Part shown: in pieces, positions 1 through 64,000 of the stretch | Layout of the letters: each line of letters opens with the position of its first letter | Position numbering within the stretch: position 1 is the stretch's first letter | Assembly (NCBI RefSeq): GCF_002804065.1 | Contig: NZ_CP024955.1 | Location: 1,736,001 to 1,800,000 of the forward strand | Direction: 5' to 3' | DNA length: 64,000 bases | Source of the DNA: Kyrpidia spormannii | GTDB taxonomy: Bacteria; Bacillota; Bacilli; Kyrpidiales; Kyrpidiaceae | Translations under genes and position numbers: made by a program | Notes under the pieces: generated by a model | Seen by the model: only the letters and a program-made list of their open reading frames with translations | What the model was told of the DNA's origin: nothing | The model's database searches: none

Positions 1-182
1 ACCAGCAAACCCAGCCCGAGCTTCAGAAAGGATAGCGACAAAGACGGCACGGGAGGGGGCGCCGAAGGGGTGCTGGGAGGAGCGTGACGGACTGCATCTT
101 CCACAGAGTTCGCCACGGCCAAACTCGTACGTGGCCACGCGAGCAACCAACACCACCCGGCAAAAACCAACACGGCCTTCAT
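1..182 (-). CDS. fliO: Flagellar biosynthesis protein FliO/FliZ, N-terminal part
   Basis: This is the 5' end of a gene cut by the window edge. Its ATG overlaps the cheY stop as ATGA. The readable 60 residues start with a signal-like hydrophobic stretch (Met-Lys, then Val/Leu/Phe/Trp-rich to about residue 23). A Pro/Ser-rich spacer follows, and a second hydrophobic run begins near residue 49. FliO proteins are small membrane proteins that help assemble the FliPQR export gate, and in Bacillus the gene follows cheY in the fla/che operon. The call rests on position and topology because the conserved C-terminal part is outside the window. Confidence 0.75.
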   Translation of the reverse strand, partial: MKAVLVFAGWCWLLAWPRTSLAVANSVEDAVRHAPPSTPSAPPPVPSLSLSFLKLGLGLL

Positions 183-541
183 CCCAAAGTCTTGCGGACC
201 GCTTCCAAAACGCGATCCGCCTGAAACGGCTTTACGATAAAATCCTTGGCCCCGGCCTGTATCGCGTCGATCACCATCGCCTGCTGCCCCATTGCCGAGC
301 ACATGATCACTTTCGCCTCCGGATCAATGGCCCGGATCCGCTTGAGCGCCTCGATCCCGTCCATCTCGGGCATCGTAATATCGAGGGTGACAAGATCCGG
401 CCGAAGTTCCTGAAACTTTTCCACAGCCTGGATGCCGTTCACCGCCTCGCCCACCACTTCGTACCCGTGCTTGGTCAGAATCTCCTTGATCATCATGCGC
501 ATGAACGCGGCATCGTCTACGACGAGAACTTTGCGACTCAC
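179..541 (-). CDS. cheY: Chemotaxis response regulator CheY
   Basis: This is a 120-residue stand-alone receiver domain. The acidic pair Asp9-Asp10, phosphoacceptor Asp54, Ser82 and Lys104 are all present, as expected for CheY, which binds the switch protein FliM when phosphorylated. The frame extends upstream to 592, but the GTG at 541 is chosen. It gives the normal CheY N-terminus (VSRKVLVVDD) and is preceded by GGAGGG, which overlaps the fliY stop. The gene sits directly after fliY, whose product dephosphorylates CheY-P, and overlaps fliO by 4 bp. Confidence 0.95.
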   Translation of the reverse strand: MSRKVLVVDDAAFMRMMIKEILTKHGYEVVGEAVNGIQAVEKFQELRPDLVTLDITMPEMDGIEALKRIRAIDPEAKVIMCSAMGQQAMVIDAIQAGAKDFIVKPFQADRVLEAVRKTLG

Positions 542-545
542 CTTC

Positions 546-1733
546 TCACCCTCCCTGCTGTACACCGCGCATTCGATCGCGGGGGTGTACAATGTCTGTC
601 ACCCGCACTCCAAAGTTTTCGTCGATGACCACAACTTCCCCTTTTGCGATCAATTTCTGGTTGACGTAAATATCCACCGGCTCCCCGGCCAGGCGATCCA
701 ATTCCACCACAGATCCCAGGGACCAGCTCAGAACCTCCCGAACAGACTGACGGGTGCGGCCAAGCTCGACACTCACCGTGAGGGATACGTCGAGCAAAAG
801 ATCGAGGTTATCCATCCGGGGCGTTTCGGCACCAGGGGAGTGCAGAGGGCCGAATTCCACCGGCTTGACGACGGTCTGCGCGCTGGCAGCCACCTCGGTT
901 TGGGAGGTCCCGGCTTCGTGATAACCCCCCGGCCGATCCGCCACAGCCTTCTCTTGGGGGGAGACGGTTTGCTGGCCGGAAGCCTCTGTAGGAGACGGGG
1001 CACCTGTCCCTGTGGACGGCTGAGTTCCCGGGGTTTGCGATGGTGCCGTGGCAGAAGGACTCGCACTGTCCTGCGGCCCCATTAGCGCCGTCACCATTTT
1101 CTTGGCGAAGCTGAGAGGAATGATCTGCATGATGTGCGAGTCGATGAGATCAGCGACGATGAGGCGAAAAGCCACCTTCACCACGACTTCTTCTCCGGAA
1201 AACAGCTCCCCCGGCGTTTCCTTTTGAAAATCCACAATTCGGGCCGTGGGCGGCGAAATGTTGATTTTCATGTTAAACATCTGGGACATGGAGGTGGCCG
1301 CCGACCCCATCATCTGGTTCATCGCTTCACTCACCGCACTGAGCTGCAATTCATCGAGCTCGCCTTCCGGGGGAGCTCCTTGACCACCCATCATGAGATC
1401 AGCAATGATCCGGGCGTCCTCCGGGCGGATAAACAAAGCGTTGAGCCCCTCAAAACCCGCGGTATACTGGACCTGCACCGCAACATGGGGCACGGGAAAT
1501 TCGCTGCCCAGTTCCTGGGTTTTGGCCACACTCACCATTGGCGTGGTGATTTCCACCCGTCTATTTAAAAGGGTAGACAGGGCCGTGGCGGCAGTTCCGA
1601 AACTGATGTTGCCAATCTCCCCGAGGGCGTCCCGCTCCATGTCGCTCAGGGTTTCTCCTTGTTGCGGAGGCGTCATGGCCCCTCCTCCCCGAAGAAGCGC
1701 GTCGATTTCATCCTGAGATAACATATCGGACAC
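546..1733 (-). CDS. fliY: Flagellar motor switch phosphatase FliY
   Basis: This is a 395-residue protein with an N-terminal FliM/FliY-type peptide (SQDEIDALL, probable CheY-P docking). A CheC-like core follows with two phosphatase motifs (ERDALGEIGN about residues 33-42, and SEAMNQMMG in the second half). A Pro/Ser/Thr/Gln-rich linker then leads to a C-terminal FliN/SpoA domain (about 315-395). FliY is the Gram-positive C-ring component that dephosphorylates CheY-P. The GTG at 1733 is chosen because AGGGGGTG lies 8 nt upstream. The longer frame to 1811 would run far into fliM. Confidence 0.94.
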   Translation of the reverse strand: MSDMLSQDEIDALLRGGGAMTPPQQGETLSDMERDALGEIGNISFGTAATALSTLLNRRVEITTPMVSVAKTQELGSEFPVPHVAVQVQYTAGFEGLNALFIRPEDARIIADLMMGGQGAPPEGELDELQLSAVSEAMNQMMGSAATSMSQMFNMKINISPPTARIVDFQKETPGELFSGEEVVVKVAFRLIVADLIDSHIMQIIPLSFAKKMVTALMGPQDSASPSATAPSQTPGTQPSTGTGAPSPTEASGQQTVSPQEKAVADRPGGYHEAGTSQTEVAASAQTVVKPVEFGPLHSPGAETPRMDNLDLLLDVSLTVSVELGRTRQSVREVLSWSLGSVVELDRLAGEPVDIYVNQKLIAKGEVVVIDENFGVRVTDIVHPRDRMRGVQQGG

Positions 1734-1734
1734 C

Positions 1735-2733
1735 TTATTCACCCCCTTCGTCATCGGCGATCTCTGTAATTTGAACAGCGAGCCGGCCGTGATCCACTCC
1801 CGGGCGGCCAAGATATTTCACCTTGTCCCCGACATAGATCTCCACGGGCCGGTTCACGGCTTGATGAAGGGGGATGACATCCCCGGCGGAGAGGTGCATC
1901 AAGTCGTAGAAATCGATCGAGGTCCTTCCCAAAACCGCCCGGATTTCCACCGGGGCAGCCCGCAAACGTTCCCGCAGCGCCTCCTCTCTCGCAGGATCCA
2001 GTGCCCGGTGCACCTGCCCCATGCCCAGCATGTGCTGTGAACTCAGTTTCGGCAACAACCGCTCCAAGGTCAGATGGGGCATACATATGTGCATTAAACC
2101 GGTGGTCTCCATAATCCGCATACTGACGGAGACCACGGCCACCGTATCATTGGGCGCCGCAATCTGGAGAAACTGGGGATTAAATTCGATAAAAGACAGA
2201 GTCGGCCGCAAGTCCTCCACAATGCCCTTCCACGCATCGCCCAACACTTCGAGAGATCGGCTCCACGACCGTTCGAACACTGTAGTCTCAATTTCCGTAA
2301 ACGCCCGGGCGCCGGCCAGTTCCAACCCTGGCCCTCCGAGGAGGCGATCGAGCATGACAAAGGCGACGTCCGGTCCAATCCCGATCACCCACCGCCCGCT
2401 GAGCGGAGCCAGATCCACCACGAGCAAGGTCGAAAGATGCGGCATGGAGCGAATAAACTCCTCGTAGGGCAGTTGCTCGACAGAGATGACATCCAGGTGC
2501 ATCCAGGTCCGCAACTGTGCCGAAAAATACGTGCTGAGCATCCGCGCGTAGTTCTCGTAGATCCGGGTCAGACTGCGCAGTTGATCTTTCGAAAATCGCA
2601 TGGCCCGTTTGAAGTCATAGACACGGATCCTGCGCTGCTCTTCTTCCTCCTTCATGGCTTCCGCCGAAACCTCGCCGGAACTCAAGGCCTGTAAAAGGGC
2701 GTCGATCTCTCGTTGCGACAGGACGTCCGCCAC
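1735..2733 (-). CDS. fliM: Flagellar motor switch protein FliM
   Basis: This is a 332-residue protein with the FliM N-terminal CheY-binding peptide (LSQREIDALL), a CheC-like middle domain including RLLGGPG, and a C-terminal SpoA domain (VEIRAVLGRTSIDFYDLMHLSAGD region) that pairs with FliN/FliY. It forms the middle tier of the C-ring and receives CheY-P to reverse rotation. It lies between fliL and fliY in the fla/che order seen in Bacillus. Its 3' end supplies the ribosome-binding site of fliY. Confidence 0.96.
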   Translation of the reverse strand: MADVLSQREIDALLQALSSGEVSAEAMKEEEEQRRIRVYDFKRAMRFSKDQLRSLTRIYENYARMLSTYFSAQLRTWMHLDVISVEQLPYEEFIRSMPHLSTLLVVDLAPLSGRWVIGIGPDVAFVMLDRLLGGPGLELAGARAFTEIETTVFERSWSRSLEVLGDAWKGIVEDLRPTLSFIEFNPQFLQIAAPNDTVAVVSVSMRIMETTGLMHICMPHLTLERLLPKLSSQHMLGMGQVHRALDPAREEALRERLRAAPVEIRAVLGRTSIDFYDLMHLSAGDVIPLHQAVNRPVEIYVGDKVKYLGRPGVDHGRLAVQITEIADDEGGE

Positions 2734-2747
2734 GCCTCGTCACCCCC

Positions 2748-3191
2748 TTACTGAACGATGATGGAGGGAAAATATACTTGCGTCACTCGACCATTGTGAA
2801 GGAGCTCGTTGACCCTCTTCATGATGTCCCCTTTCAGCTTTTCCTGCCCTTGGGGCTGGTCGAGATCTTCCCGTTTCCAGGAATGAAGAATATCGTTCAC
2901 TGCATCCTGGATCTCCACTTTTCTCAGTTCGAGCTCGCCCTTCGCCTGGTCGGAGCTCGCCTGAAGGGAGATGCTCAACTGAATGACACTTCCCCCGGCG
3001 AGGTTGGTGGTCATTTGGGGCAGGTCATAGCGCGTTTTGGCGAGATCGGCCGCCGTCGGCGGACCCGAGGAAGTCGCCCGAGACCCGATGACATACCACG
3101 CTCCCACGGCCACCGCCGCGGCCAGCACCACGATTAACGCCCATGTCAGCGCTTTACTCGTCGCGACTCCCCCCTTCCCGTCGGTGTCCAC
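2748..3191 (-). CDS. fliL: Flagellar basal body-associated protein FliL
   Basis: This is a 147-residue protein with a single N-terminal membrane segment (about 16-36) and an extracytoplasmic FliL domain rich in acidic and basic residues. FliL is associated with stator function near the basal body. The start is a GTG inside the end of flbD, with a 38-bp overlap. No good SD precedes it, but no other in-frame start retains the membrane helix, so translation is probably coupled to flbD. Confidence 0.9.
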   Translation of the reverse strand: MDTDGKGGVATSKALTWALIVVLAAAVAVGAWYVIGSRATSSGPPTAADLAKTRYDLPQMTTNLAGGSVIQLSISLQASSDQAKGELELRKVEIQDAVNDILHSWKREDLDQPQGQEKLKGDIMKRVNELLHNGRVTQVYFPSIIVQ

Positions 3192-3384
3192 GGATGCCGC
3201 GCACCAGGCCGATGCTCCGATAGTAATCGGTCACCCGATCGGCAATTTCCCCCACCGTTTCCCGGACGACCAATTTTCGTCCGGTAGACAAGGTCACCAC
3301 TGTATCCGGGCTGGCCTCCACCGACTCAATGAGCAAGGCGTTCACCCAAACTTCCGAGCCATTCAATCGGGTCAACGGAATCAC
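3154..3384 (-). CDS. swrD: FlbD/SwrD family flagellar protein
   Basis: This is a small 76-residue protein with the typical start MIPLTRLNGSEVWVN, the IE.VE..PDTVV.L..G.K motif and a basic tail. In Bacillus the equivalent SwrD raises flagellar power and swarming. The gene lies between flgE and fliL as in Bacillus. Its last 38 bp overlap fliL. Confidence 0.9.
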   Translation of the reverse strand: MIPLTRLNGSEVWVNALLIESVEASPDTVVTLSTGRKLVVRETVGEIADRVTDYYRSIGLVRGIRGHRREGGSRDE

Positions 3385-3430
3385 AGTCTCTCACCCGGCC
3401 CGGTGGACCGAGGTAGAATGTCCGTGGTCA

Positions 3431-4228
3431 TCACCGTTTCAGGTTGACGACCTCTTGCAGCATCTGGTCGTCACTGGTGATCGTTCGGGCATTGGCCTGG
3501 AACGCCCGCTGGGCAATGATCATTTCGGTAAACTCGTTCGTTAAATCCACGTTTGACATCTCCAGGGCACCGGACGTGATGCTGCCGAAAACCCCTTGAT
3601 TCGGGGCTTGCACATCCGCCGTTCCGGAGTTTGTGGTCTCCACATACAGGTTGTTCCCGATCTTTTGCAGGCCTTCGGGGTTGGCGAAATTGGCAAGCCC
3701 AATCTGGGCAGCCGTTTGGGTGGTCCCGTCGTCCAGCAGGCAGTTGACATTGCCGTTTTTATCGATGGAAACACTTTTGGTGTTATCGGGCACTTGGATA
3801 GGGGCCCCTCCCGTATCTAGAACAAACAACCCCTCCGAGGTCACGAGGTTCCGATTACTGTCAATGTGGAAATTTCCCGCCCGTGTATAGGCCTGGGTGG
3901 CCCCATCTGGGAGTTGGACCACGAAAAAGCCGTTGCCGTCAATGGCCAGATCTGTAGGCACCCCGGTCATCATCGGAGCTCCGGGAGTCATCGGCGTATC
4001 GATGCTCGCCAACCCTACCCCGAGCCCCACCTGCTGGGGATTCGAGCCTCCGGTCGTGTTCCCAGGCGCCGTAGCCCCGGAAAGAGTCTGGCTCATCAGG
4101 TCGTGAAACATGACCCGGCTCGCTTTGAAGCCCACCGTGTTGACGTTGGCGATGTTGTTGCCGATCACGTCCATCTTGGTTTGAAATCCACGCATGCCCA
4201 AAACCGCTGAGTATAACGATCGCATCAT
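3431..4228 (-). CDS. flgE: Flagellar hook protein FlgE (short Gram-positive form)
   Basis: This 265-residue protein has the rod/hook N-terminal motif (SLYSAVLGMRGFQTKMDVIGNN, with the ANVNTVGFKASR signature) and the C-terminal heptad helix (NVDLTNEFTEMIIAQRAFQANARTI). The length equals the Bacillus hook protein (about 264), formerly called FlgG, and the gene follows flgD, so hook rather than distal rod is preferred. Distinction from FlgG rests on position. ATG-ATG start; GGGG lies about 10 nt before the first ATG. Confidence 0.88.
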   Translation of the reverse strand: MMRSLYSAVLGMRGFQTKMDVIGNNIANVNTVGFKASRVMFHDLMSQTLSGATAPGNTTGGSNPQQVGLGVGLASIDTPMTPGAPMMTGVPTDLAIDGNGFFVVQLPDGATQAYTRAGNFHIDSNRNLVTSEGLFVLDTGGAPIQVPDNTKSVSIDKNGNVNCLLDDGTTQTAAQIGLANFANPEGLQKIGNNLYVETTNSGTADVQAPNQGVFGSITSGALEMSNVDLTNEFTEMIIAQRAFQANARTITSDDQMLQEVVNLKR

Positions 4229-4280
4229 AGCCGCTCATCCCCTTTCGCAGATTCACTCCCCAGAAGCATTCAGGCCTTGC

Positions 4281-4736
4281 TTAAACCCCGGTGCCTCCAC
4301 CCGCCACATTCGTGCCGTCACCGACCCCCAGAATCGAACTCCACGGAACGGGGAGACCACCGAGATCGAGGTAGACCAGGCCATCTTTGAGCTGCACGCC
4401 TTGAGCGACCCCGGACTGGATGTTTCCTTTTTCGTCGAGGTAAGAAATCCGCTTCCCGATCCACTCCGCCGCCGCTTGCATCTCGGTGGCTGTCGCGGCC
4501 TGCTCCTGAGCCTGGGCCACATTGGTCATTTGTTCAAGGGCCGAAAACTGAGCGAGTTGGGAGATAAACTGTGTACTGTCCATCGGCTGGAGCGGGTCTT
4601 GGTTTTTCAACTGAGCGACCAATAATTGAAGAAAGGAATTTTTATCGAGCTGACTCTTGGGATTGATCACGGAGGTCGGGCTGGCATATCCCGAAGAGTT
4701 TGCCGCGTTCATCCCCGTCGCCGCCACTTCGCTCAT
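4281..4736 (-). CDS. flgD: Flagellar hook cap assembly protein FlgD
   Basis: This 151-residue protein has the FlgD N-terminal signature (LDKNSFLQLLVAQLKNQDP, then MDSTQFISQLAQFSALEQM). FlgD caps the growing hook so FlgE can polymerise. The ATG at 4736 is used because AAAGGGGG lies in front of it and the family motif starts soon after. A longer frame to 4778 would overlap fliK. It is short relative to enterobacterial FlgD (about 230) but similar to Bacillus forms, with only a stub of the C-terminal Ig-like region. Confidence 0.93.
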   Translation of the reverse strand: MSEVAATGMNAANSSGYASPTSVINPKSQLDKNSFLQLLVAQLKNQDPLQPMDSTQFISQLAQFSALEQMTNVAQAQEQAATATEMQAAAEWIGKRISYLDEKGNIQSGVAQGVQLKDGLVYLDLGGLPVPWSSILGVGDGTNVAGGGTGV

Positions 4737-4774
4737 GTCGTTTCCCCCTTTCGCGGTCCTGGACCTGGACCTCT

Positions 4775-6265
4775 TCACACCATCGCTTCAAAGCCCGAGG
4801 TCCCCGATAATCGTACGGCAGTCCCCGCCGCCGAAGGATAGTCACCGGGCCCCTCCACCCCTTCATTCCTGACTCCCGCCCCTTCCGTCCCGCGGCCGGC
4901 GACCGGTGGCTGGAAACCGGAATGGGGCTGCCCTTGTCCAGTGCCCGTCCCCCCAGTGAACGCGGCACCGGAACCAGTTCCTCCGCTCATGATCGGGGTA
5001 CCCCCCACGTCCAGGCGTTGGACCGGGATGTGGTTTTGTTGCAAATGGTGAATCAGTTGCATGGATTGTTGCTGAATCATCGCCTGGGTTTCCGGAGAGG
5101 CCGCGTGAATCTGCACATGTAACCGGCCTTCCACATCCATGTGGGCAATGACCTGTACCGGCCCGAGATCGGCTGGCACTACCGTCACGCGAAGGGTCGC
5201 GCTCTCCCCAGGTCGCCAGGCGCGGTTCGCGAGGTTTGCCCCCACCGCATCAGCCAGTCCTTCACTGGGCACATTCGTCAGGACAGTTGGAGGTTCCTGC
5301 ATTCCCTGACCTGGAAAAGGCCCCCCGGAGAGTCCTGCGACCAGGGAATCGTCACCTGCCAGTCGCCCGGCCCCCGAGTCAATGGAAACTGCGCGGTGCG
5401 AAGGCGCATCCGATGCTGCCTTCGCCGCCTTTGCCTGGAAAGAGCTGTCGCTAAGAAGGTCGGTGCGCCCCTCCCGGGCGGCGAGTGCCTGGACCGTGGG
5501 TGGATCCTGCGGAATCCCCCGGCGCCAAGCCTCAACCCCTACCACTGCATTCCCGATATCCTCGGCCCCTTGGAGCTGGGCCGGTCCGCCAAGGCCAATG
5601 GCCTTGTGAGTGGCACCTGCTTTCCCCGACTGGTCGATGGTTCCCGGTGAGGCGGTCAAAACCTTCCCACCTTGAGGAAGAGCCCCCACACCCGAGTTCT
5701 GCCCGCCCGTTCCTTGCAGCGGGGCGGAAGAAAGGCGGTCTTGGACGGCATTTTTCCGGGTGATCCCCCCTTCCCCCGGTGCCCCCGATCCATCCGGCGC
5801 ATCGGCGATGGAAGGGCGGTTCTCGGCTTTTCCCTTCTCTGACAAAACGGCAAGTTGAAATGGAGACGGAGCGGATTGAGAGCCCTTGCCAGGCATCGAA
5901 GCACTGCCAAGTATCTCCCCGCCTCTTTTCCCTTCACCAGCCCGCACCCCGGACGCCGACGCATGGGATCCAGGGAATACAACGGAGGCGCCTCCGGGAT
6001 ACAGGGGAGAGTTACCCGATTCCTGGACCGCCTCGCCGGGCAATCGTTTCTTCTTCCCGGTGGTCTTTCCGCCCCTTCCCAATTGTCCTTTTCCCGGCAA
6101 ATGACTCTCTAACACCCGGGTAAAGCGGCGCGCCCCTTTCACCTGGGACTCCGCTGGATCGTGTGGAACCCCCGCACCGATCGCCGCCGACGACTTTCCC
6201 GAGGTAGGCTGGCCCTCCTCCCGGGGCGACCGGATGGTCGCCCCACTGATGGTCGCTTCGCTCAT
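4775..6265 (-). CDS. fliK: Flagellar hook-length control protein FliK
   Basis: This 496-residue protein is Gly/Ala/Pro/Ser-rich and low in complexity over its first 330 residues. Only the C-terminal FliK domain is conserved (TLRVTVVPADLGPVQV, then ETQAMIQQQSMQLIHHLQQN and the I.V..LDV segment). FliK measures hook length and switches the export substrate class. The ATG overlaps the stop of the motE-like gene as ATGA, with GGAGGG in front. The variable N-terminal region is normal for the family. Confidence 0.9.
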   Translation of the reverse strand: MSEATISGATIRSPREEGQPTSGKSSAAIGAGVPHDPAESQVKGARRFTRVLESHLPGKGQLGRGGKTTGKKKRLPGEAVQESGNSPLYPGGASVVFPGSHASASGVRAGEGKRGGEILGSASMPGKGSQSAPSPFQLAVLSEKGKAENRPSIADAPDGSGAPGEGGITRKNAVQDRLSSAPLQGTGGQNSGVGALPQGGKVLTASPGTIDQSGKAGATHKAIGLGGPAQLQGAEDIGNAVVGVEAWRRGIPQDPPTVQALAAREGRTDLLSDSSFQAKAAKAASDAPSHRAVSIDSGAGRLAGDDSLVAGLSGGPFPGQGMQEPPTVLTNVPSEGLADAVGANLANRAWRPGESATLRVTVVPADLGPVQVIAHMDVEGRLHVQIHAASPETQAMIQQQSMQLIHHLQQNHIPVQRLDVGGTPIMSGGTGSGAAFTGGTGTGQGQPHSGFQPPVAGRGTEGAGVRNEGVEGPGDYPSAAGTAVRLSGTSGFEAMV

Positions 6266-6915
6266 TGACCCGCCCTCCCCATGATCTGAATCACAGCCGC
6301 CGCCGTCTTCGGGTCCATTTTCTCAAGGATGGCAGCCCGATCGTCTGTCGATAACCCTTGGAGGGCTGCCGCCGCCTCTTGAGGGGTCATTTGCTGCAAA
6401 ATAGCCGCGGCCTTCGTGGGCACCATGGACCCGTAAACCTGGTTCACATCCTGGGCGGCACCCGGCTGTGAGGGGACTGGCGCCCCTGAAGCCGTCCCGC
6501 CTCCTGCCGCCCCGGATGCAGCTCCTCCCACAGATCCCGGGGGCCCGGGCATTCCCGGGGCCGCCCCTGCCGTCGTCGTCCCCCCGGGGCCCGGAGCCCC
6601 CGAGGCCCCGCCCGAGTTCCCGGAGCCTTGGGCAGAAGCCCGGGCTTGTTGTAACTGCCTCTTGGCATCGTCCAACTGGGCTTGCAGCGCACTCACCTGG
6701 GCCCGAAGCGCATCGATTTCCGCTTGGGCGCCCGCCGCCGGAGCTGATCGGTTCGTTGGGAACAACCCTTGCACCACGCCGAGAGCCGTATTTTTGACCC
6801 GGGTGACGACGGGAAAACCGAGGAGGGAGAGGACGATACCAGAGATCAACAAGGTGAGCACCAGGGCCATGGCGGCCACGGCGATCATCCATCGGAGGGA
6901 AAGCCGCGCCGTCAT
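6262..6915 (-). CDS. MotE/YlxF-like membrane protein
   Basis: This 217-residue protein has one N-terminal membrane helix (about 9-33), a coiled coil (EIDALRAQVSALQAQLDDAK region), a long Gly/Pro/Ala linker, and a C-terminal MgtE-N-like helical repeat (KAAAILQQMTPQEAAAALQG, then DRAAILEKMDPKTAAAVIQ). This is the architecture of MotE-type stator chaperones and of B. subtilis YlxF, found between fliJ and fliK. It overlaps fliJ and fliK by 4 bp each. A role in stator or export-apparatus stability is inferred from the family. Confidence 0.82.
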   Translation of the reverse strand: MTARLSLRWMIAVAAMALVLTLLISGIVLSLLGFPVVTRVKNTALGVVQGLFPTNRSAPAAGAQAEIDALRAQVSALQAQLDDAKRQLQQARASAQGSGNSGGASGAPGPGGTTTAGAAPGMPGPPGSVGGAASGAAGGGTASGAPVPSQPGAAQDVNQVYGSMVPTKAAAILQQMTPQEAAAALQGLSTDDRAAILEKMDPKTAAAVIQIMGRAGQ

Positions 6916-7349
6916 CCTTCCCCACGCTCCCCGGCCAGGCGAAGCAGAAATGCTTCCTCCCGGTCCTTTTCTTCACGTCGCTCCCGGCAGTGCCGCTCTT
7001 CTTCGGCTGCGCGTTCCTCCAACATTCCCCACGTCTTTGCCCACTTCCACTGGTCTAAAGTTGCTTCTCGGCACTGTTCCACTTTCCGCTCTGCCGCATC
7101 CAGCTGGTTTCCCAGTTCTGCAACTCGACCGGCGACAAAGGCTGCCCAATGTTGCCATAAGGTCCATTCCGCCGACGAGATCGACGCCTGGCGGGGGGCT
7201 GCCGCCTCCATCAATCTACCGGACCAAGCGTCCCTCGCCTGATGCACAGCGTCCCGGCGTCGGGCGGCCTCCTCCAACTCGCTGACCCGGACCTGAAGCA
7301 GTCGCTCTTGCACTTCGCGAACCCGAGCTGCCCGTTTTGCGCTTCTCAT
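6912..7349 (-). CDS. fliJ: Flagellar export chaperone FliJ
   Basis: This 145-residue protein is almost wholly charged coiled coil (AARVREVQERLLQVRVSELE at the start), as in FliJ, the central stalk that links the FliI hexamer to the FlhA export gate. Sequence conservation in this family is low, so the call also uses the length and the position between fliI and the motE-like gene. It overlaps both neighbours by 4 bp, which suggests translational coupling. Confidence 0.88.
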   Translation of the reverse strand: MRSAKRAARVREVQERLLQVRVSELEEAARRRDAVHQARDAWSGRLMEAAAPRQASISSAEWTLWQHWAAFVAGRVAELGNQLDAAERKVEQCREATLDQWKWAKTWGMLEERAAEEERHCRERREEKDREEAFLLRLAGERGEG

Positions 7350-8671
7350 CCGCCGCCCTCCTCGTTGAACATCTCCACGAGCTGGCGTACCGCGTCGCCC
7401 ATGTCACTTCTCACATCGCGATTCTGGGCCAGGTACGCCCACATTCGAGGTCTAAGGCGCAGAGCGGTGTCTACCTCTCGTCGGGTCCCCTCGCGATAGG
7501 CACCGATTTGAATCAAATCTTCCGCTTCTTCGTACGCCGCCAACAGGGCTTTAAACCGGGCTGCAGCCCGGATGTGACCTGTCTCCGCCACTTGATTCAT
7601 GAGGCGACTGGTACTCGCCGTTACATCGATGGCGGGATACAGCCCCTGTTGGGCGATTTTCCTGGATAATACGATGTGACCGTCCAGAATGCCCCGCACG
7701 GCATCCGCGATGGGTTCGTTAAAATCGTCCCCTTCCACCAAGACGGTGTAAAAGGCGGTAATCGAGCCGGTACGGGCAGTTCCCGTGCGCTCCAACAGTT
7801 TTGGCAGGGCAGCGAAGACCGAAGGGGTGTAGCCCCGGGCGGTGGGGGGTTCGCCGGCGGCCAATCCCACCTCGCGGCAGGCCATGGCAAAACGGGTTAC
7901 AGAGTCCATCAACAACAGAACCCGTCGTCCCTGGCGCCGGAACCGCTCCGCCATGGCTGTGGCCGTGAGCGCCCCTTTGATCCGCATCAAGGGCGGCTGA
8001 TCGGATGTCGCAGCCACCACCACCGCCCTTTTTCGCCCTTCTTCATCCAACTCCCGGGCGATAAAATCCTGCACTTCCCTTCCTCGCTCACCAATCAGGC
8101 CAATCACCGTCACGTCCGCTTCGGTATAACGGGCGATCATCCCTAAAAGGGTGCTTTTCCCCACCCCACTCCCGGCGAAAATGCCGATCCTCTGGCCTTG
8201 TCCCACCGTGAGCAGCCCGTCGATCGCCCTCACGCCCACGGACAAGGGCTGGTTCACCGGGGTTCGAGCCATGGGTGGCGGGGGAGGCTGCTCGATGGGA
8301 TCTTGAAATTCCCCCGCCACCGGCCCGAGCCCGTCGATGGGCCGGCCGAGTCCGTCGAGAACCCGCCCCAAAATGCCCGGCCCAGTGGGTACCCGGAGGC
8401 CTTCGGACACCACCTTCACCACGGCGCCGTTGTGGATGCGGTCCAGGTCGGAGAAGGGCATCAGAATGAGCCGGCGGTTCCGGAAGCCCACGACCTCCGC
8501 AAAACGCGGCCCGGCGTCCGTTTCAATCGAGCAGAGATCTCCCACCCGCGCCACGGGACCGTTCGATTCCACCGTCATGCCTACCGCTTGGGCGACCCGC
8601 CCGGAAACCCTCCACAGGGGGGAGCGGCGAAGAGTTTCGCAATACGCGTTGGTGTCCCAACTTTCCTGCAC
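7346..8671 (-). CDS. fliI: Flagellum-specific ATPase FliI
   Basis: This 441-residue F1-beta-like ATPase has Walker A GIFAGSGVGKSTLLG, Walker B VLLLMDSVTRFAMA and the export-ATPase motif GYTPSVFAALPKLLERTG. It energises type III export of flagellar subunits together with FliH and FliJ. The start is GTG with GGGGTG upstream. The frame begins six bases after the fliH stop and ends overlapping fliJ. Confidence 0.97.
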   Translation of the reverse strand: MQESWDTNAYCETLRRSPLWRVSGRVAQAVGMTVESNGPVARVGDLCSIETDAGPRFAEVVGFRNRRLILMPFSDLDRIHNGAVVKVVSEGLRVPTGPGILGRVLDGLGRPIDGLGPVAGEFQDPIEQPPPPPMARTPVNQPLSVGVRAIDGLLTVGQGQRIGIFAGSGVGKSTLLGMIARYTEADVTVIGLIGERGREVQDFIARELDEEGRKRAVVVAATSDQPPLMRIKGALTATAMAERFRRQGRRVLLLMDSVTRFAMACREVGLAAGEPPTARGYTPSVFAALPKLLERTGTARTGSITAFYTVLVEGDDFNEPIADAVRGILDGHIVLSRKIAQQGLYPAIDVTASTSRLMNQVAETGHIRAAARFKALLAAYEEAEDLIQIGAYREGTRREVDTALRLRPRMWAYLAQNRDVRSDMGDAVRQLVEMFNEEGGG

Positions 8672-8677
8672 CGGCTT

Positions 8678-9430
8678 TCACCCCGCTTGGCGAGCCCGGG
8701 CCCGGATTAGAGCCGCCGCTTCCTCCAGGGCTGTATCCACCCGGGCGTCGATTTCTCCGCCGGAGGAGGAAACCACCACATCTCCGGGACCGAGGCGAGC
8801 GTCGGCGACGATTTTCACCCCGCCATCCCCGTAACCCAGCCGCCCGGCGTCCAACTTGTCCACATCCCCGGGATACACTCGCACCACAACATCCTCGGCG
8901 GGCAACAGGCTCGCCACCGCCTCTTCGGCCACCGCGTGGACGAAGCTTCGATCCACTTCCACAAGTCCCCGGACCACGCGCTGGGCGACCGCCACCGCCA
9001 CCTCCGCCACGTGCGCCTCGGTGACCTCCGCCAGGCGTTTCCGTTCGGCCTCCACTTCCAAGCGCAGGGCTTCCAGCCTTTTCATCCGCTCCTCATACTC
9101 GACCTGGGCTTTTCGCAGGCCTTCCTCCCTGCCCTCTTGAAACCCTTCCTCCCATGCCTTCTGATGAGCGGCCTGGCGTTCGCGTTCAATCTCCCGGCGC
9201 GCTGCCTCGACCAGATCACGGGCTTCGGCTTGAGCCTTAACCAGCACTTCGGCCGCCTGGCGCCTGGCCGCTTCCAGTTCCTCTGCAGCCAGGCGGCGAA
9301 GGCGTTCTGCCACCTGAAGGGCCTCTTCAGCGGGTTCCGGACGGCCGTCGCGTGGAGCGGGATTCCCGAGGACCACCGGATCCGCAGCCAACAGTTGAGC
9401 CACCGCCGATTTCACTACTCTAGACGACAA
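8678..9430 (-). CDS. fliH: Flagellar assembly protein FliH
   Basis: This protein of about 250 residues has a long Ala/Glu/Arg-rich coiled coil (heptads such as AERLRRLAAEELEAARRQAA) and a C-terminal FliH/V-ATPase-E-like domain (VAEVAVAVAQRVVRGLVEVD, then the VRVYPGDV region). FliH binds and restrains FliI at the export gate. The TTG at 9430 is preferred because GAGGAGGGG lies 6-8 nt upstream and the overlap with fliG is short (11 bp). An ATG at 9466 is an alternative that would add 12 residues. Confidence 0.9.
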   Translation of the reverse strand: MSSRVVKSAVAQLLAADPVVLGNPAPRDGRPEPAEEALQVAERLRRLAAEELEAARRQAAEVLVKAQAEARDLVEAARREIERERQAAHQKAWEEGFQEGREEGLRKAQVEYEERMKRLEALRLEVEAERKRLAEVTEAHVAEVAVAVAQRVVRGLVEVDRSFVHAVAEEAVASLLPAEDVVVRVYPGDVDKLDAGRLGYGDGGVKIVADARLGPGDVVVSSSGGEIDARVDTALEEAAALIRARARQAG

Positions 9431-10427
9431 TGTCGTCCCCTCCTCGCCCGATGATGATCTCCCCACTTTCTTCTAGGCGGCGTACGACACCGACGATCCG
9501 CTGTTGGGCCTCTTCCACGTCCCTGAGGCGAACAGGCCCCATGTATTCCATGTCCTCCCGAAAGGTCTCCGCCATGCGTTTGGACATGTTTCGGAAAATC
9601 GCCTCTTTCACGGTATCGCTGGCGACTTTGAGGGCGAGGGCCAGGTCGTTGGCATCCACGTCCCGGATGATGCGCTGGATCGCCCGGTTGTCCAAGAAAG
9701 CGATATCTTCGAAGATGAACATCCGCTTCTTGATCTCTTCGGCCAAATCCGGATCCCTCATCTCCAGCGCTTCCAGGATCGTTTTCTCTGTTCCCCGGTC
9801 GACCCCGTTGAGGATCTTTACCAAGGCGTCGATCCCACCCCCCGGAGTAAAATCTCTCACCGAAAGGGCGGAAAGTTTACTCTCCAGGGTGCGCTCCACC
9901 TGATCCAGCACTTCCGGGGACGTACTCTGCAAAACCGCCAACCGCTGGGCAACTTCCACCTGGGATTCCGGTGGAAGGGCCGAGAGGATCAAGGACCCCT
10001 GTTCCGGCTCCAGATATGACAACACCAACGCAATGGTCTGGGGATGTTCGTTTTGGATAAAATTCAAAATCTGCGTCGGATCTGCCCGCCGGGCGAAATC
10101 AAAGGGCCGCACCTGAAGGGAAGCCGTGAGCCGGTTAAGAATTTCCACGGCGCGCTGCTGGCCCAGTGCCTTCTCCAACACTTCCCGGGCGTATTCAATT
10201 CCACCTTTGGTGATGTACTCTTTCGCTTTATAAACCTGGTGGAATTCCTCCAGGACCAGATCTTTATAACGCCAATCCACCTTGTGGAGATTCGCCATCT
10301 CTAAGGTCAGTTGTTCGATTTCGTCGTCGCGCAGATGCTTCATCACCTGGGCCGCCGTCTCCGGTCCCAAGGTGATCATCAACACCGCCGCCTTCTCTTT
10401 TCCGCTCAACCCTGCGGATCGTTGCAT
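9420..10427 (-). CDS. fliG: Flagellar motor switch protein FliG
   Basis: This 335-residue protein has all three FliG domains: N-terminal FliF-binding (SGKEKAAVLMITLGPETAAQ), the EHPQTIALVLSYL middle motif, and a C-terminal torque domain with charged residues (DVDANDLALALK, MAETFREDMEYMGPVRL). It couples stator force to C-ring rotation. Full length for the family. It starts with ATG just after fliF, with GAGGAGTAGG as SD. Confidence 0.97.
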   Translation of the reverse strand: MQRSAGLSGKEKAAVLMITLGPETAAQVMKHLRDDEIEQLTLEMANLHKVDWRYKDLVLEEFHQVYKAKEYITKGGIEYAREVLEKALGQQRAVEILNRLTASLQVRPFDFARRADPTQILNFIQNEHPQTIALVLSYLEPEQGSLILSALPPESQVEVAQRLAVLQSTSPEVLDQVERTLESKLSALSVRDFTPGGGIDALVKILNGVDRGTEKTILEALEMRDPDLAEEIKKRMFIFEDIAFLDNRAIQRIIRDVDANDLALALKVASDTVKEAIFRNMSKRMAETFREDMEYMGPVRLRDVEEAQQRIVGVVRRLEESGEIIIGRGGDDIVV

Positions 10428-10433
10428 GACAAC

Positions 10434-11948
10434 CTACTCCTCCGCCAACCAGGTCCGAAGCAGTTCGGCAAACTCCTCAGGCCGGGTTCTGGCCAACTGC
10501 TCCACCTCCCTGCGCCGCTGTTCTGCCTCGGGCAGTTCACTCTCCTCAAGCAACGACGGCGCCGGAATTACAGGTTCTGGGACACCCTCCTCTTCCACCC
10601 GCCGCCGCCTCAGAGCAAACCAGATTCCCATGGCCGCAGCCACTGCGGCGAAAGTCCCGATGGCCCATCCGTATCGCGTCCACCAACCAACCTGGGGCGC
10701 CGGCTGAGCAGCCTGAAAGGGCATACCCGTTACCGTCACCTTCTGATCCTGGGTGCCGTCGTTCGGATAGCCCACCGCTGTGAGCACATAGTTCCGGATC
10801 TGCTGGACCTGCAAGGGAGTGGGCTGGCCGTTCACCAATACGGAGACAGTCAAATCCTGAAGCGTAAAGGGCTGGCCCACCCGTTCGGTGACGATTTTGG
10901 ATACCTCATAATTGATCGTCTGCTGGGATTCGTCATAGGTTCCGTTCCCCGTGGCCCCTTGGTACGTGGGGGGAGCTCCAGTGGCCATGCCCCCCGCCGT
11001 CGCCGTGCCCGGAGCCCCTCCGACCCCGGTCCCCGTAGCGGACTTGGTGGATTTCTGGACACTGATCGGCACGCCGTTCTGGCCCACCACGGGCCGGACA
11101 TCGCTTTGGGTGGATTTTACCTGGTCAAAATTCAGCTTGGCGTTGGCCAGGACCACGACATTCCCCGGCCCGAGAATCTTTCCTAGGGCCGACTGCAGCC
11201 GATCGGAGATAAGCTGTTCGTATTGTTTTTGAATCAGGATCTGTCGATCGGCATTGCTCACCGCGGTCCCGGCGTCTTCTGGGTGGTCGAGGCGGACGCC
11301 GTTTTGATCCACCACCGCCACGTCTGTCGCGTTCAGCCCTTTCACCGAATGGGAGACCAGTTGTTGAATGCCCGCCACTTGGTCGGGGCCCAGTTGAGCG
11401 CCCGGGGCGATCTTGAGAAACACCGAAGCTTTCGCCTGGCCCACAGGCTGTTCCACAAACATGTGCTGTTCGGGCATGACCAAGTGAACCTGTACATCCT
11501 CGACTCCATCGATCTGCCGGATGGTTCCGGCAAGGCTCCCTTCCAGAGCCATGAGAGATTTGACGTTAAATTCGTTGTCACTCATCCCCCCAATATTGGT
11601 GTTGCCGAACAAATCCTCGTAACCGACATAACCCGACTTCGGCAATCCGGCGATGGCCAGTTGCATGCGGGCTCGGTCGGCGTCTTGCTCGGGAACCATA
11701 ACCTGACCGCCGGAGGTCCGGTAAGGAATCTTCAATTCGTCCAGTTTGTTGGTCACCTCTCCGGCGGCCTTCGCATCTAGATTTTGATAAATCACCACAT
11801 AGCGAGGTGCGAGGGCATACCAGGAGAGAGCGACGAGTAGCACCAGGCCCGCCGCGGCGCCGGCAATCAGCCAGCGCCGCCGCTTGGGGTCCAGTTCCCG
11901 CCACATCGTCCGGGCCTGTTCCAGCCATCGGCGCACTTGTGGATTCAT
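10434..11948 (-). CDS. fliF: Flagellar MS-ring protein FliF
   Basis: This 504-residue protein has membrane helices near residues 28-47 and 425-447, ring-building motifs between them (IPYRTSGGQVMVPEQDADRA, then ALEGSLAGTIRQIDGVEDVQ), and a cytoplasmic C-terminus that docks FliG (EFAELLRTWLAEE). A Gly/Ala/Pro-rich insert precedes the second helix, as in other FliF proteins. It nucleates the basal body. ATG start with GGGGTGAGGG in front. Confidence 0.97.
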   Translation of the reverse strand: MNPQVRRWLEQARTMWRELDPKRRRWLIAGAAAGLVLLVALSWYALAPRYVVIYQNLDAKAAGEVTNKLDELKIPYRTSGGQVMVPEQDADRARMQLAIAGLPKSGYVGYEDLFGNTNIGGMSDNEFNVKSLMALEGSLAGTIRQIDGVEDVQVHLVMPEQHMFVEQPVGQAKASVFLKIAPGAQLGPDQVAGIQQLVSHSVKGLNATDVAVVDQNGVRLDHPEDAGTAVSNADRQILIQKQYEQLISDRLQSALGKILGPGNVVVLANAKLNFDQVKSTQSDVRPVVGQNGVPISVQKSTKSATGTGVGGAPGTATAGGMATGAPPTYQGATGNGTYDESQQTINYEVSKIVTERVGQPFTLQDLTVSVLVNGQPTPLQVQQIRNYVLTAVGYPNDGTQDQKVTVTGMPFQAAQPAPQVGWWTRYGWAIGTFAAVAAAMGIWFALRRRRVEEEGVPEPVIPAPSLLEESELPEAEQRRREVEQLARTRPEEFAELLRTWLAEE

Positions 11949-11972
11949 ACCCTCACCCCGCCCAAGCGTCGA

Positions 11973-12278
11973 TTAGATCTGCATCCGCATGATGTCTTGA
12001 TAGGCGGCCAATGCCCGGTCCCGGATCTGAACCACCGTCTGCAGGGCCAAGTACGCCTGCTGGGCCGCGATCATGACATCGTGAACATCGGGCCCCTGGC
12101 CAGCCACGAATTGAGCGACAATTTGATCGGCCCGCTGTTGCAAAGCGTCGACCTGATCCAGCGCCCGGCCGAACAGCTCGCCGAATCCCCCGGAAGGGCT
12201 CGACGGCTGGGGGGTCGACGAAGTCGCGGGCGGGAGGGCGGCAGACACTGATCCGATGGCATTCGCCGGTGTAACCAT
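11973..12278 (-). CDS. fliE: Flagellar hook-basal body complex protein FliE
   Basis: This 101-residue protein carries the FliE C-terminal core (DVHDVMIAAQQAYLALQ, VQIRDRALAAYQDIMRM). FliE forms the junction between the MS ring or export gate and the rod. The N-terminal 35 residues are a Pro/Ser/Ala linker. It follows flgC and precedes fliF in the canonical order. ATG start with GGGGGG in front. Confidence 0.95.
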   Translation of the reverse strand: MVTPANAIGSVSAALPPATSSTPQPSSPSGGFGELFGRALDQVDALQQRADQIVAQFVAGQGPDVHDVMIAAQQAYLALQTVVQIRDRALAAYQDIMRMQI

Positions 12279-12291
12279 GCGTCAACCCCCC

Positions 12292-12759
12292 CTACGCGCG
12301 GCCAAGGTCCAGGGCCTTGACCGCCATCATCTTCCCGGCATCGAGCGCCGTCACGTTCGCTTCGTAAGCCCGGGAAGCGGAAATCAGATCAACCATCTCC
12401 GTGGCCACGTCGACATTGGGCAACTGGACATAGCCGTACAACGGGCTGGCGGGGTTCTGGACCGCATCGGGATTCGATGGATCGTACCTCAGTTGAAAAG
12501 GGCTGGGATCCTCGACGATGGCACTCACCCGCACCCCTGCCGAAACGCCAGGCCCCCCCGCCGATGCCAAGGCCGCTGCGAAACTGCCCGGGGCGGGCTG
12601 GGGCTCCATGATCACCATTCTCCGCCGATACGGTCCCGGCGTGCCGTCCGGCCTGCGGGTGGTATCGGCATTCGCGATGTTGCCCGCAATGACGTCCATG
12701 CGCAGGCGCTGGGCGGACAGGCCGGAGCCGCTGATGGCGAACGTGTCTTGCCAAGCCAT
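12292..12759 (-). CDS. flgC: Flagellar basal-body rod protein FlgC
   Basis: This 155-residue proximal rod protein has the N-terminal rod motif (SGLSAQRLRMDVIAGNIANADT) and the C-terminal motif (NVDVATEMVDLISASRAYEANV). It polymerises with FlgB, FlgF and FlgG to form the rod. ATG start with TGGGAGGT in front. It lies seven bases after the flgB stop. Confidence 0.96.
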   Translation of the reverse strand: MAWQDTFAISGSGLSAQRLRMDVIAGNIANADTTRRPDGTPGPYRRRMVIMEPQPAPGSFAAALASAGGPGVSAGVRVSAIVEDPSPFQLRYDPSNPDAVQNPASPLYGYVQLPNVDVATEMVDLISASRAYEANVTALDAGKMMAVKALDLGRA

Positions 12760-12765
12760 GAAATC

Positions 12766-13173
12766 TTACCTCCCATTCAAAGCGTACCGAAGCATGGCGA
12801 ATTGGAGATTGACGTCCTGCAGCAAGGTCAAGTATTCCGTCTGGTTCGCTGCTAATTCGGTCATCTCCCGATCCATATCCACGTTGTTCCCGTTCGTGCT
12901 ATAAACCGTTTGATTGTCCACCGTCGTCTCGGGACGGACCTGAGACAAGGGCGGCGGCCCGATAATAAAATGGCGGGGATCGGTACGGAAACCGGCCAAT
13001 GGGGCCGGCTGGGCTAACGCCTGGGCAAAGATGTCCTCGAACCGGACGTCCTGGCGTTGGTAGCCCGGCGTATCGACGTTGGCGACGTTGTCAGCGATGA
13101 GTTTCTGACGGAGGGCCGTCGCATCCAACGCCTGAGGCAGCCACTGCATGGCGCCTGTGGAAAACAGTTGCAC
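12766..13173 (-). CDS. flgB: Flagellar basal-body rod protein FlgB
   Basis: This 135-residue rod protein has the motif ALRQKLIADNVANVDTPGYQR and the C-terminal helix NVDMDREMTELAANQTEYLTL. It is the first gene of the fla/che operon in this window. The start is GTG with AGGAGGGGTG in front. An inverted repeat lies immediately upstream of the SD, and the codY terminator lies beyond it, so the operon promoter should be in or near the 70 bp before the gene, or transcription reads through from codY. Confidence 0.96.
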   Translation of the reverse strand: MQLFSTGAMQWLPQALDATALRQKLIADNVANVDTPGYQRQDVRFEDIFAQALAQPAPLAGFRTDPRHFIIGPPPLSQVRPETTVDNQTVYSTNGNNVDMDREMTELAANQTEYLTLLQDVNLQFAMLRYALNGR

Positions 13174-13188
13174 GCCTCACCCCTCCTT

Positions 13189-13213
13189 GACGAAAGTCAT
13201 CATAAGTTTCGTC
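13189..13213 (-). repeat. Inverted repeat ahead of flgB SD
   Basis: The arms GACGAAA and TTTCGTC are separated by 11 nt and end next to the AGGAGG of flgB. In the mRNA this could form a small hairpin next to the ribosome-binding site. On DNA it could be an operator. No consensus was recognised. Confidence 0.4.
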
Positions 13214-13243
13214 AGTCCGCCAGAGATTCCTGCTCTCCGGGGC

Positions 13244-13269
13244 AAAAAGAAAGCACCCTTTCGGGTGCC
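13244..13269 (-). terminator. Rho-independent terminator after codY
   Basis: On the minus strand, GCACCC-GAAA-GGGTGC is followed by TTTCTTTTT. It is a compact GNRA-loop hairpin with a T tract, 29 bases after the codY stop, and separates codY transcription from the flagellar operon. Confidence 0.88.
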
Positions 13270-13297
13270 GGAATCAAAGGAAGAGACGGCCATGGGA

Positions 13298-14080
13298 TTA
13301 CCGGTTCTTCACGCGCTCCAACTCGGGAAGCAGCTTATCGTTCAAAATCTTGATGTAGGTCCCTTTCATCCCCAGGGACCTGGACTCAATCACCCCGGCG
13401 CTCTCCAACTTCCGCAGGGCGTTGACGATGACCGAACGGGTGATACCTACCCGATCGGCGATTTTGCTGGCGACCAGGAGGCCTTCTTTCCCGTCGAGCT
13501 CTTCAAAAATGTGTTCCACCGCCTCCAGTTCACTGTAAGACAGCGAGTCGATGGCCATCTGGACAATCGCCTTGTTGCGCATCTCCTCCTCCATCTCTTC
13601 GGAATGAGCCCGGAGAATCTCCATTCCCACCACCGTGGCGCCGTACTCGCCGAGCAACAAATCATCCTCTTCGAAAGCCTTGTTAAATCGGGCGAGAATC
13701 AGGGTTCCCAGCCGATCCCCGCCGCCGACGATGGGCACGAGGGTGGTGTACCGCTCCGGAAACAGGCGATTCATCTGCTCGGTGAATACCGCAAAGGGCT
13801 GAGGGTCGTCCACGTTGGGAGCTGTGCGCTCGTGGCGAAGCAGATAATCGTTGTAATCCAGAGGGAAACGCCGCTGTTGAACGATCTCGCTGTCGTTCAC
13901 ACTGCCCTCGAACTCGGAAAGGATCCCGTAGCCCAGAATTTTTCCGGACCGGCTGACCACAAACACGTTGCTCTCGATGACGTCCCGCAGCACCTGGGCC
14001 ATCTCCATAAAATCCACGTGCTGCCCGGCCGACCGCTGTAACAATCGATTGATCCGCCTGGTTTTGCTGAGTAGATCCAT
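13298..14080 (-). CDS. codY: GTP-sensing transcriptional pleiotropic repressor CodY
   Basis: This 260-residue protein is collinear with Bacillus CodY (259). It has an N-terminal GAF domain that binds branched-chain amino acids ([20 protein letters not shown] onward) and a C-terminal winged helix ([37 protein letters not shown]). It senses GTP and Ile/Leu/Val and represses stationary-phase genes, often including motility. The gene sits after hslVU and before flgB, as in Bacillus. SD AGGAGG. Confidence 0.98.
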
Positions 14081-14103
14081 CTGTACATCCTCCTTACGCC
14101 CGG

Positions 14104-15492
14104 TTACAAAATGTACTGGCTCAAATCTCGATCTCCCGCGATGCTCGCCAACTTTTCATCCACATATTCGGGCGTTATTTCAATTTTGTCCAAAAATATG
14201 TCTGGAGCTTCAAAAAACAGGTCTTCCATCAATTTTTCCATCAGGGTGTTCAATCGCCGCGCACCGATATTTTCCGTCTGTTGGTTGACGGCCGCAGCCA
14301 ATTCCGCAAGTCTCTGGACGGCCGCATCGGTGAACACCACGTTGACCCCCTCCGTGGCGAGAAGGGCCGTGTACTGCTTGATGAGCGCATGGCGAGGCTC
14401 CGTCAGAATCCGCCGAAAGTCATCGGCACTCAGGCTGTGCAGCTCGATCCGGATGGGAAAGCGTCCCTGTAGTTCTGGGATCAAATCGGACGGTTTCGAC
14501 ATATGAAATGCACCCGCAGCGATGAACAGAATGTGGTCCGTCTTGACTGGCCCGTATTTTGTCATGACCGTCGAGCCCTCGACGATGGGGAGAATGTCCC
14601 GTTGCACCCCCTCCCGGGAAACATCCGGGCCATGGCGGTCTTTCCCTGCGATTTTATCGATTTCGTCGATAAAAATAATCCCCGACTGCTCAGCCCGGTG
14701 CACCGCTTCCGCCTGCACCTCGTCCATGTCGATTAGCTTTTGCGCCTCCTGTTGGGTGAGAATGTGCCGGGCTTCGCGAACCGTCACTTTGCGCTTGCGC
14801 TTTCGCCGGGGCAGTATCTGCCCGAGAAGATCCTGAATCTGCATCCCCATCTCTTCAAACTGTCCGGTCGCCCCCACGTCCAAAAAGGGCAAGGTGCTGT
14901 CTTCAACCTCGATCTCGATCACCTGATCCTCCAGTTTTCCGGCGGCCAGGCGCCTCGCCACCTCCTCCCGGCGGGCAGTGTCTTTCGGATCCGGTTCCCG
15001 GGGGCTGCTCTGCTCCTGGCCGGGGTTGAACAACATCTCAAGGGGGTTGCGAAACCCCTTGGATCCGTCCCCTTCATGAGCCAGGAGCGAAATCAATCGC
15101 TCTTCCGCCGCCTTGCGCGCCTCCACTTCGACCTCGGCCATCCGCTCCTGGCGTACCATGCGGATCGCCGTCTCCACCAGATCCCTCACCATCGAGTCCA
15201 CGTCCCGGCCGACGTACCCCACCTCGGTGAATTTCGTCGCCTCCACCTTCACAAAGGGCGCGCGCACCAACTTCGCCAGACGCCTGGCCAATTCCGTTTT
15301 GCCGACCCCGGTTGGCCCGATCATGAGGATATTCTTCGGTACGACCTCCTCCCTCATCTCATCAGGCAGCCGGTTCCGGCGATACCGATTCCTCAGAGCC
15401 ACGGCGACGGCGCGTTTGGCTTCCCTTTGCCCCACGATGTACTTGTCGAGCTCCGCGACGATCTGTTTGGGCGTCAACTGGGCGTCCTCCAT
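14104..15492 (-). CDS. hslU: HslU/ClpY ATPase subunit of HslUV protease
   Basis: This 462-residue AAA+ unfoldase has Walker A ([16 protein letters not shown]), the GYVGRD pore loop, Walker B ([17 protein letters not shown]), an inserted I-domain (about 110-245) and a C-terminus ending LSQYIL that docks into HslV. It unfolds substrates for HslV. Strong SD (TAGGAGGGA). It lies 11 bases after hslV in the conserved xerC-hslV-hslU-codY cluster. Confidence 0.97.
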
Positions 15493-15503
15493 GGCCTTCC
15501 CTC

Positions 15504-16046
15504 CTATTCGAGCTCCTCGACGACGAATCGGTCGTTCGTGTAGACGCAGATCTCCGACGCGATGCGCATGGCTTCCAGGGCGATCTCCCGGGGCGACAGG
15601 CCCGCAGCATGCCGCTTCAAGGCTCGCCCCGCCGCCAGGGCGTACACCCCCCCGGAACCCACAGCCAGGATCCCGTCGTCCGGCTCAATGACCTCCCCGC
15701 TGCCCGAGAGCAGCAAAAGGTGCTCCCGGTCGCACACCACCAGCATCGCTTCTAATCGCCGAAGCACCCGGTCGGTCCGCCACTCTTTCGCCACATCCAC
15801 CGCCGCCCGGGGCAAATTGCCGCTGTGGCTATCCAAGCTCGCTTCGAACCGTTCGAAAAGGGCCAGGGCGTCCGCCACCGAGCCGGCAAAACCGGCCAAG
15901 ACTCTTCCCTGGTAAAGACGCCTGACCTTTTTCGCCCCGTGTTTCAGCACGGTGGCATCGCCCATCGTGACCTGCCCGTCCCCCGCCATCACTGCGTGCC
16001 CGCGGTCCAGTATGGCAAAAATGGTCGTTCCATGCAACTGGGTCAT
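15504..16046 (-). CDS. hslV: HslV/ClpQ peptidase subunit of HslUV protease
   Basis: This 180-residue proteasome-beta-like peptidase has the core TTIFAI...[26 protein letters not shown], and [14 protein letters not shown]. Met precedes TQLHG before the TTIFA segment. This is a five-residue extension relative to E. coli, where TT follows Met directly, and resembles Bacillus CodW, whose extension begins with Ser. After Met removal the N-terminal nucleophile would be Thr2 rather than the inner Thr7. The ATG at 16046 has AGGAGGAAG in front. The longer frame to 16190 runs into xerC and is rejected. Confidence 0.95.
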
Positions 16047-16059
16047 CCAAACTTCCTCC

Positions 16060-16974
16060 TTAGGCCCGGGGATGAGCGTGGAGATATACCTGAAGCAATC
16101 GTTCCCGGGTGGTATGCGTATAGATCTGGGTCGATCTGAGGCTGGCATGCCCGAGCAATTCCTGAACCGCCCGGAGATCCGCTCCGGCATCCAGCAGATG
16201 GGTGGCGAAAGTATGCCTCAGCACGTGGGGACTGATCTTGTGGTAGCCCGCCACCCGCGCCATGTGCCGGTCCACGATCCGGCGGACGCTCCGGTCGCTG
16301 AGAGCACCCCCGCGATAATTCAGGAATACCGGATCCCCTGGCCCCGGGCATGCTCCCGCCAAAGCCGGCCACCCCACCTCCAAATACCGGGTTAAAGCCC
16401 GGGCCGCCGAGCGGCCAAACAGGACATACCGCTCTTTCCCTCCTTTCCCGTGGATCAGCGCCCGCTGACCAGCTATGTCGACATCCCCCACACGAAGGGC
16501 CACCGCTTCCCCCACCCGGACCCCCGTGGCGTACAGCCACTCCAACAACGCCCGGTCTCTCTGTCCGAGAGCCGTATTCGGATCAGGCGACGCCAGGAGG
16601 TGGAACACCTCTTCAACATCCATAAAATTGGGAATTCTTTTCTCCTGTTTGGGTGTCGCCACGGGTTCCAGAGGGCTCTCCCGCACTTCGTCCTCCCGAA
16701 GAAAAAACCGATACAGCGTCCGATACGCGGACAGCATCCTCGCCACCGAGCGCCGGGACAACCCCCGGTCCCACAACTCCGCCAAAAAATCCCGGATCCG
16801 TACCGGGGTCAAGAGATCCCATCCGCCGATGCCCTGTGCCTGCATCCATTCGAGCAGCTGGCCGACATCGCCCATGTAAGCTCGAACGGTACGTGGGGAC
16901 AATCGCCGTTCGGACTCCAGATACACCCGAAATTCCTCCACAGCCCTATCGGCCCGGGAACAATCCGCCCCCAT
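16060..16974 (-). CDS. xerC: Tyrosine recombinase XerC (CodV)
   Basis: This 304-residue site-specific recombinase has an N-terminal SAM-like DNA-binding domain ([20 protein letters not shown]). The catalytic domain contains Arg in [11 protein letters not shown], Lys in GKGGKER, the HxxR box [10 protein letters not shown] and the nucleophile Tyr in STQIYTHT. It resolves chromosome dimers at dif together with a partner. It forms a conserved cluster with trmFO and hslVU. ATG start with AAAGGGGGG in front. Confidence 0.95.
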
Positions 16975-17002
16975 GGATCTCCCCCCTTTCTCGTGAACCC
17001 AT

Positions 17003-18322
17003 TTATCCGGCGAGATTCAATCGATTCACGCCCATAAAGGCCGCCAAAGTGGCCAAAGCCCGCTCGCTGGTGGCCAGATGTCGCCTGGCCTTTTCCCGAA
17101 CAGGCGGATTAAGGGGCGGAAGCAGTCCAAACGTCGCATTCATGGGCTGAAAATTGTCAGGGTCCGCCTCGGTGATATACCGGGCGAGGCTCCCCATCGC
17201 CGTCTCCGGCGGCCAGGTCAACGGATCCTCTCCCCTGGCCAGGCGTCCCGCATTGATCCCCGCAATCAGCCCCGATGCGGCAGACTCCACGTACCCTTCC
17301 ACACCTGTGATCTGTCCTGCAAAAAACAACGTCTCTCGCCGGCGGGTTTGATACGTTGGCAAAAGCAACCTGGGAGAATTGAGATAGGTGTTGCGGTGCA
17401 TCACCCCGAAACGCGCGAACTCCGCTTCCTCCAGCCCAGGAATGAGGCGAAACACCCGGGACTGCTCTCCCCACCGCAGGTGTGTTTGAAATCCCACTAT
17501 ATTATACAGCGTCGCCGCAGCATTATCCTGCCTCAATTGCACGACGGCAAAAGGCCGTTTTCCCGTGTGCGGATCGATAAGGCCCACCGGCTTCATCGGT
17601 CCAAACAGAAGAGTTTGCCGGCCGCGCCTTGCCATCACCTCCACCGGCATGCACCCCTCGAAATAGACCTCTTTTTCAAAATCTCGGAGCGGCGCCGTCT
17701 CGGCGGACACCAAGGCCTCATAAAACCGGTCGAATTCATCTTCGGTCATCGGGCAGTTCACATAGGCCGCCTCGCCTTTGTCATACCGGGATGCCACAAA
17801 AACTTTCTCCCAATTGATCGATTCCCGGGTGACCACCGGGGCTGCCGCGTCATAGAAATAGAGATACGCTTCCCCGGTCCACCGAGCAATCGTTCGATGG
17901 AGTTTCTCCGACGTGAGCGGACCGGTGGCCACTACGCCAATGCCGGGTGGCAGCTCGGTCACCTCTTCTCGCCGGATTTCAATGAAGGGATGGGCTTCAA
18001 GCCGCTCCGTCACTGCAGCGGAGAATCTTTCCCGGTCCACCGCCAAAGCCCCCCCGGCCGGCACGGCATGCCGGTCCGCCTCCTCGAGAATGATCGAGCC
18101 CAACCGCCTCATTTCTTCCTTTAGGAGTCCAACCGCATTCGTTAGAGCGGCTCCCCGCAAGGAATTGCTACATACGAGTTCCGCGAAGCGGTCCGTGCGA
18201 TGGGCGGGAGTGAAAACCGTCGGCCGCATCTCGTACAAACGAACGGGCACCCCCTGGCGGGCGATTTGCCACGCCGCCTCCGAACCGGCAAGACCCGCTC
18301 CGACAACCGTAACGGGATCCAC
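17003..18322 (-). CDS. trmFO: Methylenetetrahydrofolate-tRNA-(uracil-5-)-methyltransferase TrmFO
   Basis: This is a 439-residue FAD enzyme that makes m5U54 in tRNA using methylenetetrahydrofolate. It has the FAD fold [18 protein letters not shown] at the N-terminus, the [20 protein letters not shown] motif with its functional Cys, and [15 protein letters not shown] near the C-terminus. The GTG at 18322 is preferred over the ATG two codons upstream because GGAGG would be one base from the ATG but 7 nt from the GTG. Same order as in Bacillus (topA-trmFO-xerC). Confidence 0.95.
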
Positions 18323-18334
18323 CCTCATCCCTCC

Positions 18335-20464
18335 TCACATCGTTTCAACCGCTGACCTACGCCCGGCGGAATTGCCCTTTTCGGCCTTTTCCAGTGCGTT
18401 CCCTTTAAAATCGCACTGGGGATTGCTGCATTGGACCGTCTCTTTATCTTTTGCTTTTCGAAGGACAAGGAGGCTTCCGCACCGGGGGCACTTCTCGCCA
18501 GTTGGACGATCCCACAAGACAAAATCACAGCTGGGATAGTTTTTGCACCCGTAAAATATTCGCCCCCGCTTTGCCCGGCGTTCTACCAGATCGCCGCCGC
18601 ACTTCGGGCAAGACACCCCGATCGATTTGAGGATCGGTTTGGTGTTCCGGCACTCCGGGAATCCCGGACACGCAAGAAACTTTCCGAACCGACCGTGCTT
18701 ATACACCATCCTCCGACCGCACTTCTCACAGATCTCATTCGATTCTTCTTCCTCCAGATGGACGTGCTGCATGGCCTGCTCGGCGAGATCCAATTGTTTT
18801 TGAAAATCCTGGTAAAACTCCTCCAACATCTCCACCCAATTGACCCGTCCCTCCCCGACCCCATCCAGTCGCTCCTCCATCTGAGCGGTAAATTCCACGT
18901 CGATGATTTCGGGGAAAAACTCCTTGAGAAGTTCCACCACAACCTCTCCGAGTTCTGTAGGAACGAAACGTCGTTCCTGCAGCAATACATACCCCCTTTT
19001 CTGGATCGTCTCCAGGGTCGGCGCATAGGTGCTCGGACGCCCGATGCCTAGCTCCTCCATCGTTTTTACGAGACGAGCTTCGGTGTAGCGGGGCGGAGGC
19101 TGGGTAAAATGTTGTTTCGGCTCCAGAGCCGGCTCCGGGAGCTCCTGTCCTTGCCGCAGATCGGGCAGGTCGCGGTTCTCTTCTTCTTTGGCATCGTCTT
19201 CCCCTTCGACGTACAGGGTCATGAAACCCGGAAACTTCACCTTGGAGCCCGCCGCGCGAAACAAGACATCCCCAGCTTGGATATCCGCCGACACCGTATC
19301 CAGAACCGCCGGCGCCATCTGGCTTGCGACAAACCGTTCCCAGATTAACTTGTACAACCGATATTGATCCCGGTTCAAATAGGCCTTGATGGATTCCGGG
19401 GTTCGCGCGACCTCAGTGGGGCGCACCGCCTCGTGGGCGTCCTGGGCCCCGGAGCGAGTCTGGTACTGTTTGACCTTTTCCGGGAGATATGCCGCCCCAT
19501 AAGTCTTTTCTACGTAAGAACGGGCTTGCTCCTGGGCCACCGGCGACACTCGGGTGGAGTCGGTCCGCATGTAGGTGATGAGTCCCACGCTGCCCTCTTT
19601 CCCGATCTCGAGGCCTTCATACAACTGCTGGGCCACCGACATCGTCTTTTGGGCGCGAAAGTTGAGTTTCCGCGCCGCCTCCTGTTGCAGGCTGCTGGTT
19701 GTAAAAGGCGGCGCCGGATTCCGGCGACGCTCACTTTTACGCACCCCGATCACCGTGAAAGACTGGCCGGATATCCGGGCGAGGATCGCCTTGACCTCCT
19801 CTTCGTTCGCCAACTCCACCTTCTGGTCCCCGACTCCGACGAATTTCGCTTCAAACGTCCGACCGTCGACTTTAAAGCGAGCCGTCAGGGTCCAGTACTC
19901 TTCGGGCTTGAACTCCCGGATCTCCTTCTCCCGGTCGCATACCAGCCGCAGTGCAACAGACTGGACTCGTCCGGCGCTCAGCCCCTTGCGCACCTTCTTC
20001 CACAACAGGGGGCTAATCTTATAACCCACCAGCCGGTCCAGGATCCGCCTGGCTTGTTGCGCGTTTACCAAATCCCGATCGATGGGTCGCGGATGAGCAA
20101 AGGCTTCTTGAACCGCTTGTTTCGTAATTTCATGAAAAACAACCCGACACGGCCCATCCGGATTGACATCGAGATAGTTCGCCAAATGCCAAGCGATCGC
20201 TTCGCCCTCCCGGTCCGGGTCGGCCGCCAGATACACCCGCTTAACTTTTTTACTGGCATCCCGAAGGGTTTTCAGTACGTCTCCCTTTCCCCGGATGGTG
20301 ATATAATGCGGTTCAAAATCACGGGCAACATCCACCCCGAGCTTGCTCTTTGGGAGATCCCGAATGTGGCCCATGGACGCTTTAACCATATATCGTTTAC
20401 CGAGATACTTGCCGATGGTTTTCGCTTTCGCGGGAGATTCCACAATGACGAGGTAATCTGCCAC
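18335..20464 (-). CDS. topA: DNA topoisomerase I
   Basis: This 709-residue type IA topoisomerase has the Toprim motif [17 protein letters not shown] with its Glu, the acidic triad DPDREGEA, and the active-site Tyr in [13 protein letters not shown]. Three C-terminal four-Cys zinc fingers start CEKCGRR, CPKCGGD and CPRCGSL. It relaxes negative supercoils behind polymerases. The GTG at 20464 has AAAGGGGGAG in front and gives the usual N-terminus. The frame upstream of it has no family similarity. Confidence 0.97.
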
Positions 20465-20532
20465 CGCATTCTCCCCCTTTCCCGCTGCAGGGTTCAGACA
20501 AAGGGATCGAAAGTCTGATCGCGGTTGCAACC

Positions 20533-20562
20533 ATAGTACCACTCTCCTCCAAAGATATGCAA
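20533..20562 (-). promoter_or_regulatory. Candidate SigA promoter for topA
   Basis: TTGCAT, an 18-bp spacer, then TACTAT preceded by TGG (extended -10), ending about 69 bases upstream of the topA GTG. The 225-bp dprA-topA gap otherwise shows no gene. A longer frame across it has no recognisable similarity. Confidence 0.55.
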
Positions 20563-20689
20563 CGCGCGGACATGTCCTGTTCCCTTTCCCACTCCCTGGC
20601 GGTTCTGGCCAGCGAAAACCACCCGCAATCGACTTGATCGCCGTTTTCCACGAAACCCCTTAGGGTCATGGGACGCCGCGAAAGAAAGG

Positions 20690-21844
20690 TTAACCGCGCA
20701 AAAAAGGAACAACCCCGTACAATCCCCCGGGTTCGCGGTAGATCCGCCCCGCGAGTTCTAAATCGGTGAGAACCCGGCTGATGTGTTCCAGCCGGAGACC
20801 CGTTCGCCTGGCGATGAGGTCCGGCGTGCGGCAACCTTCCTCCAAGGCGGCCAGAACCCGCCCGGAATCTGAGTCCACCGCCCGGCGTGCAATCCGGTTC
20901 TCGATTTCGCCATCGGCCGAGGCAGGAAGCGCAGCAGGCCAATGTGGATACTCCGCCGCGACGTCGTCGGGGCTCATCGCCGGTTTAGCTCCGTCCCGGA
21001 TGAGGAGGTTGGTGCCCCGGCTGGCCTCGATGGCCACAGATCCCGGGACCGCAAATACGTCCCTGCCCTGGTCCAGAGCATGGTCCACGGTCTTCAGGGC
21101 TCCACTGGTCACCCCGGCTTCCACCACGAGGACGCCTTCTGACAATCCGCTGATGATGCGGTTGCGAATGGGGAACAATCCCGGCCTGGGCTGACAGTTG
21201 GGAGGCTGCTCACTGATCAGCGCCCCGCTGCGCGCCACCGCCGCTGCCAGAGATCGATGCTCCGGGGGATACAGGTGATGAAATCCGCCGGCCAGGACTG
21301 CAATGGTCCGCCCTCCCCCTTCCAGAGCCCCCCGGTGGGCTAACCCGTCAATGCCCCGGGCCAAACCGGACACGATCACCACACCGCGCCTTGCCAAATC
21401 TGCACTCCACAATCGGGCTACCCGCCGCCCCACCATCGTCGGACGCCGGGTTCCCACAATTGCCAACGCTGGGAGATCGTCCTTGAGAACCCCGGGATTA
21501 CCCACCCCGTACAATACCCAAGGAGCATCGTGGAGACTTCTTAAGCGCCCCGGGTAATCGGAGTCCAAGAGAGTTGTAGTCCACATGGCGCCATAGGGCG
21601 TCCATTCCTCGAGGTCCGCCCCCTTAGGTCCCCGGCGGCGGGCACCTACGATACGGCCAGCCAACATCTTCCCCCTTGGCCCCAGGCCCGAGGCAATCTC
21701 CACCTCAGATAGCGCCCAGAGGCTGCGGAACGTCCCGAACTGTTTCTTCCAGACGGAAAGCGTCCCGGGCCCCACCCCCTCCACTCGCGACAAGGTTAAG
21801 AGTGCTGCCCGCTCCTCCCGCCACTCATCCGAACCTACTCTCAA
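20690..21844 (-). CDS. dprA: DNA-processing protein DprA/Smf
   Basis: This 384-residue protein has an N-terminal SAM-like domain (LLTLSRVEGVGPGTLSVWKK), a Rossmann-like DprA core (LAIVGTRRPTMVGRR, SGLARGIDGLAHRGAL, IAVLAGGFHHLYPPEH, FPIRNRIISGLS) and a C-terminal winged helix (CRTPDLIARRTGLRLEHISR). DprA binds incoming single-stranded DNA and loads RecA in transformation. The only fitting start is TTG at 21844, with GGGGGTGG upstream. A ComM homologue is encoded about 18 kb away. Confidence 0.95.
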   Translation of the reverse strand: MRVGSDEWREERAALLTLSRVEGVGPGTLSVWKKQFGTFRSLWALSEVEIASGLGPRGKMLAGRIVGARRRGPKGADLEEWTPYGAMWTTTLLDSDYPGRLRSLHDAPWVLYGVGNPGVLKDDLPALAIVGTRRPTMVGRRVARLWSADLARRGVVIVSGLARGIDGLAHRGALEGGGRTIAVLAGGFHHLYPPEHRSLAAAVARSGALISEQPPNCQPRPGLFPIRNRIISGLSEGVLVVEAGVTSGALKTVDHALDQGRDVFAVPGSVAIEASRGTNLLIRDGAKPAMSPDDVAAEYPHWPAALPASADGEIENRIARRAVDSDSGRVLAALEEGCRTPDLIARRTGLRLEHISRVLTDLELAGRIYREPGGLYGVVPFLRG

Positions 21845-21932
21845 ACCGCCACCCCCACCCGTTGTCTCTCCCTTGCTCCATTCGACAGGGATTCGGGGGA
21901 CTCCCTTTATTTAAAAATGTCAAACCGCACAC

Positions 21933-21962
21933 AAAAAAAGAAAACCCCCTTGGAAAAGGGGG
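21933..21962 (-). terminator. Rho-independent terminator after sucCD
   Basis: Minus strand CCCCCTT-TTCC-AAGGGGG is followed by TTTTCTTTTTTT, 24 bases after the sucD stop. It is a textbook hairpin with a T tract and makes sucCD (plus upstream genes) a unit separate from dprA. Confidence 0.92.
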
Positions 21963-21985
21963 TGATTCAACCGCGGGGACCGTGA

Positions 21986-22903
21986 TCAACGAGTTTGCTG
22001 GACCGCGGTCTGACACTTCTCGAGCAGGCCCCGTTCCTTCAACACCTCGACCAAAGTTTCCCCCATCTGGGCGGGCGTCGGAGCGACGCGAACACCGCAC
22101 TCCTTGAGCTTCGCAATCTTTTCCGCCGCGGTGCCCTTCCCGCCGGAGATGATGGCCCCGGCGTGGCCCATGCGCTTGCCTTTTGGAGCTGTGGCGCCGG
22201 CGATAAACCCGACCACCGGTTTTTTCATGTTGGCCTTGATCCACTCCGCCGCCTCTTCTTCCGCCGTGCCTCCGATCTCGCCGATCATGATCACAGCCTC
22301 GGTCTCCGGATCCTCATTAAACATCTTCAATACATCGATAAAATTCGTCCCGTTCACCGGGTCGCCACCGATGCCTACGGCGGTCGACTGCCCGATGCCC
22401 CGGGTGGTCAGCTGGTGGACCGCTTCATAGGTAAGCGTCCCACTCCTGGAGACCACCCCGACGTGTCCGGGCCGATGGATGTAACCAGGCATAATCCCGA
22501 TCTTGCACTGATCCGGAGTGATCACCCCGGGACAGTTGGGCCCGATGAGCCGCGTCTTCCGGCCTTCCAGGTACCGTTTGACTTTCACCATATCGAGCAC
22601 CGGAATACCTTCCGTAATACAAATCACCAGCTCCAGCCCCGCATCCGCCGCCTCCATGATCGCATCGGCAGCAAAAGCCGGCGGCACGTAAATCACCGAC
22701 GCGTTTGCCCCGGTTTCCTTGACCGCCTCCGCCACCGTATCGAATACAGGAACTCCTTCGACCACAGTGCCGCCTTTGCCCGGGGTGACGCCGGCCACAA
22801 CCTTCGTCCCGTACTCCAACGCTTGTTTTGTATGAAACAATCCCGTAGAACCTGTAATCCCTTGCGTCACGACCTTGGTATTCCGGTCGACCAAGATGCT
22901 CAT
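21986..22903 (-). CDS. sucD: Succinate-CoA ligase subunit alpha
   Basis: This 305-residue CoA-binding subunit has a Rossmann N-terminus ([20 protein letters not shown]), the [10 protein letters not shown] motif and the phosphohistidine loop [17 protein letters not shown]. It pairs with SucC to interconvert succinyl-CoA and succinate in the TCA cycle with substrate-level phosphorylation. The ATG at 22903 has GGGGGGGAC in front. The frame opens slightly earlier at 22924 but without a suitable SD. Confidence 0.97.
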
Positions 22904-22920
22904 CTTCGTCCCCCCCGCCA

Positions 22921-24078
22921 TCAATGAACCAGCGATACGATTTTCTCCGCCGCGTCAGCCATCGAATCGGCCGGCACGATTTTTAAACCGGACTCTGCCA
23001 AAATCTTTTTCCCCAACTCCACGTTCGTTCCTTCCAGCCGTACCACCAGCGGCCGATCCAGCCCCAACTGCCGGGCGGCTTCCACAACCCCGTTTGCAAT
23101 CACGTCACATTTCATGATGCCGCCAAAAATATTGACCAAGATCCCTTTCACTTTTTCATCCTGAAGAATAATCTTGAAGGCTTCGGTGACCTTTTCGGTA
23201 CTCGCCCCTCCGCCGACATCGAGAAAGTTCGCCGGTTCTCCCCCGTAATACTTGATGATGTCCATCGTGGCCATGGCCAATCCGGCGCCGTTTACCATAC
23301 ACCCGATGTTGCCGTCCAGCGCAATATAGCTCAAGCCAAATTTCGCGGCTTGTTGCTCGCGGGGATCCTCTTCATCGGGATCCCGCAGCTCCAAAAGTTC
23401 TGGGTGGCGAAATAAACCGTTGCTGTCGAAATTGAGCTTGGCATCCAGGGCCAGGATGTTCCCGTCCCCGGTCACCACGAGTGGATTAATTTCCGCCACT
23501 GAACAGTCTTTGTCGACAAAAGCTCGGTAAAGTCCAGACATAAATTGAACCGCCTTGTTCACCAGCGGTTTCGGAATATGGATCGCATAAGCCAGTTTGC
23601 GGGCTTGGAAGGGCATGAGGCCCACTGCCGGGTCGATGGTCTCCCGAACGATCTTCTCCGGAGTTTTCGCGGCCACTTCTTCGATCTCCATGCCGCCTTC
23701 TTCCGACGCCATGATGACAACCCTACCTGTTGCCCGGTCCACCACCAGTCCTATGTAATACTCCTTCTGAATATCGGTCAACTGTTCAATCAACAATCGC
23801 TTGACCACTTTCCCCTCAGGCCCGGTCTGGTGGGTCACCAGAGTGGAACCGAGAAGCTGCTGGGCATACTCCCGAACCTGTTCCAGGGATTTCGCCACCT
23901 TCACGCCGCCGGCCTTCCCACGCCCTCCGGCGTGAATCTGGGCTTTCACAACCGCTTTGCCCCCAAGACCCTCGGCGATTCGGACCGCCTCTTCGACGCT
24001 GAAGGCCACCTGCCCTTGGGGAACGGCGACTCCATATGTTTTGAGGATCGCTTTACCCTGATACTCGTGAATGTTCAT
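22921..24078 (-). CDS. sucC: Succinate-CoA ligase subunit beta (ADP-forming)
   Basis: This 385-residue ATP-grasp subunit begins [20 protein letters not shown]. It contains [27 protein letters not shown], the [15 protein letters not shown] nucleotide motif and [11 protein letters not shown]. It forms the nucleotide-binding half of succinyl-CoA synthetase. SD AAAGGGGGACC. It is immediately upstream of sucD in the same operon. Confidence 0.97.
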
Positions 24079-24145
24079 TCATGGTCCCCCTTTACGACAA
24101 AATGCCCGGGAGAGCGGCCCGCCGCTCCGGCCGGCGCGGGCAGCT

Positions 24146-24304
24146 TTAACGCGTTTGCTGCTCACATTCATGCCGAACGCGTCTTTGGCACAGATCGCAG
24201 ATATACGCGCCCCCCTGCTTGGCGATCTGAAGTTGGTCCGCCTGCTGTTCGGACACGACCGAAGTTTGCCCACACAACAAACATCGGACCGTGTATTCAC
24301 TCAC
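24146..24304 (-). CDS. Small CXXC zinc-ribbon protein (DUF2197/YlaI-like)
   Basis: This is a 52-residue frame starting at GTG 24304 with GGAGGC 7 nt upstream, a good SD. It encodes two CXXC knuckles, CLLC at residues 8-11 and CDLC at 36-39, with VSEQQADQLQIAKQ between them and a basic tail. This is the size and layout of the YlaI/DUF2197 family of unknown function in Bacillota. It lies between sucC and the T-box-controlled dehydratase on the same strand. A different frame of 73 codons overlaps it but has no motif. Confidence 0.72.
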   Translation of the reverse strand: MSEYTVRCLLCGQTSVVSEQQADQLQIAKQGGAYICDLCQRRVRHECEQQTR

Positions 24305-24483
24305 GGCGATCGCCTCCACGCCAAAGGTTCACTTCCGGCACTTAGTATGCGCCGACCGAACTATTCCAACCGGAGACGTACTCCCTTTCAAAACATAGAC
24401 CATTCCCATCGAGATGACAATGTCTTTCGGCATTGTCGCAATCGCCGCCCAATTCCGCACCCGGGATCCGGCCCACTTTGACC

Positions 24484-25467
24484 TCAGATTTTTGCGACTC
24501 CCACAGGTGACGGGCGATCCATTGGATGCAACGAGGCGAGTTTTGCAATATCCACGTTCCCCCCGCTGACCACGAGCACCACTTTTTTTTGCCGCAACGG
24601 GAGAACCTCTTCAAACAAAGCCGCCAGCCCAACAGCGCCGGCACCTTCTACGAGCATTTTCGTCCTTTCCAAAAAAGCGTACATTGCCCGAAGGATAGCG
24701 TCATCCGAAACGGTAACCACGTCATCAACAAAACGTTTCACATGATCAAAGGTGAGTTCCCCCGGGGATTTGACTGCGATGCCATCTGCCACGGTGGCAA
24801 CCCCGGGCAATGTGACCCGACGCCCTTCCCGCAGAGATAAGGCCATGGAGGCCGCCCCCGACGCCTGCACCCCGTATACTGCGGTCTTTGGCCGAAGGGC
24901 CTTGAGCGCCGCGGCAATCCCCGCAATCAAGCCTCCCCCGCCCACGGGCACCACCACTGCGTCGACGTCGGGCAAGTCTTCCGCAATCTCCAAGGCAATG
25001 GTACCCTGGCCCGCGATCACATCCAGATCATCGAAGGCGTGTACAAAGGTACCCCCCTGCTCGCGACAGAGCCGCTTTGCATGAAGGTGAGCGTCGTCGT
25101 AGGTGGCTCCCGCCAACTCCACCCGGGATCCGTATCCCTGAGTGGCCGTGATTTTTGCTTCTGGTGCCCCTTCGGGCATCACAATGGTACAGGGTGCACC
25201 AAACCGGGACGCGGCCAGAGCCACCCCTTGGGCGTGATTTCCGGCCGACGCGCTGAAGATGCCCCGGTCCCTGGCTTCCGGCGACAATTTCGCCACTTTA
25301 TTATAGGCGCCGCGAATCTTGAATGCCCCGGTTTTTTGGAGGTTTTCCAGCTTTAAAAACACCTGGTTGTTCGACATGCGGCTGAACGTCTGGGATTGTT
25401 GTAGAGGAAATCGATGTATGACGGGTGCCAACCGCACCGCCGCTTCTTGAACGTCCGTAAGGGTCAC
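24484..25467 (-). CDS. ilvA: Threonine ammonia-lyase / serine-threonine dehydratase
   Basis: This fold-type II PLP enzyme of about 327 residues has the Schiff-base Lys in GAFKIRGAYNK, the SAGNHAQG substrate loop, the PVGGGGLIAG phosphate-binding glycine loop and the closing VVSGGNVD motif. It deaminates threonine to 2-oxobutyrate. There is no C-terminal ACT regulatory domain, so allosteric control by isoleucine is not expected. Regulation instead appears to be through the T-box leader upstream. The GTG at 25467 (after TTGGGG) is preferred; a GTG at 25509 lies on the terminator tail. Confidence 0.88.
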   Translation of the reverse strand: MTLTDVQEAAVRLAPVIHRFPLQQSQTFSRMSNNQVFLKLENLQKTGAFKIRGAYNKVAKLSPEARDRGIFSASAGNHAQGVALAASRFGAPCTIVMPEGAPEAKITATQGYGSRVELAGATYDDAHLHAKRLCREQGGTFVHAFDDLDVIAGQGTIALEIAEDLPDVDAVVVPVGGGGLIAGIAAALKALRPKTAVYGVQASGAASMALSLREGRRVTLPGVATVADGIAVKSPGELTFDHVKRFVDDVVTVSDDAILRAMYAFLERTKMLVEGAGAVGLAALFEEVLPLRQKKVVLVVSGGNVDIAKLASLHPMDRPSPVGVAKI

Positions 25468-25509
25468 GCAATCCCCAACTGGAACACCCCCAATGCGTTT
25501 TAAAACCAC

Positions 25510-25803
25510 AAAAAAACCCGCCCCCTCAGGGGCGAGTTGTTACCCGCGGTACCACCCTGTTTGGCCGCCTCCTGGACAAGAGGCCGCCCACTTCTCCCTT
25601 CCAAAGCGCCAGACTTCGACGCCCGGCCCCGTAACGCGGGGACGCGGCGACACCTACTGGCCGGGAACACCTCGGCGTTCGGCGCGCACCTCCCGGGGGA
25701 TTTTCCCTCAGTCTCGAGTGGATCTCCTTCTCAGCAGCCGGAGACTCTCTGGCCACCTCAACTGGGTACTCGACCCGGTCATCGGTTTTTCCGCCAACCT
25801 AAT
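25510..25803 (-). promoter_or_regulatory. T-box riboswitch leader of the ilvA gene
   Basis: On the minus strand the leader holds a stem-I distal motif (AGAGAG ... GGCTGCTGAGA), the invariant T-box AGGGTGGTACCGCGG at 25543-25558, and a terminator hairpin CGCCCC-TGA-GGGGCG with a T tract at 25510-25540. Uncharged tRNA should pair with the T-box bulge and prevent termination. A specifier of AUC (Ile) is possible at 25723-25721, within GGAGATCCAC, but the specifier loop was not folded. UCC is an alternative reading. This leader accounts for most of the 480-bp gene-free stretch. Confidence 0.9.
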
Positions 25804-25810
25804 TTATGCC

Positions 25811-25839
25811 ATCTTACCACGGTTGCCATGGGATGTCAA
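25811..25839 (-). promoter_or_regulatory. SigA promoter of the T-box/ilvA unit
   Basis: Minus strand TTGACA (25839-25834), a 17-bp spacer, then TAAGAT (25816-25811). Transcription would begin near 25804, at the 5' end of the T-box leader. Confidence 0.8.
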
Positions 25840-25951
25840 TGTTTACATTGGACCTTTTTGATTTCAGTCCATTCCCTTTTCCGAGATCTTTTGCTATAAT
25901 GAAAGCTAAATATAGACTTTACGAATCCGCCACATGCGGGAGGGAGATCCA

Positions 25952-26365
25952 ATGGATTTCTGCTGCGGTATGACCATGGTCGCGTCATTGCAGAATGTCT
26001 ATGCCGAAGGTCCCGTATTCATCCACGATGTCCCGGTTCTCACGTGTCCGACCTGCAACAGGTGGCACATCGCTCCCGCTGTGTCGTCGGATTTCGCTAT
26101 GATCGCCCACAACTGTGCCACGGATGGCTTGCGAGAGGCGAATTTTCGCGAATTGGTAGGGGAAGACCGGGTCAAAGAGGTGCTCGACATGTATCCCCCG
26201 GACGAACGCGTCTTGTTGGATCGGCGGTATATTCCAGACCAAGTCGATGCGCTACTCGATTTAATTAATTTAGCAAGAGCCACGGGCGACGACACGTGGG
26301 AAGAAGAACTTAAAACGCGGCTCAAGGCGATCACCGATACCCCGATCATGCGCACTCCAGACTAA
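25952..26365 (+). CDS. YgiT-like zinc-motif protein of unknown function
   Basis: This 137-residue protein opens with a Cys-Cys-Gly (C4, C5) and a second pair C32-P-T-C35, similar in spacing to YgiT/MqsA-type zinc fingers but with CC instead of CXXC. The rest is acidic and helical (REANFRELVGEDRVKEVLDM, VDALLDLINLARATG). GGGAGGGAG lies before the ATG at 25952 and TATAAT is at 25895-25900. It is divergent from the ilvA T-box and ends in its own terminator. No toxin partner is adjacent. Confidence 0.72.
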   Translation: MDFCCGMTMVASLQNVYAEGPVFIHDVPVLTCPTCNRWHIAPAVSSDFAMIAHNCATDGLREANFRELVGEDRVKEVLDMYPPDERVLLDRRYIPDQVDALLDLINLARATGDDTWEEELKTRLKAITDTPIMRTPD

Positions 26366-26420
26366 AAGCGCCCCGATGCTCACCCCGAAAGATTCACAGC
26401 GCCAAACCGGGCGCTTTTCT
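26364..26420 (+). terminator. Terminator after the YgiT-like gene
   Basis: The arms AAAAGCGCCC (26364-26373) and GGGCGCTTTT (26409-26418) are perfect complements around a 35-nt loop, followed by CTTGTG. The stem ends in T residues. It overlaps the stop codon of the gene. Confidence 0.6.
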
Positions 26421-26486
26421 TGTGTATCATAAATCGCACCTTACCGGATCGAGCAAACAGATGTTCCGGATCCTCGGCCTCTTTCG

Positions 26487-26515
26487 TTGACAGTCCTCCG
26501 GTGCCCTCCTATACT
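26487..26515 (+). promoter_or_regulatory. SigA promoter of mqnE
   Basis: TTGACA, a 17-bp spacer, then TATACT, 63 bases before the mqnE ATG. Near-consensus, on the plus strand. Confidence 0.8.
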
Positions 26516-26578
26516 TAAGGCGATATCTTCGCCGGAAGACTTTTTGTGCCAGTTGATAGAGAGGAGGGCGGGGCCCGC

Positions 26579-27655
26579 ATGAGTGGAATTGCGGATATCG
26601 CTGAAAAGGTTCGCCACGGCCAGCGGCTGAGCTTGGAAGACGGATTGCGCCTATATCGACATGACGATCTGCTGGAAATCGGGCGACTGGCTGACGAATA
26701 CAATCGGCGGCTGAATGAACGTAATGTCTATTTCATACAAAACATGTATATTAATCCCACCAACGTTTGCGAAGCACATTGCGGTTTCTGTTATTACCGC
26801 CGGGACCCGGATCAAGAGGGGGCTTATACCATGTCCCCGGATGAGGTCCTTGAGTACGTCAAGGAAAGGTGGACGCCGGGAATTAAAGAGTTCCACATCG
26901 TCGGAGGTCATAATCCTACAGTGCCATTTCAATACTACACAGATGTTGTGCGGGCATTAAAGACGGCCTACCCCGATGTGACGATCAAAGCCTACACGGC
27001 CGCTGAGGTCGAGTTTTTCCATCGTTTGTCCGGTCTATCGGTTAAAGAGGTCTTGCAAGCTTTAAAAGATGCCGGGCTGGAAAGTATGCCCGGAGGCGGA
27101 GCCGAGATTCTCAGCGAACGCTACCGGGAGAAATTGGCCCCTGACAAGGCATCGGTAGAGCAGTGGCTCGACGTTCATCGAATTGCCCATCAACTGGGCA
27201 TCCGGACCCACGCCACGATGCTGTATGGGTTGATTGAAACGCTGGAAGAACGATTACAGCATATGATCTATATTCGTGAACTCCAGGATGAAACGGGAGG
27301 GTTTTTATCTTTTATTCCCTTAGCTGTGCAGCCGAGCCGCAAAACCGCTTCTCTGAAACAGCGGACATCGGCGGATGACGATTTGCGCACCATTGCGGTG
27401 AGTCGGTTGATGCTGGACAACGTGCCCCATATTAAGGCATACTGGATCAATATCGGTCCGCGCCTGACCCAGATGGCGGTGTACTTCGGTTCCTCAGATA
27501 TACACGGGACCTTGGTGGAAGAGCGAATCAGTCACGCCGGCGGGGCACTCACCAGTCAATCTTTGACTCGAGATGAATTGGTTTGGCTGATTAAAGGGGC
27601 CGGGCGGATTCCCGTGGAGCGGGATACCTTTTATCGTCCTGTTCGCGTATACTGA
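26579..27655 (+). CDS. mqnE: Aminofutalosine synthase MqnE (radical SAM)
   Basis: This 358-residue radical SAM enzyme has the cluster motif C64-x3-C68-x2-C71 within TNVCEAHCGFCYYRR. MqnE-type segments follow: EFHIVGGHNP, IKAYTAAEVEFF, LESMPGGGAEILSE and RTHATMLYGLIET. MqnE joins chorismate-derived 3-[(1-carboxyvinyl)oxy]benzoate with adenosine in the futalosine route to menaquinone. The ATG at 26579 follows GAGGAGGGCGGGG. A GTG 33 bases upstream is the alternative. No other mqn gene is in the window. Confidence 0.9.
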   Translation: MSGIADIAEKVRHGQRLSLEDGLRLYRHDDLLEIGRLADEYNRRLNERNVYFIQNMYINPTNVCEAHCGFCYYRRDPDQEGAYTMSPDEVLEYVKERWTPGIKEFHIVGGHNPTVPFQYYTDVVRALKTAYPDVTIKAYTAAEVEFFHRLSGLSVKEVLQALKDAGLESMPGGGAEILSERYREKLAPDKASVEQWLDVHRIAHQLGIRTHATMLYGLIETLEERLQHMIYIRELQDETGGFLSFIPLAVQPSRKTASLKQRTSADDDLRTIAVSRLMLDNVPHIKAYWINIGPRLTQMAVYFGSSDIHGTLVEERISHAGGALTSQSLTRDELVWLIKGAGRIPVERDTFYRPVRVY

Positions 27656-27774
27656 CGTCCCGGCCAATCGGGCACCGAGTTGCGCCGTTCTCCGAGGCTC
27701 CCGGGAGGACGCGCAAGTTCGGATGCCGACTGGATCCCGGTGATGCACCGGCACGAATGAAGGAGGCCTGGGCG

Positions 27775-28632
27775 TTGAGGATCGGTATGTACGACTCCGG
27801 GGTGGGCGGACTGACCGTCTTGGCAGCGTTCGTACGTCACATGCCCGAACATGATTATGTCTACTTTGGCGATACCCTTCATGCCCCCTATGGCGATCGA
27901 ACCGCAGAAGAGGTACGCGCCCTTTCCTTGGCCGCAGTGAAACAACTGGTGGCCCGGGACATTGACCTCTTGGTCGTGGCCTGCAATACCAGCGCATCCG
28001 TGGCCGTGGACACCCTCGTGGATCATTATCCGGATTTGCCTGTACTGACCCTACTGGATGCGGTCGGCCCGGCGGTCCAACATTTCCCCGGGAGAAAAAT
28101 CGCCCTTCTCGCCACGCGGCGCACCGTAGAAGCGGGGGTTTTTGAAGCCCGACTTCGATCCGCACGACCCGACGCAGCGGTGAGGAGCGTGGCCGCCCCC
28201 GCCTTGGTACCGCTGATCGAACGAGGCGTGAAAGATCCTGCGGTTTATGGGCCTTTTTTAGACAGCTATCTAAAACCGCTGGCCACTTGGGGCGCCGAGG
28301 TTTTGGTGCTCGGGTGCACCCATTATCCGCTGATCGCCAATCAGATTCAGAGCCGGGTGCCCCACACCCTCCTCATTGATCCCGCGAATCACCTCGCACG
28401 GCATGTCGCTGAAAAACAAGACGCTTTTCCCGCGTCGTCCTCATCAGGATCGGTCACGCTGCTGGCCAGTGGGGATGCCACTGTTCTTGACGCATTCTGG
28501 AAATCCGTCTCTTCCCAGATCCAGACTGAAGCCTCGGAGGAATATGGCCACATCGGGCTGCGCAGAAAGCCAACCACCTCGGGAGCCAAAGCGGTCACTC
28601 ACGGTTCTGCGACACCAGGCATGCACCCTTGA
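27775..28632 (+). CDS. murI: Glutamate racemase
   Basis: This 285-residue racemase has DSGVGGLTVL, the first catalytic Cys in VVACNTSAS and the second in VLGCTHYPLI. It supplies D-glutamate for peptidoglycan. The TTG at 27775 has AAGGAGGCC upstream and gives RIGMYDSGVGG at the N-terminus, as usual for the family. The upstream in-frame ATG at 27757 lies in the SD itself. The last 30 residues (Ser/Thr/Gly-rich and basic) extend beyond the normal end. Confidence 0.92.
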   Translation: MRIGMYDSGVGGLTVLAAFVRHMPEHDYVYFGDTLHAPYGDRTAEEVRALSLAAVKQLVARDIDLLVVACNTSASVAVDTLVDHYPDLPVLTLLDAVGPAVQHFPGRKIALLATRRTVEAGVFEARLRSARPDAAVRSVAAPALVPLIERGVKDPAVYGPFLDSYLKPLATWGAEVLVLGCTHYPLIANQIQSRVPHTLLIDPANHLARHVAEKQDAFPASSSSGSVTLLASGDATVLDAFWKSVSSQIQTEASEEYGHIGLRRKPTTSGAKAVTHGSATPGMHP

Positions 28633-28690
28633 AGACCGCCTTCATATGCTATGAGTGCAACACGCGCGGACACTCGGGGGTGAACCAACT

Positions 28691-28897
28691 GTGGCGCGAA
28701 TCCAGTGGGAATACGCAAGCTTGGTCAATCATGTCGAGGGGATTCGCAACCAACTGAACAACATGGGACAACAGGGATGGGAACTGGTGTCGATCGTGCC
28801 GATACCGGGGCAGTTTCACTGCACTGCAGTTTTCAAGCGGCCCGGAGCGCCCCGAATCACGTCAGTCAAAAAACGCGGCGACGGCAAAACCCGGTAA
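28691..28897 (+). CDS. DUF4177-type small protein
   Basis: This 68-residue protein has the core QWEYASLVNHVEG ... LNNMGQQGWELVSIVPI ... FHCTAVFKR, typical of the small DUF4177 beta-alpha-beta fold of unknown function. GTG start with GGGGGTGAA in front, 58 bases after murI on the same strand, so probably co-transcribed. The basic tail (VKKRGDGKTR) is not part of the core. Confidence 0.75.
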   Translation: MARIQWEYASLVNHVEGIRNQLNNMGQQGWELVSIVPIPGQFHCTAVFKRPGAPRITSVKKRGDGKTR

Positions 28898-28905
28898 TTC
28901 CGACT

Positions 28906-28927
28906 GCCCCCGCGACGCAGCGGGGGC
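28906..28927. terminator. Hairpin between convergent genes
   Basis: GCCCCCGC-GACGCA-GCGGGGGC is a perfect 8-bp GC stem between the DUF4177 gene (plus) and the PIN-like gene (minus). Neither side has a T tract, so a bidirectional terminator role is only probable. Confidence 0.5.
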
Positions 28928-28932
28928 TACTG

Positions 28933-29544
28933 TCACCCGTTTGACCGGTTGTGCCGCAAACCCTTCATCACGTCGTCCACGTCAAGACAAGGAACGTGAA
29001 GGCGAAACTCCCGCCGCAAGTCCTCTACAATGTACTCCGTTTCATCGGTGACCAGATACGGGGCATTCTCCTCTGCCGCGGCGATGAGACAGTCCAAGAG
29101 GTAGTCCTCGTCGATCACTTCCGACAAAGCCTCCGTCGGCAGGAGATCGGAAAAATACGCCCACACCAACTGCAACCTGACCTTGCCGTTAAGAAGCAAC
29201 GGCTTGCCCCGATAGTAGTCGCCTCCCGCCCGTTCCACCGTTTGGGCCTGCCATCGAATAAAATCGGTGGACAATTGCGGCATCAGCTGGCACAGTGCCG
29301 TCATGTCACTTCGTTCGAACTCCCCGGGATCTGGGTGGTTCAGCAGCGAGTCCCAGTAACGAAAAGCCCCTTTATAGACGCTGATCGGCATCACCAGGGT
29401 AACGCCCTCGGTGTAGAACAACGGGGGACAATTGCACATAACGTTAATATCCACCACGTACCTTTTTTTAGCCACCAGTTTCCGCTGTCGTTCCAACCGG
29501 GATTCCGGCTGCATCTGCTTTTTCCAAAACGATGAAAACCACAC
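28933..29544 (-). CDS. PIN-like domain protein, hypothetical
   Basis: This protein of about 203 residues is not matched to a named family with certainty. KRYVVDINVM early on, a central acidic segment (VIDEDYLLDCLIAAAEENAPYL) and YLVTDETEYIVEDL near the end resemble the spaced acidic residues of PIN nucleases. The start is uncertain. The frame opens at 29631, but a promoter (TTGGCT-18 bp-TATAAT, 29631-29602) lies inside that extension, so GTG 29544 or ATG 29514 is more likely. No antitoxin-like gene is adjacent. Confidence 0.6.
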   Translation of the reverse strand: MWFSSFWKKQMQPESRLERQRKLVAKKRYVVDINVMCNCPPLFYTEGVTLVMPISVYKGAFRYWDSLLNHPDPGEFERSDMTALCQLMPQLSTDFIRWQAQTVERAGGDYYRGKPLLLNGKVRLQLVWAYFSDLLPTEALSEVIDEDYLLDCLIAAAEENAPYLVTDETEYIVEDLRREFRLHVPCLDVDDVMKGLRHNRSNG

Positions 29545-29601
29545 CTTGGCAACACCGCACCTTTTCTTAAGTGGAAACCTGAAGGGATTCCCAGCACCAT
29601 G

Positions 29602-29631
29602 ATTATAACGTGATTCCGGCCTCCCAGCCAA
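29602..29631 (-). promoter_or_regulatory. Candidate promoter of the PIN-like gene
   Basis: Minus strand TTGGCT, an 18-bp spacer, then TATAAT. It sets an upper limit for the translation start of the gene downstream. Confidence 0.55.
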
Positions 29632-29741
29632 GAGACACCTGTCCCTCCGCTGCGGTTTGACTACTCGTTTTCTCGGCGAGACTGGTCCGTAGGACGAATT
29701 GTGGCAGATGTTGATTCTCGTTGGGTGAGGGGGCAGACCAA

Positions 29742-31352
29742 ATGCGAGATATTCGAAAACGCCGTCACTCTCGATGGGTGATTAGCTTCATGTCCGTGCT
29801 GATGCTCATCGCGGCCGGAACGGTCTGGTGGGGGCAAAAGTCATTTCACTTCCCGATTTGGATTGCGGGTGGAATGCCCGTCTTCAGCGGCGAATGGCTG
29901 GCCGGGATTCTTGCATCCGTCGGCATGACCGGGCTTCTCTGGGCGTGGTTGAGGTATCGTCCAACGCCTGGGCCCCTGGGCAGGCCCACAGCGCCGGTGG
30001 TGCGAGATGTCACCCGGCCATCAAAGGAATTCTCGAGCAGCCAACCTACGGTAACCTTTGCCGACGCCGCAGGGGTGGACGAAACTGTGGACGAACTCCG
30101 GGATATCGTGGATTACCTGCGAGATCCCGGCAAATACCGAAGAATGGGGGCGGAGATGCCCAAGGGTGTGATCCTTTACGGCCCCCCAGGCACGGGGAAA
30201 ACGCTGCTCGCCAGGGCAGTGGCGGGTGAAGCCGGGGTTGAATTCGTCGCTTGCAGTGGGTCTCAGTTTGTTGAACAGTACGTCGGCCTCGGGGCCAAAA
30301 AAATTCGAGACCTGTTCGATCAAGTGCGTCGAATCGGCCGGCCGGCCATCATCTTCTTCGACGAACTCGATGCTCTTGGCCGGCGGCGGGGCGAGACGGG
30401 AAGCTCCCAGGAGTGGGATCAGACCCTCAACGAACTCTTGGTGCAGTTGGACGGTTTCCACGGACGCCAGGACATCATCGTCATGGGAGCGACGAACCGA
30501 CTCGACATCCTCGACCCCGCCCTGCTGCGGCCCGGGCGCTTCGACCGACATATCCGCGTTGATCTGCCCTCCATCGAGGGACGGGAGAAAATTCTTCGCC
30601 TCCACGCCCGCACTAAGCCCATCCATCCGGCGGTGGATTTTCGCAGTCTGGCCCGGCGCACCCCCGGTTTTTCCGGAGCGATGCTCAAGCACCTGTGCAA
30701 CGAGGCCGCCATCCTAGCTGTCAAGGAAGGGGCCCGACAGATCGAGGCGCGCCACTTTTCTCAAGCGATCGATCGGGTCGTTGCAGGAAACGCTCGCAGG
30801 GATCTGACTCTTCGCGAGAAAGACCGTCAAATCACCGCCTATCACGAAGCGGGACACGCCCTGGTCGGTTTGATTGAAGGAGTGGAGCGAATCCAACGAA
30901 TCAGCATCCTTCCACGGGGACAAGCTCTCGGGTTTGTCTTGCAAGAATCCCCCGAAGACAGGGTTTTGTACACCAAACGGGAGTTGCTTGGCAAAATCAC
31001 CATGGCCTTGGGGGGACGGGCCGCAGAAGAGTTGGTTTTCGGCGACACCTCCACAGGTGCGGAACAAGACTTGGAACAAGCCACCGATCTCGCCTGGTCC
31101 GTGGTCGCCCGATTTGGGATGAGTTCCCTTGGCCTCCTGTCCCTCCGGCCTCACCACTGCGGAGGCGCCGATCTTGAAGCGGCCAACCAGCACGCCCGGG
31201 CAGTGCTCGGAGAGTGTTATCAAACCGCCCTGGACATCCTCACGCGCCACAGGGCGGTGCTAGACCGCGTGGCAGCCCGGCTGCTTGAAAAAGAAGTTCT
31301 GGAAGAGGAAGATTTTCTTCAGATCGTCCGCGTTCAGTCCATTGTCTCTTGA
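29742..31352 (+). CDS. Short FtsH-like AAA+ zinc metalloprotease
   Basis: This 536-residue protein has two membrane helices (about 13-30 and 52-71) separated by only about 22 residues, so the extracytoplasmic domain of true FtsH is missing. The AAA module is complete: GPPGTGKT (148-154), Walker B IIFFDELDALG, SRH GATNRLDILDPALLRPGRFD. The protease module has HEAGH at 368-372 and third zinc ligand Asp443 (GAEQD). It should degrade membrane or cytosolic proteins as a hexamer. It is a paralogue candidate rather than housekeeping FtsH. ATG at 29742 with GAGGGGG in front. Confidence 0.88.
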   Translation: MRDIRKRRHSRWVISFMSVLMLIAAGTVWWGQKSFHFPIWIAGGMPVFSGEWLAGILASVGMTGLLWAWLRYRPTPGPLGRPTAPVVRDVTRPSKEFSSSQPTVTFADAAGVDETVDELRDIVDYLRDPGKYRRMGAEMPKGVILYGPPGTGKTLLARAVAGEAGVEFVACSGSQFVEQYVGLGAKKIRDLFDQVRRIGRPAIIFFDELDALGRRRGETGSSQEWDQTLNELLVQLDGFHGRQDIIVMGATNRLDILDPALLRPGRFDRHIRVDLPSIEGREKILRLHARTKPIHPAVDFRSLARRTPGFSGAMLKHLCNEAAILAVKEGARQIEARHFSQAIDRVVAGNARRDLTLREKDRQITAYHEAGHALVGLIEGVERIQRISILPRGQALGFVLQESPEDRVLYTKRELLGKITMALGGRAAEELVFGDTSTGAEQDLEQATDLAWSVVARFGMSSLGLLSLRPHHCGGADLEAANQHARAVLGECYQTALDILTRHRAVLDRVAARLLEKEVLEEEDFLQIVRVQSIVS

Positions 31353-31381
31353 GGTGGTAATGGAAGCGGCGAATCAGGGTC

Positions 31382-32668
31382 TCAGCCGCCTAAGCCCTTC
31401 CACCGAATGGCTTCGTATTCCAGATGCCGAGCCCGTTCCTGGGCCCGGCGGGCTTCGGCGGCGATCGCCGTGGCCGTGGCAGTTTGCTGTTGTACGGCGG
31501 CGTACACTTCGTGGATGGCGGCCGACAGGTGTTCAGCGTTTTGGACGACGTCGTCCACAGCGTGAATAACGGTATCGTTACCCTGGGCCATGACCCGATA
31601 CGCTTCGGCGACGGCCGTCAACGATCGGTCAACGTCAGCTGTCGAATCGGCAATGTCGTCAAAGGCGGTCGCCACCGTATGAATCAATGCCTCTTGCTCA
31701 TCCACCAAGGACTGAGATCGCCGAGTCCGAGCCACACTGATCTCGACTTGTTCCCGGATGTTATCGATGAGCCCACCGATCTGCTGAACTGCCCCCTGGG
31801 TCTCAGCCGCCAGCTTCTGGACCTCCTGGGCCACCACGGCAAACCCCCGTCCTGCTTCCCCGGCCCGGGCGGCCTCAATCCCTGCATTGAGCGCCAACAA
31901 GTGAGTCTGGGAAGCGATATGTCCGATCCACCCGGCGATCTCCTCCACCCTTTTCGACAACTGTCCAAGTTGTTCCACCGCCGCCGCCGTATCGTGGACC
32001 GCGGTCACCGTTTGAGGAATCTGCCGCCGAATCTCCGCCACCGCTCGAAGTCCCTTGTCCAACTCCCGCCGGGCCCGCTCCGCCGCCCGGGCACTTTCCG
32101 AAGCCCGCCCGTCCGCGACCCGGGCTGCCGCGGCAGTCTCTTGGGCGGTTTTACCCGAGAGCCGGGCGAGTTCGGTCTGTTTGGACAGGGCGGCGACAAA
32201 CTGGTCCATGGCGGCGGATATCTTGTGAGACCAATCGGCGGATTGGCTCGAAAGCTCAACCATTTCCGCGATGCCTGCAGAAATATCCCGGGAGTGATCT
32301 CGAACTTTGAGCAGGATCCCGTAGAATCCCTTGATCATACGGTTGATGCCGTGAGAGACTCGACCTAGTTCATGAAAGGAACGGTACCCCACCCGGGTAG
32401 ACACGTCAATCTCATCGGTCACCGCGGTCAGTCCGCGAACCATCTCTTTCATCGGAGGGATCAGCCAACGATGGTACACCCAGGTCCAGATCGACGCCAT
32501 CCCAAGAATGACGACTAGAATTGCAAAATCCGCTCCCGACGTGAGGACCCGATCGAAGAATCGGACGGCACCGGCAACGGCTGCGGCCAGGGCCGTGTGA
32601 AATAAAAAGAAATATGCGGCCAGACTCCTTCGATACCACGAGATGGTGTGTTCGGCTGCCACCTTCAT
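31382..32668 (-). CDS. Methyl-accepting chemotaxis protein without periplasmic sensor
   Basis: This 428-residue receptor has two membrane helices close together (about 17-40 and 48-66), a HAMP-like segment ([19 protein letters not shown]) and a long cytoplasmic coiled coil. The CheA/CheW-binding hairpin tip is conserved ([33 protein letters not shown]). There is almost no extracellular loop, so it may sense membrane energetics or an internal signal. It also lacks a C-terminal tether pentapeptide. ATG at 32668 with AAAGGG in front. Confidence 0.88.
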
Positions 32669-32698
32669 CTTCACCCTTTACCCCGGAGTTCTGTGGAC

Positions 32699-32728
32699 AT
32701 TATAACATTTCCTTAAACTTTTGGACAA
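32699..32728 (-). promoter_or_regulatory. Promoter of the MCP gene
   Basis: Minus strand TTGTCC, an 18-bp spacer, then TATAAT, ending 31 bases upstream of the ATG. A SigD-type (TAAA/GCCGATAA) motif was not seen, so transcription appears to be SigA-dependent. Confidence 0.65.
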
Positions 32729-32812
32729 CGGCGGCAACATATCGGGTGAGAGACAAAATCCAGTGGGATCGCACACCACTCATTCCCGGATCCACCCGTG
32801 CCGACGGTGGGA

Positions 32813-33979
32813 TCACTTCCCCCGGATGGAGAGTGCGGCAGATCGCATCTCCGCCGCAATCTCGGACAGGGCTTCTCCAAGTTCGTCCACCGAACTTTCC
32901 GTATTGGTCCATCCGAGGCTGATGCGCAGACTTTCCAACGCTTCGTCCCGGGAGTACCCCATCGCCAATAAGACGTATGAAGGTTCGGATTCCGAGGCGC
33001 TGCAGGCCGATCCGCTGGAGACGGCGAACCCCCTCCGATCGAGTTCGAGCATCAATAATTGCCCTTCCACCTTTGGAATTCCAATAGTCAAAATGGTTGG
33101 CAATGATTCCTCCGGATGGCCAAACACCACGCACTCTGGAATCGACCGGCGAATCTGCTCTGCCAATCGCCTCCGCAGGGCCGCCCCCCGCTCGCCCAGA
33201 GCGTATCGCTCCATCAATTCTACCGCCTTCCCAAACCCAGCGATGGCTGGCACGTTAGGCGTGCCCGGCCGGAGTTGCCGTTCTTGACCTCCGCCGAATA
33301 TGACGGGGTCAAGCCGCGTGCCCTTGTGTACATACAGTGCCGCAGCTCCCTTTGGCCCGCCCATCTTGTGGGCATCAAGGGTGAGCAGGTCCGCCCGGAT
33401 GCGCCGCACGTCGACGGGAATTTTACCGAAGCTCTGAACCGCATCTACGTGAAAGAGAACACCCCGTTCCCGTGTCATCTCCCCGATGATCTCCACGGGC
33501 TGGATCGATCCCACGACGTTATTGGCGTGCATGAGGCTGACGAGAATGGTGTCCTGCCGCAACCTCCGCCCGACCTCAGCAGGGTCAACTCGTCCATGTC
33601 GGTCCACCGGCAAGCGTTCGACTTCAAATCCTTCCCGGACGAGCTGGTCTGCCACCCGAAGAACAGACGGGTGTTCGATGGCGCCCACCAGGATATGGCG
33701 GCCCTCCCCCTTCCTTGCACGCCTCCGGGCGGCACCGAAAAGGGCGAGGTTGTTGGCCTCGGTTCCCGATGCGGTGAACACGATTTCCCGGTCCCGGGCC
33801 CCGATGGACCTGGCAATGACGCTTCTCGACTCCTCAACGATCTCTTTGGCCCGAAGACCCGCTTGATGTAAACTACCAGGGTTCCCGATTTCCTCCTCCA
33901 TGACCCGGTGCACTGCGGCGAGCACCTCGGGGTACATCGGCGTTGTCGCTGCATGATCAAAATACCGACTAGAATCCAT
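32813..33979 (-). CDS. nifS: Cysteine desulfurase NifS-type (NAD biosynthesis linked)
   Basis: This 388-residue PLP enzyme has YFDHAATTP at the N-terminus, FTASGTEANNLAL, the PLP Lys in LTLDAHKMGGPKG, and the catalytic Cys loop SSGSACSASESEPS. It mobilises sulfur from cysteine. Divergent placement to nadA across a shared palindrome, as with nifS of B. subtilis, suggests it builds the [4Fe-4S] cluster of NadA. The ATG lies just inside the intergenic region. Confidence 0.92.
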   Translation of the reverse strand: MDSSRYFDHAATTPMYPEVLAAVHRVMEEEIGNPGSLHQAGLRAKEIVEESRSVIARSIGARDREIVFTASGTEANNLALFGAARRRARKGEGRHILVGAIEHPSVLRVADQLVREGFEVERLPVDRHGRVDPAEVGRRLRQDTILVSLMHANNVVGSIQPVEIIGEMTRERGVLFHVDAVQSFGKIPVDVRRIRADLLTLDAHKMGGPKGAAALYVHKGTRLDPVIFGGGQERQLRPGTPNVPAIAGFGKAVELMERYALGERGAALRRRLAEQIRRSIPECVVFGHPEESLPTILTIGIPKVEGQLLMLELDRRGFAVSSGSACSASESEPSYVLLAMGYSRDEALESLRISLGWTNTESSVDELGEALSEIAAEMRSAALSIRGK

Positions 33980-34010
33980 GGTTTTCCGCCCCCTTGGTGG
34001 TATTGCTCTT

Positions 34011-34053
34011 ATTTTACATCTGTCTTGACATGTGACAACCTCAAAACCATAAT
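34011..34053. promoter_or_regulatory. Divergent nifS/nadA promoters with a NiaR-like operator
   Basis: The near-perfect palindrome ACAtcTGTCttGACAtgTGa lies at 34016-34035, with one mismatch in the outer arms. The nadA promoter is TTGACA (34025-34030), 17 bp, CATAAT (34048-34053), so its -35 is inside the palindrome. On the minus strand TTGTCA, 16 bp, TAAAAT would serve nifS. A NiaR (YrxA) gene follows nadA, so nicotinate-dependent repression is the natural inference. Confidence 0.7.
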
Positions 34054-34082
34054 GAAACCATCATTGATAGGAGGTTTGACCC

Positions 34083-35177
34083 ATGGCTTTTGCGGAATGT
34101 CTCACTCCGGGCATCGCCGAGTTATCCCGTTATTCCTCCGAGGAGTTGGACGAGCGCATCGCTGAGGCAAAGCGGGCACTCAACAACCAAGTGGTGATTC
34201 TTGGACATCATTATCAGCGGGAAGATGTCATTCGCTTCGCGGATTATCGGGGAGATTCCTTACAATTGTCCCGCATCGCAGCGGGGCTGACCGATGTACA
34301 ATATATTGTCTTCTGCGGTGTCCATTTTATGGCGGAAACGGCAGACATCTTGACCGGGGACCGCCAGACAGTGATCCTGCCGGACCATAATGCGGGTTGC
34401 TCCATGGCCGATATGGCGGACGCTCAAGATGTGGAAGAGGCCTGGGAGCTGCTTACCGATCAGTATGGGGACACATTGCTGCCCGTCACCTATGTCAATT
34501 CTTCAGCCTCCGTGAAAGCTTTTGTCGGACGCCACGGGGGACTCACCTGCACCTCGTCCAACGCCGACCGAGTGTTCGAATATGCGCTAAGCATCAAGCC
34601 GCGAATTCTTTTTTTGCCCGATCAGCACCTCGGACGGAACACCGCCGTCAAACTCGGCATTCCCCTCGAAGCAACAGCCGTGTACGATCCAGGGGAGATG
34701 GAGCTCTCGTTCCCCCACGGCGGTCAAGACCCAAAGGTGATTCTGTGGAAAGGCCATTGTTCGGTCCATCAGCGTTTTGAACCCGGACATGTTCGCGCTG
34801 TCCGGGAGAAATACCCGGGCATCAAGGTGATCGTACACCCGGAATGCCCTTACGAAACGGTCCAACTCGCCGATGCGAGCGGGTCCACCGACTTTATTAT
34901 CCGGACAATTCGTCAGGCGCCACCGGGCACTCAGTGGGCGGTGGGGACCGAACACAATCTTGTTCACCGGTTGGCCAAGGAGCACCCGGAGCAGATGATC
35001 ATTTCTTTGAATGAGATGGTTTGCCCCTGTCTGACCATGAATCGCATCGACCGGCCCCATCTCGCAGACTCCCTGGAAAGCTTGGTCCACGGCCAGCCCA
35101 CCGGCGTTATCCACGTTCCGGAAGACACCGCCCGCTGGGCAAGACTCGCCATCGACCGCATGCTCGATGTATCCTAA
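34083..35177 (+). CDS. nadA: Quinolinate synthase A
   Basis: This 364-residue NadA begins its core with VVILGHHYQREDVIRFADYRG, followed by FCGVHFMAETADIL, VTYVNSSASVKAF, HPECPYETVQLADASG and NEMVCPCLTMNRI, which holds cluster-ligand cysteines. It condenses iminoaspartate with dihydroxyacetone phosphate to quinolinate using a [4Fe-4S] cluster. SD AGGAGGT. nadB and nadC, usual partners in Bacillus, are not in the window. Confidence 0.95.
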   Translation: MAFAECLTPGIAELSRYSSEELDERIAEAKRALNNQVVILGHHYQREDVIRFADYRGDSLQLSRIAAGLTDVQYIVFCGVHFMAETADILTGDRQTVILPDHNAGCSMADMADAQDVEEAWELLTDQYGDTLLPVTYVNSSASVKAFVGRHGGLTCTSSNADRVFEYALSIKPRILFLPDQHLGRNTAVKLGIPLEATAVYDPGEMELSFPHGGQDPKVILWKGHCSVHQRFEPGHVRAVREKYPGIKVIVHPECPYETVQLADASGSTDFIIRTIRQAPPGTQWAVGTEHNLVHRLAKEHPEQMIISLNEMVCPCLTMNRIDRPHLADSLESLVHGQPTGVIHVPEDTARWARLAIDRMLDVS

Positions 35178-35224
35178 TCCGCAGCCGGAAGCCCTGCGTC
35201 CAATCACCGGGGAGGCGAACGTGC

Positions 35225-35752
35225 ATGACCAGACGGGAACGACTGCTCTACATCCTATATCGGGAACCGGGCCCGGTCTCAGGGGGCGAACTGGCCCGAC
35301 GCCTAGGGGTTAGCCGGCAAACGGTGGTGAGCGACATCGCCCGGCTGCGAGGGGAAGGAATGAACGTCCTCAGCACACCCCAAGGGTACGTACTGGGCAC
35401 ACGACCCCACTTCTACCGAGAAGTTTTGGGAATTGTGCACACGCCCGAACAACTGCCCCGGGAGCTCGAAATCCTCGTGGGGCACGGCGTGAGTGTGGAA
35501 GACGTGTGGATCGATCACCCCGTCTACGGGCGAGTTCACGGCCGGCTCGATATTGCCACCCCGGAAGATCTCGCCCATTTTCTCGAGATTCGCGCCAGGT
35601 CGCCGGTCCCTCTCTTTTCGGAGGTGACAGGCGGCCTCCATTATCACACCCTCTTGGCGTCGGGGCCCGAACCGATCGCCCGCGCCCGAAAAGCGTTGGT
35701 CGAAGCCGGCTTTTACCTCCTTCAATCTACGCCACAAAGTACCCTTTGCTAA
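35225..35752 (+). CDS. niaR: NiaR (YrxA) nicotinate-responsive repressor
   Basis: This 175-residue regulator has an N-terminal HTH (GGELARRLGVSRQTVVSDIA) and a C-terminal 3H domain with conserved histidines (VGHGVSVEDVWIDHP, VYGRVHG, GLHYHTLL). NiaR represses NAD-synthesis and uptake genes when nicotinate is available. The ATG at 35225 has GGGGAGG upstream. It lies 47 bases after nadA and is probably co-transcribed. Its 3' end overlaps the convergent mannosyltransferase gene by 26 bp. Confidence 0.9.
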   Translation: MTRRERLLYILYREPGPVSGGELARRLGVSRQTVVSDIARLRGEGMNVLSTPQGYVLGTRPHFYREVLGIVHTPEQLPRELEILVGHGVSVEDVWIDHPVYGRVHGRLDIATPEDLAHFLEIRARSPVPLFSEVTGGLHYHTLLASGPEPIARARKALVEAGFYLLQSTPQSTLC

Positions 35753-36854
35753 AGTTCTGGAGGATCATCAACATCCCCGCCACCTCCGCGGCACAGGCGG
35801 CGTAAAACAGCACTCGAGATTTCAACATGCGGGCGGCAATCAGGAATAAAGGAAATAGCACGAGAACAAACCGAGAGATGCTCAGAAAGTACCAGTCGCG
35901 AGCCGGGGAAAGCAGCGGAACGACTGCGGAGACCAGGGCGAAAAGATAGTAACTGCCGTGAATGCGCAAGCGTCGAAAGGGCAAAGCCAGGGCTAAAAGG
36001 GCCAACTCGGCCCACACCACCCCGACGGTAAACGCCCGGATCATCCATGACCAACCGTGCAACGGCTTGACCCACAACTCGAGGGTGCCGAGCCGAAGCG
36101 TATCCCAAGGCCACATGAATGCCCGCTTCCATTTTTGCTGGGCGTGTACAAAAGCTAAGGGATCGCCGAGCTTTGCGTTCAACAGACCCATGTAGATTTC
36201 AAGTCCAGCCGGTATTAATGCAACGGCCGCCAAATCTGGCCCGACCCCCTGCCACCGAAATCCCCGCCGTCGAAAATACTCGTACAAAAACGGCAGCACC
36301 AACGCCAGGCCCGTGTTGCGGGTCAACGACGCGAACAACCCGAAAAATCCCGCTGTCCAGAAACGCCCAGTCCTCGCGTAATAGAGACTCCCAGCGGTAA
36401 AAAACAGAAACAATGGCTCTGTATACCCGCTTGCAAAGAAAAACGCGGTCGGAAAGAACACCATCAGCACCAACGCCCGCCACGCAGTCTGGGGAGGTTG
36501 GTCCAGCAGGAAGAGCTTCGCCGTGATGTACAGGGCAAAAAAGAAGAAGATGTTTGCAATCCCCCAGGCACTTTCAACGTACGTAAATCCGGTCCACTGG
36601 TGCACGTATCGAATGAAAAAGGGAAACAACGGAAAAAAGGCCGCCGAGGTGGGGCGATATCCGTGGGCGGCAATTCCGATGTACCATTGCGTATCCCAGC
36701 GGCTGAAATTCTGGATCAGGGCGTATTGTAAAAAGGACGTCAGCGGGACAACCGGATGTTTGTCCATGCTGAACCAGATACTTCCGCCCCATACGACGAT
36801 TTTATGTAAAACAAAAGATGCGGCGGCATACGCCCATTCCCGCCCCCGATTCAC
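35727..36854 (-). CDS. PIG-V-like mannosyltransferase family membrane protein
   Basis: This 375-residue protein has about nine to ten hydrophobic helices. The catalytic-type loop RWDTQWYIGIAAHGY after the first helix is followed by FFPLFPFFIRY and FFPTAFFFASGYTEPLF, which matches the bacterial PIG-V/GT-C mannosyltransferase pattern. Such enzymes use polyprenyl-phosphate sugars on the outer face of the membrane. The gene is downstream of a GT2-GtrA gene whose product could supply that lipid-linked sugar. GTG start with GAGGTGACGG in front. Confidence 0.8.
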   Translation of the reverse strand: MNRGREWAYAAASFVLHKIVVWGGSIWFSMDKHPVVPLTSFLQYALIQNFSRWDTQWYIGIAAHGYRPTSAAFFPLFPFFIRYVHQWTGFTYVESAWGIANIFFFFALYITAKLFLLDQPPQTAWRALVLMVFFPTAFFFASGYTEPLFLFFTAGSLYYARTGRFWTAGFFGLFASLTRNTGLALVLPFLYEYFRRRGFRWQGVGPDLAAVALIPAGLEIYMGLLNAKLGDPLAFVHAQQKWKRAFMWPWDTLRLGTLELWVKPLHGWSWMIRAFTVGVVWAELALLALALPFRRLRIHGSYYLFALVSAVVPLLSPARDWYFLSISRFVLVLFPLFLIAARMLKSRVLFYAACAAEVAGMLMILQNFSKGYFVA

Positions 36855-36970
36855 GCCGTCACCTCATTTCTTCCCACGCCGCATTCCGGCCGGTTCGCCC
36901 AGGCCCACGGCCTTGCCTGACAGCCGGCATTCAAAAAGCAGATACTTCAACGACCTTTCCCTCAGGTAAA

Positions 36971-38071
36971 TCAAGACACTCGCATTCGCGGCCGTTTGTG
37001 TCCCACTCTCCGCCAGGTCCACCGATCATTTAATCGGTAATTCACCAAAGCTCCTCCGATAATCCCTGTTAGGTTCGCCCATTCTTTCGGAACGTCCAGG
37101 AGGCGGAACAGCACACTGAGCACGACCAGGTTGACGGCAATGCCGATCAGCGCCACCGCGGCATATTTGGCAAAGGTCACCCCCAGCGGATCACTTTGCG
37201 GGGCATCCCGCCACGTCAATCCGCAGTTCCATGCAAAGTTCCAAATCATCGCCAACGAACCAGAAACAAAAGCGGCTGTCTCTGGAAAAATGCGCCATCT
37301 CGTCAAAAGAGCAAATAAAAGTGTATTCACTGCCACCCCGCTGATGCCGACCAGTGCAAACAACCAAAACCTTCGATCGTCCGGTGACTGCACCACTAGC
37401 CGGGCGACATGACGCAAGTAATTGATCATCTCCGCCGGGCTCATCTTCGATTCATTGGCAGCCCGGGGTCGAAAAGCGTAGGGAATCTCGACGAGGTGCG
37501 AATACCGCCCCTTGACCACAATCTCCATGAGTATCTTCCAGCCCACGGGGTTTAGGTGCACGCCTTCAATCACTTGGCGCCGAATCATAAAAAAACCGCT
37601 CATCGGATCGCTGACAGAACGGACCCGATGCAGCGCCGCTTTCCCGATCATTCGAGCCGTTCGAGAAATCACCTTGCGAATCCCGTGTAACCCCCCGTCG
37701 TCTCCACCCGGCAGATGGCGACTGGCGATGACCACGTCGGCCCCCTGTCCGATCTCGCGATACATCCTGGTCAGGACTTCGGGAGGATGTTGCAAATCGG
37801 CGTCCATGACGGCCAACACCGACCCCCGGGCCAACCGAAACCCTTCTAGCACAGCCGTAGCTAAGCCTCGCTGACCTTCGCGGTGAATGCAGCGCACCCG
37901 CGGATGATCGGCACACAATTGGGCGAGCACTTCCGGGGTGTTATCACTGCTATCATCAACAAAAATGACTTCATAGGAAAGTCCTCGCAGGGCTTCCTCC
38001 AGTTGGTCGATCAACAAGCGTACCGTTTGATTCTCGTTATAGGTTGGTACCACGATCGACAACACGTTCAC
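36971..38071 (-). CDS. Polyprenyl-phosphate glycosyltransferase fused to GtrA domain
   Basis: This 366-residue protein has an N-terminal GT2 domain (LSIVVPTYNENQTV, VIFVDDSSDNT, AVMDADLQHPPEVL, DPMSGFFMIRR) like dolichol-phosphate mannosyltransferases. A C-terminal GtrA-like four-helix membrane domain follows (FWLFALVGISGVAVNTLLFA onward to GALVNYRLNDRWTW). It probably makes and flips a polyprenyl-phosphate hexose. The GTG at 38071 has GAGGAGG six bases ahead. The frame upstream to 38176 has no similarity. Confidence 0.88.
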   Translation of the reverse strand: MNVLSIVVPTYNENQTVRLLIDQLEEALRGLSYEVIFVDDSSDNTPEVLAQLCADHPRVRCIHREGQRGLATAVLEGFRLARGSVLAVMDADLQHPPEVLTRMYREIGQGADVVIASRHLPGGDDGGLHGIRKVISRTARMIGKAALHRVRSVSDPMSGFFMIRRQVIEGVHLNPVGWKILMEIVVKGRYSHLVEIPYAFRPRAANESKMSPAEMINYLRHVARLVVQSPDDRRFWLFALVGISGVAVNTLLFALLTRWRIFPETAAFVSGSLAMIWNFAWNCGLTWRDAPQSDPLGVTFAKYAAVALIGIAVNLVVLSVLFRLLDVPKEWANLTGIIGGALVNYRLNDRWTWRRVGHKRPRMRVS

Positions 38072-38133
38072 CCGATGCCTCCTCGGCTGCTGAGCACCGC
38101 AAAGGCTCAGACCGTGATCCAATCCCTCCGTCC

Positions 38134-38163
38134 ATCTTACTCGCAATCCCCGACTTTGTGCAA
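38134..38163 (-). promoter_or_regulatory. Candidate promoter of the GT2-GtrA gene
   Basis: Minus strand TTGCAC, an 18-bp spacer, then TAAGAT, ending 63 bases before the GTG. It lies in the 197-bp gap after comM. Confidence 0.5.
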
Positions 38164-38268
38164 TCCATTCCTCCAAGATCGAGTCTCCAAGGTTGTGCCC
38201 CTATCCTCCACCTTTTTGCCCTCGCCCATACCTGGGGTCCTTCATCCCACACCCAGCCCCTGGTTCAC

Positions 38269-39858
38269 CTACTCCATCAACCGCCTGGCTCCCGTTCGGT
38301 TCGATTCGAGACCCGCCGGAGTGATGCCGGGCGCGTCCTTCATATCCACCCAAGCGCTGGGACGCCTTCGGTATTGAAGAGCCTCCGCCACATCGTCACG
38401 TTCCACTGCGTCATGCCCCGAGAGGTCGGCGATGGTCCTCGCCACTCGCCACACCCGGTGAAACGCCCGGGTGGAGAGTCCGAGGCGGTCGTAAGCCGTC
38501 TCCAATAAATCCCGGGCCTGGCGGGTCAAGGGAGCCCATCGTCGCAGTTCCTGCAACGAATAACCGGAGTTGAAGGGAAACACAGATTCGGGTTGTCTTT
38601 GCTTCTGCCGTTTCCAGGCTGCTTCCACCCGGGCCCGGATGATCCGCGAGCTCTCAGGATTTCCGTTCGTCCTTTCGAAGGGGCTACGGCGCAGCCGGGC
38701 CACTTCCACAAACAGATCGATCCGATCCAGAATCGGCGCCGACATGCGACTGTAATAACGTTGTAAGAGCGCTGGAGAACAGTGACAAGTTTCGTCGGTC
38801 CCACTTCGACCGCACGGGCACAAATTGGCAGCGGCCACGAACAGAATCTGTGCCGGGAACGTCACCAGGATCTGGTTGCGGACGACCGTGATCTCTCTGG
38901 ATTCCAGTGGCTGGCGCAGCCCCTCAACCGCTGTTCGCGAAAACTCCGGGAACTCGTCGAGAAACAGTACTCCCCGATGAGCGAGACTCACTTCGCCTGG
39001 TCTGGGGTAGGATCCACCTCCCAGAAGCCCCGAAGCGCTGATGCTGTGATGAGGATTTCGAAACGGCCGGTGAAGGGAAGGCCGCACGTTGGTAGAGAGA
39101 TGGGCAGTAGAGTGGATGCTCGCCACTTCGACAGCTTCCTCCATGGAAAGCGGTGGTAGAATGCTCGTTATTCGCATCCCCAGGGCAGTCTTTCCAGACC
39201 CCGGAGGACCGGTGAGAAGGAGAGGGTGCCACCCGGCTGCAGCGATCTCGCAGGCCCGTTTGGCGTGTTCCATCTCGATCAAGTCGGCAAAATCCTCCCG
39301 CCTCTCCGGATCAGGAGCAAAAGACTCCCGGGCCACGGTGGCTCCACAACAAGTGCCCTGAACGGCCTCCACCGCCTGGCGGAGCGACCGGACCGGAAAT
39401 ACCTGGAGCCCTTCAATGGTGCGGACCAAGTCCAACGAATCGACAGAGCACAAAAGGGGTAATCCGATTCGCTTCGCCGTCCGCGCCGCCGGCAACATGC
39501 CTCGAACATCTTTAACAACGCCGTCCAGAGTTAACTCCCCCACCGCCACCATCCGCGCCGCCCGCTCCACCGGAATCACCGAAGCCGCGCCCAGAATGGC
39601 GAGAGCTAGGGGAAGGTCCCACCCCGCCCCCTCCTTCTTCCAATCCGCGGGCGTCAGGTTCGCGACGATGCGCCGGAGTGGAAACGGGTAACCACTGTTC
39701 TCAATCGCCGCCCTCACCCGCTCCTTCGCTTCCCGCACCTCAGATCCCGGCAACCCCACAATCTCAAACCTCGGCAAACCCGAGCTGATGCTGACCTCCA
39801 CGTGGACCAACTTCGCGTCTACTCCCAACAAACCGACGCTGGGCATCCGTGCAAACAC
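38269..39858 (-). CDS. comM: ComM/YifB family Mg-chelatase-like AAA+ protein
   Basis: This 529-residue protein has an N-terminal Lon-protease-like fold (VSISSGLPRFEIVGLPGSEV, SGYPFPLRRIVANLTPADWKK), a Mg-chelatase AAA+ domain with Walker A LLLTGPPGSGKTALGMR and Walker B LFLDEFPEF, and a C-terminal domain (LSTRAFHRVWRVARTIADL). ComM is a helicase that extends recombination during natural transformation, in keeping with dprA in the same window. A four-Cys cluster (CPCGRSGTDETCHC) sits in the AAA domain as in other members. The GTG at 39858 is chosen after a G-rich SD. Confidence 0.93.
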   Translation of the reverse strand: MFARMPSVGLLGVDAKLVHVEVSISSGLPRFEIVGLPGSEVREAKERVRAAIENSGYPFPLRRIVANLTPADWKKEGAGWDLPLALAILGAASVIPVERAARMVAVGELTLDGVVKDVRGMLPAARTAKRIGLPLLCSVDSLDLVRTIEGLQVFPVRSLRQAVEAVQGTCCGATVARESFAPDPERREDFADLIEMEHAKRACEIAAAGWHPLLLTGPPGSGKTALGMRITSILPPLSMEEAVEVASIHSTAHLSTNVRPSLHRPFRNPHHSISASGLLGGGSYPRPGEVSLAHRGVLFLDEFPEFSRTAVEGLRQPLESREITVVRNQILVTFPAQILFVAAANLCPCGRSGTDETCHCSPALLQRYYSRMSAPILDRIDLFVEVARLRRSPFERTNGNPESSRIIRARVEAAWKRQKQRQPESVFPFNSGYSLQELRRWAPLTRQARDLLETAYDRLGLSTRAFHRVWRVARTIADLSGHDAVERDDVAEALQYRRRPSAWVDMKDAPGITPAGLESNRTGARRLME

Positions 39859-40066
39859 GATAACCCCCCCCGTTCGAAGCAGGCCGACTCGCCGGCCCGG
39901 CCTGCACATGAACTTTCCTTGCCCTTAGGGATTCGGCGAAGCCGTTATCCGGGACCTTTGTTTGAAATCCTTTAGAACGACCGATGGCGAATAGAGGCCG
40001 ACTGGCCCGGCATGCTATGTTTTGAGACCGATCAACGTGGAGACTCACCCGGGGAGGCGATGGTCC

Positions 40067-40261
40067 GTGGATAAACCCCAACAGAATTCCACGCCAAAAA
40101 AGGAGCCCACCGCAGCGCCGGGGTTAAATGGCGTGGAAGGGCTGGAGGAGGATGCCAGCCCCAAAGAAAAAGCCCGGGGAGACTTCACCCGGGTTACCCG
40201 CCTGGTCTGGGATGAGGTAGAATCCGGGCCGTCCAAGTCTTCTACCAATCAACCGGGTTAA
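40067..40261 (+). CDS. Small hydrophilic hypothetical protein
   Basis: This 64-residue frame starts at GTG 40067 with GGGGAGGCG in front. The product is polar and disordered-looking (DKPQQNSTPKKEPTAAPG), with one conserved-looking segment near the end (DFTRVTRLVWDEV). Not recognised. It is divergent from comM. Support comes mainly from the SD and lack of overlap, so it is an uncertain gene. Confidence 0.45.
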   Translation: MDKPQQNSTPKKEPTAAPGLNGVEGLEEDASPKEKARGDFTRVTRLVWDEVESGPSKSSTNQPG

Positions 40262-40329
40262 AGCACCTCAGGGGATGTGATAATCGGATTTGACAAGGCG
40301 GAAGTCTTTACAAAACAGGAGGCAGCGTA

Positions 40330-40458
40330 GTGCAAAAAGAAACCTTGTCGCGACCCGCAGGCAGATCGGGAAAGTGATCTGCTTTTAGTCGAAGCACTCG
40401 GCATCGGTGGGATCATTGGAACGGGGTATTTTTTGGGCTCGGGACCGGCTGTCGGCAA
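40330..40458 (+). pseudogene. Decayed 5' fragment of an APC amino-acid permease
   Basis: An intact CAGGAGG and GTG start (40330) opens with QKETLSR, then shifts frame. The next frame continues EALGIGGIIGTGYFLGSGPA, which is the conserved first helix of amino-acid permeases (ALGGIIGTGYFLGSG type). The similarity ends within about 45 codons, at the terminator of the facing gene. TTTGACA upstream may be the old promoter. One frameshift and loss of the remaining roughly 400 codons make it non-functional. Confidence 0.65.
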
Positions 40459-40520
40459 GAAAAAAACGAAAAGCCCCCGGGCCCTGGCCAACTCCCCGAG
40501 GCCAGAGGCTCAAGAGGGCT
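40458..40520 (-). terminator. Terminator of the fix operon
   Basis: On the minus strand AGCCC ... GCCTCTGGCC pairs with GGCCAGGGC ... GGGCT, then TTTTCGTTTTTTT. It is a long imperfect GC stem with a T tract, 15 bases beyond the stop of the gene at 40535. Confidence 0.8.
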
Positions 40521-40534
40521 GCTTTCGTCCCATT

Positions 40535-40951
40535 CTAGGCTTTTGAAGTACTTACCGGGAACTCCACCGGAACCGCGCAGCGACCGGGCTGGACCTCGAA
40601 CCCCTGGGAGCGCAGAACCGCTTCCAATTCCGCCATTCGGAGGCGTGCCGATTCAACCGGAGTACCCTTCGACAGTCGCCTGCTTTCACTGATCACGGTT
40701 TCCAGCGGCTCTTGATACTCGTACACGGTGAATCCGGAAGGATCGACGGCAGTCACGAACAATGTCGGCGTGATATAGAAGAGAAACGACAGCTCCGCTT
40801 GACGGACCTCCTCAAACACATCCACATGGACGATATTTGTTCCTTTACTCACAAGCGTGTCCACGAAACGCGTGAGATTCGGGAATTGTACCTTTCGGTA
40901 AGCGGATGCCCGCCCGCTTGAACGAGAACTCCAGTCCCGGCCGTGACGCAC
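40535..40951 (-). CDS. Unknown protein encoded after fixX
   Basis: This frame of about 138 residues begins at GTG 40951, with AAAGGGGGAC in front. No family was recognised. The N-terminal 25 residues are Arg/Ser-rich. The rest alternates strands and helices (FVDTLVSKGTNIVHVDVFEEV, LFYITPTLFVTAVDPSG, TVYEYQEPLETVI) and ends in a helix (RLRMAELEAVLRSQGFEV). No cysteines in the core and no membrane helix. It is 38 bases after fixX with no terminator between, so it is likely part of the fix operon and may serve that complex. Confidence 0.65.
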   Translation of the reverse strand: MRHGRDWSSRSSGRASAYRKVQFPNLTRFVDTLVSKGTNIVHVDVFEEVRQAELSFLFYITPTLFVTAVDPSGFTVYEYQEPLETVISESRRLSKGTPVESARLRMAELEAVLRSQGFEVQPGRCAVPVEFPVSTSKA

Positions 40952-40989
40952 GATCGGTGTCCCCCTTTCTCCTCGCCCAGGGCTCACCC

Positions 40990-41280
40990 TCATCCAAATT
41001 TGTACGTGATCCCATACCCTCCGGTCGGATACACCCACTCGATGTTATAAGTGGGACACGCCAACCGACAGGTTCCACATTCAATACAATTTTCAAAGGC
41101 GACGGAAGTCATCTTGTCCTCCTCGTGCCAAAGATAAACATCCGCCGGGCAAAAATAGTTGCAATCTTTGTCAACGCATTTCGCGCAGACATCCTGGTCT
41201 TTAATGATCAAGTGGGACTTGTCGTCCGCTTTGTAGCGAATCGTGAAAAGCCGCTCTTCGATGCTCTGGGCTTGTGTCAT
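40990..41280 (-). CDS. fixX: Ferredoxin-like protein FixX
   Basis: This 96-residue ferredoxin has two cysteine groups, CAKCVDKDCNYFC and CIECGTCRLACP, separated by the conserved VYLW...MTSVAFEN region, as in FixX and the C-terminal part of ETF:quinone oxidoreductase. It transfers electrons with FixC toward quinone. The ATG at 41280 overlaps the fixC stop by 4 bp, so translation is coupled. Confidence 0.93.
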   Translation of the reverse strand: MTQAQSIEERLFTIRYKADDKSHLIIKDQDVCAKCVDKDCNYFCPADVYLWHEEDKMTSVAFENCIECGTCRLACPTYNIEWVYPTGGYGITYKFG

Positions 41281-42581
41281 CCGTTCATCGCCCTCCAACC
41301 TTTCAGAGCTAGACGCAACAGACCCATATTCCCGCCCGCCACTTCACGAAGATGCCCGACCGCAGCCTTTTGTTTGACTTTCTTTGGCACACCGTCAACC
41401 AGCATCATTTCGTAGGCCGCGTCGTTAAGCGCCTGAGGCAATTGGTCAAAAAGCTTTTCGGACTCTCCAGCTGCCAACAACCCGTGAACGCCGCGATATT
41501 TCTTCAGATCTTGGTAAATAAACGATCCCCGCACCGCCCTGGTGTACTCGCCAAGGGTCGCCGATGAGAAATCCCCTTTGGCGTGGGCAGAGATGGCGGT
41601 TTCCCCTGCCAGCCGTCCCGAAGTCACTGCCAGGTTCGTTCCCTCGCGGTGCACGGCATTGACCATCTGGGCGGCATCTCCACAGATCATCCACCCGTCC
41701 CCCGCCAGGGGAGGCATGGAGTTTAACCCGCCTTCGGGGATTAAGTGCCCGGAGTATTCTTTCACTTCGCCCCCCTCAATCAAGCGGGCGACCATCGGAT
41801 GCCGCTTGAGCGCCTCAAGAACCTCATAGGGCTTGATCCGTTTTTTCCGGAGATCGCTGACCATCACACCGACGCCCAGGGAGAGAGTTTCCTGATTCGT
41901 GTACAGGAACCCGAGTCCCGCCATGCCGAACATGTGACCGACGATCTCAATGGTGACCCCTTCGTTGCCTTCGACGTTGAAGCGGTCCTGGATGGTCTGT
42001 TTCGGCAAGGCGATGACCTCTTTCACCGCCAGGGACACCTCATCCGGGCGCCACTCCCGGTGAACTCCGAGCGACTTGCCGAGCAAGGAATTGACGCCGT
42101 CGGCAATGACCACGACGTTGGCTCGCAGGTCGCCGTCCTCCCGGTCCGTTCGAACCCCGACCACTCGCCCGTTTTCCCGCAACAGCTCAGTAACCACCGT
42201 TTCATAGATCGGAATCGCCCCGGCCTGCTCCGCTTTGCTCGCAAACCACTGGTCGAACTTCACCCGCAGCCCCGTCCAACAATTCGGGGGATCGACGAAC
42301 TTGGAATTCCGGTGACCGAAGGTGACAGCGCTGTCTTCCCCCAGTAACCACAGGCGCTGTTCCACGATGGTACGCTCCAAAGGCGCTTCTTTCCAGAATT
42401 CCGGAAGGAGGTCTTCCAGCTGTTTGCGGTACAGCACTCCCCCAAAAATGTTCTTGGCCCCCGGGAACTCTCCCCGCTCGATCAAGGCTACCTTCAGGCC
42501 GCCTTTCGCCATGGTATACGCGGCGGCAGTACCGGCAGGACCGGCACCTACCACGATTGCGTCAAATCGTTCATCTGCCAC
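41277..42581 (-). CDS. fixC: FixC, ETF:quinone oxidoreductase-like flavoprotein
   Basis: This 434-residue FAD protein has the dinucleotide fold FDAIVVGAGPAGTAAAYTMA at the N-terminus, GVRTDREDGDLRANVVVIADG and the C-terminal GDAAQMVNAVHREGTNLAV motif. Its neighbours make it FixC, the branch that delivers electrons to quinone in FixABCX. GTG start with GGGGATGAG in front. It lies 60 bases after fixB. Confidence 0.94.
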   Translation of the reverse strand: MADERFDAIVVGAGPAGTAAAYTMAKGGLKVALIERGEFPGAKNIFGGVLYRKQLEDLLPEFWKEAPLERTIVEQRLWLLGEDSAVTFGHRNSKFVDPPNCWTGLRVKFDQWFASKAEQAGAIPIYETVVTELLRENGRVVGVRTDREDGDLRANVVVIADGVNSLLGKSLGVHREWRPDEVSLAVKEVIALPKQTIQDRFNVEGNEGVTIEIVGHMFGMAGLGFLYTNQETLSLGVGVMVSDLRKKRIKPYEVLEALKRHPMVARLIEGGEVKEYSGHLIPEGGLNSMPPLAGDGWMICGDAAQMVNAVHREGTNLAVTSGRLAGETAISAHAKGDFSSATLGEYTRAVRGSFIYQDLKKYRGVHGLLAAGESEKLFDQLPQALNDAAYEMMLVDGVPKKVKQKAAVGHLREVAGGNMGLLRLALKGWRAMNG

Positions 42582-42641
42582 GCTCTCATCCCCAATCTTT
42601 GACCGACATGGACCCGTTTTACCTTCATAAACCAGGCGAAC

Positions 42642-43748
42642 TCACACCGTTTGTGGTGTAGACGCCGCACCTTGGCTCAAAACCCCTACCCCGGCTTTTC
42701 GTTTGCGCAGGGTTTCCGTAATGGCGGGAACTATGTGAAATAAATCACCAACAATACCATAGTTTGCAATCTTAAAAATCGGCGCTTGAGGATCCTTGTT
42801 GATCGCAACAATATAGGTGGAATTCTGCATGCCGACTACGTGTTGAACCGCTCCGGAAATCCCTATGGCAAAATACAACTTCGGTCGGACGGTGGTCCCG
42901 GTCTGTCCCACTTGATGATCGTGACTGATCCATCCCAAATCCACAGCAGCCCGGGAGGCGCCGACCACTCCACCGAGCTCGGCGGCCAGCTCCTCAAGAA
43001 GGCGAAATCCCGCCGGCCCACCGAGTCCCCGGCCTCCTGCAACAATAACGTCTGCGTCCTCGAGGTTGACTTTTCCGGTCGCCTCGAGAAACTCCAACAC
43101 CTCCACAGCGATGTCTTCCGGTTTGATCTGGGGCGGCACGGGAATGATCTCCCCGGTACGGGATTCATCCCGGGGCAACGCCTCGAACACCCCAGCCCGG
43201 GCCGTGGCCATCTGGGGCTTAAACTGTTTGCAGAGGATCGTCGCCAGCATCTTTTCGGAAAAAGCCGGCCGACTCGCCAAAAGCAGTCGCTCATCGTCCA
43301 CTTCCAGTTGAGTGGAGTCCGCAGTCAGGCCAGTCGGGAGATGGGTGGCGATCGCACCGGCCAAATCGCGCCCGGTATAGGTCGCCCCCATGAGGACGAT
43401 CTCGGGCTTATAGGTGCGAATCACGTGCAAACACACTCGGCTGTATGGCCGGGTCCGATAATTCTCCAATTCCGGTGAGTCACAGAGATACACTCGGTCC
43501 GCGCCGCGATAAATCGCCTCCTGGGCGAGATGCGAAACGTTCGAACCTATCACGAGTGCCATAACCGGCGCCTCAAGTTTCGCCGCCAGACGGCTTGCCT
43601 GCCCCAGTAGCTGCCAGGAGACCGGCTTGGCTCTCCCTCCGCGTTGCTCCACCACCACCAGGACTCCTCGGTAAGTCGACCAGTCCACATCCCCCTCCGG
43701 CTGGAGACCGATCATCGGTTTGCGCTTTTTTGGCGCTTTTTCCGCCAT
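42642..43748 (-). CDS. fixB: FixB, electron-transfer flavoprotein alpha subunit
   Basis: This 368-residue ETF-alpha has an N-terminal alpha/beta domain (VLVVVEQRGGRAKPVSWQLL) and a C-terminal FAD-binding domain (VIVAGGRGLGGPAGFRLLEE, HQVGQTGTTVRPKLYFAIGI, GAVQHVVGMQNSTYIVAIN). With FixA it forms the flavoprotein core of the bifurcating complex. The first 25 residues are a basic extension. SD GAGGAGGGA. Confidence 0.95.
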   Translation of the reverse strand: MAEKAPKKRKPMIGLQPEGDVDWSTYRGVLVVVEQRGGRAKPVSWQLLGQASRLAAKLEAPVMALVIGSNVSHLAQEAIYRGADRVYLCDSPELENYRTRPYSRVCLHVIRTYKPEIVLMGATYTGRDLAGAIATHLPTGLTADSTQLEVDDERLLLASRPAFSEKMLATILCKQFKPQMATARAGVFEALPRDESRTGEIIPVPPQIKPEDIAVEVLEFLEATGKVNLEDADVIVAGGRGLGGPAGFRLLEELAAELGGVVGASRAAVDLGWISHDHQVGQTGTTVRPKLYFAIGISGAVQHVVGMQNSTYIVAINKDPQAPIFKIANYGIVGDLFHIVPAITETLRKRKAGVGVLSQGAASTPQTV

Positions 43749-43760
43749 ATCCGTCCCTCC

Positions 43761-44594
43761 TCAAGCCCAACCCAGTTTGTGCGGAAGATCAGTCGCATAC
43801 AGGCGATCCAACAGTGCCTCCGCCACGGCGGAAGGGCTATCACCTTCCAGAAATTCTGTGTCCACCTGCTTGGGCTCGGGCACCCAGGTTTTTGAAACGA
43901 TCGTCGGCGAACCTCGAAGCCCGATCTTCGAGCGGTCGAGATTCTCGAAATCGCCTGCGGTCCACACGATCGGTTGGTACCGCGCCGCCCGCAGAAGTCC
44001 TGGCAAACTGGCCCTTCGGGGGCGGTTCAACTCCGCCAGGGCGGTGATCAAGACCGGAAGCTTCGCCTTGACTCGTTCCACCCCGTCTTCAAGGTGCCGA
44101 TGGACGATGATCTCTCGTTTTTCTGGATCGAATCGTTCGACTTTTTCGACATAGGTGAGTTGGTCGATATCCAGCCGGCAGGCAATCCCCGGGCCGACCT
44201 GTCCGGTATCTCCGTCGAGGGTTTGTTTCCCGCAGAAAATGGCGTCCACGGGCCCCCATTCGTCTTCGGCTTTCTGAATGGCCGAAGCCAACACATAAGA
44301 GGTTGCCAAGGTATCCGCTCCGGCAAAGGCTCGGTCGCTCACCAGAACCCCTTCGTCCGCGCCCATGGATACACACTGCCGAAGGGCTTTCTCTGCCGAA
44401 GGCGGACCCATACTGATCACGGTGACCCGAGCTCCGTGCTCATCCTTGATCCTCAGGGCTTCTTCCAGTGCGTGTAGATCAAAATAATTGACAATAGCGG
44501 GAACCCCCTGCCGCACCAACGTGTTGGTTTTGGGATCAATGCGGATCTCCCGGCTGTCGGGCACCTGCTTAATACAAACGACCAAATGGAGCAA
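43761..44594 (-). CDS. fixA: FixA, electron-transfer flavoprotein beta subunit
   Basis: This 277-residue ETF-beta starts LLHLVVCIKQVPDSREI and carries VNYFDLHALEEALRIKD, CGKQTLDGDTGQVGPG and the PRRASLPGLLRA segment. FixA binds the bifurcating flavin and accepts electrons from NADH in characterised FixABCX systems. The TTG at 44594 has GGGAGGAGACG in front. A longer frame to 44684 has no family similarity. It is the first gene of the fixABCX operon. Confidence 0.94.
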   Translation of the reverse strand: MLHLVVCIKQVPDSREIRIDPKTNTLVRQGVPAIVNYFDLHALEEALRIKDEHGARVTVISMGPPSAEKALRQCVSMGADEGVLVSDRAFAGADTLATSYVLASAIQKAEDEWGPVDAIFCGKQTLDGDTGQVGPGIACRLDIDQLTYVEKVERFDPEKREIIVHRHLEDGVERVKAKLPVLITALAELNRPRRASLPGLLRAARYQPIVWTAGDFENLDRSKIGLRGSPTIVSKTWVPEPKQVDTEFLEGDSPSAVAEALLDRLYATDLPHKLGWA

Positions 44595-44698
44595 GGCGTC
44601 TCCTCCCTTCCCGCGTGCAACCGCAGCGTCCTCCCGGAAAACGCCGCGGCCTCGCCGACTTCCACTACGATTATAAACCCTCACCCCGTCGCCCTAAT

Positions 44699-44704
44699 AG
44701 TATA
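44699..44704 (-). promoter_or_regulatory. Extended -10 promoter candidate of fixA
   Basis: Minus strand TGG-TATACT (extended -10), about 105 bases upstream of the fixA start, with only a weak -35 (TTCCGA, 17 bp). The 323-bp fixA/ZIP-oxidase gap holds this promoter, the opposite promoter and a palindrome, but no gene. Confidence 0.45.
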
Positions 44705-44806
44705 CCACATGGGAATCTTATTCGGAAGGCTAAATTTTCTTGGAAGTCATGACATCTCATTGAATCTTTGGCGGCAAAAGGGTGAACGTACCGCTGTCTA
44801 AACGGG

Positions 44807-44835
44807 TTGTCAACTCGCGTGGCCCATGATATAGT
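44807..44835 (+). promoter_or_regulatory. SigA promoter of the ZIP-oxidase gene
   Basis: TTGTCA, a 17-bp spacer, then TATAGT, leaving an untranslated leader of about 75 bases before the ATG. Divergent from fixA. Confidence 0.7.
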
Positions 44836-44883
44836 AGCGACGAGGGTTCCCAGCCGTGAACTCCAATTTTTTCATCATATACT

Positions 44884-44898
44884 TGACTAGATTAGTCA
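44884..44898 (+). promoter_or_regulatory. Palindrome in the ZIP-oxidase leader
   Basis: TGACTA-GAT-TAGTCA is a perfect 6-bp inverted repeat, followed by CTTTTTT and then the SD GGGGGTG. It may be an operator for a metal-responsive repressor, or a small leader hairpin ending in T residues. No consensus could be assigned. Confidence 0.5.
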
Positions 44899-44917
44899 TC
44901 TTTTTTGGGGGTGTATC

Positions 44918-46720
44918 ATGAATCCTTGGCACCTGTTGCTTCTTGGACTCGTCGCCGGAGGCACCATCTACTTCGGTTTGCCCGTCGGGCGTCTGAGCGG
45001 TCTCGGCGGCAAGGCACGAGCGATTCTCAGCATGCTCTCGGCAGGTATTCTCATTTATCTCATGGTGGAAATTCTGGGAGAGGCGGCCGGAGATGCAGCG
45101 GGAAGTGTGCAAGCCGCCGTCGTCGGTTCTGAAACGACTCTATCCGCCGGTCTGAAGGTCTTGCTTTTGATCGCTGGGCTGCTCATCGGACTGGTGGGCT
45201 TGGTGGCGGTCCAAGAGAAGTGGATCGAGCGGGGATTGCGGGAAAGCGGAACCCGGCTGTCCTACATCACCGCCGCCGGTATCGGACTGCACAACCTCAG
45301 CGAAGGGTTGGCCATCGGCCAGTCGTTCGCCATGGGCAAATCTGCCCTGGCCATCGGCCTGGTGATCGGGTTTGCCCTTCACAATGCCACCGAAGGGTTC
45401 GGCATTGTCGGTGCCTCCACGCGCACAGGGGAGCGGCTGTCCTGGCCCTCGATCCTCCTCTTAGGGGCCATCGGCGGCGGCCCGACCTTTATCGGGACGT
45501 TGTTGGGGAGTTTGTGGACCTCTGATTTCCTCTCCATCTTCGTTCTCGCCATGGCTGGAGGAGCCATCCTCTATGTGGTGAAAGAGCTGATGTTCGCCGT
45601 GCGGAGGGAAACCGCCCAAAGATTAATCATGGCCGCCTTGGCGATCGGTTTTGGACTGGGCTGGGGCACCGAAGTGGTGGCCGCCACTGCCCAAGGGGGA
45701 AAAAGTGGAGAGGAGCACGCCGTTCGGGAGGCGGATGGCGACATCCTGCCCGCCGCAGCGGGGAAGCCGGGGGCCATAGCCCCGGTGTCGGCCCGGGAGA
45801 GTGCGCAGCAACGGCAGATGGCCGAAGAGCTGCTGCACGAACAGGCCGCGACCCCGAAGATTCTACCCGATGGCACCAAGGAGTACGACCTTACGGCATC
45901 CGTGTTTCCCTGGGAGCTTTATCCCGGCGCCACCATCGATGCGTGGGGATATAATCAGAGGGTGCCTGGGCCTCTGATCCGTGTCAGAGTCGGAGACAAA
46001 GTCGCGATCGTGTTGAAGAACGACCTTCCTCAACCGACAACCCTGCATTTGCACGGGTTGGCCGTGCCCAATGCGATGGATGGAGTCCCACAGATGTCCA
46101 CGCAGTCGGGAACTCTTGGAACCCAACCAGAAATTCCACCCGGTGGTTCTTATACCTATCGGTTTACTGTGACCGATCAAATGGTAGGAACACACCTGTA
46201 CCACACCCATGTTAATGATGATTTTCAAATGGATATGGGTCTTCATGGGGTGATCATTGTCGATCCGGCCCACTCCTCCGCGAAGCCACCATACAGTGTC
46301 GAAGCATTGTACGAAATATCCAGTTTTAAGATCGGCGGAAGTGAGCAGGAAAATGCCTTCGCCCTAAACGGCAAGGCTTTTCCCGAAACCCCGATGTTAA
46401 CCGTGCGCCGCGGGGACCTGGTCCTTATGCGCCTCGTGAACGCCAGTGCCGAGGAATTTCACGTGATGCACCTGCACGGGTACACCTTTGAAATTGTGGC
46501 AAGAGACGGAAATTCACTGCCGCAGCCGGAACGTGCCAACACCATCACCCTCGGTCCGGCGCAAACGGCGGATATCGCCTTCACGGCTGACAATCCCGGT
46601 CAGTGGATGTTCCACTGTCATATTCTCGACCACACCGTCAACCCCAGTGAAGCGGGGGACGGATCGGCGCACCAAATTGCCCGAATGGGGGGGCTCACGA
46701 CCTTTATCAACGTCCAATAA
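44918..46720 (+). CDS. ZIP metal transporter fused to two-domain multicopper oxidase
   Basis: This is a 600-residue chimera. Residues 1-256 form a ZIP transporter with eight membrane helices and the metal-path motifs HNLSEG (His125) and HNATEG (His155). A polar linker (257-315) leads to a two-cupredoxin multicopper oxidase (about 318-600). T2/T3 ligands are H377/H379, H429/H431, H518/H520 and H566/H568; T1 ligands are H515, C567 and H572. Position 577, where laccases place Met or Leu, is Ser. The oxidase probably lies outside the membrane and could oxidise the metal that the ZIP part moves. Substrate unknown. There is no stop or second start at the junction. Confidence 0.92.
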   Translation: MNPWHLLLLGLVAGGTIYFGLPVGRLSGLGGKARAILSMLSAGILIYLMVEILGEAAGDAAGSVQAAVVGSETTLSAGLKVLLLIAGLLIGLVGLVAVQEKWIERGLRESGTRLSYITAAGIGLHNLSEGLAIGQSFAMGKSALAIGLVIGFALHNATEGFGIVGASTRTGERLSWPSILLLGAIGGGPTFIGTLLGSLWTSDFLSIFVLAMAGGAILYVVKELMFAVRRETAQRLIMAALAIGFGLGWGTEVVAATAQGGKSGEEHAVREADGDILPAAAGKPGAIAPVSARESAQQRQMAEELLHEQAATPKILPDGTKEYDLTASVFPWELYPGATIDAWGYNQRVPGPLIRVRVGDKVAIVLKNDLPQPTTLHLHGLAVPNAMDGVPQMSTQSGTLGTQPEIPPGGSYTYRFTVTDQMVGTHLYHTHVNDDFQMDMGLHGVIIVDPAHSSAKPPYSVEALYEISSFKIGGSEQENAFALNGKAFPETPMLTVRRGDLVLMRLVNASAEEFHVMHLHGYTFEIVARDGNSLPQPERANTITLGPAQTADIAFTADNPGQWMFHCHILDHTVNPSEAGDGSAHQIARMGGLTTFINVQ

Positions 46721-46801
46721 GACAGATTCTGACACAATCCGAGTCCGGTTATCGAAATCCCTCGATTTTTCTCATTTCCCGGGTGATACCGCCCTGGTAT
46801 T

Positions 46802-46934
46802 GACATTTGGCTGCACACCCCTCAACCCTCCGCAGTGGCGGATTACGCCGCCTTCCTCGCCTCAGAAAAGGGACTAACCATCACCGGTCAAGCTGTGGTG
46901 ATCGACGGCGGGTATGTCGCCAGTGGTACGACTT
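46802..46934 (+). pseudogene. 3' remnant of a short-chain dehydrogenase
   Basis: An open stretch without a start reads VADYAAFLASEKGLTITGQ and VVIDGGYVASGT, the conserved C-terminal end of SDR enzymes (3-hydroxybutyrate dehydrogenase type). The N-terminal 200 residues, including the nucleotide-binding and YxxxK motifs, are absent. The frame then runs into unrelated sequence over the wrbA 3' end. It fills the 244-bp gap between the ZIP-oxidase gene and wrbA. Confidence 0.7.
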
Positions 46935-46959
46935 GGGGACGGAGAAAGCCTCCGCCCCC
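46935..46959 (-). terminator. Hairpin after wrbA
   Basis: Minus strand GGGGGCGGAG-GCTTT-CTCCGTCCCC, with one G.T pair, six bases after the wrbA stop. No T tract follows, so the terminator role is tentative. Confidence 0.45.
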
Positions 46960-46964
46960 GGTCG

Positions 46965-47567
46965 TTACTTCTTCAAACGGCGCGCGACGTCCACCAAGCG
47001 TTTAATTTGGTGCCTTGCCGCAGCCAGGGTTTTCTCGTCCAGGGAAACCTGGTCGTTCACCGTGGCGCTGGTACCATACGGATTGCCACCTGCAGCGAAG
47101 ATGGAGGGATCGGTATACCCCGGTGCCACCACGATCGCCCCCCAATGGTACATGGTCGTGTACAAGGACAGGATCGTGGCCTCTTGTCCCCCGTGAGGGT
47201 TACTGGCACTGGACATCGCCGTAACCACCTTGTCGACCAACTTCCCCTGGGCCCAGAGGGGCCCCGCCGTATCAAGAAATTGTTTCATCTGGGAAGCCAC
47301 GTTCCCGAAGCGGGTAGGCGTACAAAACACGAAAGCATCCGCCCACTCCAGGTCATCGAGTTCAGCCGTCGGCACATCCCGGGTCGCTTCCACGTGGGCT
47401 TTCCACGCAGGATTGGAGGCGATGGCCGATTCCGGAGCTAACTCCCGCACCCGGCGCACCCGCACCTCCGCGCCGGCCGCCTCAGCCGCCTCCTTGGCCG
47501 CAAGAGCCAGCCGATAATTCGTCCCTGTGGAACTGTAATAAATCACCGCCACCTTGACATCCGCCAT
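46965..47567 (-). CDS. wrbA: NAD(P)H:quinone oxidoreductase, WrbA family
   Basis: This 200-residue flavodoxin-like protein has the FMN phosphate loop YYSSTGTNYRLA (Ser/Thr-rich), CTPTRFGNVASQMKQFLD, and the SSASNPHGGQEATILSL and HWGAIVVAPGY segments of WrbA. It reduces quinones by two electrons and limits semiquinone stress. GGGAGGGATC precedes the ATG, and a promoter lies at 47622-47650. Confidence 0.95.
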   Translation of the reverse strand: MADVKVAVIYYSSTGTNYRLALAAKEAAEAAGAEVRVRRVRELAPESAIASNPAWKAHVEATRDVPTAELDDLEWADAFVFCTPTRFGNVASQMKQFLDTAGPLWAQGKLVDKVVTAMSSASNPHGGQEATILSLYTTMYHWGAIVVAPGYTDPSIFAAGGNPYGTSATVNDQVSLDEKTLAAARHQIKRLVDVARRLKK

Positions 47568-47621
47568 GGTTTGATCCCTCCCAAACGAAGAAGTGATTCT
47601 CTATAGGGCAACCCGTTGCTA

Positions 47622-47650
47622 ACTATACTACACAAACTATCCTTTTGCAA
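47622..47650 (-). promoter_or_regulatory. SigA promoter of wrbA
   Basis: Minus strand TTGCAA, a 17-bp spacer, then TATAGT, ending 54 bases upstream of the wrbA ATG. Confidence 0.65.
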
Positions 47651-47738
47651 GGATGATGGGGTGGCATGGGATAAAGCGATCGCAAGGAATCGTTCCCGGC
47701 ACCGCAAGAAATTGTCTGGAAATCCCCGGGAGCCCCTT

Positions 47739-48041
47739 TCATTTTGTCCTGCGTTTGCCCGTTTTCGACTTCTCTTTGCTGGCCTGACCCGAGGGTTGCG
47801 GTTTGTTCTTGACCAGTGCCCCTAAGGGGCCCTTCCCTGTGGGAGGATTTTGTTTCATATGGCGCATCACCGTTTGCAATTGTTTCTGGTTCAAATTGAC
47901 CCCCATGCTCCGAGCCATGGCCAAAACCTGCTTTTCGTCCATCTGGGTGTTTTGCAACTGTCTTCGCAAATACCACACGCCCAGCGCAAAACCCGCCGCG
48001 ACCCCGACAATAAAGACGCCTATGAATCCCACGTAAATCAA
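47739..48041 (-). CDS. yneF: YneF family (UPF0154) small membrane protein
   Basis: This 100-residue protein has one N-terminal helix (IYVGFIGVFIVGVAAGFALG), the family motif RRQLQNTQMDEKQVLAMARS with MGVNLNQKQLQTVMRHMKQ, and a Lys/Pro-rich tail. YneF proteins are about 72 residues in Bacillus; the extra length is the basic tail. Function unknown. TTG start with GGAGAGGTG in front. Confidence 0.9.
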   Translation of the reverse strand: MIYVGFIGVFIVGVAAGFALGVWYLRRQLQNTQMDEKQVLAMARSMGVNLNQKQLQTVMRHMKQNPPTGKGPLGALVKNKPQPSGQASKEKSKTGKRRTK

Positions 48042-48067
48042 GGGTTCACCTCTCCATCTGAATGGAA

Positions 48068-48436
48068 TTAAAAGGCATTTTGAATGTGGGTGATGCGGCG
48101 AACGGTGCGCCTATCCGGCGCCAATTCCACCGCCACGACATCGATTCGGTAGTCGTGGGTCAGCATTCGCCGCCGGACCGGAGAGAGGAGAAAGGCCTGG
48201 ACCAAGTGGTGCAACTTGCGCTTTTTGCGATCGTCAAGGCTCTCTTCCGGAATACCCATGCGACGGGAGGTCCGGGTTCGAACTTCAACAAACACGAGAG
48301 TGGGGCCGTCGCAACAGATCAAATCGATCTCTCCGAGCGGACATCGCCAATTGCGCACAATGACCTCGTAACCGAGATTCATCAAATACCCCGCAGCGAG
48401 CTCTTCCCCGTACCGCCCCAACGACCGCCGGTCCAC
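48068..48436 (-). CDS. YraN family (UPF0102) putative endonuclease
   Basis: This 122-residue protein has the YraN fold: LGRYGEELAAGYLMNLGYEV, RNWRCPLGEIDLICCDG and LVFVEVRTR, with the GEIDLI...VEVR(T) acidic/Lys-like motif of the restriction-endonuclease superfamily. The final motif residue is Arg-Thr (VRTR) where VKTR or VRSR is common. DNA repair or recombination role unproven. It follows rnhB and PBP2 on the minus strand. Confidence 0.9.
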   Translation of the reverse strand: MDRRSLGRYGEELAAGYLMNLGYEVIVRNWRCPLGEIDLICCDGPTLVFVEVRTRTSRRMGIPEESLDDRKKRKLHHLVQAFLLSPVRRRMLTHDYRIDVVAVELAPDRRTVRRITHIQNAF

Positions 48437-48481
48437 GAGCCCTCCCCCCTTCCTTTCCGGATGGCTTCGGTCCCGCGGCTC

Positions 48482-50302
48482 TCAGTGACCTTTGGTGGCA
48501 AAATACGCGTCGAACATTTTCCGCACGATGGCCGCGGAGTCCGCCCCGTGGCCTCCTCCCGGGACCACCACGGCGGCCGCCACTTCTGGATGATCATAAG
48601 GCGCATAACCGACGAACACCGAGTTGTCGTACCCCTGCTGACCGGTTTCCGCCGTCCCGGTTTTACCGGCCGCCTTGTACGGTGCCCCGATAAAGGCGCC
48701 ATAGGCCGTGCCCGAAGGTACGTTGCACACTTGATACATCCCCTGCCGGACCACTTGGAGCACCTGGGGGGAGACCGGCACGGTATTCAGCACTTTCGGC
48801 TCGATCCGCTTGACAATGGAGCCGTCCGGCGCCACGATGCGATCCACGACGTGGGGCTCCATTCGTTTGCCGCCATTGGCGATGGTCGCAGTGTACTGGG
48901 CGAGTTCAATGGGCGTGAACTGCTCGTACTGCCCGATGGCCGAATAATACACCGCCGGCAGCGTTCCGTCGTCCATTAATTTGCCCTTTTCTTCGTTCGG
49001 AAGATCAATTCCCGTCAAAGCTCCGAGGCCAAATTGTTCCTGATACTGCTGAAACCGCTTCATCCAAGCGGTACGCGGCCCTTTCGCCCATTGATCCAGT
49101 TGTGTAAAAGACATACCCGGCGTCCACTTGCTGGCCATCATCCCGACCCGGTAGAAAAACGTGTCGCAAGACTCCCGGATCGCATCGATGACATTGACCG
49201 TCCCGTGAGCCGCCCAGTCCCGGATCGTCCATTGATTGATCCGAATGTAACCGGGATCGTAAGTGGTCCAAGATGGTACGATGACCCCGTCCTGCAGGGC
49301 GGCAATGGCCGTGATCAGTTTCCCTACTGAACCCGGGACTTGCGGATCCTGAATCGCACGGTTCATCTCCGCCGGTGCGAACTGGGTCCAGTGGGCCTGA
49401 CTGATCCCGTTCACAAACCAATTGGGGTCGTAGTACGGATAACTGGCCATGGCGATGACCTGGCCGGTGTTCACGTCGAGCAGGACAGCCGCGGCATTTT
49501 TCACGCCCTGGGAGCGCAATTTCTGCACTTGATCCGCAAGCGCCTGCTGGGTCGCCTGCTGGACCCGGGCGTCGATGGTGAGCACCACATCGTCCCCGGG
49601 GACCGGGGAGACCGCTTCAATCCCCGCCGTCGGCTGGTTGGCCGCGTTGACCATAAACCGGAACGCCCCATCGGTGCCGCGAAGATATTTTTCATAAGAC
49701 AGTTCCACACCTTGGCGGCCCACCTTCTCATCCCGACGGTAGCCCCGGGCCAGATAGCTGTCCAATTGCTCGGGCCCAATGGAGTTCAGATAGCCGATCA
49801 CGTGGCAGGCCAACGTTCCGGCTTTGTAGTCCCGCTCGGGAGTTGCCACCACCTGAACGCCGTTCAGCTCCCCCATATGCTCAGCCACGTACGACCGCTG
49901 TTGGTCCGTAAGCCCGAGTTTGATGGGCCGCCAGATCGGTCCCAGGGAGGCGTCGTTCATCTTCTGTAAAATGGCATCCGGGGTCATCTGAAGCACTGGG
50001 GCCAGTTGATTGGCGATTCGTTTCTCCACGTTTTCATCAGAGGTGAGATCGGCCCAATACAAACCGTAGGAGGCTTTGTTGCTCACCAAGAGTTGACCGT
50101 TGCGGTCGTAAATCTTCCCCCTGGGGGCGGGCCGGGTGAGGATTTCAAACCGGTTCCGATCGGCCAACTGTTTATAAGACGCGCTCTCCACCAACTGGAG
50201 CTGCACCAGCCGATTCGCCAACACCCCGAGGAGAATGACGACCACACTCATCAACAACAGCAGACGCCGCCGACGTACCATTGCGTTTTCCGAGTTGGAC
50301 AC
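48482..50302 (-). CDS. Class B penicillin-binding protein 2 (MrdA/SpoVD-like)
   Basis: This protein of about 606 residues has one N-terminal membrane helix (about 11-31), a dimerisation domain (APRGKIYDRNGQLLVSNKAS) and a transpeptidase domain. The SxxK box is in PGSVGKLITAIAAL, SxD is in ESCDTFFYRVG, and KTG is in AAGKTGTAETG. It cross-links peptidoglycan in elongation. No PASTA domains, so a PBP2 rather than a PBP2B/SpoVD of full type. The GTG at 50302 has AAGGAGGC upstream. Confidence 0.92.
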   Translation of the reverse strand: MSNSENAMVRRRRLLLLMSVVVILLGVLANRLVQLQLVESASYKQLADRNRFEILTRPAPRGKIYDRNGQLLVSNKASYGLYWADLTSDENVEKRIANQLAPVLQMTPDAILQKMNDASLGPIWRPIKLGLTDQQRSYVAEHMGELNGVQVVATPERDYKAGTLACHVIGYLNSIGPEQLDSYLARGYRRDEKVGRQGVELSYEKYLRGTDGAFRFMVNAANQPTAGIEAVSPVPGDDVVLTIDARVQQATQQALADQVQKLRSQGVKNAAAVLLDVNTGQVIAMASYPYYDPNWFVNGISQAHWTQFAPAEMNRAIQDPQVPGSVGKLITAIAALQDGVIVPSWTTYDPGYIRINQWTIRDWAAHGTVNVIDAIRESCDTFFYRVGMMASKWTPGMSFTQLDQWAKGPRTAWMKRFQQYQEQFGLGALTGIDLPNEEKGKLMDDGTLPAVYYSAIGQYEQFTPIELAQYTATIANGGKRMEPHVVDRIVAPDGSIVKRIEPKVLNTVPVSPQVLQVVRQGMYQVCNVPSGTAYGAFIGAPYKAAGKTGTAETGQQGYDNSVFVGYAPYDHPEVAAAVVVPGGGHGADSAAIVRKMFDAYFATKGH

Positions 50303-50338
50303 GCCGCCAGCCTCCTTCAATCTCGCGCTGACCCTATT

Positions 50339-51061
50339 CTACTTCTCCCGGGCTTCATCCACCAACCCACCCGGGACCGGCAAAAGCGCAGAAATCGTTG
50401 CCCCGCCCGGGCAGGGCTCTTTCCAGCGGGCCACGGGACCGAAGCTTCGCCGATGAATGGGGCACGGGCCGAGCTTCTGCAGGGCCTCCAAATGGGCCGC
50501 CGTGGGATAACCTTTGTGCCGCTCAAACCCATAACCGGGGTACCGCTCGGCGTATTCCACCATCAACCGGTCCCTGGTCACCTTGGCCACAATGGAAGCC
50601 GCCGCTATACTGGGCGACTGCGCATCCCCCCGGACCACCGCCAAAGATGGAGCCGGCATATCGGGAACGGGCCGGCCGTCCACCAACACTGCCTCGCATC
50701 GCTTCCCGAGGGTCGCCACCGCCCGGCGCATGGCCAGCCTCGCAGCCTGAAGAATATTCAGCCGATCGATCAGATCCGCGTCCACCACCGCCACTTCCAA
50801 GGCCAGGGCATCCCGGCGCAGGCGCTCGAACTGCTCTTCCCTCTGCCCGGCGGTCAGTCGCTTTGAATCCCCCAGCCCGGCGACATCAAAATCTTTGGGG
50901 AGCACCACCGCCGCCGCCACCACCGGACCCGCCAGGGGTCCCACCCCGGCCTCGTCCACCCCCGCGACCAGGGAGTAGCCCTCGTTCCACAACTTCCGCT
51001 CCCATTCCCACCCAAGCGCGGGCAGGCGGGTGGGGACGCCCCCCGAGTTCCCGGGGCTCAT
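50339..51061 (-). CDS. rnhB: Ribonuclease HII with altered GRG motif
   Basis: This 240-residue RNase HII has YSLVAGVDEAG (Asp36, Glu37), the acidic VVDADLID, IAAASIVAKVTRDRLM and YGFERHKGYPTAAHLEA. The motif that normally reads GRG after DEA reads GVG (Val40). The codon is GTG in the sequence. That Arg touches the RNA-DNA junction, so activity or specificity could differ. ATG overlaps the rbgA stop by 4 bp. Confidence 0.94.
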   Translation of the reverse strand: MSPGNSGGVPTRLPALGWEWERKLWNEGYSLVAGVDEAGVGPLAGPVVAAAVVLPKDFDVAGLGDSKRLTAGQREEQFERLRRDALALEVAVVDADLIDRLNILQAARLAMRRAVATLGKRCEAVLVDGRPVPDMPAPSLAVVRGDAQSPSIAAASIVAKVTRDRLMVEYAERYPGYGFERHKGYPTAAHLEALQKLGPCPIHRRSFGPVARWKEPCPGGATISALLPVPGGLVDEAREK

Positions 51062-51930
51062 CCGTTGTCCACCCCTTCAGCCGATGCCTCATCGGGAGGC
51101 GCTTCGAGGCTGATTCTTCCCAAACGCCCGGTTCGAAACTCCCGACAAACCAGTTCGGCCGCGGCCGCCACGTTCACCCGGCCCCCCGCCATCAGAAGCC
51201 CCCGACCTTTCCCCACCTGTTCCAGCCAGTCCTCGGGCTCCCCGGCCAGGTCGCCGTAACGACCGGCCAAAGCTCGGGGGTAAGTCAACTGCAACCGCTT
51301 CAATAGAAACAGAGCCACTTCTTCCAACGGGAGGATCTCCTCCTTGATGGCCCCGGTGGCGGCCAAAAGCAGACCCGTCTCAGGGTCCTCGAACTTGGGC
51401 CACAGAATTCCCGGCGTATCCAGGAGTTCAAATCCCTCCGATGTCCGGATCCACTGCTGAGCCCGGGTGACACCTGGCAAATCCCCGGTTTTTGCCGCAG
51501 ACCGCCCGGCCAGGCGGTTGATCAGCGAAGATTTTCCCACATTGGGGATGCCCACAATCAGCACCCGCACCCCGCGGTTCCGCACCCCCCGCTTTTTCCA
51601 TCGTCCCACAGAAGGGGCTGCCAGCTCCCGCACCGCGCCGCCAATCCCCCTCAACCCCCGGCCGCTGCGAGCATCCACCGCCACGGCCCGCCCCCCTTGT
51701 CGGGCGAAAAACCCGATCCAGCGCCGGGACACATCCGGGTCTGCCAAATCCACCCGGGTCATCACGACTAACCGCGGTTTATCGCCGATCAATTCGCCGA
51801 GTACCGGATTTCGACTGGCAGAAGGAATGCGGGCGTCCACCAGCTCCAAAACCACATCTACCCATCGAATGGCTGTGGCCACTTCCCGCCGGGCTTTGGC
51901 CATGTGACCCGGATACCACTGGATCGTCAC
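51058..51930 (-). CDS. rbgA: Ribosome biogenesis GTPase RbgA (YlqF)
   Basis: This 290-residue circularly permuted GTPase has, in order, the G4-position segment (VVMTRVDLADP), then VDARSGRG (G5), G1 (IVGIPNVGKSSLINRLAGR), G2 (GDLPGVTRAQQW) and G3 (LLDTPGI). N-terminal MTIQWYPGHMAKARREVA is diagnostic. It acts in late 50S assembly. The usual NKxD is TRVD here. GTG start with GGGGGGAGA in front. rnhB follows with an overlap. Confidence 0.95.
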   Translation of the reverse strand: MTIQWYPGHMAKARREVATAIRWVDVVLELVDARIPSASRNPVLGELIGDKPRLVVMTRVDLADPDVSRRWIGFFARQGGRAVAVDARSGRGLRGIGGAVRELAAPSVGRWKKRGVRNRGVRVLIVGIPNVGKSSLINRLAGRSAAKTGDLPGVTRAQQWIRTSEGFELLDTPGILWPKFEDPETGLLLAATGAIKEEILPLEEVALFLLKRLQLTYPRALAGRYGDLAGEPEDWLEQVGKGRGLLMAGGRVNVAAAAELVCREFRTGRLGRISLEAPPDEASAEGVDNG

Positions 51931-52009
51931 CCATCTCCCCCCTGCCGTCCAAACCTCATGACACCTCGGTCATGGTCAGTACCTGCCCGAATCAAAGTTA
52001 ACCTTCGGA

Positions 52010-52594
52010 TCATCGGAAGGGCTGAATCCGAAACTGGGAAAAGGGCCAAAAGATCACATCGGCCCGGCCGATCACGTTGGCATCCGGAACCATGCCCACC
52101 GTTGGATCCCGGCTGTCCTTGCTGTGATTCCGATTATCCCCCATCACAAAAAGGTGACCCGGGGGCACCACCACCGGCCCGTAGGGGGCCCGGGGCGGAG
52201 CCGCAATATACGGTTCCGATAAAGGTTGACCGTTGCGATAAACAACCCCATCCCGGATTTCAATGCGATCCCCGGGTAGGCCAATGACCCGTTTCACGAA
52301 ATCTTGACTTGGATCCCCCGGATACCGGAAAATCACCACATCTCCGTATTGGGGTGGGTGAAAGTCGTATACGAGCTTGTCCACAATGAGCCGTTCCTCG
52401 TTATGTAGCGTCGGTTCCATGGACTCGCCGTCAACGACGAAAATTTCAAAGACAAACAGCCGAATCAAGTACGCCAGCAGGAGGGCAACGGCGATCGCGA
52501 CCGCCCACTCCCACAATTCCCGCCAGGATGAGGTGCCGCGCGTCTTTCCCTCGGGTGCCTCCCCGGCGGGCCGCTGCTCTCGCTCCATCGACAA
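52010..52594 (-). CDS. lepB: Signal peptidase I
   Basis: This protein of about 194 residues has an N-terminal membrane helix (WEWAVAIAVALLLAYLIRLF), the catalytic Ser in VDGESMEPTLHNEER, the general-base Lys in QDFVKRVIGLPGD and the box GHLFVMGDNRNHSKDSRD. It cleaves signal peptides of secreted proteins. The TTG at 52594 has AGGAGGGGC upstream. An ATG six bases later is an alternative. Confidence 0.95.
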   Translation of the reverse strand: MSMEREQRPAGEAPEGKTRGTSSWRELWEWAVAIAVALLLAYLIRLFVFEIFVVDGESMEPTLHNEERLIVDKLVYDFHPPQYGDVVIFRYPGDPSQDFVKRVIGLPGDRIEIRDGVVYRNGQPLSEPYIAAPPRAPYGPVVVPPGHLFVMGDNRNHSKDSRDPTVGMVPDANVIGRADVIFWPFSQFRIQPFR

Positions 52595-52645
52595 TGAGTA
52601 GCCCCTCCTTGATCGGTCTCCTCCACCACCCGTGGGCATGATGCC

Positions 52646-52681
52646 GGAGAGGGACCTGTTTTCGACAACAAGTCCCTCTCC
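52646..52681 (-). repeat. Long hairpin between rplS and lepB
   Basis: Minus strand GGAGAGGGACTTGTT pairs with AACAGGTCCCTCTCC (one wobble) over a six-base loop, immediately after the rplS stop. There is no T tract. It may act as a weak terminator or mRNA processing/stability stem that reduces lepB expression relative to rplS. Confidence 0.65.
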
Positions 52682-52685
52682 CAGT

Positions 52686-53030
52686 TCAGCGAATTTCCTT
52701 GATACGCGCGGCTTTCCCTGTCAGCTCGCGCAAGTAGTACAGTTTTGCGCGGCGGACCCGGCCTCGACGGACCAGCTCGATCTTATCGATCACAGGAGAA
52801 TGCAGCGGAAACGTCCGCTCGACCCCAACGCCGTAAGACACCTTGCGGACCGTGAACGTCTCGCTGATCCCACCGCCCCGGCGCTTAATCACCACACCTT
52901 CAAAAACCTGAATCCGTTCGCGGTTTCCTTCCCGCACCTTGACATGAACCCGGAGGGTATCTCCGGGACGAAAGGCGGGGATATCTTTTCTCATGCCTTC
53001 CTCCGCCAATTGACGAATGACCGGATGCAT
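52686..53030 (-). CDS. rplS: 50S ribosomal protein L19
   Basis: This 114-residue L19 starts [20 protein letters not shown], with [38 protein letters not shown] and [23 protein letters not shown]. It lies at the 30S-50S interface. AAGGAGGTT precedes the ATG at 53030. The frame upstream of it to 53171 is spurious. Last of the rpsP-rimM-trmD-rplS group. Confidence 0.98.
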
Positions 53031-53136
53031 CGGCCAACCTCCTTCCACCAGGCGTTCATACCGGCCTCTCCGAGCCGCAGAGGACCGCCTTGATCGCCAA
53101 CGCTCATTATATCTTACTGTCGGCAAAATGGTCCAA

Positions 53137-53940
53137 TCAATTTTCCCCCTCGGGGTCGGCCGGGGGCGCACCGCCTTCCGCGATTTGTTGCGGCAGAGGC
53201 AAGTTTTCCTCCCGGGCGATGGCCTCCACCTCTTTGCGCTCTTCCTGGGTGAGGGCCGACCAGTTCACCAGATCCGGCCGCCTCAAGAGAGTCCTCCGGA
53301 TCGCCTCCCGGCGCCTCCACCGGGCGATCTCTCCGTGATGACCGGAGAGAAGCACTTCGGGCACCGATAGACCCCGATAGACCGGAGGGCGGGTGTATTG
53401 GGGATACTCCAGCCACCCGTCAGAGAAACTCTCCCTTCGCGCCGATTCCTCGTTCCCGAGCACACCCGGAAGCAACCGTGCCACGGCGTCAATGATGGCC
53501 ATTGCGGGGATCTCCCCCCCGGTCAGGATGTAATCGCCGAGGGAAATCTCATCATTCACCACCAGGGTTCGGACCCTTTCATCGAATCCCTCATAATGGC
53601 CACAGATCAACACGAGATGATCCAACCCGGCCAACTCTTCAACGATGTCCTGGGTCAGCCGCCTGCCCTGGGGACTAAGCAGCACCACACGCCGGCGGAC
53701 CCCGGGTGTCTTTGCCACGACGTCCTCCACGGCCCGGACGATGGGATCGGGCGCCAACACCATTCCCGTACCCCCACCATAGGGGTAGTCGTCCACCATC
53801 CGATGCTTATTCGTGGAAAAATCTCTAAAGTTCACCAGGCGTACTGAAAGCCGTTTTGCTTGGAGGGCCCGGCCGAGGATACTGGTGCGAAGGATCCCAT
53901 CGAACATCTCCGGAAACAAGGTCAGCACATCGATGATCAC
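53137..53940 (-). CDS. trmD: tRNA (guanine37-N1)-methyltransferase TrmD
   Basis: This 267-residue SPOUT enzyme begins [20 protein letters not shown], has [30 protein letters not shown] and the knot [20 protein letters not shown]. It makes m1G37 in tRNAs to prevent frameshifting. GTG start with TTGGAGGAAT in front, overlapping the rimM stop by 4 bp. The C-terminal 15 residues are an acidic tail. Confidence 0.97.
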
Positions 53941-54464
53941 AATTCCTCCAACCCTTCGGGGAGCGAAACCACCATGAGCCTGTCCTCCACGGAAACCCGC
54001 TTCACCACAGACGGGACGGCGGGAACCAGGAGATCTTTCGCCCCCGGCCGCCGCACCACATACACATCGTTCGCTCCGGGTTGAAGAACCTCGGACAACT
54101 CACCCAACCATCGGCCGTGCTCGTCCACCACCCGGCAGCCCACCAACTGATGAATGTAGTACTGGCCTTCCGGAAGAGGCATCAGTGCCGATTCCGGCAC
54201 TTTCAACTCCCGGCCCTTCCACGGCTCCACCGCCTGGATGGAATGAAATCCGGCAAACTGGACGATGTACACGTTCTTGTGTTTGCGAGCCTTCTCCACC
54301 CGGAGTTCCCGGGCGGGACCCGTCCCCCCGTCCAGCCACAAGACCGACCCCTGCCGGAACCGGACTTCGGGAAAATCGGTGCGCGGGAAGACGCGAACTT
54401 CTCCTCGCAAACCGTGCGTTCCCACCACCACGCCGACCGTGTACATGGGCTCTTCCGGCGTCAT
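53937..54464 (-). CDS. rimM: Ribosome maturation factor RimM
   Basis: This 175-residue protein has an N-terminal RimM domain ([30 protein letters not shown]) and a C-terminal PRC-barrel ([44 protein letters not shown]). It assists 30S head assembly. AAGGGGGATCGCG precedes the ATG. It follows rpsP directly without the khpA gene usual in Bacillus. Confidence 0.95.
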
Positions 54465-54522
54465 CGCGATCCCCCTTCGGAAGATATCCCCGGGACCCGG
54501 AACTGCCGTTCAACAAAGGGAA

Positions 54523-54801
54523 TTACTTGCCTTTTCGCCCGGCCCGTCGCTCGTGAAATTCCCTCATCACTCCCGCTTTGCGAAGCAAACTCCTTGCGGT
54601 ATCCGAAGGCTGAGCCCCGGTCTCTAACCAATGCAACGCCCGCTCGGTATTGATCTGGATAGCAGCTGGTTCAGCTAATGGATCATAGGTGCCAATTTCT
54701 TCAATAAACCGCCCATCCCGGGGCGACCGGGAATCTGCCACCACCACGCGATAAAATGGACGTTTCTTCGCACCCATCCGCTTCAAACGAATCTTAACCA
54801 C
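54523..54801 (-). CDS. rpsP: 30S ribosomal protein S16
   Basis: This 92-residue S16 starts [20 protein letters not shown], has [12 protein letters not shown] and the W in [19 protein letters not shown] start after GGGGGAC and AAAGG. It lies between ffh and rimM. Confidence 0.98.
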
Positions 54802-54888
54802 CGAACCTTTGTCCCCCTTTGTACTCAGATATTCGGATTACCGGCTCCAACCAGGATGGCCGGCGCACCCAACCAGCAGGGCTCCCGC

Positions 54889-56220
54889 CTAAAAGGGCCG
54901 AAATCCTTTGCGTCGAGCCATTTTCTTCCCCATGCTGGAAAACTGCTTCATCATCTTCCGCATCTCTTTGAACTGTTTCAGGAGGCGGCCAACATCCTCC
55001 ACCCGGGTACCGCTTCCCGAAGCGATCCTCCGCCGCCGGCTGGCGTCGATCAACTCCGGCCGACGCCGCTCTTCGGGAGTCATCGACAGAATGATGGCCT
55101 CCACCCGGCCTAGCTGCCTCTCGTCCACCTGGAGATTGCCCAAGCCCTTGATCTTGTTCATGCCCGGCAGCATCCCCAGCAGCTGATCCAGAGGACCGAG
55201 TTTGCGGACCTGGCGGAGTTGATCGAGAAAATCTTCGAGGCTGAACTCCCCGGCCCGCAGCTGCCGCTCCAACTGCTTGGCTTTCTCCGCATCCACCGTC
55301 TGCTGGGCTTTTTCGATCAAGGTCAGGACGTCGCCCATGCCCAAGATCCGGGAGGCCATCCGGTCCGGGTAAAAGGGTTCCAGGGCATCGAGCTTTTCCC
55401 CAACCCCGGCAAATTTAATCGGACAGCCAGCCACCGACAGGATGGAGAGGGCCGCGCCCCCCTTGGTATCGCCGTCCAGCTTCGTAAAAATCGCTCCGGT
55501 CAACCCCAGCCGCCCGTGGAAAGCTTCCGCGACCTCCACCGCCGACTGGCCGGTCATCGCGTCGACCACGAGAAGGATCTCGCCGGGCGCAACGGCCGCT
55601 TTCATCCTCTCCAATTCTTCCATCAACGCGTCATCCACGTGCAGCCGACCGGCGGTGTCCACCAAAACCACGTCGCATCCTTCTTGAGAAGCCCGCTCCA
55701 GGGAAGCTTTGGCAATCTCCACGGGGTCGGCATCCCCGCCCAGAGAGAACACCGGAACTTTAAGCCCTTCACCCAGGGTTTGCAGTTGGCGAACGGCGGC
55801 CGGTCGATAGACATCCGCAGCAACCAGCAGGGGCCGTCGGCCCTGCTTGCGCACCCACTGAGCCAGTTTCCCGGCCGTTGTCGTTTTCCCGGCCCCCTGC
55901 AGACCCACCAACATCACCACCGCCGGCCGGCCGGACAGGTTGAGGGTGGATGGTTTGCCACCCAAAAGAGAAGTCAACTCGTCGTGGACGATCTTGATCA
56001 CCTGTTGGGCAGGAGTGAGGCTTTTCATGACCTCTTGCCCCACCGCACGCTCCCGGACCCTGGCGACAAAATCCCGGACCACGGTAAAATTCACGTCGGC
56101 GGCCAACAGGGCCCGGCGTACTTCTTTCATCGCCTCGTCCACGTCCGCCTCGCTGAGTTTCCCTTTTGACTTCAAACGGGCAAAGGCCTCTTGGAGGCGA
56201 CCCGCCAACCCTTCAAACAT
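54889..56220 (-). CDS. ffh: Signal recognition particle protein Ffh
   Basis: This 443-residue SRP54 GTPase has an N domain ([20 protein letters not shown]), a G domain with G1 [26 protein letters not shown] and [14 protein letters not shown], and a Met-rich M domain ([33 protein letters not shown]) that binds signal peptide and 4.5S RNA. The ATG at 56220 follows GGAGGGGGGG. The frame upstream belongs to ylxM. It overlaps ylxM by 8 bp. Confidence 0.98.
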
Positions 56221-56593
56221 CCCCGTCCCCCCCTCCTGTCCCGTTGCCGTCCTCACAAAGTTCCCCGACCAATTCAAGCAAGCGCCGCTGTTGATCATCG
56301 TCCACCGGAAGCCCGGCGATCACCTCGGCAAGCTGCCTTTTGACCGCCCGCCGGCGCATGTGGCGACTCACAAGGCCCAGTACCGCCTCGTACTGTTCCA
56401 ACTGGTCCACCGCCCGCCTCAGGTGATCATGAACTGCCTGACGGCTGACCCCGAACTGAATGGCAATCTCACCTAGGGAGAGGTCTTCCAAATAATGCAA
56501 CTCGACAAAGCTTCGCTGTTTCTCCGTCAGGAGTGCGCCATAATGATCGTACAGCAGATTCACCCGCGTGGTTTTGTCCAACACCGGCGCCAC
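56213..56593 (-). CDS. ylxM: YlxM family DNA-binding protein
   Basis: This 126-residue protein has a sigma-70 region 4-like HTH ([40 protein letters not shown]) followed by a variable helical tail. YlxM is encoded before ffh throughout Bacillota and may adjust SRP expression. The start is unclear (GTG 56593 or a start 9-12 bases further on), with weak SD. The 3' end overlaps ffh. Confidence 0.9.
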
Positions 56594-56625
56594 CGCCTTG
56601 TCAAGCCAATCGGCTTTACACCGGA

Positions 56626-56654
56626 ATGTTACCGGATCGCAGGGCCATTGTCAA
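56626..56654 (-). promoter_or_regulatory. SigA promoter of ylxM-ffh-rpsP
   Basis: Minus strand TTGACA (56654-56649), a 17-bp spacer, then TAACAT (56631-56626). The -35 covers the ftsY stop, so ylxM-ffh can be transcribed apart from smc-ftsY. Confidence 0.7.
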
Positions 56655-57592
56655 GGGTTCTCCCGGCCCTCGGCCCCGTCCGTTCCGAGAAGGGCGTCCA
56701 CAAAGGTTTCCGGATCAAAGGGCTCTAAATCCTCGATTCCTTCCCCGACCCCGACGAATTTCACGGGGATGCCGAGACGCCGGCGAATCGTTAACACCAT
56801 TCCGCCTTTCGCCGTCCCGTCTAATTTTGTCAAAACCACCCCCGTCACCCCGGCGGAGCGAGAGAACAGTTCGGCTTGGGTGAGGGCGTTCTGCCCCGTG
56901 GTGGCATCGATGACTAACAGCACCTCGTGAGGAGCTCCATCGACCTCCCTGGCCGCCACCCGGCGGATTTTCTCCAGTTCGGCCATCAAATTCGTTTTGT
57001 TGTGCAAACGCCCCGCCGTGTCGCACAACACCACGTCCACCCCTCGGGACCGCCCGGCCTGGATGGCGTCAAACACCACCGCCGCAGGGTCGCTCCCCTC
57101 CTGCTGGCGAATCACATCCACCTGGGCCCGGGATCCCCATACCTGCAGTTGCTCAATAGCCCCCGCCCGGAAAGTGTCTCCGGCAGCCAGGAGTACCTTA
57201 CGGCCTTCGCCCTTGAGCCGATGAGCGAGTTTGCCAAGGGTGGTGGTTTTCCCGGCGCCGTTTACCCCGACAACCAGCACGACGGATAGAGATCCGGGAT
57301 GAATCTGTAAAGGCGCAGAATCCCGACCCAAAACTTCAAGAAGAAGTTCCCGCAACAGCGGGCGCAGTTCCCACGCTTCTCGGACGCCGCGTTCCCGGGC
57401 CTGGTTGCGGAGATCCTCCACCCACTCCACCGCTTGATCCACCCCGACATCGCCAAGAATCAGCAACTCCTCCAGTTCGTCAAACAGCGCATCATCCAAC
57501 CGCCGCCGACCGGTCACCAGGGAACTCATCCGGCCGAAAACAGCCTCCCTGGTTTTTTGAAGTCCTTGGCGAAAACGATCGAACAAACCCAA
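56651..57592 (-). CDS. ftsY: Signal recognition particle receptor FtsY
   Basis: This 313-residue NG-domain GTPase has the N domain (FDRFRQGLQKTREAVFGRMS), G1 LVVGVNGAGKTTTLGKLAHR, DTAGRLHNKTNL and TKLDGTAKGGMVL, then GVGEGIEDLEPFDPETFV at the end. It docks the SRP-ribosome complex at the membrane. No acidic A domain, normal for Gram-positives. The TTG at 57592 follows AAAGGAGGAGA. The frame upstream to 57658 lies against smc. Confidence 0.96.
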   Translation of the reverse strand: MGLFDRFRQGLQKTREAVFGRMSSLVTGRRRLDDALFDELEELLILGDVGVDQAVEWVEDLRNQARERGVREAWELRPLLRELLLEVLGRDSAPLQIHPGSLSVVLVVGVNGAGKTTTLGKLAHRLKGEGRKVLLAAGDTFRAGAIEQLQVWGSRAQVDVIRQQEGSDPAAVVFDAIQAGRSRGVDVVLCDTAGRLHNKTNLMAELEKIRRVAAREVDGAPHEVLLVIDATTGQNALTQAELFSRSAGVTGVVLTKLDGTAKGGMVLTIRRRLGIPVKFVGVGEGIEDLEPFDPETFVDALLGTDGAEGRENP

Positions 57593-57665
57593 ATTGTCTC
57601 CTCCTTTCTCAACTGGTTCCCGCGGGCCCGCACGGCAACGGGTCGTCGCCATGCGCAAAGATCCG

Positions 57666-60600
57666 TCAAGAGGCCGTCTGCTCCTCGGGTTCCGGATCCA
57701 CCATTCGCACCGCCACTAATTTTGACACCCCGGCCTCCTCCATGGCGACCCCATACAGGGCGTCCGCCTGCTCCATCGTACCTTTGCGGTGCGTGATCAC
57801 CACAAACTGTGTCTCATGGGAGAATTCCCGAAGGTATTTGGCAAACCGGTGGACATTGGCTTCGTCCAACGCGGCGTCCACCTCGTCCAACACGCAGACG
57901 GGAACCGGATTCACCCGAAGAATCGCGAACAACAGGGCGATGGCCGTCAGTGCCCGCTCCCCTCCGCTGAGCAGGGAGAGGGTTTGAAGTTTTTTCCCCG
58001 GCGGCTGCGCCGCGATTTCCACCCCCGTCCCCAGGGGATCTGCGGGATCGGTCAACTCCAGTTGCGCCCGTCCTCCCCCGAAGAGGCGGACAAATACCTC
58101 CTGAAACTGCGCGCCGACTTCCTTGACAGTGGCCAAAAACCGGCTGGACATCTCGTCGTCCATTTCGCGAATCAGGTCGTTGAGACGGGCAGAGGCAGCA
58201 AGGAGATCATCTCGTTGGGCGCTCAAAAAATCGAGCCGTTCCCGCAATCGGCCATACTCCTCCACCGCTCCGGACCGCACCGGTTCAAGACTTTGCATCG
58301 ACCGGCGCAACTCCTCCAACCGCCGGGAGAGCGGGCCGGGATCCTCCACATCTCCGAACCGTTCTTTTGCCCGTTCGAACCCCATGTGGAAGTTCTCCGC
58401 CAAATCGTCTAAGGCATGCCGCAGTTCGACCTGGAGTCGTTCCCGGCGAACCGTCCACGCGTGAAGATCCTGTTCCAGACGGTGAAGGCCCTGCCGCCTG
58501 GCCGCCACCGCGGCCTCCGCCCGCTTGACCGCCTCCGCCTCCCGCAACCTCGCTTCCTTAGCGTCTTGCAGTTCCCGAAGCCGCTCCGCCGCCAAAGACT
58601 GTCCTTCTTCCAGTTGCTCCGAGATCGTTATCAGACGGCTTCGGGTTTCGTCCCGGCGTTTTTCAAGTTCGCCGATCTCTTTTTCGAGAGCGGCAATCTG
58701 GCGCTGTAACTCCCGAAGTTCGGAAACTTTGGCCTCACGCTGGTGAACGGCGTAGGCCCGCCTCTCCCTCAAGGAGGCCAATTGGACTTTCAGCTCGGTG
58801 ATGATTGCCCGGCGTTCCTCCAATTGGCCCTCCATCGCCCGGCGCTCGACCTCGAGGGCGCTGATCTTCTCTTGAACCAAGGCGGCTTGACGCTCGGCTT
58901 GAACCGTTCGCTCCCGGGCCTGCTCCATGTACCGCGTTTGCTCATCCACTTCCTGGCTCAGGCGATCCATCTCGAATCGATCCCACTCTAACCGCTCAAT
59001 CAAGCTTTTCAACCGGGCCCCGAGATCATCTTGAATTCCCTGGAGTCGGTTCCCCTCCTTGCGCGCCTCGTGCAGCGCTCGTTCATTTTCTGCGGCCGCC
59101 CGCCCGAGAACAGCCTCTTCCTCCCGAAGAGTCCGTAGAGTCTCCTCTCCCTTGTCGACGCGTTTTCTCTGCTCGTCCACCTGCTGGGCCATCAATTCCA
59201 CCTGGCGGCGCCGGGAAAGCAAACTTCCGCTCCCCTTTATCGGCGCTCCCCCGCTCATCGTGCCTCCCGGGTGGACCACATCCCCTTCTAACGTCACCAC
59301 CCTGTACCGGCGGCGGACCCGGCGGGCCATTTCCACCGCCCCTCGCAAATCCTTCGCCACGGCGACCTGTCCTAGCAGATACGACACCAGCGACTGGAAG
59401 GCAGGTTCCGCCTTGACAAGATCGGCCGCCACTCCGACCCAGCCGGGCGCCCCGGACAGGGTCTGCCGGTCGGCCTCCGACATCGTCCGAGGTCGAATCA
59501 CCGATAGGGGAATACAGGTGATCCGCCCTTCCTTCGCCCGTTTCAGGTACTCGATCGCCTGGCGACCCGCATCCTCATCCCGAACCACCACGTACTGCAA
59601 TGCCGGCCCCAAGGCAGCTTCCACGGCAGAGTCCAGACCGTCCGGCACTCGGATCACCTCGGCCACCGCCCCGAGAACGCCGGAAAGCTTTCCGGCCTTG
59701 GCGGCGGTGAGCACAGTTTTGACTCCCCGTCCGTACCCTCCATATGACTCTTCGAGGTCCTTCATAACCTCCCATTTTGATACCAGGGCCGCCAACTGCT
59801 CCCGATCCCGACGCCATCCATTTTCTGCCTGGTCCATTCGCCCCCGCAGTTGCCTCTCCTGGGCGACCCGATCCCTGTCGGCTTCCTCCAGGCTTTTCAC
59901 CCGGTTTTCCACGGTCTCCTTTTGCCGCTGCACCTCTTCGAGTTTCGCCTTGAGATCTTGCGCCTCCCGACTCCGCTCCGCCGACTCCTCCATCAGGCGG
60001 TCCCGGCGCCGGGCGGCCACCTCGAGGGCCTCGCGTCGATGCCGTTCTTCGTTCCGGGCCGCCGCCGCCTGGTTGAGCCGTTCGATCAGCTCAGCTTTGC
60101 ACTCTTCCAAGCGAATCTCCAGTCCTGTCCCGGCCGCGTCCCCGTAACCCCCTTCTGCTTCTTCCAGTCTCCTCCGCCTTTCCTCCAGCTCTGCCTCCGC
60201 CGACCGGACCTCCGCCTCCAGTCTCTGAAGCTCCCCTTGAGCCGTTTCCCTCCGGGAAATCAGGTCTTGAAGGCGATTTTTCGCCTCAGTCCAAGTCTGA
60301 TCAAGATGAGTGACCCGCTCTTCCAAAAGCCGGCGCTGCCCCTCTTCCCGTTCCCTCTCTGCCTGCCACGAGGCCCATGAGCTCTGGATCTCCTCCAATT
60401 CCCGGTCCTGGCGCACCAGCTCCAGGCGCCGCTGCTCCAGATGGGCCTCGGCGTCCGCCAGGGCCGCCGCCTCCTGAGCCGCCGCTTGTTCCGCTTTGAC
60501 CGCTTCATCCTGGGCCCGTTGATACTCCATGTGGGTTTGTTCAATGCGGTGCACCGCCAAGCGCCCGGCGATGGTGGCCGCTTCTTCCTGAAGGGCCCGA

Positions 60601-61244
60601 TACTGCCGTTCCCGTTCGGCCTCCGCGGCGAGGGGGGTCGCCTGTTCCGTCAGTTCGTGGATGACATCTTCCACGCGCATCATATTGGCTTTGGTGTCTT
60701 CTAATTTCTTCAGCGCCTCGCGCTTTCTGGCTTTAAATTTTACAATGCCGGCGGCATCCTCAAAAATTCCCCGGCGATCCTCCGGACGATTGGAGAGAAC
60801 CTCGTCAATGCGGCCTTGACCGATCATCGAATAGGCTTCTTTGCCAAGGCCAGTATCCAAAAACAGATCGATGACATCTTTCAGCCGGCAGGTTTGACGG
60901 TTCAGCCGATATTCACTTTCCCCTGACCGGTACAGGCGGCGGGTCACGGTAATCTCCCGGTAATCCAGGGGTAATCGCCCATCCTCGTTGTCGAGGGTCA
61001 AGGACACTTCACAATAATTGATCGGTTTTCGCCCGTCGCTCCCGGCAAAAATCACATCCTCCATCCGGGCGCCGCGCAGGCTCTTGGCCGACTGCTCCCC
61101 TAGAACCCATCGCAGTGCTTCGGCGATGTTGCTTTTGCCGCTGCCATTGGGCCCGACAACCGCCGTGATCCCCGGGGGCAGTTCGATCTCCGTCCGATCT
61201 GCGAAAGATTTAAACCCCGAGATCTCCAACCGTTTAATGTGCAT
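57666..61244 (-). CDS. smc: Chromosome partition protein SMC
   Basis: This 1192-residue SMC has the head N-lobe with Walker A (TAVVGPNGSGKSNIAEALRW), a coiled coil, a hinge (about 515-640, with GVLGAVAEVIRVPDGLDSAV), a second coiled coil, and a head C-lobe with signature LLSGGERALTAIALLFAI and Walker B PVCVLDEVDAALDEAN. It organises chromosome arms with ScpAB. The ATG at 61244 gives MHIKRLEISGFKSFADRTEI, the family start. The open frame upstream is spurious. Confidence 0.97.
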   Translation of the reverse strand: MHIKRLEISGFKSFADRTEIELPPGITAVVGPNGSGKSNIAEALRWVLGEQSAKSLRGARMEDVIFAGSDGRKPINYCEVSLTLDNEDGRLPLDYREITVTRRLYRSGESEYRLNRQTCRLKDVIDLFLDTGLGKEAYSMIGQGRIDEVLSNRPEDRRGIFEDAAGIVKFKARKREALKKLEDTKANMMRVEDVIHELTEQATPLAAEAERERQYRALQEEAATIAGRLAVHRIEQTHMEYQRAQDEAVKAEQAAAQEAAALADAEAHLEQRRLELVRQDRELEEIQSSWASWQAEREREEGQRRLLEERVTHLDQTWTEAKNRLQDLISRRETAQGELQRLEAEVRSAEAELEERRRRLEEAEGGYGDAAGTGLEIRLEECKAELIERLNQAAAARNEERHRREALEVAARRRDRLMEESAERSREAQDLKAKLEEVQRQKETVENRVKSLEEADRDRVAQERQLRGRMDQAENGWRRDREQLAALVSKWEVMKDLEESYGGYGRGVKTVLTAAKAGKLSGVLGAVAEVIRVPDGLDSAVEAALGPALQYVVVRDEDAGRQAIEYLKRAKEGRITCIPLSVIRPRTMSEADRQTLSGAPGWVGVAADLVKAEPAFQSLVSYLLGQVAVAKDLRGAVEMARRVRRRYRVVTLEGDVVHPGGTMSGGAPIKGSGSLLSRRRQVELMAQQVDEQRKRVDKGEETLRTLREEEAVLGRAAAENERALHEARKEGNRLQGIQDDLGARLKSLIERLEWDRFEMDRLSQEVDEQTRYMEQARERTVQAERQAALVQEKISALEVERRAMEGQLEERRAIITELKVQLASLRERRAYAVHQREAKVSELRELQRQIAALEKEIGELEKRRDETRSRLITISEQLEEGQSLAAERLRELQDAKEARLREAEAVKRAEAAVAARRQGLHRLEQDLHAWTVRRERLQVELRHALDDLAENFHMGFERAKERFGDVEDPGPLSRRLEELRRSMQSLEPVRSGAVEEYGRLRERLDFLSAQRDDLLAASARLNDLIREMDDEMSSRFLATVKEVGAQFQEVFVRLFGGGRAQLELTDPADPLGTGVEIAAQPPGKKLQTLSLLSGGERALTAIALLFAILRVNPVPVCVLDEVDAALDEANVHRFAKYLREFSHETQFVVITHRKGTMEQADALYGVAMEEAGVSKLVAVRMVDPEPEEQTAS

Positions 61245-61286
61245 GCGCGTCGACCCCGTTCCATCGTTCCATGATTCGGTAGTGTC

Positions 61287-61292
61287 ATTGTA
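61287..61292 (-). promoter_or_regulatory. Extended -10 promoter candidate of smc
   Basis: Minus strand TGC-TACAAT (extended -10) about 45 bases before the smc ATG. No strong -35. Confidence 0.4.
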
Positions 61293-61427
61293 GCATACAT
61301 GGGACCCGCATCGAGATCGGATACTAGTTCCGACGAGTTTGTGATGGGGGGAATCTTCCTCGGGGCAAGGGGGTCTAAACGAGCACCTTCCATGAGGCGT
61401 ACGTAATGGAGAAAGGGGGCGTCCGCT

Positions 61428-61940
61428 GTGCGAAACAACGGTAAGAACAGGGGAAAATCCTGGTTGTGGTGGTTCGGATTCTTGCTCTTTAGTTGTGTCC
61501 TGGTTCAACCGAATGCTGACGCCACCCGCCCGGACAGCACCCACGTCGAGATCGGGGATGCCGGGTCCGGCGAAATCCTCGGCCACGCCCCGTGGAACGC
61601 GGAGGTTGCCGAGTTGGTCAGCCGAATCGCCCACTCCTGTCACAAGATCGATCCGGCGGCCCAGATTCGCTTCCCGCCTGGATACATTGTCCGAATCGTC
61701 TTCGATGGAGCGGTTGAAACAGGCATGCCACACCCGGTCAGAGAATTGTGGATCGTCGTGCCGAGGGCGGAACCGGGATCCGGCCGGGTGATCGCCTTCG
61801 ACCCGGATCATCGAATGACCGTTTACCGGCCGGAGTCTTCTCTAGAGCCACTTCGCCGGTGGATCCACCGCCACACGGGGCGGAGCGGGGAGCCGGTTCA
61901 CCGGTCGGGATCCCCGCCCTGGACCGGGGCTCGCCGATAA
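61428..61940 (+). CDS. Secreted or membrane-anchored hypothetical protein
   Basis: This 170-residue protein has an N-terminal basic region and hydrophobic segment (SWLWWFGFLLFSCVLV), likely a signal peptide. A mature part then carries HAPWNAEVAELVSRIAHSC, PPGYIVRIVFDGAVETG and VIAFDPDHRMTVYRPES, with a basic C-terminus. GTG start with AAAGGGGG in front. Not recognised. It is convergent with the next gene and overlaps it by 43 bp. Confidence 0.65.
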   Translation: MRNNGKNRGKSWLWWFGFLLFSCVLVQPNADATRPDSTHVEIGDAGSGEILGHAPWNAEVAELVSRIAHSCHKIDPAAQIRFPPGYIVRIVFDGAVETGMPHPVRELWIVVPRAEPGSGRVIAFDPDHRMTVYRPESSLEPLRRWIHRHTGRSGEPVHRSGSPPWTGARR

Positions 61941-62221
61941 GCCGAGGACAAAAAACGTTCGTGAAGGGCATACTCGGCCATCCCCAAGACGATGACCGCA
62001 GGAATTGCCCGCCAGATCGGAGTTCGTCCGCCGGCGCGGATCGCTCGATACATGAAAGGAAAGCCCATGAAAAGACTCGGGGCATTGCCGAACCGGGTTA
62101 GGAGTATGCGGTCCGCCGCCACTCCGATCACCGAGAGCAACAATCCCACGGCCACGGGCCGCGCCGTCCCCCAAAACCGCAGCACAGCCGGAAAAAGAAA
62201 CATTTTTAAGAGACCGTTCAT
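61898..62221 (-). CDS. Small membrane protein of unknown function
   Basis: This 107-residue protein starts at ATG 62221 with AGGAGGTGGG in front. Two or three hydrophobic segments are seen (MFLFPAVLRF, VAVGLLLSVIGVAADRILL, IPAVIVLGMAEYALHERFL) with basic residues between. Not recognised. It lies 99 bases after rnc on the same strand. Its 3' end runs into the convergent secreted-protein gene. Confidence 0.65.
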   Translation of the reverse strand: MNGLLKMFLFPAVLRFWGTARPVAVGLLLSVIGVAADRILLTRFGNAPSLFMGFPFMYRAIRAGGRTPIWRAIPAVIVLGMAEYALHERFLSSAYRRAPVQGGDPDR

Positions 62222-62320
62222 CCGCCCACCTCCTGTCGCCGACACCCATAGTGTGAGACGGCAGCAGTTCTCCCATACTGGCGGGCGGGGCAACCGGGGG
62301 CTCTCCGGCCCGGGTGAGGA

Positions 62321-63016
62321 TTAAGACGGAAGGACGGTCAATTTCATGAGCGCCTCCCGGGCAGCGTGCTGTTCGGCTTCTTTCTTGGAGCGTCCAGACC
62401 CCTCCCCGTAGGCTTGTCCACCGATCCACACCTGCGCCACAAACTCCCGGTGATGGGCAGGGCCCCGTTCATCCGTGATCCGGTACGTCAGTGGCCCCAA
62501 ACCCACTTTTTGCACGTGCTCCTGTAGCATCGTTTTGTAATCATCCAGAATCGGGGCCTGCTCACGCTGCAAGGCCGGGAACATCATGCGCAGCAAAAAC
62601 TCCCGGGCCGCCTCCAACCCTTGGTCGAGGAAAATCGCCCCGATCAGCGCCTCGTAGACGTCTGCCAATAGAGACGGTCTGCGCCGCCCCCCGGACATCT
62701 CCTCCCCCCGGCCGAGGCGGATATATTGATCCAGCCCCAGGGCCGTCGCAAACCGCACCAGGGAGGGCTCACAGACGATGGCGGCCCGCATCCGTGTCAG
62801 TTCTCCTTCCGGAAACCGAGGGTAAGCCCGGAAAAGAAACTCGCTGACCAGCAGTTCCAAAACGGCGTCCCCGAGAAACTCCAATCGCTCGTTGTCTTCC
62901 ACATCGCCCCGGTGTTCGTTTCGGTAACTGGAGTGCGTGAACGCTTGACGGAGGAGTGATGCGTTGCGGAAAGTGATCCCGAGGCGCGCCTCCAACTCAT
63001 CCCATTTTGTCGCCAC
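62321..63016 (-). CDS. rnc: Ribonuclease III
   Basis: This 231-residue RNase III has the catalytic signature NERLEFLGDAVLELLVSEF, the second acidic site ADVYEALIGAIFLDQG and a C-terminal double-stranded RNA-binding domain (DYKTMLQEHVQKVGLGPL, SGRSKKEAEQHAAREALM). It processes rRNA and other duplex RNAs. The GTG at 63016 follows AGGTGGGAT. The frame upstream is the fabF 3' end. Confidence 0.96.
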   Translation of the reverse strand: MATKWDELEARLGITFRNASLLRQAFTHSSYRNEHRGDVEDNERLEFLGDAVLELLVSEFLFRAYPRFPEGELTRMRAAIVCEPSLVRFATALGLDQYIRLGRGEEMSGGRRRPSLLADVYEALIGAIFLDQGLEAAREFLLRMMFPALQREQAPILDDYKTMLQEHVQKVGLGPLTYRITDERGPAHHREFVAQVWIGGQAYGEGSGRSKKEAEQHAAREALMKLTVLPS

Positions 63017-63041
63017 AGTATCCCACCTGTTCCGAGCAAAG

Positions 63042-64000
63042 CTAGGCCTCCGGCATCCTCCGCACCACAATGCAGGCGTTGTGGCCGCCGAAACCGAATG
63101 AATTGGAGAGAACCACATTCACCTTGGCCTCCCGATAGACATTCGGGACATAATCCAGATCGCACTCAGGATCAGGGGTCTCATAGTTGATCGTCGGCGG
63201 GATTTTGCCCTGCTGAAGGGTCAACAAGGAGGCAATGGCTTCCACCGCCCCGGCCGCTCCCAACATGTGGCCAACCATCGATTTGATCGAGCTGACAGCG
63301 ACCCGATAGGCATGATCACCGAACACCCGCTTAATGGCGATGGTCTCGAATTTGTCGTTCAAATCAGTACCCGTACCGTGGGCATTGATATAATCGACAT
63401 CCTCGGGCTGAAGCCCCGCATCTTTCAGAGCGGCGGCCATGGCCCGGGCGGCACCGTCTCCTTCCGGAGCCGGTTGCGTCACATGGAAGGCATCCCCGCT
63501 CATCCCATAGCCGACTATTTCACCATAAATCCTGGCTCCCCGCTTTTGGGCATGCTCCAAGGCCTCCAGAATGAGGATCCCCGCGCCCTCACTCATGACG
63601 AAGCCATCCCGGTGCAATTCAAAAGGACGGACTGCCTTTTCGGGCTCATCGTTCCGGGTCGACATGGCCTTGGCGGACGAGAATCCCGCCAGGGCCATGG
63701 GATGGATGGTCGCCTCCGTGCCGCCGGCGATCATCACGTCCGCCGCCCCATACTGGATCATTCGGGTCGCATCCCCCACCGCGTGAGTGCCTGTGGCACA
63801 GGCGGAAATCGGGGCGCTGTTGGGCCCCTTCGCCCCAAACTGGATCGAGACCTGCCCGGACGCCATGTCGGCGATCATCATCGGAATCAGAAAAGGACTG
63901 ACCCGACGAGGGCCCTTTTCCAATAGAATCTGATGCTGTTCCATTAATGTGTGCAATCCGCCGATTCCGGATCCTATGTACACGCCCACTCGTTCCGGAT
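63042..64000 (-). CDS. fabF: Beta-ketoacyl-ACP synthase II, C-terminal part
   Basis: This is the last 319 codons of a KAS II cut by the window end; the frame is open to base 64000 ([14 protein letters not shown] is its first recognisable motif). The catalytic Cys is in [13 protein letters not shown], the first His in [12 protein letters not shown] and the second in [16 protein letters not shown]. It elongates acyl-ACP in fatty-acid synthesis. Followed by rnc as in many Bacillota. The start lies outside the window. Confidence 0.97.

Follow-up and report, generated by a model that had tools for sequence, protein, structure and literature searches.

A ZIP transporter fused in a single chain to a two-domain multicopper oxidase in Kyrpidia spormannii, with a possible role in iron acquisition

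Can a metal transporter of the membrane and a copper-containing oxidase be one and the same protein, and, if so, which metal does it handle? The question is raised by a gene of the heat-loving soil bacterium Kyrpidia spormannii that lies within the window, by which we mean the whole 64,000-nucleotide stretch of DNA analyzed here (bases 1,736,001 to 1,800,000 of the complete 3.35-Mb genome). The initial annotation had proposed that an uninterrupted frame of 600 codons joins a ZIP transporter to a two-domain multicopper oxidase, and the open reading frame indeed has no internal stops. Its domain plan and principal motifs are as follows:

44918 to 46720, forward strand: ZIP-multicopper oxidase fusion gene, 600 codons from the ATG at 44918 to the TAA at 46720, with the stop inside these coordinates.
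44918 to 45682, forward strand: ZIP domain, residues 1 to 255, with eight predicted helices (Pfam Zip, BbZIP profile match, loop charges, and model).
45290 to 45307, forward strand: TM4 metal motif HNLSEG, residues 125 to 130, with M1 ligands H125 and E129 (alignment with BbZIP and other ZIPs).
45380 to 45397, forward strand: TM5 metal motif HNATEG, residues 155 to 160, with M1 ligands H155 and E159 (same alignment).
45683 to 45874, forward strand: linker, residues 256 to 319, acidic, with an invariant DGD at 273 to 275 and a predicted helix at about 291 to 308 (alignment and models).
45875 to 46717, forward strand: two-domain multicopper oxidase, residues 320 to 600 (Pfam, PDB sequence matches, fold search, and ligand table).
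46046 to 46054, forward strand: HLH, residues 377 to 379, trinuclear ligands of domain 1.
46202 to 46210, forward strand: HTH, residues 429 to 431, trinuclear ligands of domain 1, with no T1 Cys there.
46460 to 46477, forward strand: HVMHLH, residues 515 to 520, with T1 His 515 and trinuclear His 518 and 520.
46613 to 46633, forward strand: HCHILDH, residues 566 to 572, with T1 Cys 567 and His 572 and trinuclear His 566 and 568.

Five further intact, full-length fusions, 57 to 74% identical to the window protein, were found in independent assemblies, namely, those of A. cellulosilyticus (L001), A. acidiphilus (L002), a Kyrpidia MAG that is the nearest named relative (L003; the protein of G002 is identical), a member of another Bacilli family (G052; L061, 8312 to 10123), and a plasmid of Deinococcus sp. 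KNUC1210 (L051, 5944 to 7755). A sequencing error as the source of the fusion was ruled out by these orthologs. They are intact across the linker, and therefore a hidden stop near codons 257 to 315 is excluded; nor are the homologs always two separate genes, as single-chain forms occur in several lineages. The proposed single-chain architecture thus stands. Two broken copies were also seen. One, in G003 of the same genus (L062, upstream end of the frame at 8092 to 9747), has a frameshift near codon 38 that represents either decay or an assembly error. The other, in G049 (L059, 7718 to 8984), is frameshifted in the linker and retains little of the oxidase; it is followed by a gene whose translation resembles a quinol-dependent nitric oxide reductase.

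The fusion is rare and is centered on Kyrpidia and Alicyclobacillus relatives. A search of 398 genomes drawn from the phylum (E ≤ 1e-70) found it only in the window's own genome, and no relative was found among viral contigs. Its distribution is patchy, with a ZIP domain of the fusion type in only 3 of the 41 genomes of the G271 family (Alicyclobacillus relatives). The Deinococcus plasmid copy, which sits among copper and heavy-metal genes near copper ATPases, suggests transfer between phyla. The only conserved neighbors form an ETF/FixABCX-like flank that is kept in the nearest Kyrpidia alone, and synteny therefore gives no clue to function.

When the window protein alone was scanned, Pfam Zip matched residues 115 to 246 with 34.9 bits, 0.2 below the cut-off of 35.1; the four other fused copies that were scanned all exceeded it. 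A profile built from the ZIP domains of 14 relatives found the solved ZIP BbZIP with an E value of 6e-12 over the whole domain length. Both metal motifs quoted in the initial annotation were confirmed at residues 125 to 130 and 155 to 160, and the ligands H125, E129, H155, and E159 were invariant in the fused and paired ZIPs when aligned with BbZIP. HNxPEG prolines on TM4 and TM5 and an acidic M2 ligand on TM6 are common in ZIPs, though not universal. Both prolines are absent here; the motifs read HN[LF][SGA]EG on TM4 and HN[ATIV]TEG on TM5, so that S, G, or A and T, respectively, occupy the proline positions. The position of BbZIP E240 holds T190 in the window protein and A or V in its relatives, leaving no acidic TM6 ligand. 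Other ZIPs encoded by these genomes lack this residue as well, so its loss does not define the family. From these alignments, the fused and paired ZIPs appear to constitute a divergent ZIP subfamily.

Compared with BbZIP (PDB 5TSA and 8CZJ), in which M1 is the primary transport site and P180 bends TM4 at the metal (PMC9873690), the fusion shares the eight-helix ZIP fold by profile and keeps the equivalents of H177, E181, and E211. It differs in having H155/N156 in place of Q207/D208, no Glu at E240, no TM4 and TM5 prolines, and an added oxidase that is predicted to be extracellular. A solo ZIP gene in G018 (L058, 8652 to 9419) shares 58% identity with the ZIP domain of the fusion and has no adjoining oxidase; a homolog search of that genome found no oxidase partner.

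Hydropathy and loop charges indicated eight transmembrane helices, and the same number was seen in a low-confidence model. Across seven aligned fusions, the mean K+R count was 2.7, 3.4, 2.0, and 2.4 in loops 1-2, 3-4, 5-6, and 7-8, compared with 0 to 1.0 in the remaining loops and at the N-terminus, and the segment that follows helix 8 is acidic on balance. Under the positive-inside rule, this pattern places the N- and C-termini outside, and the oxidase half is thus predicted to be outside the membrane and not in the cytoplasm, a placement that the initial annotation had listed as a way in which its proposal could fail. For export, the oxidase would be carried across the membrane behind the last helix. 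Modeling of the full chain gave a mean pLDDT of 48 from a thin alignment, and the oxidase modeled alone gave 71. A fold search with the latter model ranked two-domain multicopper oxidases first at a TM-score of only 0.42, and because of such low scores, we suspect that its domain packing is wrong.

In the oxidase half, Pfam assigned residues 340 to 573 to Cu-oxidase_3 (115 bits) followed by Cu-oxidase_2 (114 bits), and the 281 residues after the linker accommodate two cupredoxin domains and no third. The PDB sequence matches were 2zwn, 3g5w, and 3gdc. The T1 copper site lies in domain 2, and trinuclear ligands lie in both domains. The ligand table lists eleven residues (H377, H379, H429, H431, H515, H518, H520, H566, C567, H568, and H572), i.e., eight trinuclear His, two T1 His, and one T1 Cys, which corrects the earlier count of ten. 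All eleven are kept in the window protein and in four other fused forms. An axial T1 ligand was not found by alignment; the residue ten positions after the Cys is Ser, and M590 is conserved nearby. The two cupredoxin domains and the split trinuclear ligands are shared with two-domain laccases and multicopper oxidases (PDB 2ZWN, 3G5W, 3GDC, 7RAB, and 3CG8), whereas the fused oxidase is anchored in the membrane through the ZIP. In 2ZWN, moreover, the HCH motif is in domain 1 and domain 2 has no Cys, the fusion having its T1 site in domain 2.

Several variants of the oxidase were seen among the relatives. In the Deinococcus plasmid fusion, H566 of the trinuclear site is replaced by Gln, and this copy may be inactive or altered. 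The G052 fusion has a Met-rich insert in oxidase domain 1 (MKMNMDGMDMKMG) that the other fusions do not have. Alicyclobacillus relatives (L027, L028, and L030 in G387, G307, and G325) have tandem two-domain oxidase genes, in which one oxidase is without the domain-1 trinuclear His ligands; the two could possibly form a hetero-oligomeric oxidase.

A tblastn search of plasmids found the fused gene once and many adjoining gene pairs in which an oxidase gene is followed by a ZIP gene. Of ten neighborhoods of unfused ZIPs that were opened, eight had the ZIP directly behind an oxidase gene, the exceptions being those of Natronorubrum and Mycolicibacterium. The hosts of such pairs include actinobacteria, deinococci, cyanobacteria, alphaproteobacteria, bacilli, and haloarchaea. 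In Sinorhizobium, Shinella, and Sulfitobacter, the pair is oriented divergently to an mntR gene, and in Arthrobacter, Rubrobacter, Deinococcus QL22, and Halorubrum, it has DtxR-type regulators nearby. Such neighbors suggest manganese or iron as the metal of the unfused pairs. TMEM165/GDT1 genes lie near the pair in Halorubrum and Chroococcidiopsis.

The pairs, annotated as a multicopper oxidase and a "metal transporter," resemble the fusion in that their metal ligands are invariant and their motifs on TM4 and TM5 lack the prolines. They differ in that the oxidase gene comes first, the T1 Cys is in domain 1, the oxidases begin with twin-arginine-like sequences (tatA adjoins two pairs), MntR/DtxR regulators are neighbors, and the transporter is extended at its N-terminus by about 150 residues. 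In a ZIP tree whose long outgroup branches leave the root unsure, paired and fused ZIP domains formed one clade (99/95) apart from BbZIP and from the other ZIPs that these genomes encode. In the oxidase tree, pairs and fusions were split with support of 100/100, in agreement with the T1 Cys in domain 1 of the former and domain 2 of the latter. One ZIP lineage has thus been joined to two oxidase lineages, which argues well, if indirectly, for a functional bond between the two activities. We considered the derivation of the fusion from the common gene pair as such and rejected it, given the reversed gene order and the split oxidase lineages.

Upstream of the fusion gene lies an operator-like site:

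44879 to 44903, forward strand: ATACTTGACTAGATTAGTCATCTTT, IscR type-1-like operator that matches the published consensus (PMC6599224) at 22 of 25 positions.
44884 to 44898: TGACTAGATTAGTCA, palindromic core, about 20 bases before the ATG at 44918.

Pattern searches of six genomes for the core (TGACTN5AGTCA) gave 15 exact sites, which at related genes are not all independent because of common descent: six at suf, four at the fusion gene, three at FTR1, one at a siderophore-type ABC system, and one unrelated. Hence, 14 of the 15 are at iron or Fe-S genes, and a reversed control pattern gave two sites. (FTR1 was named by Pfam, and suf and siderophore genes were named from reading translations.) The window genome has exactly two, at the fusion gene and upstream of sufC, and G002 and G271 likewise have them at suf and the fusion gene only. 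The sites of G049 are at suf, the decayed fusion, and FTR1; those of A. acidiphilus are at two FTR1 genes, suf, and a divergent siderophore-type ABC system, with the unrelated one inside a sugar-binding-protein gene; and G003 has suf only. Weaker matches occur at the G271 FTR1 gene, the fourth FTR1 (9/10), and at the A. acidiphilus fusion gene (8/10). Since base counts predict about three random sites per genome, placement, not count, carries the weight; for each exact site, shuffled upstream regions gave an equal match in <1% of cases.

In G003 and G052, the fusion is without the core site and has a Fur-type site instead. The Fur-type matches are 13/14 at the fusion and 12/14 at FTR1 in G003, and 11/14 (weak; p about 0.03) and 13/14, respectively, in G052, where the fusion is divergent from an adjoining FTR1. 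The window genome encodes an Rrf2 protein with a C-x9-C-x5-C motif about 5.7 kb from sufC (G000:C1:872613), and a three-Cys Rrf2 gene lies about 5 to 6 kb from sufC in all these genomes except G052. A reading of the palindrome as a DtxR/MntR-type operator was dropped, since exact copies occur at suf and the IscR type-1 consensus fits. Overall, the comparative evidence suggests that the fusion belongs to an iron/Fe-S regulon, and the operator-like site common to suf and FTR1 argues for iron acquisition rather than detoxification. The initial annotation had offered coupled oxidation and transport or detoxification; the functional link between oxidase and ZIP is borne out by their recurrent pairing in two oxidase lineages, and the detoxification option is disfavored by the operator.

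We therefore lean, with modest confidence, toward the fusion being a single-chain oxidase-permease for iron acquisition, because intact fusions occur in several lineages, the operator-like site is shared with iron and Fe-S genes, Fur-type sites are found at both the fusion and FTR1 in G003 and G052, three-Cys Rrf2 genes are linked to suf in site-bearing genomes, the oxidase is predicted to lie outside, and a single ZIP clade has partners from two oxidase lineages. The ZIP half would span the membrane, its two ends facing out, and carry on the outer face the oxidase, which would there oxidize Fe(II) with O2. Three subunits would complete the inter-subunit copper centers, as in other two-domain oxidases, and the iron would be handed to the ZIP path formed by H125, E129, H155, and E159 and from there into the cell. 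An IscR-like three-Cys Rrf2 repressor would shut the gene when Fe-S clusters are plentiful, and a shortage of clusters would release it together with suf; in G003 and G052, the Fur-type sites would take over the role of the repressor site. Fet3-Ftr1, a ferroxidase-permease with iron channeling, provides a precedent (PMC11817551).

Several points count against the iron acquisition reading. ZIPs are divalent-metal carriers, so oxidation of Fe(II) ahead of a ZIP is paradoxical. Either the subfamily carries Fe(III), or oxidation drives or gates Fe(II) entry, or the oxidase serves FTR1, the last being disfavored as a general answer by the lack of FTR1 in the window's complete genome. That a ZIP remodeled by loss of the TM4 and TM5 prolines carries the Fe(III) made by its own oxidase domain seems to us rather improbable. 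In addition, the MntR/DtxR genes beside unfused pairs suggest manganese there, FTR1 could be the real permease in several relatives, the A. acidiphilus site is a partial match, and the plasmid copy of Deinococcus is surrounded by copper and heavy-metal genes and is missing one trinuclear His.

Among the alternatives, one without hand-over inside the chain fares best, although we hold it to be unlikely. Here the oxidase would feed a separate permease, FTR1, or simply clear Fe(II) and Cu(I) outside the cell, and the ZIP would either anchor it or import Fe(II) on its own. The operator-like site at the FTR1 genes of Alicyclobacillus relatives, the FTR1 adjoining the G052 fusion, and the passage of iron from yeast Fet3 to Ftr1 (PMC11817551) all fit this scheme, and several relatives also have FTR1 by Pfam. 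However, a Pfam search found no FTR1 in the complete window genome or the draft G002, both of which keep the fusion, and the invariance of the metal ligands in all fusions speaks against the ZIP as a mere anchor.

Copper uptake, in which the oxidase would turn Cu(I) to Cu(II) for import by the ZIP half, is less probable still. The same model has been put forward for MCO1 and the ZIP permease gene next to it in ammonia-oxidizing archaea (PMC7785015 and PMC5817080), and MCO1 and the neighboring permease of N. viennensis are modestly upregulated under copper limitation (PMC7785015); the Met-rich insert of the G052 oxidase and the copper ATPases near the Deinococcus copy are in its favor as well. 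However, the window protein has no such insert, and the operator-like site common to suf, FTR1, and a siderophore-type system, together with the Fur-type sites of G003 and G052, speaks for iron. Equally doubtful is manganese, a scheme in which Mn transport would be tied to the oxidation of Mn(II) and the fused form would have kept this substrate and changed only its promoter: the MntR/DtxR-type regulators and TMEM165/GDT1 genes beside unfused pairs accord with it, but the fusion promoters have IscR-like or Fur-type sites and the fused oxidase comes from a lineage different from that of the paired oxidases.

The initial annotation knew of no described protein of this type. Adjacent MCO1 and ZIP genes had in fact been published, while the fusion itself is absent from the searched literature; our search of non-subscription papers found no report of the fusion, its iron-type control, or the proline-less ZIP subfamily. 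As described, the archaeal MCO1-ZIP system also links a two-domain oxidase to a ZIP-family permease with proposed coupling of oxidation and uptake, but its genes are separate and the proposed metal is copper. Yeast Fet3-Ftr1 likewise combines an outer multicopper oxidase with an iron permease under iron control (PMC11817551), but it consists of two proteins, with a three-domain oxidase and a REXLE-motif permease unrelated to ZIP. In thermophiles, a natural oxidase-permease made as one chain sets the ratio of its two halves and keeps them close, and it lends itself to structural work and channeling tests. It also delimits a ZIP subfamily that is associated with oxidases in bacteria and archaea alike, through two different partners. 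If the Fe(III) version were true, it would amount to a Fet3-Ftr1 equivalent in bacteria that uses an unrelated permease, with a ZIP carrying trivalent iron.

Just 3' of the fusion gene in the window (46835 to 46940, forward strand), a short remnant with no gene body upstream resembles the C-terminus of a short-chain dehydrogenase (VADYAAFLASEKGLTITGQAVVIDGGYVASGTTWG).
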